From a bacterium (lineage in GTDB: Bacteria; Planctomycetota; Planctomycetia; Planctomycetales; Planctomycetaceae), in the NCBI GenBank assembly GCA_016124895.1, contig WGMU01000129.1, positions 1-46,440 on the forward strand: DNA of 46,440 nucleotides. The letters are read 5' to 3'. Below are positions 1 through 46,440 of this stretch, one piece after another (position 1 is the first letter of the stretch; the number at the start of each line of letters is the position of its first letter). A program made the translations under genes and the position numbers. The notes beneath the pieces are model-generated. The model was given only the letters and a program-made list of their open reading frames with translations. It had not been told where the DNA came from and made no database searches.

Positions 1-125
1 AGCGTCGTCGCGAGAATCGTCGAGGCCGCGATCAGCTCAAGCAGATTGACTCCAGCGCGTCGGTGGCGATCCGGACTCGCTGCCGAATGACTGGCTTGCC
101 GACGATGTCCACTGACCGGCCTCAT
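1..125 (-). CDS. GspI-like pseudopilin, partial (cut by window start)
   Basis: This is the 5' end of a gene read leftward out of the window; about 41 codons are visible. From an ATG at 125 (GTG at 131 is an in-frame alternative) the product has a basic leader followed by GVNLLELIAASTILATTL. That is a class III signal peptide: a prepilin-peptidase site after Gly, Glu at mature position 5, and then a hydrophobic helix. The product is therefore an inner-membrane pseudopilin of a type II secretion or type IV pilus-like machine. It begins 42 bp after the GspH-like gene and is the last visible member of that operon. GspI is suggested by the position after a GspH-like gene, but the globular domain lies outside the window. 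Confidence 0.75.
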   Translation of the reverse strand, partial: MRPVSGHRRQASHSAASPDRHRRAGVNLLELIAASTILATT

Positions 126-167
126 TGCCACGCCTTTTCGGAAGATTGCCTGGAAGGTTGTTCGGCG

Positions 168-680
168 TCAGGACGATGTGTTTTCCGTCACGATGACTGA
201 GCCGATCAATGGCAGCACCTGCACCTGCCAGCTTCGATGCGGACCGCGAAGCTGCAGCGTCACAGCGCGGTCAGCCTGTCCTTCAAAATTGAATTCGACG
301 GTCGCGGAATCACCGCTGGCTGTCATCTCTGTGGGAAAGATTCGCGGTTCGCCGATCGTTTCACCGCGTCCCGAGCGGGCTTCCGCTGAAGAGCCAGCCA
401 CAATTTCGTAACCGGTCCATGAGCCCGCACTGCTGCCGGTCATCAGGACCGTATACGGCAGACCCGTGCGAATGGCTTCGCGGCGGGCAAGCTGTATGTC
501 CAGCCACAACTGGTGAGCCTCGGTCCGGGCACCGAAATCTCCAAACACAGCCCGGCCGTAACGACCGACGACGGCCGTCGACAGGATACCCACCAGCGTC
601 ACAACGACGAGAAGTTCCAGAAGAGTCACTCCTCGCCGCTGCGGACTTCGCGGGCCGGGCTGGTCACGTTGCATGGACAT
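168..680 (-). CDS. GspH-like pseudopilin
   Basis: The 170-residue product has a type IV pilin-like N-terminus. A short basic leader ends in RRG, followed by VTLLELLVVVTLVGILSTAVV with Glu at mature position 5, so it should be cleaved by prepilin peptidase and inserted in the inner membrane. The remainder, with LWLDIQLARREAIRTG after the helix and a beta-rich C-terminus, matches the GspH/FimT style of minor pseudopilin. The start chosen is ATG 680 (MSMQRDQPG); ATG 674 is a close alternative. A longer upstream reading would run back through the neighbouring gene in another frame and is unlikely. It is the fifth gene downstream of the receiver protein in the pseudopilin operon. Confidence 0.8.
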   Translation of the reverse strand: MSMQRDQPGPRSPQRRGVTLLELLVVVTLVGILSTAVVGRYGRAVFGDFGARTEAHQLWLDIQLARREAIRTGLPYTVLMTGSSAGSWTGYEIVAGSSAEARSGRGETIGEPRIFPTEMTASGDSATVEFNFEGQADRAVTLQLRGPHRSWQVQVLPLIGSVIVTENTSS

Positions 681-700
681 CACCGTACAGAGGAGTCCGC

Positions 701-1039
701 TTACTGAGCCCGGTTCTTGCTGTTCAGCGTGTATTTCGCACTGGTCAACGGATTTGTCGGGATACCGTCCGGGAAGTAGTTCGAGTCGGCTCCGATATCC
801 GTCAGGTTCGCTTTCGGATACGAGCCTTTTTCGAAGTACCAGCGTTCGACGGCGGCGTTGATTTCTGCAATGTTCTGCTTGTGAGCGTTCTGCTTGGCGG
901 CGTCGGCCGACACCGAGATGCGCGGAATCACGACGACGGCGATGATGCCGAGAATCGTGACGACCGCGAGCAGTTCCAGCAGCGAGAAGCCGGCTCGTCG
1001 CTGACGTCCCTTTTGACCTGTGCGATAAATCGTGACCAT
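701..1039 (-). CDS. Type II secretion GspG-like pseudopilin (copy B)
   Basis: The 112-residue product has the leader RRAG then FSLLELLAVVTILGIIAVV (Glu at mature position 5). A short amphipathic helix follows (NIAEINAAVERWYFEKGSYP) and then the segment DIGADSNYFPDGIP. This is a small major-pseudopilin-like protein that would polymerise into a periplasmic pseudopilus. The start at ATG 1039 is supported by an upstream GAGAGGGG ribosome-binding site; longer readings lack one. It is a paralogue of the gene at 1239-1601: both share the W-F-x-x-x-G-x-(Y/W)-P and DIG-(A/S)-(D/N)-S-(N/D)-YFPDG-(I/L)-P patterns. A gap of about 200 bp, larger than elsewhere in the operon, separates the two copies, so the downstream genes may have separate expression. 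Confidence 0.82.
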   Translation of the reverse strand: MVTIYRTGQKGRQRRAGFSLLELLAVVTILGIIAVVVIPRISVSADAAKQNAHKQNIAEINAAVERWYFEKGSYPKANLTDIGADSNYFPDGIPTNPLTSAKYTLNSKNRAQ

Positions 1040-1238
1040 GGTTTGCCCCTCTCGAAATTCGAGTTCTGACGATGAAGCACACGGTGCTACCAGTTGCCCG
1101 CGCGCCGTTGAAGGTGTCTGCGACCACATGGCCGATCACCGGCTGCGATGACGCAATAGTGTCAGCTTAGGTCGCTGACGTGTTTGTGCCTGAGAATTGA
1201 TCCCTCACGTTCCGCGGGAGATTCCTCGTCAGGGTGGC

Positions 1239-1601
1239 TCATCGTGCGTGGTCGTGCGCAACGACCTGCTCGGTCGACCTGTCAAAGCGGTACTCCGCTC
1301 CGTCAACCGGGCAGGTTGGCAATCCGTCCGGGAAGTAGTCGCTGTTGCTGCCGATGTCGCTTAGATCGCGAGCCGGCCAGGTGCCGCGATTCCGAAACCA
1401 GAGCTGCGTCTGCACGTCGATATTCCCGCGTTGGACGTCGCAGGCCGTCGCCTTCGTCGTTTGCGACTGGTTCCCAATCCGCGGCAGAGCAATGATCGCG
1501 ATGATCCCCATGATCGCGATCACAGCCAGCAGTTCGAGCATTGAAAACCCGCTGCGCTGCCGGCGGCCGTTGCACCGTTTCATGTTTCGAGGAAGACTCA
1601 T
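1239..1601 (-). CDS. Type II secretion GspG-like pseudopilin (copy A)
   Basis: The 120-residue product has a basic leader (KRCNGRRQRSG) and the class III signal FSMLELLAVIAIMGIIAIIALP with Glu5. The periplasmic part includes NIDVQTQLWFRNRGTWP and DIGSNSDYFPDGLPTCP, closely parallel to copy B at 701-1039. The ATG at 1601 overlaps the stop of the GspF-like gene by one base (TGATG), which supports this start and suggests translational coupling; ATG 1583 is an in-frame alternative. The function inferred from the family is a pseudopilus subunit assembled by the GspE/GspF machinery encoded just upstream. Two cysteines (one after NQSQTTKATA, one in LPTCP) are absent from copy B. Confidence 0.82.
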   Translation of the reverse strand: MSLPRNMKRCNGRRQRSGFSMLELLAVIAIMGIIAIIALPRIGNQSQTTKATACDVQRGNIDVQTQLWFRNRGTWPARDLSDIGSNSDYFPDGLPTCPVDGAEYRFDRSTEQVVAHDHAR

Positions 1602-2752
1602 CAGTGGTTCATCGCTCCGATCATGTCGAACATCGGCAGGTAAACTGCCAGCAGGATGCCGCCGATCGAGATGGCCAGGCCGATCGTCATTACGGGTTCG
1701 ATTGCTCCGGTCAGCAGGGCGGTATAGCGATCAACTTCGCGCCGCAGGTGCTGCCGAATGTGCTGCGTCGCGGCCGGCAGCGTGCCGGTTCGCTCGCCGA
1801 TAATCACCAACTGTGTGACGACCGGCGGGAAGATGTCCGCGCGTTTTTCCAGTTCGCGACTGAAGCGCTCACCGCGCAGAATGGCCGACTGCAGTTCCTC
1901 GACGCTGTCCCGGACAAGGCGGCTGCTGACAGCCTTGCTGGTGTGCGGCAGCGCATCGGCAAGGTTGAAGCCTGATTCCATCAGATTGCCAAGAACGTCG
2001 GTGAACTGCAGCAGCGCGACGCTCCTCAGCCAGGATTCCAGAATCGGCACCTTGAATGCAATGCGTTCGATCAACTGACGCCCGGCCGGTTGTCGCCAGG
2101 TCGAGATCAGCGCGGCAGCGAGACCGACGAGTCCGAGCGCGATCGCCCAGCCATACGTCGTCAGCAGTCGGCCGACTTCGATCAGAAACTGCGTAATCGC
2201 TGGCAGCTCTGCGCCGGAATCCGAATACATCTTCTCGAACGTCGGCACGACGTACAGCAGCATAAAGGTCAGCGCTCCCGCCCCGGCCGTGGCCAGCAGG
2301 CACGGGTAGCTCAGCTTCTTGACGATCGTCGCTCGGATATTCGCTCCGTTTTCAAGCTGCGAAGCAATGCGGGCAATCGTGTCGCTCAGCGCCCCCGACC
2401 GTTCACCGATCCGGATCTGATTGACCATCAGCTCGCTGAAGCTCTGTGGCCATTCGCTCATCGCGGCACTGAGTGTCGAGCCACGCGTCACGTGCCGGGC
2501 CATCGACTCGAACAGGTCGCGATAACGCTTCAGTGACTTCTCTTCACACAGCGTTTCGAGCGTCTTCGCCAGCGAGAGCCCGTTGGCCAGCAGCGTCGCC
2601 AGGTTCCGGAAGATATAGACCAGATCCTTACGCCGGATTCTGACAGCCGCCCCGCCGCCGACCTGAATCTCTGACAGCCTCTGCAACAGACCTTCCAGTC
2701 CCTGCTTCTTCTGCTTCTGTGCTCGGTGCGGAATCGTCAGTGAGGACGCCAT
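1601..2752 (-). CDS. Type II secretion / type IV pilus inner-membrane protein, GspF/PilC family
   Basis: The 383-residue polytopic inner-membrane platform protein has two T2SSF domains. The first, about residues 45-170, has FRNLATLLANGLSLAKTLETL and later RSGALSDTIARIASQLE. The second, about 245-370, has QFTDVLGNLMESGFNLADAL and GERTGTLPAATQHI. Each is followed by a hydrophobic hairpin (about 150-215 and 350-378). It couples the GspE ATPase to pseudopilin polymerisation. The cytoplasmic N-terminal extension is short, so the protein is slightly shorter than enterobacterial GspF (about 400 residues). It starts 16 bp after gspE and overlaps the next pseudopilin start by one base. Confidence 0.93.
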   Translation of the reverse strand: MASSLTIPHRAQKQKKQGLEGLLQRLSEIQVGGGAAVRIRRKDLVYIFRNLATLLANGLSLAKTLETLCEEKSLKRYRDLFESMARHVTRGSTLSAAMSEWPQSFSELMVNQIRIGERSGALSDTIARIASQLENGANIRATIVKKLSYPCLLATAGAGALTFMLLYVVPTFEKMYSDSGAELPAITQFLIEVGRLLTTYGWAIALGLVGLAAALISTWRQPAGRQLIERIAFKVPILESWLRSVALLQFTDVLGNLMESGFNLADALPHTSKAVSSRLVRDSVEELQSAILRGERFSRELEKRADIFPPVVTQLVIIGERTGTLPAATQHIRQHLRREVDRYTALLTGAIEPVMTIGLAISIGGILLAVYLPMFDMIGAMNH

Positions 2753-2768
2753 AATCTTCGCGCTGCCT

Positions 2769-4439
2769 TTACGTTGAGAGCTTGTAGTAGACCTCTTCGA
2801 CCGTGGTCAGCCCGGCAAGCGCCTGCTGCATTCCGGCCTGCGGCAGCACGGTCATTCCGTCTGCCATTGCCAGTTCACGCAGCTTCGAGGTTGGCAGCCC
2901 GGCTTCGATGCCTTTCTCCAGTTCCATCGAGACCTGCATGATTTCGTAGATCGGAATGCGGCCGATGAAGCCCGTGCCCAGGCACTTCTTGCAGCCGACA
3001 CCGCGGTAAAACTTCGCACCGGCGGGCAGCGAGCGGCCTTCGAGCAGGTATTCGAGCATCCGCGGATTCGGCTCGTTTTCCTCGCGGCAGTACGGGCAGA
3101 TCTTCCGCAGCAGTCGCTGAGCCATTGAGGCCAGCAGTGCGCCGGCGATCTTGAAATGATCGAGGCCCAGGTCGTTCAATCGAGTCACTGCGCCGACGGC
3201 GTCGTTCGTATGCAGCGTGCTGATCAGCAGGTGCCCGGTCAGAGCCGCCTGAACCGCCGCCGTTGCTGTTTCGTGATCGCGGATTTCGCCGACCAGAATG
3301 ACATCCGGATCCTGACGCATCAGATACTTGAGCCCGTTGGCAAAGCCCATTCCGTGCTCATTGTTGGCCTGCACCTGATTGATGCCCGGCAGCCGGAACT
3401 CGACCGGGTCCTCAATCGTCGACACGTTCTTCTCGTTCGAGTCGATGCTGGTCAGCATTGTGTACATCGTCGTTGTCTTACCGGACCCGGTCGGCCCGGT
3501 AACGACGATCATGCCGTATGGCTTTGCGATCAGCTCGCGGCATGTATCGATCTCCTTCGGAGCCATGCCGAGCGACTCGAACCCATAGTCCTTGTTGCTT
3601 TCGTCGAGTACGCGCATGACGACCTTTTCGCCATCGACGCACGGAATGCAGCTCACGCGGAAGCTGGCCCGCTGACCGTTTTCATTGACGGTCAGATTGC
3701 CGTCCTGAGGTCGCCGTTTCTCCGTCGTGTCCATATCGGCCATGACCTTAATGCGGCCGATGACGGCTTCTTCGCTGTCGTTCGGGACAGTCATCACCTG
3801 CTGCAGCTCGCCATCGACGCGGTAGCGGATTCGCATCTGCGGTTTGTGCGGTTCGAGATGAATGTCGCTGGCGCCGGCATTGACGGCCCCCATCAGAATC
3901 GATTTGACGAGCCGAACGACCGGAGCTTCCTCGTCGCGAGCCGCTTCGATCTGCAGCTCACCGGCGTCGCGCGCGGCTTCGAGTTCTGCGACGCGAATAT
4001 CAACGGCGGTCTGTCGGGCGGTGACACGTTCGTCGAAGCCGCGATCGAGCACCTGCAGGATGTCTTCCCGCAGCGCGATGGCCGGGTCGATCTTGTAACC
4101 CGTGAGCAGCTCGACTTCGGAAATCGCCTCAATGTCGTCAGGCGCTTCCATTGCCAGCAGCATCCAGCTCTGCCGGACGCGGATCGGCACGACGCGGCGA
4201 GTTCGTGCAAAGTGTTCCGGCACCAGGCGGACGATCTGCGCGGGGATATCTTCCGCACTGATGTTTTCGTACGGAACTTCAAACTGCTCGGACAGCGCAC
4301 TTCCAAGCTGCGGCCGCGTCACCCAGCCGCGGCTGAGCAGGATTTCGCCAAGCAGTCCGCGCGTCGCCAGCGCTTCCTGAAGCTGCTCGGCGGTGAGCTG
4401 CCCGCGGTCGATCAGAATGTCGCCCAGACGGCCTGCCAT
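2769..4439 (-). CDS. Type II secretion / type IV pilus assembly ATPase, GspE/PilB family
   Basis: The 556-residue hexameric ATPase powers pseudopilus assembly at the inner membrane. Visible motifs are Walker A GPTGSGKT (315-322), Walker B ILVGEIRD (381-388), the His box HLLISTLHTNDA (403-414), and the tetracysteine zinc motif CPYC (448-451) with CKKC (483-486). The N-terminus carries two nearly adjacent repeats, RLGDILIDRG...L..AL (about 4-27) and LLGEILLSRG...L..AL..Q (29-52). These resemble the paired motifs of the MshEN domain that binds c-di-GMP, though the usual spacer is almost absent. The start at ATG 4439 is 6 bp from the upstream receiver gene stop, so the two are probably co-transcribed. 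GspE versus PilB cannot be settled by sequence alone; the short pseudopilins nearby favour a type II-like system. Confidence 0.95.
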   Translation of the reverse strand: MAGRLGDILIDRGQLTAEQLQEALATRGLLGEILLSRGWVTRPQLGSALSEQFEVPYENISAEDIPAQIVRLVPEHFARTRRVVPIRVRQSWMLLAMEAPDDIEAISEVELLTGYKIDPAIALREDILQVLDRGFDERVTARQTAVDIRVAELEAARDAGELQIEAARDEEAPVVRLVKSILMGAVNAGASDIHLEPHKPQMRIRYRVDGELQQVMTVPNDSEEAVIGRIKVMADMDTTEKRRPQDGNLTVNENGQRASFRVSCIPCVDGEKVVMRVLDESNKDYGFESLGMAPKEIDTCRELIAKPYGMIVVTGPTGSGKTTTMYTMLTSIDSNEKNVSTIEDPVEFRLPGINQVQANNEHGMGFANGLKYLMRQDPDVILVGEIRDHETATAAVQAALTGHLLISTLHTNDAVGAVTRLNDLGLDHFKIAGALLASMAQRLLRKICPYCREENEPNPRMLEYLLEGRSLPAGAKFYRGVGCKKCLGTGFIGRIPIYEIMQVSMELEKGIEAGLPTSKLRELAMADGMTVLPQAGMQQALAGLTTVEEVYYKLST

Positions 4440-4445
4440 GTTGAA

Positions 4446-5024
4446 TCATTCCTGACGTCGAATCTGCAAGTGGTCTTCCCGGGCCTCGGCTGTCTTTGCT
4501 GCGGCAAGTTCCGCGGTAATCGCCTGATCGATCGCGGCCAGCACGCGTGCCTCGTCCTGTTTCGCCAGCCCGTCGTCCGTTGGTGAAGCTGTTGCTACTT
4601 TCGACCCGGCGCCGATTCCGGGCTCGGAACTGATTTCCGGCTGCGGTTCGATACCGTCGAACAGGCGCGCGACTTTCTGCTCGAGCGCCAGCGGGTCGTA
4701 CGGAGTCAGCAGGTAATCCCGAGCACCGTTCTTCCAGGCTCGTTCGACGCGCTCCAGTTCGGCGTCGGCTGACAGTGCCAGGACAGGAATCTCGGACGTG
4801 CCCTGGTCGCTGGCGAATTGTTCCAGCAATCCGAATCCGTCGAGGTCTTCCGAGTCAAAGTTCAGCAGGATGGCATGCGGAATCGAACGGTCGATCGCCT
4901 GCCAGACTGCGACAACCGTCGTCGATACCGTAACTCGATAACCGAGCAGCTCCAGCCGATAACTCGTCACGTCGGCCATCAGCGGGTCATCTTCGATCAG
5001 CAGAATTCTCAACCCGGTCTGCAT
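4446..5024 (-). CDS. Degenerate response-regulator receiver protein, first gene of the pseudopilin operon
   Basis: The 192-residue protein has a single receiver domain (about 4-123) and then a 70-residue Ala/Glu-rich tail without a DNA-binding domain. The fold signature is clear: RILLIEDDPLM with acidic residues E11/D12, a Ser switch (S85) and ARDYLLTPYDP. However, aligning LLNFDSEDLDGF to the usual LLDxxLPxMDGF puts Asn (N55) at the phospho-acceptor Asp, and the conserved Lys of KP is Thr (T107). It is therefore probably not phosphorylated in the normal way, although D57 is nearby. The ATG at 5024 was chosen because the receiver fold begins there; upstream in-frame residues look random. It lies 6 bp before gspE, suggesting a regulatory or scaffolding role for the ATPase (inference). 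Confidence 0.85.
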   Translation of the reverse strand: MQTGLRILLIEDDPLMADVTSYRLELLGYRVTVSTTVVAVWQAIDRSIPHAILLNFDSEDLDGFGLLEQFASDQGTSEIPVLALSADAELERVERAWKNGARDYLLTPYDPLALEQKVARLFDGIEPQPEISSEPGIGAGSKVATASPTDDGLAKQDEARVLAAIDQAITAELAAAKTAEAREDHLQIRRQE

Positions 5025-5412
5025 GGTTTGAGTCCGTTGGTACGACTGTCGGTTGCTGGCTGGCGAAACGCTGATGTCCAATGACGACGTCTTGCTACGG
5101 CGTCGCGAATTGAAGCGACCCCGGCGCGCAGTCCGCCATCTTTCGCTGGAACGTGGGACAGCTCTTTTGAACCGGCAACCGAATTCGGTCGCGTGAGGCG
5201 AAACGGCAACGCCTGCTGCCGGAACAAAACGCAGCATCGTCGAGGCCCGCGGTGGACTCTGAGGCGAATCCCTGAACGATCCACGAAGTCTCTTGCGGCG
5301 ACGCATTTGGTCGTCCTCCGGCGTGCGGACAACCTACGAGAGACTGGAAGGTTGCGGTCCGTGCGTGGTGTTGCGGACGCTGTCGCGCCTTTCGGTTCCG
5401 GGAGCGCTTCCG
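5025..5412. other. Divergent intergenic region
   Basis: About 390 bp separate the divergent starts of the receiver gene (5024, leftward) and the lipoprotein gene (5413, rightward). It must hold both promoters. No convincing gene, repeat or clear promoter was recognised. Open frames through it on either strand have no family-like sequence. Confidence 0.5.
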
Positions 5413-6195
5413 ATGGTCTGGAGATTTCTCACAGTCACGATGCTGCTGGTGCTGAGCATTGCTGGTTGCAATCGATCGACGCAATCCGGACCGTCGGTCG
5501 CCAACACCGGTGAGTCTCTCGTCGGCGACTCGTCCGCAGACGACGCAGCGGTTGTGGCTGCCGAGTCCGGTTCCGGGCCGGCGCCCGAATCCACTCCGGC
5601 GTCGGATCAACCGGTCGCGTCCATTCCGGCAACGACGAGCGATATGACCCAAGATGCGTTCGCTCCACCATTCCCGGAAAACATCGACTTCTTTTCGCCA
5701 CAAATCCTCGAGTCGATCGAACAGCCGCCTGTGCCGGCAATCGCTGCCGTCGAGTCCGCCGCCGAAGAACTCGCGAAACTCGATCTGCTCATTATTGGCT
5801 TCGTGCAGGTCGAGGGTGAGTCGCCAAAGGCCATGCTGCATCTGAACGGGAAGCTGGAAATCGTCGCGGCTGGAGAGCTGCTCGGCGACCTGGAGATTGT
5901 CGGTGTCGACGAACCGCGTGTCAGCGTGCGGCATGCCAATCAACAACTGGAATTCGCTCTCTGCCATCAGTCGCCCGCCGGAGTGAGCGTCGCACAGGAG
6001 CAGCGTTCACAGAGTCCCTCTCGGCGGCGTGGGGCGTGGTCGCAGAACGGGAACCGCGGAGCAGACGACACGGACGGGCGATTGCCGATTCCCGTCGACT
6101 TCGCCGCGCTGCCGACCATGCCGTTACCTCCGCTGGTCGACCTGCCGCAGATCAATCAGCCTGACCTGCCTCAGATCGAAGCAGTGCCGCGTTGA
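5413..6195 (+). CDS. Lipoprotein with a GspC/PilP-like periplasmic domain
   Basis: The 260-residue product starts at ATG 5413, where GGGAG lies about nine bases upstream. A lipoprotein signal ends in LSIAGC, so the mature protein should be lipidated on Cys19. A Ser/Ala/Pro-rich linker follows. A compact domain at about 145-192 has the pattern LLIIGFVQVEGESPKAML, NGKLEIVAAGELLGDLEI and VGVDEPRVSVRH, ending in LEFAL. This resembles the small HR/PilP domain of GspC and PilP, which bridges inner-membrane platform and secretin. The C-terminus is Pro/Leu-rich with repeated LPQI. It is divergent from the gspE/gspF/pseudopilin operon, which supports a secretion-machine role by inference. Identification of the domain is by pattern only. 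Confidence 0.6.
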   Translation: MVWRFLTVTMLLVLSIAGCNRSTQSGPSVANTGESLVGDSSADDAAVVAAESGSGPAPESTPASDQPVASIPATTSDMTQDAFAPPFPENIDFFSPQILESIEQPPVPAIAAVESAAEELAKLDLLIIGFVQVEGESPKAMLHLNGKLEIVAAGELLGDLEIVGVDEPRVSVRHANQQLEFALCHQSPAGVSVAQEQRSQSPSRRRGAWSQNGNRGADDTDGRLPIPVDFAALPTMPLPPLVDLPQINQPDLPQIEAVPR

Positions 6196-6340
6196 ATTCT
6201 GAAGTTTGTGACTCTCCGATTGAACTTCTCACTCGTTGAATTCTGCACCTGGCACGTCACTGAAATCGAACGTCTCGATCTTACGGTCAGTCATCACTGA
6301 TGCTGAAACTCGAATGTCGGGCACCCTGATGAGCTGTTCC

Positions 6341-9208
6341 ATGAATCTGCGACTGTTTCTGCTGTCGGTTGCCGCCTTCATCGCTTCGGGATTGACCGTC
6401 GAGCCTGCCGCGGCGCGCGATTACTACGTGCGGCAGTCCGGTCGCGACAGCAATGACGGACGAACGGCTCAGTCCGCGTTCGTGACGCTCGGCCGCGTCT
6501 TTCAGGAAACGCTTGTCGCTGGCGATGTCGTGTACGTTGGCGGCGGTGTTTACGAGATCGAGCAGACAATTACAGCCGGCAGTGGCAACACGCAGAACCT
6601 GTTGAACAATCGGAACCGCGACGACGAGCATGACGGCGAGGATCGGAGCGGACGCAACTCTGACCGGGACGAAGAGGACCGCAACGGCGACAGCCGCGGC
6701 TCGAACCGCGATGACGATCGCAGTCGAGGCAGTAGCCGGAATGGCGACGACGATCGCGGCAGTCGTGGCCGGGAAGGTTCAAGCAACAGCAGCGGACGCG
6801 GCAGCAGCTCGCAGCGCGAAAGCTCACAGCGCGGCAGCAGCAGCGGCCGGAACGAGAACGGCGCGAGCAGCGAGCGTAACAGTGGTCGCGGCCGCGGCGG
6901 TCAGTCGAACTCGAACAGCGATCACAGCAGCAACCGCAGCTCGCCTGACGGCGACGGCCGCGGTAGCGGTCGAAACTCGGGGCGGAACAGCGACGACGAT
7001 CGAGGCAGCAGTTCGCGGAGTGGAAGCAGTTCCCGTAAGGCTGACTCCCGCAGTGGCAACACCGGACGCGAAAGTCGGTCGCGTTCGGGTTCACGCAACA
7101 GCTCAAGTCCGAACAGGGGCAGCTCAAGTGCGAATGGAGGCTCCGGTCTGCAATCTGACACGCAGGCGAATGCGGACGCTGTGACGCTGATCGGTGATGC
7201 GAGCGGTCGCTTCACCGGTGATCGCGGACGCGTCGTGCTGTCGCCGCAGGCCGATGGCTGGTGTCTCGCGCTGCAGAACATCGGCAACGTGACATTCGAC
7301 GGCTTCAATTTCGAGACGTCATCCCGTGCCCGACGACTGGGAAACGGTATTTCGGCAACCGGGGCAGACACCCGTGTCAGCTTTTCGAACTGCTCATTCT
7401 CAAACCTCGCGACGGCGCTCGTTGTTCAGCAGGGTGACGTCGTTCTCTCCGGCGTGACGTTCGACAATGTGTCGACTGGACTGGCGACCGAGCAGACTCA
7501 GCTTTGCGAGTGCCGCGACTGCGACTTCACTGGCATTGGCGAGTGGGCGATCGATTCCGATTCGCTGCAGACGACGGTCGAGCAGTCGACGTTCGCTGGC
7601 AAGAACGGCATCCGTCTCGGCGACCGCTCAACGCGGCTGGCGGCCTTGAGCGCACTCAGAGTACCGGTGCTCGACAACGCACTGCAGATCTCGCGGCGCG
7701 ACGCTGTGATCAGCGACGTCTCGGTCCGCGGAACGGGTTACGGCATCTTTGCCGAGAATCTCGACTCGCTCGACGTCAGCCAGTTCTCCTCGGAGGGATG
7801 TTCCGAATGGGGCGTCTTTGCGAGCGGCGACGGACTGACGCTGACCGACTCCGCGATCGAGGACGGCACCAACGGCGTCTGCTTCAACGGCGGTGGCGAT
7901 GGCCAACTGGCGACGGTGGCGAACTCGACCATCTCAGGTCATCAGACCTATGGGTTGCTGCTGAACCGCGTCAGCTTTGACTTCGAGACCAGTCGCGATC
8001 TGACGATCCGCCGCAACGGCTCGTTCGGTCTGGGCGTTGTCGGAGCCGACCTGACGCTGACAAACGCCGCCGGCTTTGAGCTGTCTGATAACGGTTACGG
8101 CATTTATTCCGCGCAGGGCGATCTCGACGTCAGCGGCCTCACGCTCGACGGCAACGCATACGGCCTCAGTCAGGCCGAGGGGCAGTTCGTCTGCCGCGAC
8201 GTGACGATCATTGGCAGCGGTACCGGGCTGCAGCACATCAACGGTACACAACTGGTCGTCGAACGCACGACCGTCAGCGGTGCCCGGGACTGGGGGATTC
8301 ATTTGCAGAGTGACGAGGACGCAGCGTCGCCGACTGTCGAACTTCGCGAAGTCGCGTTGAAGGACGGCGCGAATGGTGTCTATGCGAAGCTGCCGGCTCG
8401 TGCCCTGCTGACGTTGAGCGATTCGGAACTCAGTGGCAACAGCGGCTACGGACTGCTGTCGTCGGGCGTCAGCACGCAGCTTCAGAGGGTCTCGATCAGC
8501 GGTAACCAGACCGGTCTGCAGCACTCGGACGGCCCGCTGACAATCGAAGACAGCGTCGTCAGCCGCAACAGGGGAGTCGGCATCTCGGTCGCTGGTGTCA
8601 ACGCGTCGGCACTGACGACACTGACCGCCCGCCGCAATCAACTGACGGGAAACCAGCGCGGCATTTCGGCCTGGAACGTGAATGCCGCCGCGCTGTTGAA
8701 CAACGTGCTGCGCGGTAACTCGTACGGTCTGCTGACGCAGACAATCGCCGGTCAGGCCGACGTCTGGAACAACACGCTGGTCGACAATCAAATCGGCATT
8801 CATCACGGAGCCGGCATTGCGACCGTGCGGAACAATCTCGTCGTTTATGGCGACGGAACCGCGACCGTGCCGAATACGGTCGGCATTGACAACTCGCGGC
8901 AGGGCACGCTGACTCATGGCAGTAATCTGTTGTCCGGCCACGCGACGCCTTATCTCGGGACCGCTCCCGGCGTCGGCGACGTTCTCAAGCCGCCGCGATT
9001 TGTCGATTATGCACAGGGCGACTTCCGTCTCGCGAAAGGTTCCCCCGCGATCAACGCCGGGACGTCAACCGGCGGCCTGATCACTCGCGACCTCGTCGGC
9101 ACTCAGCGACCGATGTTTGATGCCTTCGAAATTGGCGCTTATGAGTACTCCGAAAAGGACGGCTCCGTGCGCATCGTCCAGTGGAATGAGCAGGCGGAGG
9201 CACCGTAG
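6341..9208 (+). CDS. Secreted right-handed parallel beta-helix protein with a long Ser/Arg/Gly/Asp-rich insertion
   Basis: The 955-residue product (start ATG 6341; in-frame ATGs at 6329 and 6314 are alternatives) has a Sec signal ending AAARD, then YYVRQSGRDSNDGRTAQSAF. That is the usual N-terminus of secreted parallel beta-helix proteins. The first coil is interrupted at about residues 88-273 by a low-complexity stretch of Ser, Arg, Gly, Asp and Asn. The fold resumes at VTLIGDASGRF and continues with many 20-25-residue coils containing N-(x)-G-I/L-x and LSGN/LRGN turns to about residue 900. The C-terminus has the family ending TRDLVGTQRPMFDAFEIGAYEY. Such proteins often bind or cleave polysaccharides; no catalytic residues could be assigned, so the function is unknown. 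Confidence 0.85.
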   Translation: MNLRLFLLSVAAFIASGLTVEPAAARDYYVRQSGRDSNDGRTAQSAFVTLGRVFQETLVAGDVVYVGGGVYEIEQTITAGSGNTQNLLNNRNRDDEHDGEDRSGRNSDRDEEDRNGDSRGSNRDDDRSRGSSRNGDDDRGSRGREGSSNSSGRGSSSQRESSQRGSSSGRNENGASSERNSGRGRGGQSNSNSDHSSNRSSPDGDGRGSGRNSGRNSDDDRGSSSRSGSSSRKADSRSGNTGRESRSRSGSRNSSSPNRGSSSANGGSGLQSDTQANADAVTLIGDASGRFTGDRGRVVLSPQADGWCLALQNIGNVTFDGFNFETSSRARRLGNGISATGADTRVSFSNCSFSNLATALVVQQGDVVLSGVTFDNVSTGLATEQTQLCECRDCDFTGIGEWAIDSDSLQTTVEQSTFAGKNGIRLGDRSTRLAALSALRVPVLDNALQISRRDAVISDVSVRGTGYGIFAENLDSLDVSQFSSEGCSEWGVFASGDGLTLTDSAIEDGTNGVCFNGGGDGQLATVANSTISGHQTYGLLLNRVSFDFETSRDLTIRRNGSFGLGVVGADLTLTNAAGFELSDNGYGIYSAQGDLDVSGLTLDGNAYGLSQAEGQFVCRDVTIIGSGTGLQHINGTQLVVERTTVSGARDWGIHLQSDEDAASPTVELREVALKDGANGVYAKLPARALLTLSDSELSGNSGYGLLSSGVSTQLQRVSISGNQTGLQHSDGPLTIEDSVVSRNRGVGISVAGVNASALTTLTARRNQLTGNQRGISAWNVNAAALLNNVLRGNSYGLLTQTIAGQADVWNNTLVDNQIGIHHGAGIATVRNNLVVYGDGTATVPNTVGIDNSRQGTLTHGSNLLSGHATPYLGTAPGVGDVLKPPRFVDYAQGDFRLAKGSPAINAGTSTGGLITRDLVGTQRPMFDAFEIGAYEYSEKDGSVRIVQWNEQAEAP

Positions 9209-9328
9209 ACGCTGTGCAAAACGGACCCGGACACCGCCAGCGGTCTTCTGCCATCGCCGAGCGGTTTATCGCGGGACAGACTGCATCACGATGCTTCGAT
9301 CGCGGAGCAATTCGCGATTCTGTTCGGA

Positions 9329-10819
9329 CTATTTGTCAGCCAGGAGCGTGAATGAGCGGCGGGTGATTTCCCGACCGCGGACGCGGATAACCAGCCAGTA
9401 AGTGCCAGGTTCGAGCGACTGCTTCATTTCGTAAGCCCAGCTTGCCCGCAGTCGTGACCGCTCAACGATCTGGCCGACTTCGTCGATGACGTGATTGTCG
9501 GCGTCGTGCAGATTGCACTCAATCCACATGTCTTCGTGTGGCGGCGTCAGGACGACCTGAGCGACCAGCGCCTCGCCATGCCGAAACTCCTGGCGACGAT
9601 TGATCACGACGTCACTCAGCAGGTCAGTGCCGATTTCAAACGAGAGGAATTTGTCCTGATCGCGAATCGGCTCGCTGGGGCGCAGCATCCGGCCCACGGT
9701 GTCGGTGTCGAGTTCGACGAGTTCGTAAGCACCTGCGGTGCGTCTCGTTCCGAACGGATCCATCTGATATTCGAGTTCGACGCCGCCGAAGACCAGCAGC
9801 AGCAGCGTAAAGGCGAATGCGCCGCGTGATTGAGGCAGGTTAATCTGCGGCAGCCGCCAGCCGTCAACGTGCGGGAGTGACCGCCGCAGTGCGACCGCGA
9901 CTCGATTGCCACGCCGGACCAGACGCCGGAACCACGCTCCAAGCCGCTGCATATCGTGCTCATTCAGAAACGCGAGATACAACGAGAAGCAGACCAGCGG
10001 GAAAATGTAGAGCCCCAGCAGCAGCAGCGTTCCCAGGTGGAAAACGACCCCCAGACCGATCATCAGCACGCGAGCAGTGCCGCTCCAGGCGAGAAACAGA
10101 AACAGCACTTCCCACAGGATCGTGAGATATGCCGCGACAACGAGTGTTTCCGGATAGCCGGCCAGCCATTCACCCAGCGGATTGGCATGGTTTACGTTGG
10201 TCAGCATCCACTGCCGCATCTGATCGCTGCTGAAGAACGCAGGCGTGTGCATCTTCGTAAAGGCTGCGCCCAGATAAATCAGTCCGGTGAGAATCTGCAT
10301 GATCCGTCGCGGCCAGACTGCGGCGTACGCATCCGGCGGTGCTTCGTACGGCATCCGCAGTCGGTTCTGGTCGGAGCGACGCTTCAGCAGCGCATCCAGC
10401 GACCAGATTGCTCCGCAGTTCGAAAACGACAGCAGCAGCAGTCCGTGCGACGCAATGACGGAATACTTCGTCAGCGAGCCCAGACAGTCGAGCAGATTCA
10501 GATAGGTGTAGAGGACGAACGAAATCGCCAGCGACAACCGCGTACACCAGCCGACGGCCGACGTCAGCAGAGTAAACAACAGAACGCTGGCCATGGCCAC
10601 GGCGACCGTTCCGGATGGAATCGGCAGAAGGTCCGGCACGCCATAATTCACCGCCAGTGGCGCCGCAGCACCATCGGCCGAGAACAGTTCGCGCGCGTGA
10701 AACCAGCGTGGCAGCATCACCGCCAGCAGAACCAGCGGCAGGCTGATACGCGTCAGGGCAAGCCCGAAGGGACGTTCCTGAGCGAAGAAGAAGTCATTGA
10801 CGCGCGATGTTGCATTCAC
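9329..10819 (-). CDS. HTTM-domain integral membrane protein (vitamin K-dependent carboxylase-like fold)
   Basis: The 496-residue product has multiple membrane segments in its first 320 residues, for example LALTRISLPLVLLAVMLPRW, VAVAMASVLLFTLLTSAVGW, SLAISFVLYTYLNL, ILTGLIYLGAAFTKMHTPAF and LMIGLGVVFHLGTLLLLGLY. A soluble, beta-rich C-terminal domain of about 150 residues follows. The pattern FxLxRIxL...HARELF in the first helix region, the AAFTKMH motif and the late F-H-x-G-T helix match the HTTM family, related to gamma-glutamyl carboxylase. No substrate is known. The gene begins 24 bp after a 219-residue membrane-anchored protein gene, so the pair is probably an operon. It converges with the beta-helix gene on the left. 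Confidence 0.8.
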   Translation of the reverse strand: MNATSRVNDFFFAQERPFGLALTRISLPLVLLAVMLPRWFHARELFSADGAAAPLAVNYGVPDLLPIPSGTVAVAMASVLLFTLLTSAVGWCTRLSLAISFVLYTYLNLLDCLGSLTKYSVIASHGLLLLSFSNCGAIWSLDALLKRRSDQNRLRMPYEAPPDAYAAVWPRRIMQILTGLIYLGAAFTKMHTPAFFSSDQMRQWMLTNVNHANPLGEWLAGYPETLVVAAYLTILWEVLFLFLAWSGTARVLMIGLGVVFHLGTLLLLGLYIFPLVCFSLYLAFLNEHDMQRLGAWFRRLVRRGNRVAVALRRSLPHVDGWRLPQINLPQSRGAFAFTLLLLVFGGVELEYQMDPFGTRRTAGAYELVELDTDTVGRMLRPSEPIRDQDKFLSFEIGTDLLSDVVINRRQEFRHGEALVAQVVLTPPHEDMWIECNLHDADNHVIDEVGQIVERSRLRASWAYEMKQSLEPGTYWLVIRVRGREITRRSFTLLADK

Positions 10820-10843
10820 AGTGCGGGTCCTTCATCCCTGAAT

Positions 10844-11503
10844 TCAGCGGGTGCCCATCCATGCGGCGCCGTTCGCGGGAAGCAATGTCGCTGACTGAGT
10901 CTCGTGGCTGGCGGTCGCGATCGTCGGCAACTGATAAGCCGAGCGGCCCTTCTGCGAGTCCTGCCACAGGCGCGGATTGTCGCTCAGACACAGATGGTCC
11001 TGATAATCAAACCAGGACGCATTCTGTGTCAGCACCTCGCCATCCGGCGCATATTCTTTCCGCAGATAAAAGTACGAGTACGGCTGCTTCTTCTCGCCGT
11101 ACCGCTGTGCCCAGAGCGAATCGGGCAGATTGAACTTCTTCGCCCAGCACTCTTCGACAACCATGATCTTGCGCATGGGTTCGTGGTGCGTATGCCGCAG
11201 CGTGTTGAGGGCAATCGTGCCGCTGTGGTTGGCAAACGGGTCGTAATGATGCCGATCGAGATCGCCGAACGGCTTGATCTCACCCCACGGAGCCGGAGCG
11301 ATCTGATAGAAGCGACCGCTCTCGCCCTGTCCGATGATGTGCAGCCGGTTCTCGTAGCCGGACCAGCCGCAGAACATGTCCCAGACAATGAAATACATGC
11401 CGGGGTGAGAGGCCTGTCGAAAGCCGAGCGCGTGCGACGCGACGCCGAAGAACAGCACTCCGAGATAGGTCACAATGGTCGCGACAGCGAGCCAGCGTTT
11501 CAT
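10844..11503 (-). CDS. Membrane-anchored protein of unknown function, partner of the HTTM gene
   Basis: The 219-residue product starts at ATG 11503, preceded by AAGGGAG at good spacing. One N-terminal hydrophobic segment (WLAVATIVTYLGVLFFGVAS) probably anchors an extracytoplasmic domain. That domain is rich in aromatic and His residues: YFIVWDMFCGWSGYENRLHI, FGDLDRHHYDPFANHSGT and LRHTHHEPMRK. No family was recognised with confidence. It is immediately upstream of the HTTM gene in the same orientation, so both products probably act together at the membrane. The His/Trp-rich region could bind a metal or cofactor, but this is speculation. Confidence 0.7.
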   Translation of the reverse strand: MKRWLAVATIVTYLGVLFFGVASHALGFRQASHPGMYFIVWDMFCGWSGYENRLHIIGQGESGRFYQIAPAPWGEIKPFGDLDRHHYDPFANHSGTIALNTLRHTHHEPMRKIMVVEECWAKKFNLPDSLWAQRYGEKKQPYSYFYLRKEYAPDGEVLTQNASWFDYQDHLCLSDNPRLWQDSQKGRSAYQLPTIATASHETQSATLLPANGAAWMGTR

Positions 11504-11700
11504 CACGTCACTCCCTTGACGTCCGAAGCCGGGAAAGCAGCAAGCCGTTCGCTGCAAATCTGCAGAAATATCCGCGAGGGAGCAATTTCGGGTCAAGATC
11601 GACCCGGCAGTCGGCCGAAGGAGGCTCGCCGGGTTTTCCGTACCGGCAACCGATTTCTCATTCCTGCATTCTGCTCAGGAACGGGTTCTCCAGCAGGTCG

Positions 11701-13305
11701 TCAGAACAGGACGAACGTCGAGACGAGGATGCCTTCGCGCTCAAGACTGCGGTCGCTCGACCAGCTCAGCACACCGCTGGCGTCCAGATAGATGCGTGGG
11801 CCGAGCTTACGCAGCCAGCGGAGACCGACTGCCCAGGCCGGCGTGCCCTGAACCTGTTCGTAAGCAACTTCCGGAATGAACTGCTCGTCATCGTGGTGCC
11901 GGAACAGCTCGACGCCGGCCGCAACGCCGATTGTGTCGTTCGGGTTGAAACCCTGCCCGATCCGGACGAGCGGATTGACGGCAAAATTGCTTTGCAGGCG
12001 GTTGAAATTTGCACCGGCGATCGGCGACCAGCCTCGCGTCGCATTGAAGAAGTTGGCGTAGACGACGGCCTTTTCGATGCCGGTCGCGCATTCGATTCTG
12101 GACGAAGCCGCTCGCGTAAAGTTGGTCTCGATGACGTAGAGTTCGCCCGAACCGGTTCCCGCGGAATCACCGCCCTTGAACAGAGCCCTGCTGGCCAGCG
12201 TCAATGGGCCGAAGAATTGCGTGGCGCTGATTGCGGCGTAACGCGAGTCGTACGCGTTTGATCCGGAATGGCTGACGTAAGCCAGCGTGGCTTCAAAGAA
12301 CGTATGCTGCCAGTCGGCCGTCGCGTGGAGTCCGGCGAGGTCGGTCGCATTCGGCGTCGCGGTATTGACGTCGTCGAAGAAGTAGAATCCCTGAACCAGC
12401 AGATTGCTGAGCGGCGGCACGATCAGCGTATTCTTGGTGACGATGACACCGGTGACTTCATCATTGATCAGCAGCGAGTTGTGGACCGCGTACGGGACCT
12501 TGCCCAGCGTCACGTGATAATCGAACGGCGTGAACTCGTCGCCGAGCCAGTCTGAGAAGACGCTGTATAGCTCGCCTTCGACCCACCAGCGGTCAGGGGC
12601 GATCGTCGAGTTGTCCACATAACGCGACGGATCGTTGAGCTGAAAGAACGATCCGCCGGTGTTGCGGCGACCGAATGGCCGAAACTGCACGTGAGCCCGT
12701 TCGGTGCCTGTTACGCGCAGATCAAAGTCGAGAACCAGATTGTGTCCGATGCCATCCTGGCGTGCGTTACCCAGTTCGAGTGCCTGCCCGAAAACCTGAT
12801 ACGAACCGTGGGTGACGAATCGCGGTTCCCACTGAAAGCCGTTTTCACCGAACCATTTCAGACCGCACCACGGCTGGATTTCATCCGGGCCGAGAAACTC
12901 CTGAGACCCGGTCAGCGGGGGCAGAGGTTTCTGCCAGTTTTCCGGCAGACGCAGGACCTGAGCGTGACCATGTTCCTGCGATTCGTCAAAACCGAACTGA
13001 TCACCCTCAGGTGAGTACAGGTACGACCCACCGTGCAGCAGCAGTTCCTCTTCGAGCGGCGGCAGCGGTTCATCGACAGCCTCCTCCGCTGCGGTTGAGT
13101 TCGCCTCTGCATTGATTGTTCGATCGACGGCAGCCACAACCGGCAGTGACAGCCAGCCGTCGGAAGTTGCGACGGAATCGAACGAATCGGACTGCGGCGG
13201 CGCAGCGAATGCCAATCCTGACGCGGCGATGACGACCAGAAATGTGGCGACGGCGAGCCGTTCCGCAACCTTCAACCAGCGACTTGTTTCGCTCTCGCAG
13301 CTCAT
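11701..13305 (-). CDS. Outer-membrane beta-barrel (porin-like) protein coupled to a multihaem cytochrome
   Basis: The 534-residue product has an N-terminal signal (about 12-35, LAVATFLVVIAASGLAFAAP) and then an acidic Pro-rich linker. A long series of alternating strands follows from about residue 150, for example HNLVLDFDLRVTGTERAHVQF, FFEATLAYVSHSG, LTLASRALFKGG, SSRIECATGIEKAVVYANFF and IYLDASGVLSW. It ends in VSTFVLF, a C-terminal Phe typical of barrel insertion. The start codon overlaps the stop of the upstream six-haem cytochrome by four bases (ATGA), so they are translationally coupled. That pairing suggests a porin-cytochrome electron conduit across the outer membrane. No CXXCH is present in the barrel itself. 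The exact barrel family is not identified. Confidence 0.8.
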   Translation of the reverse strand: MSCESETSRWLKVAERLAVATFLVVIAASGLAFAAPPQSDSFDSVATSDGWLSLPVVAAVDRTINAEANSTAAEEAVDEPLPPLEEELLLHGGSYLYSPEGDQFGFDESQEHGHAQVLRLPENWQKPLPPLTGSQEFLGPDEIQPWCGLKWFGENGFQWEPRFVTHGSYQVFGQALELGNARQDGIGHNLVLDFDLRVTGTERAHVQFRPFGRRNTGGSFFQLNDPSRYVDNSTIAPDRWWVEGELYSVFSDWLGDEFTPFDYHVTLGKVPYAVHNSLLINDEVTGVIVTKNTLIVPPLSNLLVQGFYFFDDVNTATPNATDLAGLHATADWQHTFFEATLAYVSHSGSNAYDSRYAAISATQFFGPLTLASRALFKGGDSAGTGSGELYVIETNFTRAASSRIECATGIEKAVVYANFFNATRGWSPIAGANFNRLQSNFAVNPLVRIGQGFNPNDTIGVAAGVELFRHHDDEQFIPEVAYEQVQGTPAWAVGLRWLRKLGPRIYLDASGVLSWSSDRSLEREGILVSTFVLF

Positions 13306-15305
13306 CGTCGAAACAGACCTCCGCTGCGAGGCTGTACGTTGAGCGTCGATTCAAACTCGTCGAGCACGACCGTTTCCAGCAGATGCTTCAGATGCGGAGC
13401 CCCGATCTCATCCATCAGATGTGGAGGGATGTGCCGGTAATTCAGTCGTACGCGGACATGGTAGTCACCTGGAGTCTTCGGCAGTCGCACGGCGTAATCA
13501 CGATTGACGGTACTCAGTGGCGGCAGGCTGCCCTTTGAGATACGGAACGAACTGTGACGGCCAAACGCGGCGACCGGACTGTCCGCCGGACGCAGAAAAT
13601 TCAGCGGCGTCAGGTGGCGATTGACTGACAGTATGACCGATCGTTCGGTGCCACGGTTTGTCAGGGCGACAAACTTGCTCTGGAAGTTCAGCAGGTCAGC
13701 GTCCCAGCTTGCTTCTCCGGCTTCGACTGCGTGGCTGTGTTCATCGCGCAGGTCAAAGTTTGCATCAAAGGTCCCTGAAGAAAACACGCAGTGACCAGCC
13801 GGATCACAGACTTCGACCGAAACCCAGAACTGCCGTTCCTCTGTAAATCCGGTTGGAAAGTTGTGGCCGTCAAATCGGCTGCGTACGGCAACGGCGACGT
13901 TGAATCGGCCACCGCATTCGGCACAGTTCGGAACGTCAACGCAGAGTTCGGCTCCATTCTTCAGCAGTTCGTAACGCTTCTCCTGAGCGATGCGGAGTTG
14001 TCGGCGGTTGCGACGGCGCAGGTCGTTGAGTGATCGCTTTTCGTGTTCCGTCAACAGGTCTGTCTGGCGGTAATCCTTCTCGTACATCCAGTCGAGCTTC
14101 TCGGGAAACTCAGTGTCCGGCAGGATTGAGTAGTCGGGGCCGGAGAATGTGTGGTCGGACAGGGGCCGTTTGGCTGTGGCAAACGTTTCTCCGTTGCCGA
14201 CGGGGGCCATTGCGGCATATCCGAGCGGGCGGTCTTCTTCCAGAGTCGGTATCCCCTGCACCGGGCCCATGTGGCAGTGCTGGCAGGTGAGCTGGCGTCT
14301 GGCGGCCGGACTGTTCTGCCATTCGCTGAAGGCTTCTTCGAGGCGGATGCCCTGCGGGCTGGTGACATCGTGACAGGCTCCGCAGAACGCGCTCGACCGA
14401 ATCGAAACGAGTTGCTGCGAGCCGTGTGAGTTTTCGCTGAGCGAAACGGCATCCGAAAACGGTCCGTACATGCAGACTTCTGAGAGCCTGCCTGGCGCAA
14501 TGTGGCGTCGGGTATTCGCCTTGTAATAAGGCCGCTCCATGCGGTGACAGACGACGCAGGTGACACCCTCCATCGACAGTCGCGAACGGTTCACATTGCG
14601 CCGCTGACCATTCTCGCCGAGCGCCGTACCGAGCGGCGTGTGACAGCGTGAGCAGAATGTCCCGATCGTCCCGCTCGTCCGTTCCTGCAGCGTCAGGTTG
14701 AATGCTTCGAAGATCGGACTGTGCTGCGCGTAAGCGTGCATCGATCGCGACCACTCTTCGTACTGCTTCGGGTGACAGGCCCGACATTCCTTCGCCGACG
14801 GGAAGTCAATTTCCAGCAGTGGGCGGGTTGAGCACGTTTCGGGCAGTCGGTACTTGAGTGCTCCGTTGCGAATCCAGCGGGCCAGCGTTTCAAGCTGCCC
14901 GCCGGTCAGCCATTCGGTTTCGTCATACGGCATTCGCGGTGTCGCGTCGGCCTTTGAGTCCAGGGACTCGCTGTGATTCCAGCTTACGACCTGGTAGAGC
15001 TTCGACGCTTCCGGATTGCCCGGCACGATCAGCCGCTCGTCTTCCGACATGGCATCAATGAACGTCTCCCAGTTGGTCAGGTCAGTCTGATCAGTTCCCG
15101 GTCGATGGCAGCCGTTGCACTTCTGAGCGAGGATCAGTTGGACGTCAGGCCAGTCCGGATCGAACGGATGCTCGACGTCCGAGCGAACCGTATACGGCGC
15201 GGACTGAGCCGCCGACGTCAGCAGGTCATCCGGCGTGCGGCCGGTGAGCACGACGGCGAGGACAAGCAGAGCAGGCGCAAGTGGAGAGCGGCAGGGTTGA
15301 GACAT
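13302..15305 (-). CDS. Six-haem c-type cytochrome
   Basis: The 667-residue exported protein has a hydrophobic N-terminal signal (LAPALLVLAVVLTG) and six CXXCH haem sites: CNGCH, CRACH, CSRCH, CVVCH, CGACH and CQHCH. The first sits in a planctomycete-type cytochrome c module (CNGCHRPG...L.NW..F...RMP.....L...Q...L..WI.NGA). The next five form a cytochrome c554-like multihaem region, beginning CRACHPKQYEEW, up to about residue 360. Later, DGHNFPTGFTEERQFWVSVEV matches the GH-x-x-PTG motif common in multihaem cytochromes, whose His is a haem ligand. CAECG at about residue 450 is not a complete haem site. Its stop overlaps the start of the outer-membrane barrel gene by four bases. The likely role is periplasmic or outer-membrane electron transfer; the redox partner is unknown. 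Confidence 0.9.
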   Translation of the reverse strand: MSQPCRSPLAPALLVLAVVLTGRTPDDLLTSAAQSAPYTVRSDVEHPFDPDWPDVQLILAQKCNGCHRPGTDQTDLTNWETFIDAMSEDERLIVPGNPEASKLYQVVSWNHSESLDSKADATPRMPYDETEWLTGGQLETLARWIRNGALKYRLPETCSTRPLLEIDFPSAKECRACHPKQYEEWSRSMHAYAQHSPIFEAFNLTLQERTSGTIGTFCSRCHTPLGTALGENGQRRNVNRSRLSMEGVTCVVCHRMERPYYKANTRRHIAPGRLSEVCMYGPFSDAVSLSENSHGSQQLVSIRSSAFCGACHDVTSPQGIRLEEAFSEWQNSPAARRQLTCQHCHMGPVQGIPTLEEDRPLGYAAMAPVGNGETFATAKRPLSDHTFSGPDYSILPDTEFPEKLDWMYEKDYRQTDLLTEHEKRSLNDLRRRNRRQLRIAQEKRYELLKNGAELCVDVPNCAECGGRFNVAVAVRSRFDGHNFPTGFTEERQFWVSVEVCDPAGHCVFSSGTFDANFDLRDEHSHAVEAGEASWDADLLNFQSKFVALTNRGTERSVILSVNRHLTPLNFLRPADSPVAAFGRHSSFRISKGSLPPLSTVNRDYAVRLPKTPGDYHVRVRLNYRHIPPHLMDEIGAPHLKHLLETVVLDEFESTLNVQPRSGGLFRR

Positions 15306-15576
15306 CCGTGTCCGACCGTTCGCGACAGAAGTCAGGCAACTTGGGCAGAGTGTCCGGCTTTCGACGGCTGCATTGAGCCGAACTGATGACGGACTCTGTC
15401 AGAATCGGAACACGCGCGCTAGCTCATTCGATCATTCCGACCGTTGCGACTCAGCCCGGCACGGACTCTGTCGGTTTCGAGTTGCGATCAGAAAACCTTC
15501 GCTGACCGGAACAGGCCGCAAAGTCCAACATCGCAGACCGCACTTCTGCTCGGAAAACCGAGCTGCGCAGCATTGA
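15306..15576. other. Intergenic region with no recognised gene
   Basis: About 270 bp lie between the stop of the HlyD-like gene and the start of the cytochrome gene, which are both on the minus strand. A short hairpin GCTCGG/CCGAGC with a TTTT loop at about 15550-15565 lies just downstream of the HlyD-like gene. It lacks a trailing T-run, so it is not called as a terminator. The promoter of the cytochrome operon presumably lies immediately upstream of 15305, to the right. Confidence 0.4.
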
Positions 15577-16788
15577 CTACTCACGGTTCTGCACCAGTGT
15601 GCCGTGACGAATCCGGTCGCCGGGGTACAGGACGATTTCGTCACCCTCGGAGAGGCCGCTGACGATCTCGACTTCCAGCGAGTTGCGATGGCCTGGTTCG
15701 ACGGTCACCTGCTGAGCCCTGCCGTCACGGACGGCGAACACACTCCAGTCGCTGCCCGATCGAAACACAGCGCTCGTCGGGACTTTCAGCACGTCGTCGT
15801 TCTGCCAGGTCACGATGTGCGCTTCGATGCGAAAGGCGTCGCCCAGGCCGCGACGCTGCTCGGACGGGTCGGTCAGGTCGACGATCACGTTGACCCGCTG
15901 CTCCTCGACACCCAGCGCCGAGACCTTTGTAAACGCCGATGGTTCGATCAGCCGCACTCGGCCATGCAGCGGCTGTTCGCCACCCCAGTGATCGATGATC
16001 ACGTCCTGGCCCGGCCGGACGCCGACGCCGTCGCTCGACAGGACGTCGATTTCGAGTTCCAGATCGCCAGGGTCGCCGATCTCCAGCAACTGCGTACCGG
16101 GAGTCACCACCCGGCTGTTTTCCTCGAACACGCGTAGCACGTCGCCGGAGATCGGCGACCTGATGACAAGGTACTCGGCCGACGCCTCACCGTCGCCGTT
16201 CGCCTTCGCCCCCGACCGAATCAGCGCGGCCTGTGCAAGTTCGCGTTCAAACTCGGCGATCTCACGGCTGAACTTCGCCGCCTGGTGATCACGCTCGGCG
16301 GTCCGAAAGGCCAGTTGGGCAGCTTCGACTTCTTCGTCACTCGCGCCGTTCTGCTCCGCGAGGCGATGAATCCTCCCGAGTTCCGACTCGGCCTGGTCGA
16401 CCGTAACCTTCGCGCGTTCGACCAGTGCCGTCGACCGCTGAACTTCGGCTTCCGCAGCGCTGACCCGCGCCCGGGTTTCCGCCAGCGTGCGTTCGTCGAG
16501 CAGACTTGGATCAACCGGCTCGATCGTTGCGACGACGGTTTCGTTCTGTCTGACCGAATCGCCGGGATCGAGCGTCAGCCGCTGCAGCCGACCGTTCAGC
16601 GGCGCGGACACGATGTAACGTTCGCGAATCCGGGTTCGCCCGTCTTCGTCCACCGTCACCTGCAGCGCCCCGCGACGAACGATCGTCGTATCGACGAGCA
16701 CTGGCTGCGGCCGAAACGCAAACACAATCGCGCCGACGACGGCTGACAGAACCACGAACCAGACCATTCGCTTCAGAATTCGTCGCAT
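15577..16788 (-). CDS. HlyD/RND-type periplasmic adaptor (membrane fusion protein)
   Basis: The 403-residue product starts at ATG 16788, with GGGAAG seven bases upstream. One N-terminal anchor helix (MVWFVVLSAVVGAIVFAF) is followed by a beta-barrel/lipoyl half (GALQVTVDEDGRTRIRERYIV, APLNGRLQRLTLDPGDSV). An alpha-helical hairpin with coiled-coil character spans about 100-210. The second lipoyl half is YLVIRSPISGDVLRVFEENSRVV, then the barrel and membrane-proximal domains, ending VSGLSEGDEIVLYPGDRI. This is the adaptor of a tripartite efflux or export pump. Unusually, no inner-membrane permease or outer-membrane channel gene is adjacent: downstream is the cytochrome region and upstream is a relic-filled gap. 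Its partners must be encoded elsewhere, or it acts alone. Confidence 0.9.
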   Translation of the reverse strand: MRRILKRMVWFVVLSAVVGAIVFAFRPQPVLVDTTIVRRGALQVTVDEDGRTRIRERYIVSAPLNGRLQRLTLDPGDSVRQNETVVATIEPVDPSLLDERTLAETRARVSAAEAEVQRSTALVERAKVTVDQAESELGRIHRLAEQNGASDEEVEAAQLAFRTAERDHQAAKFSREIAEFERELAQAALIRSGAKANGDGEASAEYLVIRSPISGDVLRVFEENSRVVTPGTQLLEIGDPGDLELEIDVLSSDGVGVRPGQDVIIDHWGGEQPLHGRVRLIEPSAFTKVSALGVEEQRVNVIVDLTDPSEQRRGLGDAFRIEAHIVTWQNDDVLKVPTSAVFRSGSDWSVFAVRDGRAQQVTVEPGHRNSLEVEIVSGLSEGDEIVLYPGDRIRHGTLVQNRE

Positions 16789-17033
16789 GAAAACTTCCCG
16801 GATGCCTGTCTGGTGCAAAGTTCGGTGCTTCAGTGAGGTTCAGTCGAAAACCCGTCGTGCTTGAGCCTTGCCAGCAATCTGAGTGTCGCCGTCAGAAGTG
16901 GCGAGACATACGCCAACGGCGTTTCAGATCAAAGCCAAGAGTCGCGCAGCGCACCCTGGGTGATCGAGTGACACTGCATTTGTGCTCTGAAAGGGTGCCG
17001 ACCCGTTCCCAGAAAAAACACAAAGCAGCCGTC

Positions 17034-17085
17034 ATGCCTCAGTCGCTTGCGCAAATCTACATTCATCTGGCCTTCTCGACGAAGC
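17034..17085 (+). pseudogene. N-terminal remnant of an IS200-like / REP-associated transposase (Y1_Tnp)
   Basis: From ATG 17034 the frame reads MPQSLAQIYIHLAFSTK. These 17 residues match the usual N-terminus of IS200-like or REP-associated tyrosine transposases, which continue into the HUH domain. Here the similarity stops at about 17085 and the sequence shifts into an integrase C-terminus in another frame. Only the first beta-strand is left, so it is non-functional. Confidence 0.65.
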
Positions 17086-17185
17086 CGCCTCGACGGTACT
17101 CGGCCACGCCAATTTCAACACGGCTGAGATTTACGCAGAACGCAGTCAGGAATCTGCAGCGAAAATCATGCAGGAGGTTGGCTGA
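17079..17185 (+). pseudogene. C-terminal remnant of a tyrosine recombinase (phage-type integrase)
   Basis: In the frame ending at TGA 17183-17185 the translation is DEAASTVLGHANFNTAEIYAE followed by RSQESAAKIMQEVG. This matches the end of the tyrosine-recombinase catalytic domain, with the LGH box (His/Trp position) and the Tyr nucleophile in EIYAER. The Arg boxes and the rest of the enzyme are missing. A short reading starting at the overlapping ATG 17184 (MAQIR, stop, EEIKLLSGDLKSL) may be a remnant of a gene once behind the integrase. It directly abuts the transposase remnant, so this is a junction of two broken mobile genes. Confidence 0.7.
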
Positions 17186-17228
17186 TGGCTCAGATCCGAT
17201 AGGAAGAGATCAAGCTGCTCTCAGGCGA

Positions 17229-17262
17229 TTTGAAGTCTCTGTAATTTTGAAGTCTCTGTAAT
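17229..17262 (+). repeat. Perfect 17-bp tandem duplication
   Basis: The 17-mer TTTGAAGTCTCTGTAAT occurs twice head to tail at 17229-17245 and 17246-17262, just downstream of the integrase remnant. It may be a slippage product or the footprint of a recombination event. Confidence 0.8.
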
Positions 17263-17461
17263 CAGGAAATGCAGGACGTCGTGGCCCTGAGATGCCGACG
17301 AACTCGGAAGTTTGCTGGGAATTCGGCTGCTTCCGAGGCGATACAGGCCGCTTCTACAGATTCGGGAATCCGCTCATAACGATGCAGCGTTTGCGAAGCC
17401 ATTGGTGAGAACGCGGGGCTGTTTTCCCCGTGCCCCGCTACATCCTCATGAATAATCCGGG

Positions 17462-17797
17462 TTAAGCAATCCACCAGTTGATATAGCGGTTGAGCCAGTC
17501 CTCGAAGAACTGGATTCCGCAGAGCAGGCGCAGGGGGGCGTAGAAGACTCGCACCAGGGGATTGCCGCTGAAGTATTCGGCGTCGCACCAGACCCAGAAC
17601 ATGGGGCCGATCGACAGGACGTAGCACGTCAGAAAGATGATCACTCGCAGCCAGATCGGGACGCGCCGGCGTCCCGGATGCGGTTCGGCCGCGGCGGGTT
17701 CCGTGGCCGTCAGGACTGGGTCGGCAGCGGAAGTGCCTGTCGGGGTGGGCGATTCGAAAGTTTCAGCATCGTCGGACATGGCAGGCACGGTATCCAC
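17462..17797 (-). CDS. Small membrane protein of unknown function
   Basis: The 111-residue product (from ATG 17797; ATG 17779, MSDDAETF, gives 105 residues) has an acidic Ala/Pro/Thr-rich N-terminus of about 40 residues. A basic segment (GRRRVPIWLR) follows, then one strong hydrophobic helix (VIIFLTCYVLSIGPMFWVWC) and an amphipathic, aromatic C-terminus (GIQFFEDWLNRYINWW). It looks like a genuine small planctomycete membrane protein rather than a chance frame, because the helix is bounded by charged residues. No family is recognised. It stands alone between relics and the secA upstream region. Confidence 0.55.
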   Translation of the reverse strand: MDTVPAMSDDAETFESPTPTGTSAADPVLTATEPAAAEPHPGRRRVPIWLRVIIFLTCYVLSIGPMFWVWCDAEYFSGNPLVRVFYAPLRLLCGIQFFEDWLNRYINWWIA

Positions 17798-18512
17798 CGG
17801 CTCAGAGTCTGGTCAAACACGAAGGGGATTTCAGGGCCGAGACATGAGGACCGAGGAAACAGTGTAGCCGACTGACGCAATGTGAACTTCAGCGGCAACG
17901 GAACGCACCTCGCTGGAACAGGTTGCGTCGCTCGCCTGAACTGCCTGATCGACACGGTTTGAGCCGCGTTGACCGGCTCCGGAGCACACCATAGCATCCG
18001 CTTGGGCCGGGACTTACGTCGATTTTCAGGGCTCCGGCCTGTCACTCGCGCTTGCCGCCGGTTTACCCGATTTCACGGAAGGGTTGCCATCGGGTGGTCG
18101 CAGTGCTGACTGCTCTGGCCCCGCTCGGTTGCTGCCGGCCGGAACTGCAGCGTCTCCGGCCTGCTCTCCCTGAAGCGAGTCTCGAACGTATTTCGACGTG
18201 ACGGCGGTGCGTTGTCGGGCGAGGCAGGGAGTTCGACCAGTCCATTAAGGAGAGTGGGGAATTGGATTCCCAGGTAGCGCCGGTGGTCGGGTGGCTTGTC
18301 GACATCCGGCTCCTGAAATCACGCGTGTGTCGTGCCGGTTCTCAGCGAGGAGATGCTCAGTTTTGTCCGATCGAATCTCGCCCTCTGGGATTTCAGATTT
18401 GACAGCCAGGACCGCAACCGGCAGACGGTAGACACAGCGGAAGAACCCCACAAACGACAATACGCAGACACATTCAGAACACCAGCCGGTCAGCCGGCAG
18501 GGATAAGCAGTT
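17798..18512. other. Intergenic region upstream of secA
   Basis: About 715 bp lie between divergent genes. No convincing protein, RNA gene, repeat or operator was recognised; short open frames on both strands lack family-like sequence. The promoter and 5' leader of secA must lie in the right part. No SecM-like leader peptide is apparent. Confidence 0.45.
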
Positions 18513-22151
<3,639 letters not shown>

Positions 22152-22180
22152 GCTCAGAGAGAGTGATTCTGATTCTCAGA

Positions 22181-22320
22181 TTTGACACAAAGTCGCGAAG
22201 ACGCCGAGGAACGCAAAGGCTCAGGAATTCAGAACTGGATTGACGGAAACGACCTTGCGGACGCCGAGTGGCAACCGCCTCGCCTTGATTGACTTTGCGA
22301 CTCAGCGTCTTTGTGTCAGA
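22181..22320. repeat. Imperfect inverted repeat of GACACAAAG-CGC type
   Basis: The left arm at about 22181-22219 and the reverse complement of 22284-22320 both read TGACACAAAG, one variable base, CGC, one variable base, GAG, and then CGCAAAG-like sequence. The arms flank about 65 bp of spacer and lie between secA and the DUF493 gene. The style, with runs of CAAAG and CGCNGAG, is that of a dispersed intergenic repeat rather than a promoter. It ends about 20 bp before the likely start of the next gene and makes longer upstream coding readings unlikely. Confidence 0.6.
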
Positions 22321-22341
22321 AGATGTGCCCCAACCGAGTCA

Positions 22342-22641
22342 GTGGAAACCCCGGCCGTGTCCGTCGAAGACTTCATCGAGGCTCTCGAAGAAAACCACCG
22401 CTTTCCCGGTCCGTACACGCTGAAGGTGATCGGAACGAACTCCGAAGATTTGCGTGTCGCCGTCTTCGCCATCGTGCGGGATGAACTGCGGCTGCAGTAC
22501 GAACCGCGCCACGAAATCAAACAGACGCCCAGCGGCCGCCACCAGTCGCTCACCCTGCACCTGACGGCCAGAGACGCCCACCAGATCGCCAGCCTCTACG
22601 CCCGACTGCAAACGCTGGAAGAAGTCACGATGCTGATGTGA
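22342..22641 (+). CDS. DUF493 (YbeD-like) family protein
   Basis: The product of about 99 residues starts with GTG 22342 (GTG 22357 is an alternative). The core FPGPYTLKVIGTNSEDLRVAVF, followed later by SLTLHLTARDAHQIASLYARL, matches the small ferredoxin-like DUF493/YbeD family of 85-100 residues. An ATG 102 bases further upstream is in frame, but it lies inside the inverted repeat and adds residues unlike the family. The family is cytoplasmic with a proposed allosteric or regulatory role; no reaction is known. It follows secA by about 190 bp on the same strand. Confidence 0.8.
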   Translation: METPAVSVEDFIEALEENHRFPGPYTLKVIGTNSEDLRVAVFAIVRDELRLQYEPRHEIKQTPSGRHQSLTLHLTARDAHQIASLYARLQTLEEVTMLM

Positions 22642-22800
22642 CACCGCGCGGCAGTCGGGCTCTGGAATGGCACACAGAGTGTGTGGAACGCAGCATAACT
22701 CACCGCTCATAGTGTGATGGCACGTGTAGACGCGATATCCTGCGATTCCCGCCGCGAGCTTGCGTTGTCTTTCAAGTTTCCGGCAGACGGAATGTCATCT

Positions 22801-22860
22801 GTAGCACGGACAATCCTGCCCGTGGCTGGTGACGATCACGGACAGGATTGTCCGTGCTAC
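22801..22860. repeat. 60-bp palindromic intergenic element (copy 1)
   Basis: Two 24-base arms starting GTAGCACGGACAATCC and ending GGATTGTCCGTGCTAC pair with one mismatch around the 12-base loop GCTGGTGACGAT. The same element recurs at 27818-27879. It lies about 55 bp before the Gfo/Idh/MocA gene. The size and symmetry resemble REP/BIME-like or small MITE-like elements. Confidence 0.85.
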
Positions 22861-22914
22861 GGCGCCGTTTGAATTCTCCCCATTGGATTACGCGATCGTC
22901 TTGAAAGGCATCCC

Positions 22915-24186
22915 ATGACTCAGCAGATGAACCGTCGTCGTTTTCTCACCACTTCTGCAGCCGGCGCATCGGTTATTGCTGCTCCGTACTTTGTCCCGAC
23001 GTCGGCCTTTGGGGCGAACGAGCGGGTCATTACCGGACATGTTGGTGTCGGTGGGCAGGGCCGCGGGAATCTCAGGCGGTTCATGAGCAAGTCGAACGTG
23101 CAGGCTGCGGCAGTCTGTGATGTCGATTCAAACCACGCGGCGACGGCGGCGAAATCGGTGGAAGGCAAATACGGCAAGTGCGAGGTCTTCGGCGACTATC
23201 GCAGGCTGCTTGATCGCAGCGACATCGACGCAGTGGTGATTTCGACGCCGGATCACTGGCACGCTCTGACGACGATTCACGCCTGCCAGGCGGGCAAGGA
23301 CGTTTACGTCGAAAAGCCGCTGACGCTGACGATCGCTCAGGGTCGGCTGATGGTCAACGCGGCTCGCAAGCACGAGCGAATCGTCCAGACGGGATCTCAG
23401 CAGCGATCGGATGGGAAATTCCGCAAGGCGTGTGAACTGGTCCGCAACGGCTACATCGGGAAGCTCGAAAAGGTGCTCGTCGGCATACCCGGCCCGAATC
23501 ATCCCGGCGAGCCCGTGCCGGATTCCGATCCGCCAGCGGAACTGAACTACGACATGTGGCTGGGGCCGGCTCCGTTCAAGCCGTACAACAAAAAGCGGGT
23601 CCACTACAACTTCCGTTTCTTCAGGGATTATTCCGGCGGGCAACTCACAAACTTTGGAGCCCACCACATCGACATCGCTCAGTGGGGCATCGGAACCGAC
23701 GATTCCGGTCCGATCTCCGTCGAAGGCACGGCGACGTATCACCCCAAAGGCTGGCACGAAGTCACTGAGACCTGCCGGATCACTCACACGTACGCCAACG
23801 GCGTCGAGATGACGGTCGGACAGGGCCAGAAGGATATTCCTGGCGGAGTGACATTTATGGGGAGCAAGGGCAGAATCTTTGTCACTCGCGGCAAACTCAC
23901 CAGCACGCCTGATGAGATCGCCAGACAGGAACTCTCCAGTAATGACGAGCGGCTGTATGTCAGCAACGATCACGTCGGCAACTTCCTCGACTGCATCAAG
24001 TCGCGCAAACTGCCGATTTGTGACGTCGAGATCGGCCACCGCAGCGCGACCATCTGTCACCTGAGCAACATCGCCGCAGACCTCGGCCGCAAGCTCGCCT
24101 GGAATCCGCAGAGCGAATCTTTCGTCGATGACGAAGCCGCCAACGCGCTGCTCGACCGCCCTTACCGGAAGCCGTATACGATTTGA
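22915..24186 (+). CDS. Tat-exported Gfo/Idh/MocA family oxidoreductase
   Basis: The 423-residue product has a twin-arginine signal (NRRRFLTTSAAGAS...) that should export it folded. An N-terminal Rossmann domain follows (VGVGGQGRGN, then VCDVD), with EKPLTLTIAQG containing the EKP motif of the family. The C-terminal alpha/beta domain contains GAHHIDIAQWGIG. The start at ATG 22915 has GAAAGG eight bases upstream; ATG 22927 (MNRRRF) is an alternative. Family members are NAD(P)-dependent and often act on sugars or cyclitols; the substrate cannot be read from the sequence. The gene is followed by a strong terminator and converges with the amidohydrolase gene. Confidence 0.93.
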   Translation: MTQQMNRRRFLTTSAAGASVIAAPYFVPTSAFGANERVITGHVGVGGQGRGNLRRFMSKSNVQAAAVCDVDSNHAATAAKSVEGKYGKCEVFGDYRRLLDRSDIDAVVISTPDHWHALTTIHACQAGKDVYVEKPLTLTIAQGRLMVNAARKHERIVQTGSQQRSDGKFRKACELVRNGYIGKLEKVLVGIPGPNHPGEPVPDSDPPAELNYDMWLGPAPFKPYNKKRVHYNFRFFRDYSGGQLTNFGAHHIDIAQWGIGTDDSGPISVEGTATYHPKGWHEVTETCRITHTYANGVEMTVGQGQKDIPGGVTFMGSKGRIFVTRGKLTSTPDEIARQELSSNDERLYVSNDHVGNFLDCIKSRKLPICDVEIGHRSATICHLSNIAADLGRKLAWNPQSESFVDDEAANALLDRPYRKPYTI

Positions 24187-24204
24187 TCGGTGTTGCAGTC
24201 AGTT

Positions 24205-24241
24205 GCCGGAACTGCGCTGAGCCTGTTCCGGCCTACTTTTT
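24205..24241 (+). terminator. Rho-independent terminator after the Gfo/Idh/MocA gene
   Basis: A perfect 8-bp stem (GCCGGAAC 24205-24212, GTTCCGGC 24225-24232) with a 12-base loop is followed by CTACTTTTT. It lies 19 bp after the oxidoreductase stop and overlaps the 3' end of the convergent amidohydrolase gene. Confidence 0.75.
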
Positions 24242-25909
24242 GACTGCAGACTGACCGTGACGCAGAACGTGCCCGGGCATCGCATCGGTATGCTCACCGT
24301 GTTGCAGCACGATCTTGCCGTTGACGACGACGTACTCGATGCCGGTGCTGTATTGAAACGGTTCTGTGTACGTTGAGTTGTCGATCACGGTCTTCGGATT
24401 GAAGACAGTCACGTCGGCATACTGGCGGGGCCGGAGCAGGCCGCGGTCGGTCAGGCCGATCCTGGCGGCGTTCAGCGACGTCATCTTGCGGACGGCGTCT
24501 TCGAGGCTTAGCAGGCCGAGTTCCCGCACGTAAACGCCGAGCACTCGCGGAAATGTGCCGAAGTTGCGCGGATGCGGATTGCCGCGCCGCAGCGGGCCTT
24601 CGATTGAGTACGCCGATCCGTCCGATCCGACCGAGCACCACGGTTGCCGCAGCGCGTACGTCATATCAGTGTCGGTGTGATGCGCGTAGACGGTGCTCAC
24701 CGAGCCGCCTTCGTCGAGCAGGATGTCAAACAGTTCGTCGAGCAGATCAGCGTTCGGACGATTTTCGGTTCGCAGTGCCATCACGCGATCCATCGTCAAT
24801 CCGCGGAACGTCGTGTTCGCACTGATGAGCATCCGGCTCCAGTCGCGTCCGACAGCGGTGTAGTGGTTGTACCAGCCGTCGATGCCGTTCTCGATATCGT
24901 GCTTCATCCGCTTGCGCTGTTCGGGATCGCGCAGACGTTCGAGCAGTTTCCGAGTGCCGCCTTCGTGTGCCCACGGCGGGATGATGCTCACCAGATTGTT
25001 GTTGCCGCGCGTGTAGGGATAAACGTTCGCCTGAATATTGAGGCCTTCCCTGCGAGCCGCGTCGATTAACTCGACGATCTCGTTCATCCGGCCCCAGAAG
25101 GTCTGATCTGCGATTTTCAGATGAATGATGTCGACAGGCACGTGCGCCTGCCGGCCGATCTCGATCGCCTCATTGACGGACTCGAATACGCCCGTCCCTT
25201 CGTTGCGGATATGCGTCGAGTAGCTGCCACCGTGCTTCGCGACAACGCGGCACAGAGCGATGATGTCTTCGGTTGTTGCCAGCGAACCCGGTGGCATCAT
25301 CACCTGGCTCGACAGACCCAGTGCCCCGTCGCGCATTGCTTCATCAACAAGATCACCCATCTCGTCAATCTGCTGCGGCGTCGGACGCTCGAACGAGTCA
25401 CCCATGACCGAACGCCAGACATTGTTCAGCCCGACGTACGACGCGACATTGACCGAGCAGCCAGCGTCGTCGAGCACATCGAAGTAGCCGTCCAGCGTCC
25501 GCCATTCGCGTTCTGTTCCGCGCACCGTTTGCGAATGCGCCAGCAGTTTGCCGCGATAAGGTCCGGCTGAGTTTCCTTCGCCGAGAATTTCCGTCGTGAC
25601 ACCCTGCCGGATCTTGCTCTGTGCGTGCCCGTCTTCGAGCAGCAGGAAGTCCGAGTGCGAGTGAATGTCAATAAAGCCCGGCGCGACGATCAGCCCGGCC
25701 GCGTCGATTTCGCGATCCGCCGTCCCGATCACTCGCCCGATCGCCACAATCCGATCACCCCGAATCCCGACATCGCCATCGAACCACGGATTGCCCGTCC
25801 CGTCGACAATTCGCCCGCCGCGGATGACAAGGTCGAAGTCAGCGGCGCTGACGGAGCGCTTGGCGAGTCCGGTCAGCAGTAGCACCGAGAGCAGGACGAA
25901 TCGGTTCAT
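24233..25909 (-). CDS. Secreted N-acyl-D-amino-acid deacylase family amidohydrolase
   Basis: The 558-residue product starts at ATG 25909, where a Sec signal begins (MNRFVLLSVLLLTGLAKRSVSA). The amidohydrolase fold is evident: FDLVIRGGRIVDGTGNPWF, APGFIDIHSHSDF (metal-binding HxH), GVTTEILGEGNSAGP, YSTHIRNEGTGVFESV, VDIIHLKIAD, GSDGSAY and HPRNFGTFPRVLG. The end is ADVTVFNPKTVIDNSTYTEP and YVVVNGKIV. These match the D-aminoacylase/dihydroorotase-like family that hydrolyses N-acyl-D-amino acids. It is exported, so the substrate is probably an extracellular peptide or wall fragment (inference). In-frame upstream codons lie in an inverted repeat and are not believed. Confidence 0.92.
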   Translation of the reverse strand: MNRFVLLSVLLLTGLAKRSVSAADFDLVIRGGRIVDGTGNPWFDGDVGIRGDRIVAIGRVIGTADREIDAAGLIVAPGFIDIHSHSDFLLLEDGHAQSKIRQGVTTEILGEGNSAGPYRGKLLAHSQTVRGTEREWRTLDGYFDVLDDAGCSVNVASYVGLNNVWRSVMGDSFERPTPQQIDEMGDLVDEAMRDGALGLSSQVMMPPGSLATTEDIIALCRVVAKHGGSYSTHIRNEGTGVFESVNEAIEIGRQAHVPVDIIHLKIADQTFWGRMNEIVELIDAARREGLNIQANVYPYTRGNNNLVSIIPPWAHEGGTRKLLERLRDPEQRKRMKHDIENGIDGWYNHYTAVGRDWSRMLISANTTFRGLTMDRVMALRTENRPNADLLDELFDILLDEGGSVSTVYAHHTDTDMTYALRQPWCSVGSDGSAYSIEGPLRRGNPHPRNFGTFPRVLGVYVRELGLLSLEDAVRKMTSLNAARIGLTDRGLLRPRQYADVTVFNPKTVIDNSTYTEPFQYSTGIEYVVVNGKIVLQHGEHTDAMPGHVLRHGQSAVKK

Positions 25910-25939
25910 ATGGAAAAGTATCCCAATTGTGGAAACCTC

Positions 25940-26009
25940 GTTTAACGCCCAGACGCCGGCCATCGGACAGGGTGATTCCGTTCTGGTCGCCGGCGCCTGC
26001 GCGTTAAAC
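25940..26009. repeat. 70-bp inverted repeat between amidohydrolase and SDR genes
   Basis: Outer arms GTTTAACGC (25940-25948) and GCGTTAAAC (26001-26009) are perfect complements. The inner parts, beginning CCAGACGCCGGC on the left and GCCGGCGCCTGC on the right, extend the pairing to about 22 bp with mismatches. The centre, ACAGGGTGATTCCGTTCTGGT, may pair further. It is a candidate dispersed palindromic element sitting in the short gap upstream of the amidohydrolase start. Confidence 0.65.
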
Positions 26010-26028
26010 AATGCTGCGACCGGCATCC

Positions 26029-26850
26029 TCACGACGCCCAGATTTGTGAGCCGCCGTCGACGCGGAGCACCTGCCCGGTCACGAACTGGCCGAGCGGGCC
26101 GGCGAAGAATTCAACCACGCGGGCAACCTCATCAACCAGACCGATGCGTTCCAGCGTCCCGCTTTCGACCATGCGGGACTGATCGACTTCGCGCGTTCCC
26201 AGAAAGCGACCGGTCCGTGTATCTCCCGGAGCGAGACTGTTGACGGTGACGTCGTAGGGTCGCAGTTGAGCGGCCAGACAGCGTGTGTATTCGACAACCG
26301 CTGCCTTCGCAGTCGAGTAGATCGCCGAGTTCGCGTTGCCCTTAAACGCAGCGATCGAGCTGATCGTGACAATGCGGCCGGTCTTGCGTTCCATCATCTG
26401 CCGCGAGACGTGCTGGCAGATGAAAATCGTGCTCAGCAGGTTGCGGTCCAGCACCGAGCGAACGTCTTCTTCCTTGATCATGACGGCGTCGTTCGGATTC
26501 GGTTTGCCGCCCTTCGCCGCGATGTCGCCGCCGGCGTTGTGGACGAGAATGTCGATCGGCCCCAACGCCTGCGTGACTTCGCTGACGATCCGTTCGACCT
26601 GATCACTCTGCGTCAGGTCAGCGAGCACACGGACCGACTTGACTCCGTGCGTCTCGCCGATCTGGCGGGCCGTCTCAGTCAGAGTCGTCCCTTCGCCGTA
26701 CTCGGCCGGGCCTTCTTCCCGCATTCCGTGAATGCCGACGTTCGCTCCGAGAGTCGCCAGCGTTTCGGCGAAGGCTCGTCCGAGCCCGCGGCCCGCTCCA
26801 GTAATCAGTGCCGTCCTGCCGGCCAGAAGTTTGCCTGTCGAATCGCTCAT
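26029..26850 (-). CDS. Short-chain dehydrogenase/reductase (SDR)
   Basis: The 273-residue cytoplasmic NAD(P)-dependent oxidoreductase has the cofactor motif TGAGRGLGRA, VLADLT, the NAGG motif (VHNAGGDIAAKG), the catalytic Ser region VTISSIAAFKG and YSTAK with the Tyr and Lys. The C-terminus GPLGQFVTGQVLRVDGGSQIW is typical of classical SDRs. The start at ATG 26850 has AGGAA at suitable spacing; the longer frame lacks family similarity. The substrate is unknown. It is transcribed in the same direction as the amidohydrolase, but a 120-bp gap with an inverted repeat separates them, so co-function is uncertain. Confidence 0.93.
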   Translation of the reverse strand: MSDSTGKLLAGRTALITGAGRGLGRAFAETLATLGANVGIHGMREEGPAEYGEGTTLTETARQIGETHGVKSVRVLADLTQSDQVERIVSEVTQALGPIDILVHNAGGDIAAKGGKPNPNDAVMIKEEDVRSVLDRNLLSTIFICQHVSRQMMERKTGRIVTISSIAAFKGNANSAIYSTAKAAVVEYTRCLAAQLRPYDVTVNSLAPGDTRTGRFLGTREVDQSRMVESGTLERIGLVDEVARVVEFFAGPLGQFVTGQVLRVDGGSQIWAS

Positions 26851-27281
26851 ATCAGTTCCTGTCAGGGTGAGGTTGGTCGCAGGTTTGGGGAGCACACGGT
26901 GAATTGCAGGTCGCGAGGGCGGGAGTTGTTTTCGGACTGAGCCTCAGGGGGAATCTGAGCGGCGCTGACCGAAAGAGACTCCCGACTCCGTTGGCTCCCG
27001 TCGATCAGTATTGAGCATGTTGTTTGGCAGCGAGAACGTCCGCGACACATCGTCGTCGTGACTCGGCGAACTGACAACTGACCGGGCTGTGACATCGAGC
27101 CGTCGCGTTGTCTCAGTGGCGTCTGTCATCTCGAGCTGCAGAATACTTGCGGATGAACCGCTGCAACCGTTTGACAGGCGAACTGTCGCGAGAGCTTGTG
27201 TATGCTCAGCCACGCGGCAGCGGAAATCAGAGGTGGCTGATCTTCCAGGCCCGTTTGTTGTCCGAATCAGGAAGCCCGTCC
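26851..27281. other. Divergent intergenic region between SDR and coaD
   Basis: About 430 bp must contain promoters for both divergent genes. Open frames in it are not convincing. No repeat or operator was recognised. Confidence 0.45.
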
Positions 27282-27791
27282 ATGCCCGAAAGTACCGTTC
27301 GCTGTGCCGCTTACGTCGGCAGCTTCGATCCGCCGACGCTGGGGCACCTCGACGTTATTCAGCGCGGCGCCCGGCTGTTTGATCGCCTGATCGTCGGCAT
27401 CGGGATCAACCCGGACAAAGAACCGCTGTTTTCTCCCGAAGAGCGAGTGCAGCTTGTTGAGCTGATGGCTGCTGACCTGCCGAACGTCGAAGTCCGCAGT
27501 TTTCACGGCCTGAGCGTGACGTTCGCCGAAGACTGCGGAGCCGGCGTTCTGCTGCGCGGAGTCCGCACCGTCAGTGACATCGAACTCGAATTTACGATGG
27601 CTCTGACCAATCACACGCTGACACCGTCACTCGAAACAGTCTTTCTGATGTCCAGTGAAAAGTACTCGCACATTTCGAGCACACTGATCAAGCAGATCGC
27701 GAAAATGGGACGCGAGAAATCTCAGTCGAGCCTCGCGTCATTCGTACCAGGTTGCGTCATTAAACCACTGATCGAGAAGTTCCGCGCGTGA
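27282..27791 (+). CDS. coaD: Phosphopantetheine adenylyltransferase
   Basis: The 169-residue enzyme transfers AMP from ATP to 4'-phosphopantetheine to give dephospho-CoA, the penultimate step of CoA synthesis. It has the nucleotidyltransferase motif GSFDPPTLGHLDVIQRGA, the RGVRTVSDIELEFTMAL segment that binds substrate, and SSTLIKQIAKMG at the end. The length agrees with the family (about 160). The start at ATG 27282 has AGGA about eight bases upstream. Compared with the common GSFDPxTxGH motif, P replaces I/V after DP, which is tolerated. A palindromic repeat follows 26 bp after the stop. Confidence 0.96.
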   Translation: MPESTVRCAAYVGSFDPPTLGHLDVIQRGARLFDRLIVGIGINPDKEPLFSPEERVQLVELMAADLPNVEVRSFHGLSVTFAEDCGAGVLLRGVRTVSDIELEFTMALTNHTLTPSLETVFLMSSEKYSHISSTLIKQIAKMGREKSQSSLASFVPGCVIKPLIEKFRA

Positions 27792-27817
27792 GACAATGGC
27801 AGAAATCAAGTTTCCCC

Positions 27818-27879
27818 GTAGCACGGACAATCCTGTCCGTGGCTGGTGACGCGATCACGGACAGGATTGTCCGTGCTGC
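27818..27879. repeat. 62-bp palindromic intergenic element (copy 2)
   Basis: This is nearly identical to the element at 22801-22860. The left arm GTAGCACGGACAATCC...CCGTG (27818-27841) pairs with 27856-27879 around the loop GCTGGTGACGCGAT, which is two bases longer than in copy 1. Only the terminal bases of the right arm differ (GCTGCC instead of GCTAC). It lies between the convergent coaD and lipA genes. Confidence 0.85.
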
Positions 27880-27922
27880 CCTGGCGGTTTTCATGTCTCG
27901 GCAGCCTGGGCATCCGGTTGCG

Positions 27923-28867
27923 TTAACGGCAAGTTGTCTGCTCGTGTTCCGATGCCATTTCGCCAGCGTGGTAGCTCGAGCGGACGAACGGGCCGCTGGC
28001 GACCATTGAGAAACCGAGGGCACGCACGCGCTCGCCGATTTCGTTGAACTCTTCCGGTGGCAGGTACCGTTCGACCGGCAGATGCGAATCGCTGGGGGCG
28101 AGGTACTGCCCGAGCGTGAGCATGTCGCAGCCGACGCCCCGCAGGTCGGCGCAAACGTCGAGCACCTCGTCGAGCGTTTCGCCAAGCCCGAGCATCAGAC
28201 CACTCTTGGTCGGCATCTCCGGAGCTTCGTCTTTGACCTGAGCCAGCAGGTCGAGCGTCCGCTGGTACTCGGCGTTACGCCGCACGCGGTGATAAAGCCG
28301 CGGCACGGTTTCCGTGTTGTGATTGAAGACGTCTGGCCGGGCCTTGATGACGCGGCTGATCGCCGCTTTGTCGCCGAGAAAATCCGGCGTCAGCACTTCA
28401 ACCTGCGCCCCGGTTCGCTCACGCACTGCCAGCACGCAGTTGTAGAAGTGGTCGGCTCCGCCGTCGGTAAGGTCATCGCGTGTCACCGAAGTGATCACGA
28501 CGTAACGCAGTCCGAGTCGCTCGGCGGCTTCTGCCACGCGTTCGGGTTCGTCGAGTTCGATCGTTTCGGTCTTGCCCTTCGGCACCGAACAGAAGCCGCA
28601 AGGCCGCGTGCAGACATTCCCGAGAATCATGAACGTCGCCGTCTGCTGCGACCAGCACTCGGTCCGGTTCGGACACTTCGCGCTTTCGCAGACCGTTTCG
28701 AGCTGCAGATCGTCGATGACACTCGACGTGTAGTACATGCCAGGCTTCGGCAGCGGCCGTTTCAGCCAGCGAGGCAGACGCCGCTTCTCGTGTCGTGTCG
28801 GCTCAGTGGCGTCAGCCGTGGCAACGATGGGCAGCTCAAATGGGGGGTTGGGGCCATCAAACATCAA
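27923..28867 (-). CDS. lipA: Lipoyl synthase (radical SAM)
   Basis: The 314-residue enzyme inserts two sulfurs into octanoyl groups on lipoyl domains. It has the radical-SAM cluster motif CTRPCGFC, the auxiliary cluster CESAKCPNRTECW, ATFMILGNVC, VTRDDLTDGGADHF, the NHNTETVPRLY motif, LGLGET and the C-terminal RSSYHAGE, all characteristic of LipA. The start at ATG 28867 (or 28864) gives a normal length. It lies 82 bp downstream of the LipB-like gene on the same strand, so a lipB-lipA operon is likely. That makes the missing catalytic residues in the LipB-like protein more surprising. Confidence 0.97.
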   Translation of the reverse strand: MMFDGPNPPFELPIVATADATEPTRHEKRRLPRWLKRPLPKPGMYYTSSVIDDLQLETVCESAKCPNRTECWSQQTATFMILGNVCTRPCGFCSVPKGKTETIELDEPERVAEAAERLGLRYVVITSVTRDDLTDGGADHFYNCVLAVRERTGAQVEVLTPDFLGDKAAISRVIKARPDVFNHNTETVPRLYHRVRRNAEYQRTLDLLAQVKDEAPEMPTKSGLMLGLGETLDEVLDVCADLRGVGCDMLTLGQYLAPSDSHLPVERYLPPEEFNEIGERVRALGFSMVASGPFVRSSYHAGEMASEHEQTTCR

Positions 28868-28949
28868 TCAGTTTCTCCAGCGTGTCCTGCTTGGCCGGTG
28901 AACGCGGAGCGAAAACTCCGGCAGGCAGCAGTTCTTCTGCGGTCGGTGA

Positions 28950-29702
28950 TCAGACTGGCGATGCTTCCCCAGTCGAGATTTCATTCAGGGCTGCTCGCGT
29001 CGTCCGCTTGAGCAGCGGGTGCCGAGTGTAAACGTGAAAGTCGTCGTAGCCGAATTCCGTCGCCAGATGGCGAACGAGGCCTTCACGAACCTTCGGCATC
29101 GGCACAACGCGCATCCGCTGCATCGACAGCGAAGCGATCGTTCCACCGGCCGGAGCACGCTGAATCAGTCGCTGGCCGACGACATCCGAATTGAGGTTCA
29201 GTACGAAGCCGTGCGACGACGCTCCGGCATCCGTACCGCTGCCCAGCCAGGCGAACTGCCCGCAACGGCACTCAAGTCCGGGAGTGGACTGGGACGGCCA
29301 TGCCGGTACGTGCTGCTCAGCCGCGACCTGCTGCATGGCGACTGTCAATCGTCGCTCGAACGTCGGCAGTGACAACTCCAGCCGCTCGATGGGCAGCATC
29401 AGATACCCGACGAGCTGTCCCGGTCCGTGCAGGATGACGCCACCACTGCGGGCGACATACCGGACGTCGATCTGTTGAGCGACCAGGTCTTCCGGTTCGG
29501 CCAGTAGTTCGGCAATCGATCCGTCGCGGCCAATGGAGACCACCGGCGGATGCTCGCACAGAATCAGAACGCCGAGCCGATCGTCCCGCTGCGACATATC
29601 GTCAAGAATCATCCGCTGCAGTGCCTGTACCGCGTCGAAGTCAACCAGTCCCAGCAGATAGACCTCCAGCGCTTCCGAGCACCGGAAAGGCGAGGTGGAC
29701 AT
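28950..29702 (-). CDS. LipB-like octanoyltransferase homologue lacking both catalytic residues
   Basis: The 250-residue product (ATG 29702; ATG 29729 adds nine residues) has the LipB fold: LILCEHPPVVSIGRDGS (48-62), RSGGVILHGPGQLVGYLML (85-103) and SSHGFVLNLNSD (162-173). Counting along the family alignment, the Lys of K-(I/V)-x-x-(I/L)-G is Gln149 (GQFAWLG). The acyl-accepting Cys of the PCG motif is Ala185 (APAGGT). The codons read CAG and GCC on the minus strand. So it keeps the substrate pocket but has neither the nucleophile nor the activating Lys. It may be a pseudoenzyme, or use nearby Cys144/146 (ECRCGQ). The neighbouring lipA suggests the lipoylation pathway. Confidence 0.8.
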   Translation of the reverse strand: MSTSPFRCSEALEVYLLGLVDFDAVQALQRMILDDMSQRDDRLGVLILCEHPPVVSIGRDGSIAELLAEPEDLVAQQIDVRYVARSGGVILHGPGQLVGYLMLPIERLELSLPTFERRLTVAMQQVAAEQHVPAWPSQSTPGLECRCGQFAWLGSGTDAGASSHGFVLNLNSDVVGQRLIQRAPAGGTIASLSMQRMRVVPMPKVREGLVRHLATEFGYDDFHVYTRHPLLKRTTRAALNEISTGEASPV

Positions 29703-29952
29703 CGGACGGAGCGGGTCTGGAGTAAGCATCTGTTAGTGACAGGCCATCAGGGGCGGTCATTTCAAAAGGAAAGCCGATTTCCCGGAACGGGGTTCGGATC
29801 ACCGGCAACACAGCAGCATTGTAGAGTGACACGACTCGAAAAACTTCCGCACGTCAGGTTCGGACACAGTTTTGGCGGGACACCTCGGGAATTGTCGATT
29901 CAACGCGGTGGATCCCATCGATCGTTAACTGCCGGCAGACAGCTTGTCTCCC

Positions 29953-29994
29953 GCAAAAACAAAACAGGCGGGGTCGCCGAAACGACTCCGCCTG
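29953..29994 (-). terminator. Rho-independent terminator for the ammonium transporter gene
   Basis: A 12-bp stem (CAGGCGGGGTCG 29965-29976 and CGACTCCGCCTG 29983-29994, one G-U pair) has a 6-base loop. It is followed on the minus strand by a T-rich tract (TTTTGTTTTTG at 29954-29964). It lies about 155 bp past the transporter stop. Confidence 0.7.
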
Positions 29995-30051
29995 CTGCGT
30001 TCAGAGTTTTCGATTGAGGCTCACGGTTGTGGGCTTCAGAGATCAGAAGAA

Positions 30052-30132
30052 AAGGTGGGATCGGACCGGCAGACTTCCGGGAACGCCGGGATAATTCGCT
30101 CGTGATCGAACCATCAAGACCGATCCCACCTT
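30052..30132. repeat. 13-bp inverted repeat in the transporter 3' region
   Basis: AAGGTGGGATCGG at 30052-30064 is perfectly complementary to CCGATCCCACCTT at 30120-30132, with 55 bases between. It starts 17 bp after the transporter stop on the minus strand and could form a long-range stem in the transcript. The function is unknown. Confidence 0.6.
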
Positions 30133-30148
30133 CCCACAGGGTTCACCA

Positions 30149-31618
30149 TTAAGTCATCACAAAGCCTTCGTAGGCGTGCATCCCGTGCTCGCCAATGTCC
30201 AGCCCCTGTGATTCCTCTTCCGGCGACACGCGGAGCATTCCGATCGCCTTAAGTACGGCAAACACGATCGACATCGTGATAAATGACCAGGCACAGATCG
30301 AAATCGTTCCGATGAACTGGATACCAAAGCTGGTCGCGCCGCTGTCCAGGTGTGAATTCGGCAGAATACCGATGGCCATACAACCCCAGACGCCACACAC
30401 GCCATGAACCGGGAATGCCCCCACCGGATCGTCGATCTTCAGCTTGTCCAGCATGAGCACTGCGGAAAAGACGAGAATTCCAGCAACAGCACCGACGACA
30501 ATTGACCAGCCGTTGGAGAAGCAATCGCAGCACGCCGTGATGCCGACCAGACCGCCAAGGGCTCCGTTGAGCCCCATCGACAGGTCCGGCTTCTTGAAAA
30601 CCACCCAACTGCACAGTGTGGCGACAATAACGCCGGCACAGGCAGCGAGGGTCGTGTTGACAGCGATCAGGACGACGGCATTGATGTCATCAGCCGACTG
30701 GAACGCAAGCTGACTGCCAGGATTGAAGCCATACCAGCCTACCCAGAGGATGAATACTCCGAGTGCAGCGACTGTAAGGTTATGGCCAGGAATCGGAACG
30801 GACTTACCATCGGATGTGAATCGACCGAGACGCGGCCCGAGGAATAAGGCACCAGCGAGCCCTGCGAATCCCCCGACTGCATGAACGACTGCTGAGCCAG
30901 CGAAATCCTGGAAGGCCATCGCAAACGAACCGTCGGCAGCCTGTTCACCGAACTGGGTCAGCCAGCCGCTGCCCCATTTCCAGTAACCGCTGATCGGGTA
31001 GACCAAACCAGTCAGGACGGCACTGTAGACAAGGTATGCAGAAAACTTGAGGCGGCCAGCAACCGCTCCAGACACGATCGTGGCGGCTGTCGCGGCGAAG
31101 ACCGCCTGAAAGAACCAGTCAACCTGCGGGCTGAAGCCCGACGTTGTTCCGGTGGGTTCTCCGTAAATGCCGAAGCCACCAAAGGCAAAGTACCCATTAC
31201 TGACGTCGCCGTAACTCCCAGGGTACATCAACCCGAAGCCGATCAGCCAGAACAATAGACCGCCGATCGAGAGGTCCATCAGGTTCTTGAACAGGATGTT
31301 TACTGTGTTCTTCGCAGAGTTGAATCCGGCTTCCACCATTGCGAATCCAGCCTGCATGAAGAGCACCAGGACCGCGCAGATGAACAAAGCGAAGTTGTCG
31401 ATCGCGTATCCGACTTCGTCCGCTTTCGACAACGTCGCTGCCTCTTCAGCCGGCGTCTCTTCAGCCAGCGAGGTTGCTTCTGTAGGGGCCGCTTCTTCGG
31501 CGACTGGGGTTTCGTCCTGAGCAAATACAAAGTCCGGGGTCAGTGTGACCGCAGTTCCAAACAGCAGAACAGACAGTACCAGCAGCCAGCGTGGCAGCCG
31601 CATCGCAGAAATATTCAC
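30149..31618 (-). CDS. Ammonium transporter (Amt family)
   Basis: The 489-residue trimeric channel for ammonium has a signal-like N-terminus (WLLVLSVLLFGTAVTLTPDFVFA) and an acidic Ala/Glu linker (about 34-66). About eleven membrane helices follow: MQAGFAMVEAGFNSAKNTVN, SAVVHAVGGFAGLAGA with the first pore His, GWYGFNPGS, LNGALGGLVGITACCD and FPVHGVCGVWG with the second pore His. The GTG at 31618 was chosen because AAGGAA lies eight bases upstream; ATG 31603 is a second choice. No GlnK/GlnB gene is adjacent, unlike most amt loci. The C-terminal GLDIGEHGMHAYEGF matches the Amt cytoplasmic tail that GlnK contacts. Confidence 0.96.
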   Translation of the reverse strand: MNISAMRLPRWLLVLSVLLFGTAVTLTPDFVFAQDETPVAEEAAPTEATSLAEETPAEEAATLSKADEVGYAIDNFALFICAVLVLFMQAGFAMVEAGFNSAKNTVNILFKNLMDLSIGGLLFWLIGFGLMYPGSYGDVSNGYFAFGGFGIYGEPTGTTSGFSPQVDWFFQAVFAATAATIVSGAVAGRLKFSAYLVYSAVLTGLVYPISGYWKWGSGWLTQFGEQAADGSFAMAFQDFAGSAVVHAVGGFAGLAGALFLGPRLGRFTSDGKSVPIPGHNLTVAALGVFILWVGWYGFNPGSQLAFQSADDINAVVLIAVNTTLAACAGVIVATLCSWVVFKKPDLSMGLNGALGGLVGITACCDCFSNGWSIVVGAVAGILVFSAVLMLDKLKIDDPVGAFPVHGVCGVWGCMAIGILPNSHLDSGATSFGIQFIGTISICAWSFITMSIVFAVLKAIGMLRVSPEEESQGLDIGEHGMHAYEGFVMT

Positions 31619-32212
31619 GTTGTGGGTTCCTTCGTAGTCCTGTGGATTCTTTGGAAGAATTTGTTGGCGAGCGCGGTCAACATCGCGGATGTCCCAGGAC
31701 TCCGTGGGCGGGGACAATCACTCCCGGAGATGACCGTCGGACGGGATCGCTCGGCTGCGACGTCGAATTCAACCGAGCGACCTCGACGGCTGACGTCTTA
31801 GGCAATTGCCGTTCCATAAGCGCGCATCATTCTTGCGAGGCGTGTGCGGCCTGTTTGAAACTGCCCGGAATCGCGGGAAAAAAGTCGGATCATCCGGCAG
31901 ATTCCTCAACAAAGGCTGCTGACTGAAGCCTGCAGAACAGGCTGTGTCTGCCCGGATCGGTGGCAATCTGCTGGCAATCGTGACTGCTAAACGGGCAGAC
32001 CTGTCCTGGTCGGCGCAACTACTGACTGACCAGCGAGTTGCACCGAGATTGAGGAATTCTTTCAGAATCTGGCCAGGCATCAGGGTTCGGTGGCGAATCA
32101 CCGGCAGCCGTCGTGAACTGGACTCTCTGTACGGCGTTCCGCATCGCTCGCGACAGCCGCCAGACTGCGGCGGCAGCCTTTCAACCGGTATCGAAACGAA
32201 GTGAGGTGACCC
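31619..32212. other. Divergent intergenic region between amt and the signalling cluster
   Basis: Nearly 600 bp lie between divergent genes. No protein or RNA gene is supported; long open frames on the minus strand are shadows of the following coiled-coil gene. A sigma-54 type TGGCAC...TTGC element upstream of amt was looked for by eye and not found. Confidence 0.45.
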
Positions 32213-33019
32213 ATGTTGAGCCCGAGAAAAATCCTGATCAGCGTTGCTGGAACGGCACTCGCCGCTGGACTGCTGTTTGGCACGAACGCGCTGTCGTACA
32301 TGCGAACTGCTGGCGGTGATGTTCGCCAGGCAGCGAACGACGCGATTCCTGCCGACTTCAAATTGCGGACCGCTCGCGACATGCTGCAGAAGGAGCTGGA
32401 GCCACAGCTTCGCGAAATGAAGCACGTCGTGGCCGAGGCTCAGATCGAGGTCGAGCGTCTGACGACGAAGCTCGAAAACCGGACAGACGAACTGGCCACA
32501 CTGCGGGATGGGCTGGCGGAACGCCATGCTCAGTATCAGTCTGGCGAGACGTCGGTCACGATCGGTAACGTCAGCTACTCTCGTGATCAGATCAAGCAGG
32601 ACATGCAGGACCGGTTCCAGGAAGTGAAGCTCATCGAAAGCACGCTGCAGTCAGAACGCGACGTCCTGGCAGCGAAGAAGGTCGCTCTGGCTGAGAACGA
32701 GAAGAAGATCACGGAGTTACTGAAGGCTCGCGAGGAACTTGAACTGAAGATTCAGGAACTCGAAGCCCGCGTCAGCGCAGTCGAGGCCCGAGAGACGATC
32801 GCTCAGAGTGAGTTTGACGAGTCCGCTCTGAAGGACATCCGTGGCCTGCTGGATTCGGTCGAGAAAAAGGTCGACGTCCGCGAGCGTGAGATGACTCTGC
32901 AGGGGCAGACCACACATCGCATTCCGACGTCCGCCGAAACCCCGACAACGTCGGTCGAGGAAATCAGTGCTTATCTCGGACAACCGAAAGCGAACACGGA
33001 CGTCGCTGTTGCGGAGTAG
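32213..33019 (+). CDS. Membrane-anchored coiled-coil protein
   Basis: The 268-residue product has an N-terminal hydrophobic segment (ILISVAGTALAAGLLFGTNAL) and then IPADFKLRTARDMLQKEL. Long heptad-rich coiled coils follow (about 55-115 and 140-210), with a polar Thr/Pro tail. The start at ATG 32213 has GAGGTG upstream. The layout, a single anchor and a cytoplasmic or periplasmic coiled coil with I-P-x-(D/E)-F-K-L-R-x-A-R-D, resembles a planctomycete family loosely like PspA/IM30. That link is by general pattern and not secure. It is the first gene of a plus-strand run leading to FHA, kinase and sigma-factor genes, which suggests an envelope-signalling role. Confidence 0.75.
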   Translation: MLSPRKILISVAGTALAAGLLFGTNALSYMRTAGGDVRQAANDAIPADFKLRTARDMLQKELEPQLREMKHVVAEAQIEVERLTTKLENRTDELATLRDGLAERHAQYQSGETSVTIGNVSYSRDQIKQDMQDRFQEVKLIESTLQSERDVLAAKKVALAENEKKITELLKAREELELKIQELEARVSAVEARETIAQSEFDESALKDIRGLLDSVEKKVDVREREMTLQGQTTHRIPTSAETPTTSVEEISAYLGQPKANTDVAVAE

Positions 33020-33309
33020 CCTGCGACGGGTTCCGATACCAGGTTTCAGTCGGGATCGGCAGGCGACAGCGGATGTCGTCTGCCGGTCTTGTTCGGCTAC
33101 CAGTAACAGCGGCCGTGACGAAACGATTTCGATCATTAAACCGGTTTACCGGAATCGGCGACCGTCGTGGCGAAACTCGCCAGGAGTTTCGGCATGAGGT
33201 TACTGTCGAAAGTCTGGGCGACTTCCGCCACGGAAAACGGAAATCGCTCCTGGCCCTCGGCCACAGCGTTATCGGTTATCGACGATCCCGCGTTTCTGAC
33301 GAGTCAGCC

Positions 33310-33981
33310 ATGATCAGTGCGATCTCTCATCACGACGCCGGAAATACCGCCATCGCTCGCCGTTATATGGCGTGGATCGACGGCGTCGGCAACTGGCTGA
33401 TCGTGACCTCGCCGGAAATGACGATTGGTCGGGCGACCGCTGGAACTGGCCCGCTGGCTCGAATCCGTGAGCCCGATGCTGCGGACTGCCCGCTGGTCGC
33501 CAACCTGTCCCGGCGACACGTCGGTTTTCAGCGGATCGATGAGAGTTACGTTCTGCAGGCACGGTCTGCCGCTTCGGTCAATGGCTGGCCGGTCGACGAG
33601 CGGATCGTCTTGCCGCAGTCGTGTTCAATCGAACTGAGTGGCGGCGTGCAGCTTGGTTTTTCTGTCCCGAATCAATTGAGCGCTTCGGCCAGAGTCACGT
33701 TTCAGAGCAGCCATCGGCCACCGACGTCGGTTGACGGTGTCATCCTGATGGCGGAGACCTGCGTGCTGGGACCAGGCTCGAATACTCATATTCGCTGCGA
33801 GTCGTGGCCCGATTCGGTCATCCTGGTGCGGACGGCGGACGGCATCAGTCTGAAGTCGCAGCTCCCGTTGCTGGTCGACGGTCGGTTTTCAACGACGAAG
33901 CAAACTGTTTCCAATGGCCAGGTGGTACGCGGTCCCGACAGTGTTCAGTTTCGACTCGAACCGCTGGAAGAGCGACAATGA
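33310..33981 (+). CDS. FHA-domain protein
   Basis: The 223-residue product starts at ATG 33310. The FHA domain spans about residues 25-120. Visible elements are MTIGRA (G-R of the first loop), LSRRHVGFQR (the S-x-x-H phosphothreonine-binding loop) and SVNGWPV (the N-G loop). The second half (about 125-223) repeats a beta-rich pattern, with ETCVLGPGSNTHIRC and LLVDGRFST, and may be a degenerate second FHA-like unit. FHA domains bind phosphothreonine. The stop overlaps the start of the Ser/Thr kinase gene by four bases (ATGA), so this protein is very likely a partner or substrate-recruiting subunit of that kinase. Upstream in-frame residues from 33073 look non-family. Confidence 0.88.
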   Translation: MISAISHHDAGNTAIARRYMAWIDGVGNWLIVTSPEMTIGRATAGTGPLARIREPDAADCPLVANLSRRHVGFQRIDESYVLQARSAASVNGWPVDERIVLPQSCSIELSGGVQLGFSVPNQLSASARVTFQSSHRPPTSVDGVILMAETCVLGPGSNTHIRCESWPDSVILVRTADGISLKSQLPLLVDGRFSTTKQTVSNGQVVRGPDSVQFRLEPLEERQ

Positions 33982-35930
33982 AAACCACGATTGATTTATT
34001 GACTCCCCCCGCGGCGGATGCGTCCGGACGAGGCGGCAAACTCATGAGATTTCGTTACGAACCTGAATCGAAACCACTGGATGGTTACACGATCAAACGC
34101 GCGATTGATCGCGGCGGTTTCGGCGAGGTCTACTACGCGCTGAGCGACGCCGGCAAAGAGGTCGCTCTCAAGCTTCTGCAGGACAATCTGGATATCGAAC
34201 TTCGTGGGATCGCTCAGTGCCTGAACCTCAAACACCCGAATCTGCTGAGCATCTTTGACGTCCGGGAAAATGACGCGGGCGAGCACTGGGTCGTGATGGA
34301 GTATGTCTCTGGTGACACGCTCGACCGGATCATTCGCGACCATCCGAACGGCCTGCTGCCGCGCGACGTCGAGAAACTGCTGCAGGGCATTGCGAGCGGC
34401 GTCGCCTACCTGCATGAACGCGGCATCGTGCATCGCGATCTTAAGCCGGCGAACATCTATCGCGAAAACGGGCACGTGAAAATCGGCGACGTCGGGCTCG
34501 CCAAATTCATCGCCGAAAGCCAGCGGAGTGCTCAGACGCAGAGCGTCGGCACCGTTTACTACATGGCTCCGGAAATCGCGCACGGCCGGTATGGCAAAGA
34601 AGTCGACATCTACGCAATCGCGGTTATGACTTACGAAATGCTGATCGGTCGCGTGCCGTTTGACGGGGAGTCGACCGGTGAAGTTCTGATGAAGCACCTC
34701 TCGCAGGAACCGGACCTCAGCGTTCTGCCGTCGAAGCTGCAACCGGTTCTGAAGCGGGCTCTCCAGAAAGATCCGCTGCAGCGCACCCCGACAATCGAGC
34801 AGTTCGCCACCGAGTTCAGTAACGCGCTCAACGGTGTGCAGCAGGACTGGGACGCGTTTCGCAACGTCGGTCAGGGCGGCACTGCGGAACGACAGGCTTA
34901 CGAACAGAAGCCGCGAAATGACGCGGAACACCGATACGGGCGACGGGTGGAAACTCGACATGCGGCGCGGCGCGGCGAACTGGCCTCTGCGCAGCCGTGG
35001 TATCTCGATCAGCGCAACTGGTGGTGGATGGCGCTGGCCTTTGTTCTCTCCGCCGTGCTGTTTCCGGTGATTCTGCCGCTGACCTTTGGAGTTGGCATTG
35101 CGCTGATCCCGTTTCTGATTCTGGCAGGCTTTGTCGGAGTCGGTGTCGTCACCATCCGGTGGCTCATTCGAGCCTTCTCAGATGATTACGGAGTCCCGGC
35201 GGACGATCACCGGGCCGGTGGACACGCCATCCGGCTCAACACTCACTATGTCCGCTATCAATCGCCGATTTCGGAACGCTCGCTGAGCGTTCCAGAGCGG
35301 ATCGCGGAAGCATCCGGATCGATCGCCGTTGCCGTTGTCTGTGCGGCTCTGATTTCGCTGGCGGTGCTCGCCACAGACGCTGTCATGCACTCGCCATCGG
35401 AAGCCGTACTGTTTGGGATTGTGACCGCACTTGGAGCCGCCGCGGCGATCCTGCCATCCAAACTCTGGGAAGGACATGCAACGGACGGAATGTTCCGTCG
35501 TCTGGTGACCGGCCTGTGCGGCGTTGGAGTCGGCGTTGCCGCGTTTGCAATCGGTGACTCATTGATGGTTGAACTGCCGGTTCGTGACGTGACCGGAGTC
35601 ACTGAGTTCGTCAATCGCCACGGTCATCTGCCGGTCTCCCTGAGCACGTCAGCGATCTCGACGATGATCGGGTATGCGACGTTCTTTGGCGTGCTGCTGG
35701 TCGCTCGACGCTGGTGGTACCACGTGGATTCGTACCGGCCAAAGCGGCTGCGTGTCACCAGCGTGTTCTGGACGGCGGTCGTGGCCACGCTGTTCGGGAT
35801 CGTCGTTCGCCTGCCGCTCGAATGGGCAGCAATGTGGGGCGTCGCGATTTCGACGACCGCGCAACTGGCGTCCGTCTGGGTGCATCCAGCCCAGCGTCCG
35901 CAGCAGAGCCGCTCAGACATGGCGGCCTGA
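33978..35930 (+). CDS. Serine/threonine protein kinase with a polytopic membrane domain
   Basis: The 650-residue product has a Hanks-type kinase domain at about 35-300: glycine loop IDRGGFGEVYYA, VALK (K65), HRDLKPAN (152-159), DVG (171-173, replacing the usual DFG) and MAPEIAHGRYGKEVDIYAIA. A basic linker follows. From about residue 350 at least six hydrophobic segments occur (WMALAFVLSAVLFPVILPL, IALIPFLILAGFVGVGVVTI, IAVAVVCAALISLAVLA, AVLFGIVTALGAAAAIL, then three more). Most bacterial receptor kinases have one helix; a multi-helix C-terminus is unusual. The start at ATG 33978 overlaps the FHA gene stop. It would phosphorylate Thr on partners at the membrane, probably recognised by the FHA protein. 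Confidence 0.95.
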   Translation: MKTTIDLLTPPAADASGRGGKLMRFRYEPESKPLDGYTIKRAIDRGGFGEVYYALSDAGKEVALKLLQDNLDIELRGIAQCLNLKHPNLLSIFDVRENDAGEHWVVMEYVSGDTLDRIIRDHPNGLLPRDVEKLLQGIASGVAYLHERGIVHRDLKPANIYRENGHVKIGDVGLAKFIAESQRSAQTQSVGTVYYMAPEIAHGRYGKEVDIYAIAVMTYEMLIGRVPFDGESTGEVLMKHLSQEPDLSVLPSKLQPVLKRALQKDPLQRTPTIEQFATEFSNALNGVQQDWDAFRNVGQGGTAERQAYEQKPRNDAEHRYGRRVETRHAARRGELASAQPWYLDQRNWWWMALAFVLSAVLFPVILPLTFGVGIALIPFLILAGFVGVGVVTIRWLIRAFSDDYGVPADDHRAGGHAIRLNTHYVRYQSPISERSLSVPERIAEASGSIAVAVVCAALISLAVLATDAVMHSPSEAVLFGIVTALGAAAAILPSKLWEGHATDGMFRRLVTGLCGVGVGVAAFAIGDSLMVELPVRDVTGVTEFVNRHGHLPVSLSTSAISTMIGYATFFGVLLVARRWWYHVDSYRPKRLRVTSVFWTAVVATLFGIVVRLPLEWAAMWGVAISTTAQLASVWVHPAQRPQQSRSDMAA

Positions 35931-35991
35931 ACTGAGGGCAGGCAATCGGGCGTAACTGAATCCTCAACCCGTCTGAAGCGGGAGAGTCAAC

Positions 35992-37050
35992 ATGGCGATT
36001 TCATTTGTCGGACTGCTGATTCTGATCGTGGTTGTCGGTGTCGGCGCTGCTTTCGTTCTGACGGTGACTCGGATGCTCACACAGCGGGATGTTGAAGAGC
36101 ATGTCGAGGTCGTCAGGCGTCCGCGGCGTGAGCCCGGTTTGGGGGCTCTTACCGTGTTCCTGTTTGCTGGTGCAGTTCTGCTGGGACTGTTTCTCCTGGG
36201 GAGCTGGGTCGTCGTTCGAACGGACCACGCGACCGAGTGGAGCCCGCCCCGGCCCGGCACGATGGGTAGCTGGTCCGTCGCTCGGGCGGACCACGCGACA
36301 GTGACTCGCGTTGCCAGCAGTGAGGGCGGCGTACCGTCTCCGGTCACCGTGGTGACTGCAGAGCGAGACCAAACTATCCCGCAGGTGCCTGAAAAACTGC
36401 CGCATGAGACCGTTCCCGAAACACGCGTCGTGGAAACGGAAGATGACTCGTCAGCAGCGGCAGCCGTCGCGGAGCGTGGAGCTTCGGAGAGCGACGCCCC
36501 TGCCAACGGTTCCGGTCTGCCCGCATGGACGCAGACGCCCGAGCAGACGCTCACAACAGGCCAGGTGCCGACGGTGCGGCGGGTCATTCAGAGCGGTCTG
36601 TACGCGTCTCAGGACGAAGCGGATCGCGTTGCGTATCAGAAACTGCAGAGTGAACTGCGGGCGAGGCTGGCGGGGAGTTATCCACAGCTTGCGAGCTGGA
36701 CGATCCCGCAACCAACTTTGCAGGCGTGCTGCGTCAAGCAGACGCACGTCGAAGTACGCGAGACTCAGTTCGGACAGTACAAAGAGCCGATGTACCAGGT
36801 CTGGCTCCAGTACGAGGACTCCCCGCGCGTGCGCGAGCCAATCGTCGCCGAGTGGGAACGATCAGCGGTCGACGGTCGGACGTTTCTGTTCGCCTCAGGA
36901 GCCGGTTTCATCGCTTTATTTCTGGGGACGGTTTCGGCTGGCGTACGGATGATGATCGCTCCGTCGGGTCGCAGAGGTCGCGCGGCACTCGCAACGCTGG
37001 CTCTGGGAGTTGGAACCGGCCTGGCGGCCTTTTCTCTGTTCGTTAGCTGA
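35992..37050 (+). CDS. Four-helix membrane protein of unknown function
   Basis: The 352-residue product has two N-terminal helices (FVGLLILIVVVGVGAAFVL; ALTVFLFAGAVLLGLFLLGSW). A long loop of about 220 residues follows, then two C-terminal helices (FLFASGAGFIALFLGTVSAG; ALATLALGVGTGLAAFSLFV). The loop has a duplicated SW-(V/S)-V-(V/A)-R-(T/A)-DHAT motif (nucleotide repeats at about 36201 and 36268) and a disordered Thr/Glu/Ser section. It also has a folded part with SGLYASQDEADRVAYQKLQSEL, which also occurs in other planctomycete membrane proteins as far as I can recall. It sits 61 bp after the kinase gene and before the sigma factor, so it could be a kinase substrate or an anti-sigma-like sensor (speculative). 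Confidence 0.8.
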   Translation: MAISFVGLLILIVVVGVGAAFVLTVTRMLTQRDVEEHVEVVRRPRREPGLGALTVFLFAGAVLLGLFLLGSWVVVRTDHATEWSPPRPGTMGSWSVARADHATVTRVASSEGGVPSPVTVVTAERDQTIPQVPEKLPHETVPETRVVETEDDSSAAAAVAERGASESDAPANGSGLPAWTQTPEQTLTTGQVPTVRRVIQSGLYASQDEADRVAYQKLQSELRARLAGSYPQLASWTIPQPTLQACCVKQTHVEVRETQFGQYKEPMYQVWLQYEDSPRVREPIVAEWERSAVDGRTFLFASGAGFIALFLGTVSAGVRMMIAPSGRRGRAALATLALGVGTGLAAFSLFVS

Positions 37051-37180
37051 GTGAATCTGTATCGCCGTTGAGAGTTCCTGCCCCGTTTGCCAACCGGACT
37101 TGAGTGCGCGTTGCCAACCTTGACGCTGCTTGTCAGAAATCGCGCATGTCTGCGGCTTGCGATCAAACCGGGAAGCAATC

Positions 37181-37822
37181 ATGTCCAGCCTGAACGACGC
37201 CGATCGACTGCTGCTTGCCCTGATTCGAGCCGGTGACGAGGGCGCGTGGCGGCAGTTTATCGCTCGCTTTGAAGGCCGGCTGCTGGCGTTCGTCAATGTC
37301 CGGCTCGCCAATCGCTCGCAAGCAGAAGACATTGTGCAGGATACGCTGATTGGCTTTCTGACCAGCCTGCCGAATTACGACGAAGTCACTCCGATTGACT
37401 CGTTTCTGTTCGCGATCGCCGCACACAAACTGACGGACGCACTGCGGCGAGCCGGCCGTCGGCCGGCCGTTGCACTGCCCGGAGTGTACTCGCAGTCCGG
37501 CGGAGGTAACGCCAGCCTCCCCGGTCCAGCCCGTCGCGCGTCGACACTGCTGCGCAGCCGCGAAGATCGACAAAGTGAGCAGAGCATCGTCCGCGACTGC
37601 CTGCAGACGCTGATCGATCAGTGGCTGCGAAGCGGCGAGCTGGAACGCCTGCAGTGCGCCGAACTTCTGTTCGTCCTCGGCTGGCCAAACAAGGACGTCG
37701 CGCATCGTCTGGCAATCTCCGAGAAAGCTGTCGCCAACCATAAGTTCTTCATCGTCTCGAAGCTGAAACAGGCGGCCGTGTCGGCTGGTTTGACAGTTGT
37801 CTCGCTGCCCGAACTCAGTTGA
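37181..37822 (+). CDS. ECF-type RNA polymerase sigma factor
   Basis: The 213-residue product starts at ATG 37181, with GGGAAG upstream. Region 2 is clear: WRQFIARFEGRLLAFVNVRL, then QAEDIVQDTLIGFLTSLPNY and DSFLFAIAAHKLTDALRRAGRR, including the -10 recognition helix. Region 4 is divergent: QCAELLFVLGWPNKDVAHRL and ISEKAVANHKFFIVSKLKQA form a helix-turn-helix. A long linker with Arg/Ser content separates the two. It would direct RNA polymerase to a regulon not visible here. It is the last gene of the FHA/kinase/membrane-protein run, 130 bp after the four-helix protein. Planctomycete ECF factors are often linked to Ser/Thr kinases, consistent with this setting. Confidence 0.9.
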   Translation: MSSLNDADRLLLALIRAGDEGAWRQFIARFEGRLLAFVNVRLANRSQAEDIVQDTLIGFLTSLPNYDEVTPIDSFLFAIAAHKLTDALRRAGRRPAVALPGVYSQSGGGNASLPGPARRASTLLRSREDRQSEQSIVRDCLQTLIDQWLRSGELERLQCAELLFVLGWPNKDVAHRLAISEKAVANHKFFIVSKLKQAAVSAGLTVVSLPELS

Positions 37823-37938
37823 CCCCCCCTCATTCCCGCGACGACCGGGTTGGGAAGGGGAAAAACATGGCAATGGTGCCTCCGTTTTCACCCGTTCGGA
37901 GTCAGCCGTGGCGTCTGGTCAGACTGAGTGACAGGTCG

Positions 37939-39573
37939 TCACTCTGCGCTATGCAGTACAGACGGGTCGACTCCGTGCTTCTGCATGATGCCTTCAATGG
38001 TCGGTCGGACACCGGGCAGATGCGTCACGATCTGTTTGAAGGCCGGGCGCGAGAAGCTCACGAGGTCCACGTCGGTCTGTGCGCGAATGGCTGCCGTTCG
38101 CGGACTGTCTTCCAGCAGGGCGATCTCACCAAAGACTTCGCCTTCACTGATGACCGCAACTGACTCACCGTCTTTGAGGATCTCTACGCTGCCGCGCACG
38201 ATGGAATACAGTTTGTCTCCGAAGTCGCCCTGATCGAAGATGAACTCGCCTGCGTGAAAGTGCTCCTGAGCAACGGCATCGTCCTGAAAAATGCGGACCT
38301 GAGTGATGTCGCGTGGCAGCAGAATGTCGAGCAGCCAGTCGACGCCGATGCGGATCTGGCGGTCGAAGCCGGGGAACTTTGAGAGGTAAATCGTCCGCCA
38401 GAACAGCCAGGCGATGATGCCCTTCATTTTAATGCCCAGCACCTCGGCCACTGCCGAACGGTGCCCCAGCGAGGCCAGTTTGCCGAGTCCAGTAAAGGCA
38501 AACGGCTTCAGCTTCTGACCGCGGATTGTCGCCAGAATATTGTGCGCGCAGGTCTTCGCCTGCCGCAGTGCATGTTGAGCCGTCGGTGGCGAGGTGATGC
38601 CATCTTTCTGTGGCACCGCGGCGCAGTCTCCCAGCGACCACACGCCCGGCCAGTCCGCCACGTCCAGATTGCCGGTCACCTTGATGCGCCCACGATCGAG
38701 TTCACACGGCAGAGAAGTGACCAGCGGATGCGGCGCCGAAGGCACTGTTGTCACGATCGTGCGTGCCGCGATCGTTTCGTCCAGTTTCGTGTCTTTGTCC
38801 ATGACGATGGCGCCGTCGGCCGAGACCGCTTTCAGCCGACAGTTCAGCCGGATTTCGACACCGCGATCTTCCAGGATGTGATGCGCATATGCGGCCAGGT
38901 CCTCGCCCAGTTCCGGCAGAATCCGTTCGGCACTCTGCAGCAGGACGCAGCGCACGTCTCGCTCGTCGATGTTCGGGTACGACTTCACGGCGTTACGCAT
39001 AAAGTCGTTGAGTTCCGCGATGCACTCGACGCCGGAGAAGCCACCGCCGCCAATCACAAACGTCAGCAGCTTGCGCCGTTCGGCCGGGTCGGTCTCGACG
39101 CTTGCTTCTTCCAGCGCGCCAACAGCTTCGTTCCGCAATCGCAGCGCGTCCCCCAGATACTTGAACGGGATCGCGTGCTCGCGCATCCCCGGCACCAGGT
39201 CGTAATTGAGCCGCGTGCCCAGGCCGATGACCAGATGGTCGAACTCCAGCGTGATCGGCTTCGGCCGGTATTCGGGAGCCAGCCGCACGGTCTTCTTCAA
39301 CAGATTGATCTCTTCAATCTGCCGCGTGTAGAGCGTCGCTCGTCTGGCCAGACGCCGGATCGGTGTGATGCAGTGCAGCGTTTCAATCGTCCCGGAGATG
39401 ACTTCCGGCAGCAGCGGCTGAAAGACGATGTAGTTCTCGTTGCTGACGATCGTGACTTCGATCTGCTCGCGTTCGGCGGGGGTCATCGCCTTTTCAAGAA
39501 ACATCGCCGTGTACACGCCAGCGAAGCCACCACCCAGAATCAAGATCCGCTGCTTCCTGTCACCCGTCGACAT
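37939..39573 (-). CDS. Type II NADH dehydrogenase-like flavoprotein fused to a cyclic-nucleotide-binding domain
   Basis: The 544-residue product starts at ATG 39573. Residues 8-405 are an FAD/NAD(P) pyridine nucleotide-disulfide-type oxidoreductase of the NDH-2 kind: ILILGGGFAGVYTAMFL, VIGLGTRLNYDLVPGM, FVIGGGGFSGVECIAEL, GVWSLGDCAAVPQKDG, and a membrane-associating tail KGIIAWLFWRTIYLSKFPGF. Residues about 415-544 are a Crp-like domain: FHAGEFIFDQGDFGDKLYSI, VRGSVEILKDG, and the cassette GEVFGEIALLEDSPRTA that holds the cNMP phosphate-binding Arg. Together this suggests an NADH:quinone oxidoreductase under cyclic-nucleotide control (inference). The domain pairing is uncommon. Confidence 0.93.
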   Translation of the reverse strand: MSTGDRKQRILILGGGFAGVYTAMFLEKAMTPAEREQIEVTIVSNENYIVFQPLLPEVISGTIETLHCITPIRRLARRATLYTRQIEEINLLKKTVRLAPEYRPKPITLEFDHLVIGLGTRLNYDLVPGMREHAIPFKYLGDALRLRNEAVGALEEASVETDPAERRKLLTFVIGGGGFSGVECIAELNDFMRNAVKSYPNIDERDVRCVLLQSAERILPELGEDLAAYAHHILEDRGVEIRLNCRLKAVSADGAIVMDKDTKLDETIAARTIVTTVPSAPHPLVTSLPCELDRGRIKVTGNLDVADWPGVWSLGDCAAVPQKDGITSPPTAQHALRQAKTCAHNILATIRGQKLKPFAFTGLGKLASLGHRSAVAEVLGIKMKGIIAWLFWRTIYLSKFPGFDRQIRIGVDWLLDILLPRDITQVRIFQDDAVAQEHFHAGEFIFDQGDFGDKLYSIVRGSVEILKDGESVAVISEGEVFGEIALLEDSPRTAAIRAQTDVDLVSFSRPAFKQIVTHLPGVRPTIEGIMQKHGVDPSVLHSAE

Positions 39574-39832
39574 CGAAACCCCCGTCAGAGTTGACTCGCA
39601 CGACTGAGACCTGCGGCGTGTCGGAACCAGCCATCGGTTCCCCGCAATCAAAAACGGACCGGAGAATACTGTCACCGGGCCAGCCAGCCAATCGGCCAGA
39701 GCAGGATCAACATATCCCGGACCGGATCAATCTCTGCGGACAGCAGTGACGTCCTCTGAAAACTCGCGTTCATCCCATTTCGACGTTCGATCACAATTTG
39801 CGGCAGACGGTCGACTCTGGATGGAAAGGCTC

Positions 39833-40960
39833 ATGAACGATTCACTGCTCCTGCGACGAATTCCCTGGACGGCCCTGCTCGCTGCGCTGCTGCTGTTTCT
39901 GCTTGGCCTGAGCGCGATTGCGCGGGGGGACGAGCTGTACAACCTTGGCGAGTACGCGCCACGGCAGCGAGTGTGGGCGGCGTTTGGTATCGGGGCGTTT
40001 CTTGCTGCGGCGTTGTGGCCGTATCAGCGACTGAAGTGGACGGCGTACGGGCTGTATTCCGTCACTCTGTTGCTGCTGGTCGTGGTTTTCTTCATGCCGG
40101 CAAAGAATTACTCGCACCGCTGGATCCCGCTGGGCTTCATGAACTTTCAGCCGTCCGAGCTGGCGAAGCTGGCATTCATCGCGGCGCTGGCCCGCTACCT
40201 GATGCACCGCGACAGTTTCCGGAGCTGGACGGGATTGATCCCGCCCTTCCTGATGGCTCTGGTGCCGGTCGCTCTGATTCTGAAAGAGCCGGACCTGGGG
40301 ACGTCGCTGGTCTTTTTTCCGGTGCTGTTCGCGATGCTGTTTGCCGCCGGGGCTCGTCCTCGGCACCTGGTCACGGTCGCTCTGCTGGGCGTGCTGAGTT
40401 CCCCGCTGTTGTGGCTGCAGATGAGTCCCGAGCAGAAGTCGCGCATCGTCTCAGTCTTTACACAGAAGGACGGCGGCGACGCGCCGGACGACGACGGCTA
40501 TCACCTGCATCAGGCAAAACGCGTGCTGGCACTCGGCGGTGTCTGGGGCCGCGAGTTTTCTGGAATGTCGATTCACAGCCGGCGCGCGTATCACCTGCCG
40601 GAATCGCGGACCGACTTCGTCTTCTGCCTCGTCGGTGAACGCTGGGGCCTGGTCGGCTGCTTCGCGGCCATCGTGCTGTATCTCTACCTGCTGGCGCGAG
40701 GGCTCCTCATTGCCGGCGCAACGCGCGAGCCCTTCGGAAGGCTGCTCTGCGTTGGTGTGATCGCGCTGCTCGGCTCGCAGGCGATTATCAATACGGCGAT
40801 GACTGTCGGACTGTTGCCGATCACCGGAATGACGCTGCCTCTGATGAGCTACGGAGGTTCGAGCCTCATCGCAACCTGCCTGGCTCTTGGACTGCTGATC
40901 AGCGTTGCTTTGCGGCCGACTTACAGCGTGACCGACGATCCGTTCCGATTTGATGACTGA
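39833..40960 (+). CDS. rodA: Rod-shape/division SEDS glycosyltransferase, RodA/FtsW family
   Basis: The 375-residue polytopic membrane protein has about ten helices and polymerises lipid II glycan strands. Family motifs are NYSHRWIPLGFMNFQPSELAK, KEPDLGTSLVFFP (with the essential Asp), RAYHLPESRTDFVFCLVGERWG, QAIINTAMTVGLLPITGMTLP and SYGGSSLIATCLALGLL. RodA rather than FtsW is favoured by the first and last motifs. The start is uncertain: ATG 39833 has GGAAAGG four bases upstream; ATG 39821 is also possible. It is followed by no other wall gene. It shows that this organism keeps a peptidoglycan elongation enzyme. Confidence 0.93.
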   Translation: MNDSLLLRRIPWTALLAALLLFLLGLSAIARGDELYNLGEYAPRQRVWAAFGIGAFLAAALWPYQRLKWTAYGLYSVTLLLLVVVFFMPAKNYSHRWIPLGFMNFQPSELAKLAFIAALARYLMHRDSFRSWTGLIPPFLMALVPVALILKEPDLGTSLVFFPVLFAMLFAAGARPRHLVTVALLGVLSSPLLWLQMSPEQKSRIVSVFTQKDGGDAPDDDGYHLHQAKRVLALGGVWGREFSGMSIHSRRAYHLPESRTDFVFCLVGERWGLVGCFAAIVLYLYLLARGLLIAGATREPFGRLLCVGVIALLGSQAIINTAMTVGLLPITGMTLPLMSYGGSSLIATCLALGLLISVALRPTYSVTDDPFRFDD

Positions 40961-41041
40961 TCAGCAAGTCCCGGATCTCAAATCCCGAATTTCAGATCAC
41001 GGATCCCGATTCGCAGATCTCTCAGTGGAGGTCTCAAACAT

Positions 41042-41073
41042 AAAAAACGCAGCCCCGTTTCCGAGGCTGCGTT
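41042..41073 (-). terminator. Rho-independent terminator for the first PQQ-propeller gene
   Basis: A 9-bp stem (AACGCAGCC 41046-41054, GGCTGCGTT 41065-41073) with a 10-base loop is followed on the minus strand by TTTTTTA (41041-41047). It lies about 30 bp after the stop at 41103 and also follows rodA, so it may act in both directions. Confidence 0.8.
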
Positions 41074-41102
41074 TGAGCGTGTCATACCGTCCGCTGCGTG
41101 GT

Positions 41103-42815
41103 CTATTCCTTGCTGGCGGAGATCGCGAACAGCGTCGACTTGTTGGCGATGTACAGCGTGTCGTTGGCCACGACCGGCGAGCTGTAGACCGCGTTGCCGA
41201 CATTGACTTCAGCGATTGGTTCCTCGTTGGGCATTGCGACTTCCGGATCGCTCGACAGCTTGAAGATGGCGATGTCGCCGTCTTCGTCACCGATGTAGAC
41301 CTTGCCGTCAACAATCAGCGGTGAGCCCCACGCGGCGGCAAACATGTCGTACTTCCAGTAAACGACCGGCGGATGCGTTCCGTCTTCGTTTGTTGTGCTC
41401 TCGTCGATCTTCTTTGCATCAAGACAGTGGAACAGACCACTGAAGTCCGAGATGAACAGCAGATCGTTCTTAATCGCAGCCGTTCCAATCGTCCGGTGCA
41501 TCGTCTCTTCAAACTCGATCTTGCCGTTCTTGTTGGAATCAACGGATGCGTAGTGCCAGATGACGGCCGAGTTTGGATTCGCTTCAATCTTCTCCCCGGC
41601 CTCGAGATCAACTGCCTGCAGGCGACGCGTTTCGAGCACCTTGCCGCCTGCATCCTTTGCCAGTGTCGAACTGACATCGCCGCGTTTTGTCGGATCGATA
41701 CACCAGACGTGCCCGGGGCCTTCGCCATGCTCCGGGTCCTGCCCGACTGAGACGTACACCAGGCCGTCGTAGATCACGGGCGTCGCGATGATGTTATTTC
41801 GCGTGCCGCGTCCACCGAGGATCCACTTCGAGTCTTTCGGGTTGCCGTCCAGCTTCCACAGCAGCTTTGAGTTACCATTGCCGTCGCCAGCCGGATCAAA
41901 GCTGTATACCCAGCCGTCACCGCCAGCAAAGATCACCTGCGTCTGGCCGTCGAAGACGCCGACCGTCGGCGAACTCCACTGTCCGTGCAGAATGTTTTTT
42001 CCCGGCGACTTGTCCGTCCACAGCAGCTCGCCCGTGTTCCGGTCCAGAGCGATAAAGCTGGGAGCGTTCGGAGCCGGCAGGTTGATGTGCGACTCATCAA
42101 GGCCGTTCGACGTATTGACCAGCAGCGTCTCGCCCAGCAGCGTCACCGAGCAACTGCACATGTTGTGCTGCGAGACGCCCAGTTTCGCCATCATGTCGAA
42201 GACCCACAACACGTCGGCTTCGTCCTTGTTCTCGTTGGGTTCGGCCGTGTACGAGCCGTCGTTCTCGCCGTCGTTGAAGCCTTCAGTGTCGAGACAGCGA
42301 ACTTCACCGCGACTCGTCACAAACCACAGCCGTTCGCCATCGACGATCGGCGAGCAGCAGATCCCCTGCAGCGGCCAGTCGTGAACGCGTCCAGTCGGCA
42401 GTTTCGGGCTGGAATGCTGCCACAGAAACTTTCCCGTCTTCTCATCGAAGCACAGCAGGCAGCCGAGGTCGACGTTGCTGGGATAGCGTTTCAGATGACC
42501 GGCTCCGTTGTTTGTGCCGACGTAAATCTTCCCGTTGGCGATCACCGGATTGCCGTAGCTCTGTGAGCCCAGCTTCGCCGTCCATTTGATATTTGTGCCA
42601 GCGTCAACGTCCCACTCAATGGGAATGTTCTGGCCTTCCGGCGTGTTGTTCTTACCGGACCAGCCACCCCACTGCGGCCAGTCTTTGCCACCAACCTTCA
42701 GTGTTGTGAGATCCTTGAGATACGCGGCGGTCGGATCGTAATCAGCGGCGAGGCCAGAACCGACCACAAGGCCAACCGTCGCCAGAACCGCAAACAGCGA
42801 ACGAACGCGTTTCAT
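41103..42815 (-). CDS. Secreted PQQ-type beta-propeller protein with an EF-hand-like loop
   Basis: The 570-residue product starts at ATG 42815, where GAGGTG lies upstream. A signal peptide (LFAVLATVGLVVGSGLAA) is followed by repeated propeller blades: NPVIANGKIYVGTN, CLLCFDEKTGKFLWQH, FIALDRNTGELLWTDK, TPVIYDGLVYVSVGQD and SPVVANDTLYIANK. About residue 425 the loop DSNKNGKIEFEE fits a calcium-binding EF-hand (D-x-N-x-N-G-x-I-x-x-x-E), inserted between blades. Family members bind quinone cofactors or protein ligands; no dehydrogenase active site was recognised, so the role is unknown. It is 109 bp downstream of a second propeller gene, probably an operon. Confidence 0.9.
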   Translation of the reverse strand: MKRVRSLFAVLATVGLVVGSGLAADYDPTAAYLKDLTTLKVGGKDWPQWGGWSGKNNTPEGQNIPIEWDVDAGTNIKWTAKLGSQSYGNPVIANGKIYVGTNNGAGHLKRYPSNVDLGCLLCFDEKTGKFLWQHSSPKLPTGRVHDWPLQGICCSPIVDGERLWFVTSRGEVRCLDTEGFNDGENDGSYTAEPNENKDEADVLWVFDMMAKLGVSQHNMCSCSVTLLGETLLVNTSNGLDESHINLPAPNAPSFIALDRNTGELLWTDKSPGKNILHGQWSSPTVGVFDGQTQVIFAGGDGWVYSFDPAGDGNGNSKLLWKLDGNPKDSKWILGGRGTRNNIIATPVIYDGLVYVSVGQDPEHGEGPGHVWCIDPTKRGDVSSTLAKDAGGKVLETRRLQAVDLEAGEKIEANPNSAVIWHYASVDSNKNGKIEFEETMHRTIGTAAIKNDLLFISDFSGLFHCLDAKKIDESTTNEDGTHPPVVYWKYDMFAAAWGSPLIVDGKVYIGDEDGDIAIFKLSSDPEVAMPNEEPIAEVNVGNAVYSSPVVANDTLYIANKSTLFAISASKE

Positions 42816-42924
42816 GTGACACCTCAAAATGAGAGTTTCCGCAGCACAGGCTGCGTCAGATTTCAGAGATTTTCAACTGGCACACCGACGACGGGCGTGC
42901 CGACATCGCCGACCACCATCTGGC

Positions 42925-45453
42925 CTAATAGACCTTCACATTGTCAAAGAAGACTTCGGCATCTTTCGCATTGCCGAACAGACCCGGACTTCCGACTTCG
43001 TTCGCCGGTTCGTCTTCCCAGGTGATGGTCCAGTCGTCCGGTTCCTTGTCGTCCCGCGGCCAGACCTTGCCGTGCAGCACGGCGACCATCTTGCCGTCTT
43101 TCTCCTGCACGTCGGTCGTCAGCTTCAGTCGATACCAGGTATTCGGCTTCCACTCAAACGGAACCGTTTTGTACTTCTCTTCGTGCGAGATCCAGGAAAT
43201 CAGTTTGAGTTCCTGGGCCGCGCCCATCAGATCGAGGCGGTAGCGCTGCCCGATGACACCAGCATCACCGATCTTGCCGTCGCGAATGGCACTGTAGATA
43301 TCGGCTTCGATGGTGTACTTCGAGAAGTTGGTCCGGCCCATCCAGCCCTGGCTGCGGGCTCCCTTCGGAATCGTCGTGATCTTGGCCATCACGCCGTTGC
43401 CTTTGACTTCGTCGACACCGCGCTTAATCGTCAGCTTCAGTCCGAGAGGCTGGCCGAGATCCTCCCAGGACCACTCGGCGACAACGCCTTCCGCCTTCAG
43501 GTCAGTCAGCAGTGGATCGATTGTCGCTTTCGCATCGTCGAGGGTTTTGACGGCTTCCAGCAGATTCGCAAACCGCAGAAACTCGGACCAGCGCTGTGCC
43601 GGCGTGGTATTGTCCCAGACTCGCGTCGGACCAAAGTTGACAAACTCTGATCGCACATAGACGTAAAGCCGCGACAGCAGTTCGCTCTTTGCTTCCAGCT
43701 TCCTGTAGAGGTCGAAATCCAGGGGGATGTGGCGATACCGGGCTCCGACCCACGTGAGCGGAATCTGGCCGTCGTTGAAGTCGAAGCTCCACGGGAAGTC
43801 CGGCACAAAACGCAGCCGCGCCTGGCCAGCAATCTCACCGACTTTCGCCGTCAGAATCACAGCGCCGTGAACAGCATCCTGTGGTGCCGTAAAGGTCCCC
43901 GCGGCATCAATCGTCCCGGGGCCGGAAATCGAGAACTCGACTTCCTTTGGATCACAGGTCCGCAGGTACTGGCCACGCGAGTTGTACAGCCTCACATAAT
44001 GCTTCTGCCGTTCGTGATCGGCTCCACTTCGCAGCAGCGACTCGACCGGCACGACCTGCACCTGAGCCGGCTGCTGATCTTCAGAGACCGGCGGTTCGAC
44101 CGGCAGTTCCGGGCGCGGGTCCGCTTCCGGCTTCGCATCCTTGTGCCCGATGCAGTACATGGTTTCGCCGGTCGTCACGTACAGCCGTCCGTGCGAAACA
44201 ATCGGGGAAGCATTGACGTCTCCGTCCAGTCGCAGTCGATGAATGCGTTCCAGCGAGCCGTCTTCCTGAACCTTAAAGATGTACCACCGGCCGTTGCCCT
44301 CACAGACGAATAGCTTGCCGTCCGCGTACAGCGGACTCGCCCGACCCATCGTGCCGAGTTTCTCGCTGCCCACCTGCTTACCGGTCTTCAGATCGACGAT
44401 CAGCAGATTGCCTTTGTCCTCAATGGCGTAAATCCGATCGTTCACGATCACCGGTCCGGATTTGCCGACGAACATCTCGAGATCGCGCCAGACCTCGCCC
44501 CCGGTGGTCATCAGGTTGCCGGTTCCGTCGAGTTTCAGTGCGAACAACGCTCCCATTTTTGTGCTGTCGACGTTCTCTTCGCTGTGTCCGGAGATCACCA
44601 GATTGCCGCTGATCGCCGCTGCTGTACTCACGCCGCGCATCGACACCGGATACTGCCAGGCAGGTTTTCCGGTCTGTGACTGAAATGCGTGGATGCCACC
44701 GTCACCCGAGCCGAAGATCAGCAGCTTCGCACCATTAGCCACCGACAGCACCGGAGAACTGTAGGTCGTATCTTCCGGCAGCGGACGCGTTCCGCTGTAC
44801 CAGACCGGCTGTCCGTTCGACTTATCCAGTGCCAGGTAATTGTCCTGGGGTTTCGCTTTCTCGCCCCAGCCGATGAAGACTCCGCTGATCAGCACCAGAT
44901 CGCCATCCACGATCGGATAATTGGTGCGTCCGCCGTACGTTGTCAGCAGGCCGAACTCCTCACTGAGCGACCGGCTCCAGAGGGTCTTGCCGGTCTCTCC
45001 ATCGATGCACTGAAAGTACCCACAGACACCGAGTGCGAAGACATTTCCGGTTTCAGGATCACCGCACACACTCGACCACGCCACGCGGGTATCAGGCACG
45101 TCCGAGAGAAATACGTTGAACTTGTTTTCCCAGATCGTCTCACCGGTTGCTGCGTCGGCACAGATGACCTTCTCGCCTTCCTGTTCAGAGCCGGGGTTCG
45201 ACCGGGCCAGCAGATACAGCTTGCCGTTCATTGCGATTGGCGTGGAACGGCTGGCCAGCGCAGGCTTTGACCACAACAGGTTCTCGCCATCGGGTGACCA
45301 GGAATCGGGAATGTTCTTCTCTCGCGAGATACCATTCATCTCGGGGCCGCGCCAGAACGGCCAGTCCAGCGGGTCCGCCGCCAGACAATCACTCGACAGC
45401 GTTGCCGCCAGCAGTGCGGCCAGAGCAGTCAGCTTCAACACGGAGCGACTCAT
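42925..45453 (-). CDS. Large secreted PQQ-type beta-propeller protein with a C-terminal jelly-roll-like domain
   Basis: The 842-residue product (start ATG 45453, AGGAAG nine bases upstream) has a signal ending DCLAA, then DWPFWRGPEMNGISREK, the usual opening of planctomycete propellers. Blades run from about residue 40 to 455 (GKLYLLARSNPG, CIDGETGKTLWSR, NYLALDKSNGQPVWYS, GGIHAFQSQTGKPAWQ). A Pro/Glu-rich linker precedes an immunoglobulin-like stretch (about 500-560). The final domain (about 560-842) begins FSFDFNDGQIPLTWVG-like sequence and ends GSPGLFGNAKDAEVFFDNVKVY, a pattern of concanavalin-like carbohydrate-binding domains. It may bind a polysaccharide and sense or process it. No catalytic residues were identified. 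Confidence 0.9.
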   Translation of the reverse strand: MSRSVLKLTALAALLAATLSSDCLAADPLDWPFWRGPEMNGISREKNIPDSWSPDGENLLWSKPALASRSTPIAMNGKLYLLARSNPGSEQEGEKVICADAATGETIWENKFNVFLSDVPDTRVAWSSVCGDPETGNVFALGVCGYFQCIDGETGKTLWSRSLSEEFGLLTTYGGRTNYPIVDGDLVLISGVFIGWGEKAKPQDNYLALDKSNGQPVWYSGTRPLPEDTTYSSPVLSVANGAKLLIFGSGDGGIHAFQSQTGKPAWQYPVSMRGVSTAAAISGNLVISGHSEENVDSTKMGALFALKLDGTGNLMTTGGEVWRDLEMFVGKSGPVIVNDRIYAIEDKGNLLIVDLKTGKQVGSEKLGTMGRASPLYADGKLFVCEGNGRWYIFKVQEDGSLERIHRLRLDGDVNASPIVSHGRLYVTTGETMYCIGHKDAKPEADPRPELPVEPPVSEDQQPAQVQVVPVESLLRSGADHERQKHYVRLYNSRGQYLRTCDPKEVEFSISGPGTIDAAGTFTAPQDAVHGAVILTAKVGEIAGQARLRFVPDFPWSFDFNDGQIPLTWVGARYRHIPLDFDLYRKLEAKSELLSRLYVYVRSEFVNFGPTRVWDNTTPAQRWSEFLRFANLLEAVKTLDDAKATIDPLLTDLKAEGVVAEWSWEDLGQPLGLKLTIKRGVDEVKGNGVMAKITTIPKGARSQGWMGRTNFSKYTIEADIYSAIRDGKIGDAGVIGQRYRLDLMGAAQELKLISWISHEEKYKTVPFEWKPNTWYRLKLTTDVQEKDGKMVAVLHGKVWPRDDKEPDDWTITWEDEPANEVGSPGLFGNAKDAEVFFDNVKVY

Positions 45454-45498
45454 CGCAGACATCTTCCTGACTGAAGGGACGGGACAGAGACAGAACAA

Positions 45499-45790
45499 TC
45501 TGCGGCAGCACAGACCGAACCCCGCACGAGCAGAGCAGCGTGAGCAGATTACGTCGCGGCAGCGAATTCAGGAGGGACTGATCAGGGCGAGTCATAACAG
45601 CGCCGGCGACTCGGCGTATGCGGGAACGAAACGGTAGCAGACGACAATCCACGCCGACAAGGATGCCGATCTGATCTCACTGATTCGACACATCCCGAGT
45701 TCGCCGGCCTTCGCGCCGATCGGCCTGGTTCTCTCCAGCGCCAACCACCGACGCGACCGACACTACCGTCAGTTTCTTCAGGCTGAGAAG
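45499..45790. other. Intergenic region at the edge of mobile DNA
   Basis: About 290 bp upstream of the large propeller gene contain its promoter region. No gene was recognised. Short frames on both strands are not convincing. The region adjoins the decayed transposase to the right. Confidence 0.4.
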
Positions 45791-45799
45791 CCCCCTCTC

Positions 45800-46300
45800 A
45801 GTTATGTTCTGTCTGGAGAGATCGTTGCCGGCACACGGACAAAGATCGGCGTCTGCTCGATGGATCGGATTTACCCGTCGCTGGTCACACTGTGGGTTTT
45901 CCTCGGCCATGTCCTCAGTGCAGCTCGGTCTTGCCGGGCGGCGGTGGCGCGGCTGATTGTTCATCGCGTTTCACAGGGGGCAGGAGTCGAGTTCTGTGCA
46001 GGCCGGTGTGTACTGGCAGGCCAGAGAACGACTGCCTGAAGAGTTCTTCCTGGAAGTCGCTCGCCAGACAGGACGGACGCTTGATGCTGATGCAGACCCG
46101 CAGTGGTTCTGGAAGGGCCGGCGTGTCTACCTGTTCGACGGTCTCGATGCCGGATACGCCCGCGAATCATGCGGCATATCCTCAACCTGAGCCCCAGAGG
46201 CCCGGCGTCGGATCCCCAATGGCTCGCATCGCGGCCGTCTTTTCTCACGCCCGCAGTGCCGTCCTGGAACTGGGCATCTGCCCCTACGCCGGCAAAGGAC
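45800..46300 (+). pseudogene. IS4-family transposase remnant, frameshifted
   Basis: Three frames together read as an IS4-type transposase. IYPSLVTLWVFLGHVLSAAR and SCRAAVARLIVHRVSQGAG (45866-45985) come first. VYWQARERLPEEFFLEVARQ and WFWKGRRVYLFDG (about 46010-46140) follow in a second frame. SMPDTPANHAAYPQPE, then MARIAAVFSHARSAVLELGI and CPYAGKGRK (46142-46305), follow in a third. The normal family sequence is FDGSTVSMPD; here DG is followed directly by LDA. This is explained by loss of one copy of an 8-bp repeat (TCGACGGT). The gene is broken at about 46300 by what looks like the left end of an IS66-type element. Confidence 0.75.
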
Positions 46301-46440
46301 GTAAGCGCCCGGCGAAGTGCATGTTGACGTGGTGTTTATTCTCCGGAGCTTTTCCGGGGAGGCGGCATGATGGGGCGTGGTTATCCGGCGGAGCAGTGGG
46401 CGGATTGGATTTCGGAACAGGCGCGGTCGGAGCTGACGAT
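46301..46440 (+). mobile_element. Left end of an IS66-family-like insertion sequence (runs off window)
   Basis: The sequence starting GTAAGCGCCCGGCGAAG at 46301 has the GTAA-type end typical of IS66 elements. It begins exactly where similarity to the IS4 transposase stops. CAAAGGAC immediately before it (46293-46300) would be the 8-bp target duplication. The other end lies beyond the window, so the duplication cannot be tested here. Confidence 0.5.
46367..46440 (+). CDS. IS66-type accessory protein TnpA-like, partial
   Basis: From ATG 46367 (or 46370), preceded by GGGGAGG, the window gives MMGRGYPAEQWADWISEQ and ARSELT before ending. This resembles the N-terminus of IS66 accessory protein TnpA, which has a W-x-x-(W/L)-I-x-x-x-x-x-S-x-L-T pattern before a helix-turn-helix. 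Only about 24 residues are visible, so the assignment rests mainly on the context: about 66 bp from the putative inverted-repeat end. It is the last feature in the window. Confidence 0.45.
   Translation, partial: MMGRGYPAEQWADWISEQARSELT

Follow-up and report, generated by a model that had tools for sequence, protein, structure and literature searches.

What does a LipB homologue do when both residues of its catalytic dyad are gone and its gene still lies beside lipA? The question is raised by a 46,440-nucleotide stretch of a genome from the Planctomycetaceae (contig WGMU01000129.1, hereafter the window), in which a first-pass annotation, made from the sequence alone, had noticed a lipB-like gene with Gln and Ala in place of the catalytic Lys and Cys, next to an intact lipA. 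This observation was confirmed overall. The protein is termed psi-LipB here, a name we use for this LipB-like pseudoenzyme, and residue numbers refer to the window protein.

A LipB-like protein beside lipA

The psi-LipB frame on the minus strand codes for 250 amino acids when counted from the ATG (Table 1); a longer frame with an upstream start at 29729 is possible. A Pfam search returned the LplA/LipB domain as the sole match (LplA-B_cat, 63 bits versus a cut-off of 27) and no DNA-binding or signalling domain. Five NCBIfam LipB models match the protein, every one of them below its curated cut-off, e.g., TIGR00214 with 49.7 versus 83.55 bits and NF010922 with 61 versus 235 bits. Searching the sequences of solved structures gave three matches, two sequences of Thermus LipB (2qhs and 2qht) and M. 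tuberculosis LipB (1w66).

An AlphaFold model calculated from the window protein and 57 relatives reached a mean pLDDT of 88. Its top structural match is the Thermus LipB 2qhs (Z 29.9, 1.8 Å, 209 residues aligned), and M. tuberculosis LipB aligns with Z 27.1 and 2.1 Å over 203 residues, while LplA-type ligases rank behind the LipBs with Z 22.9 and less. The predicted fold of the window protein is the LipB fold. The neighbouring lipA is intact as described, scoring 365 bits against TIGR00510 (cut-off 310).

Gln149 occupies the column of the catalytic Lys in every alignment as well as in the sequence match to the LipB structures, and the other pocket motifs that had been named (EHPPV, HGPGQLVGY and HGFVLNLN) are present in the window sequence. 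The reading of the second site as PAG in place of PCG stood in part. The catalytic Cys is missing, but Ala185 falls into its column in one MAFFT run and a gap does so in two others; this placement depends on the alignment because the loop is shorter in most relatives.

Table 1 Features of psi-lipB and lipA in the window.
Feature	Position	Strand	Basis
psi-LipB gene (LipB-like pseudoenzyme)	28950..29702	-	ORF, Pfam and PDB sequence matches, model, fold match
Cys49 codon	29556..29558	-	Aligns with M. tuberculosis LipB Leu47 (acyl pocket); Cys in 45/50 psi-LipBs and 9/54 intact LipBs
RSGGVILHGPGQ, residues 85-96: retained arm-binding loop, pocket His92, PGQ	29415..29450	-	Joint alignment of 50 psi-LipBs
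Gln149 codon, catalytic Lys position	29256..29258	-	Three alignments
Ala185 codon, close to where the catalytic Cys would lie	29148..29150	-	Alignments differ on the exact position
C-terminal segment, residues 219-234, HPLLKR motif typical of psi-LipB	29001..29048	-	Alignment counts
lipA, lipoyl synthase	27923..28867	-	82 bases downstream of psi-lipB, same strand; TIGR00510 match

Dyad loss and lipA linkage in the class Planctomycetia

A psi-LipB match was found in 52 of the 59 genomes searched, the window's own genome included. We place the relatives in the class Planctomycetia by the genera with close matches (Thalassoglobus, Planctomicrobium, Schlesneria, Alienimonas, Paludisphaera and Singulisphaera), Thalassoglobus and Paludisphaera being members of this class, together with their lineage. 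One alignment set comprises 49 of the 52 class proteins, and another 57 of the 60 loci with close matches (L183, L189 and L229 left out) plus the window. When the two genomes whose gene is cut by a contig end (G001 and G015) are dropped, the catalytic Cys site holds Cys in none of the 50 class psi-LipBs readable whole. At the catalytic Lys site, 26 of the 50 have Gln, 12 have Arg, a single one (G013) has Lys, and the remaining 11 show seven further residues. A gap stands at the Cys column in 35 of the 50, the loop being shortened in most relatives. The relatives therefore share the Gln/Ala pair of the window only in part: the dyad is gone throughout and about half have the Gln, but 23 carry residues other than Gln or Lys. 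In four proteins (G038, G043, G047 and G056) a Cys lies in an 'RC' one column before the catalytic Cys and could count under another alignment; none of them has the Lys, and a Cys retained through a shifted alignment was rejected.

A profile search across the phylum gave a match in 198 of 246 genomes, with 282-348 bits for class members and at most 189 bits for other classes among the matches listed; the matches of three class genomes in this sample (G161, G192 and G247) stand outside our counts. From other planctomycete classes 61 LipB loci were fetched, and all 60 that were readable (54 in a first batch of 55, from which L278 was excluded because the wrong frame had been picked, and 6 later) have both Lys and Cys. 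These loci are the better-scoring among the matches listed, and low scorers (e.g., G071, G080 and G096), some of them possibly degenerate, lie outside the sample. Relatives with Lys and Cys at the same positions, which had been named as the sign of a sequencing error in the window, thus occur only outside the class, and sequencing error or local mutation was rejected as the cause of the missing dyad since the state is class-wide. A quick maximum-likelihood tree (111 rows) places all 55 dyad-less proteins on one side of a single branch with a support of 100, and the 56 others, including Thermus and M. tuberculosis LipB, on the opposite side. On this tree the dyad was lost once, and the 50 psi-LipBs are not 50 independent cases. 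Among records of deltaproteobacteria and Kofleriaceae, two weak LipB-like matches (L240 and L241, 31-32% identity) were seen.

In a joint alignment of the 50 dyad-less and 54 intact proteins, Gln29, His51, Gly58, Arg85, Gly86, Gly87, His92, Pro94-Gly95-Gln96, Tyr100, Gly142, Gly154, Gly165, Asn169 and Ser191 are kept in at least 85% of both groups. Among the psi-LipBs, Arg85 and Gly95 are found in 50/50, Gly87 and Gln96 in 49/50, His92 in 47/50 and Gly86 in 45/50, and Pro94, Tyr100, Gly165 and Asn169 each in at least 44/50. The window protein has Ser at position 86, i.e., RSG where 45/50 relatives have RGG. Lost from the dyad-less group are the Lys, the Pro-Cys-Gly, Trp at position 144 (11/50) and the pocket Thr at position 90 (0/50), each present in 54/54 intact proteins, and a second pocket His, His164, is only partly kept (31/50). 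Conserved in the psi-LipB group are Cys49, Gly61-Ser62, Gly88, Arg206 and a C-terminal HPLL motif. In the HPLLKR segment, His228 is found in 41/50, Pro229 in 45/50, Leu231 in 39/50 and Arg233 in 36/50 psi-LipBs; in intact LipB these positions are a gap in 28 to 39 of 54, Pro nevertheless being present in 22/54.

The positions in M. tuberculosis LipB that correspond to lipoyl-arm contacts of LplA are Leu47, Thr54, Arg76, Thr81, His83 and His157 (PMC9307952). By alignment they match Cys49, Ser56, Arg85, Ile90, His92 and His164 of psi-LipB. Given that the Thr equivalent to M. tuberculosis Thr81 is replaced in 50/50 and that His164 is kept in 31/50, substrate binding may be altered in psi-LipB. 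The conserved fold and substrate-arm motifs, together with the missing dyad, favour the earlier reading of a pocket-only protein. The alternative nucleophiles proposed with it, Cys144 and Cys146 (Cys145 and Cys147 in the 250-residue numbering), did not hold up, as Cys is found there in only 15/50 and 9/50 psi-LipBs.

Set against known families, psi-LipB resembles the Thermus and M. tuberculosis LipBs in its fold, arm-binding loop, PGQ, HG..LN and position before lipA. The RGG loop (RSG in the window) and the pocket His are likewise found, whereas the PCG-loop Cys, the catalytic Lys and a score above the curated equivalog cut-off are not, and the C-terminal HPLL motif is added. With LipM and LplA it has the superfamily fold in common (Z 18-23 to LplA-type chains), but the superfamily Lys position in the KxxGSAxR region is Gln149, and psi-LipB has no conserved Cys at the place of that of the LipM-type protein described below, which carries its own Cys and Lys.

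In 98 of 110 loci, lipA is the next gene downstream of psi-lipB and has the same orientation. A psi-LipB frame is present in 109 of the 110, with 92 distinct sequences, and the 98 linked loci hold 83 distinct ones. Six of the 12 unlinked loci are contig ends, one (G006) is the end of the fetched stretch, beyond which lipA does follow, and five rows from three places are real separations. If each ORF is begun at its first start codon, many loci show a short overlap of a few bases between the two; the window has a gap between them (Table 1). For intact outgroup LipB, lipA was found within about 1.5 kb in 17/55 loci, a lower bound since some of these loci end at contig ends. From this difference, psi-LipB seems more tightly tied to lipA than intact LipB is.

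Across 25 rows, chosen as closest by lipA and containing some genomes twice from two collections, dN/dS was 0.04-0.23 for psi-lipB and 0.02-0.16 for lipA. The value of 0.23 was obtained with a short fragment from the same genus, the only sequence that pairs closely with the window's psi-lipB. The gene psi-lipB is under purifying selection and less constrained than lipA, and with dN/dS well under 1 it is not simply decaying. A retained fold, lost catalytic residues and purifying selection, the marks of a conserved pseudoenzyme, are thus found together.

Octanoyl transfer and a lipoyl domain without its lysine

Two LplA/B-family matches were found in the window's genome, psi-LipB and one LipM-type protein; among these matches there is no second canonical LipB. 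LipM-type relatives occur in 59/59 genomes, and those read (37 rows, 36 distinct) all carry the Cys of an LCF/LCY motif and the Lys of a KxxGSAQRR motif, taken here as the catalytic residues of LipM. The label LipM-type rests on motif and superfamily, and the protein of the window's genome has no NCBIfam match above cut-off. Lipoylation is probably needed in this genome because it encodes two GCV_H-family proteins and one E2. From these motifs and occurrences, the LipM-type protein probably carries out octanoyl transfer in these genomes, in line with the earlier proposal that lipoylation must depend on another enzyme. Seven of the 59 genomes, all at least 91% complete, have no psi-LipB and still have lipA and the LipM-type protein, although gene absences could reflect assembly gaps. 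The pathway in these seven is hence independent of psi-LipB as a transferase, and psi-LipB is dispensable.

Some relatives have a third LplA/B-family protein, which is of the LplA type (KFSGNAQ-like and HHGTLL-like motifs) in the 24 loci read (L086-L107, L109 and L111); the LplA/B-family search did not find it in the window's genome. In other planctomycete classes, an intact LipB and a LipM-type match stand together in G061, G088, G132 and G149. Co-occurrence of LipB and LipM is described as very rare in a survey of prokaryotic lipoate assembly (PMC10332631).

In 44 of the 59 genomes, e.g., at loci L037, L038, L054, L192 and L201, a short frame encodes a stand-alone lipoyl-type domain, which is absent from the window; in 21 of these 44 genomes its frame comes immediately after lipA, in the same orientation. 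Absence means here that a profile built from 15 sequences had no short-frame match, the line between small domain and E2 having been drawn after the matches were seen. AlphaFold predicts a lipoyl/biotinyl barrel for the small domain (pLDDT 95), with E2 and biotin carrier domains as top matches (Z 11-13), and Pfam Biotin_lipoyl matches 15/15 sequences with E values up to 0.1. The fold is common with E2-type lipoyl domains, which carry the attachment lysine. This lysine is missing from the small domain in all 44 genomes and in five further class genomes (49/49 read), but kept in 10/10 readable E2-type domains of the same alignment. This control comprised 11 frames; L328 was set aside as misaligned, and contig ends truncate three of the remaining ten.

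psi-LipB is present in 44/44 genomes with the small domain, and the small domain in 0/7 genomes without psi-LipB. The 15 genomes without it consist of these seven and eight with psi-LipB alone (the window's genome G000, G001, G006, G007, G015, G020, G030 and G032). A Fisher test, which ignores kinship, gave p 1.9e-5 for this association; with only the 52 genomes of 90% or higher completeness, p was 5.9e-6. The seven psi-LipB absences, mapped on a quick lipA tree as a stand-in for the species tree, need seven changes, six of them forced by starred branches; one of the seven genomes (G027) sits in a group that lacks the small domain anyway. psi-LipB seemed to diverge faster in genomes without the small domain (p 0.004, 6 versus 25 genomes), a comparison biased by a reference set consisting only of genomes with the domain and made on genomes that are not independent. 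In G028 a short similarity beside lipA (E 0.56) is too weak to be called a remnant.

Real separations of psi-lipB from lipA were seen in G013 (L036 and L364) and G023 (L039); in G013, lipA and the lysine-less domain lie together on a different contig from psi-lipB.

Outside the class, 20 of the 23 small domains read from short frames have the lysine; these 23 were chosen among the matches listed by a short open frame, together with those beside lipB. The order lipB-lipA-domain was read in four outgroup loci (G072, G088, G132 and G149), and in the 15 of the 20 lysine-keeping genomes whose LipB was also read, the dyad is intact (15/15). The three lysine-less exceptions (G193, G235 and G258) all come from one family of another class, f79. 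The psi-LipB profile found no LipB in these three genomes, two of which have a weak LplA-like match, and at their loci (L361, L362 and L363) lipA is directly followed by the lysine-less domain. Among the loci read, loss of the small-domain lysine thus goes together with loss of LipB catalysis, in two separate lineages, which suggests that the small domain may formerly have been LipB's own substrate. In f79 the lysine-less domain is kept without any LipB, suggesting that LipA and not LipB is its partner there.

Candidate roles of psi-LipB

The reading we prefer, with slightly better than even confidence, is that psi-LipB is a non-catalytic partner in the lipoylation pathway, the old LipB of a lipB-lipA operon, which helps or regulates LipA. 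LipM would have taken over the job of this LipB, which has lost its chemistry. psi-LipB would then grip an octanoyl- or lipoyl-bearing arm, either of octanoyl-ACP or of the octanoyl- or lipoyl-lysine of a carrier domain, without transferring it, and in holding this arm would help or regulate LipA. Binding of the arm is proposed from the kept motifs and by analogy with the E. coli LipB double mutant K135A/C169A, which still binds octanoyl-ACP with a KD of 36 µM (PMC9307952); LipA is proposed as the partner from the gene linkage. The mutant lacks the same two residues in the same fold and illustrates that binding can persist after catalysis is gone; full LipB activity requires the RGG loop (both from PMC9307952). 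The mutant is man-made, whereas psi-LipB also lacks the pocket Thr (E. coli Thr76) and mostly the loop around the Cys. As a natural counterpart of this double mutant, psi-LipB may allow binding and catalysis in the LipB fold to be studied separately. The idea of a pocket-only protein alongside another enzyme, put forward in the first-pass annotation, is in this respect partly borne out; its alternative Cys nucleophiles are not.

In most relatives, the lysine-less lipoyl domain may serve as the docking partner of psi-LipB. This pairing is suggested by the shared occurrence and the parallel losses. It leaves the window out, because the lysine-less domain was not found in its genome; seven more genomes likewise have psi-LipB without this domain. 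Only tentatively do we extend it to the view that an enzyme-substrate pair of the Planctomycetia has turned non-catalytic, with dyad and carrier lysine lost and both proteins retained alongside LipA to form a docking or regulatory module, while LipM octanoylates. At LipA or at the empty pocket of LipB, the dead carrier would act as a mimic of a lipoyl domain, whether modified or not, and the pocket residue Cys49 could serve as a sensor of the lipoyl dithiolane. Should the lysine-less domain indeed be the partner, enzyme and substrate would have jointly lost their reaction and kept each other, beside a radical-SAM enzyme.

The retained pocket, and the octanoyl-ACP binding of the E. coli double mutant (PMC9307952), would also suit a sensor of octanoyl-ACP or lipoyl groups that sets expression or activity of the pathway rather than partnering LipA. 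We regard this as unlikely, as the LplA/LipB domain is the only one recognised in the protein, and the 98/110 linkage points to LipA itself.

That psi-LipB has remained an acyltransferase by relocating its nucleophile, with Cys49 of the acyl pocket replacing Cys176 just as the LipM cysteine sits on another loop than that of LipB, is very unlikely. Cys49 is conserved in psi-LipB far more often than in intact LipB (Table 1) and aligns with the arm-contacting M. tuberculosis Leu47, but the lysine at the usual place is missing in 49/50, Cys49 is replaced by Tyr, Gly or Ala in 5/50, and nine intact LipBs have the same Cys. Moreover, LplA Trp37, which matches the Cys49 position, is located at the distal end of the tunnel and remote from the carbonyl, which argues against Cys49 as a nucleophile.

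Known LipL acts through a cysteine, and Cys49 is the only one widely conserved in psi-LipB. Both points count against a LipL-like amidotransferase that passes on octanoyl or lipoyl groups from the LipM product, as does the fact that seven genomes manage without psi-LipB. Such a protein would fill a gap, since LipM genomes without LipL exist and an unknown replacement has been proposed for them (PMC10332631); we consider it highly improbable here. Relay proteins of the LIPT1/LipL type resemble psi-LipB as superfamily members with roles downstream of the octanoyl transfer step, but they are enzymes (PMC9307952), whereas psi-LipB has no conserved catalytic residue apart from Cys49. Least probable of all is a decaying, functionless remnant: catalytic residues are lost, the seven absences are scattered over the lipA tree, and the window copy has RSG for RGG and is more diverged than expected from its lipA (in the biased test), but psi-LipB persists in 52/59 genomes across the whole class at the low dN/dS given above and has newly gained class-specific conserved residues.

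In searches of the open-licence literature, no paper among the best matches listed combined LipB, pseudoenzyme and lipoyl, and there was no match for pseudoenzyme together with biotin protein ligase and lipoate. For planctomycete LipB, LipA and octanoyltransferase, the only open-licence match with all terms concerns Aquifex metabolism, and the word stem 'planctomycet' is absent from the main text of the survey of prokaryotic lipoate assembly (PMC10332631). What appears to be new is a LipB pseudoenzyme that is conserved class-wide and linked to lipA. A lipA neighbour that looks like LipB is easily taken for the octanoyltransferase; this does not apply in this class, where lipoylation more likely depends on LipM.

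Besides lipA and the small domain, no cluster of neighbouring genes occurs in more than 25 of the 110 loci, overlapping wrong-frame ORFs aside; minor neighbours identified by eye include DNA polymerase III delta'-like and SmpB-like genes, among others. In the window, a perfect 22-base inverted repeat (27820-27841 and 27856-27877) lies between the convergent ends of lipA and a coaD-like ORF, named by eye, and is possibly a two-way terminator or a mobile repeat.
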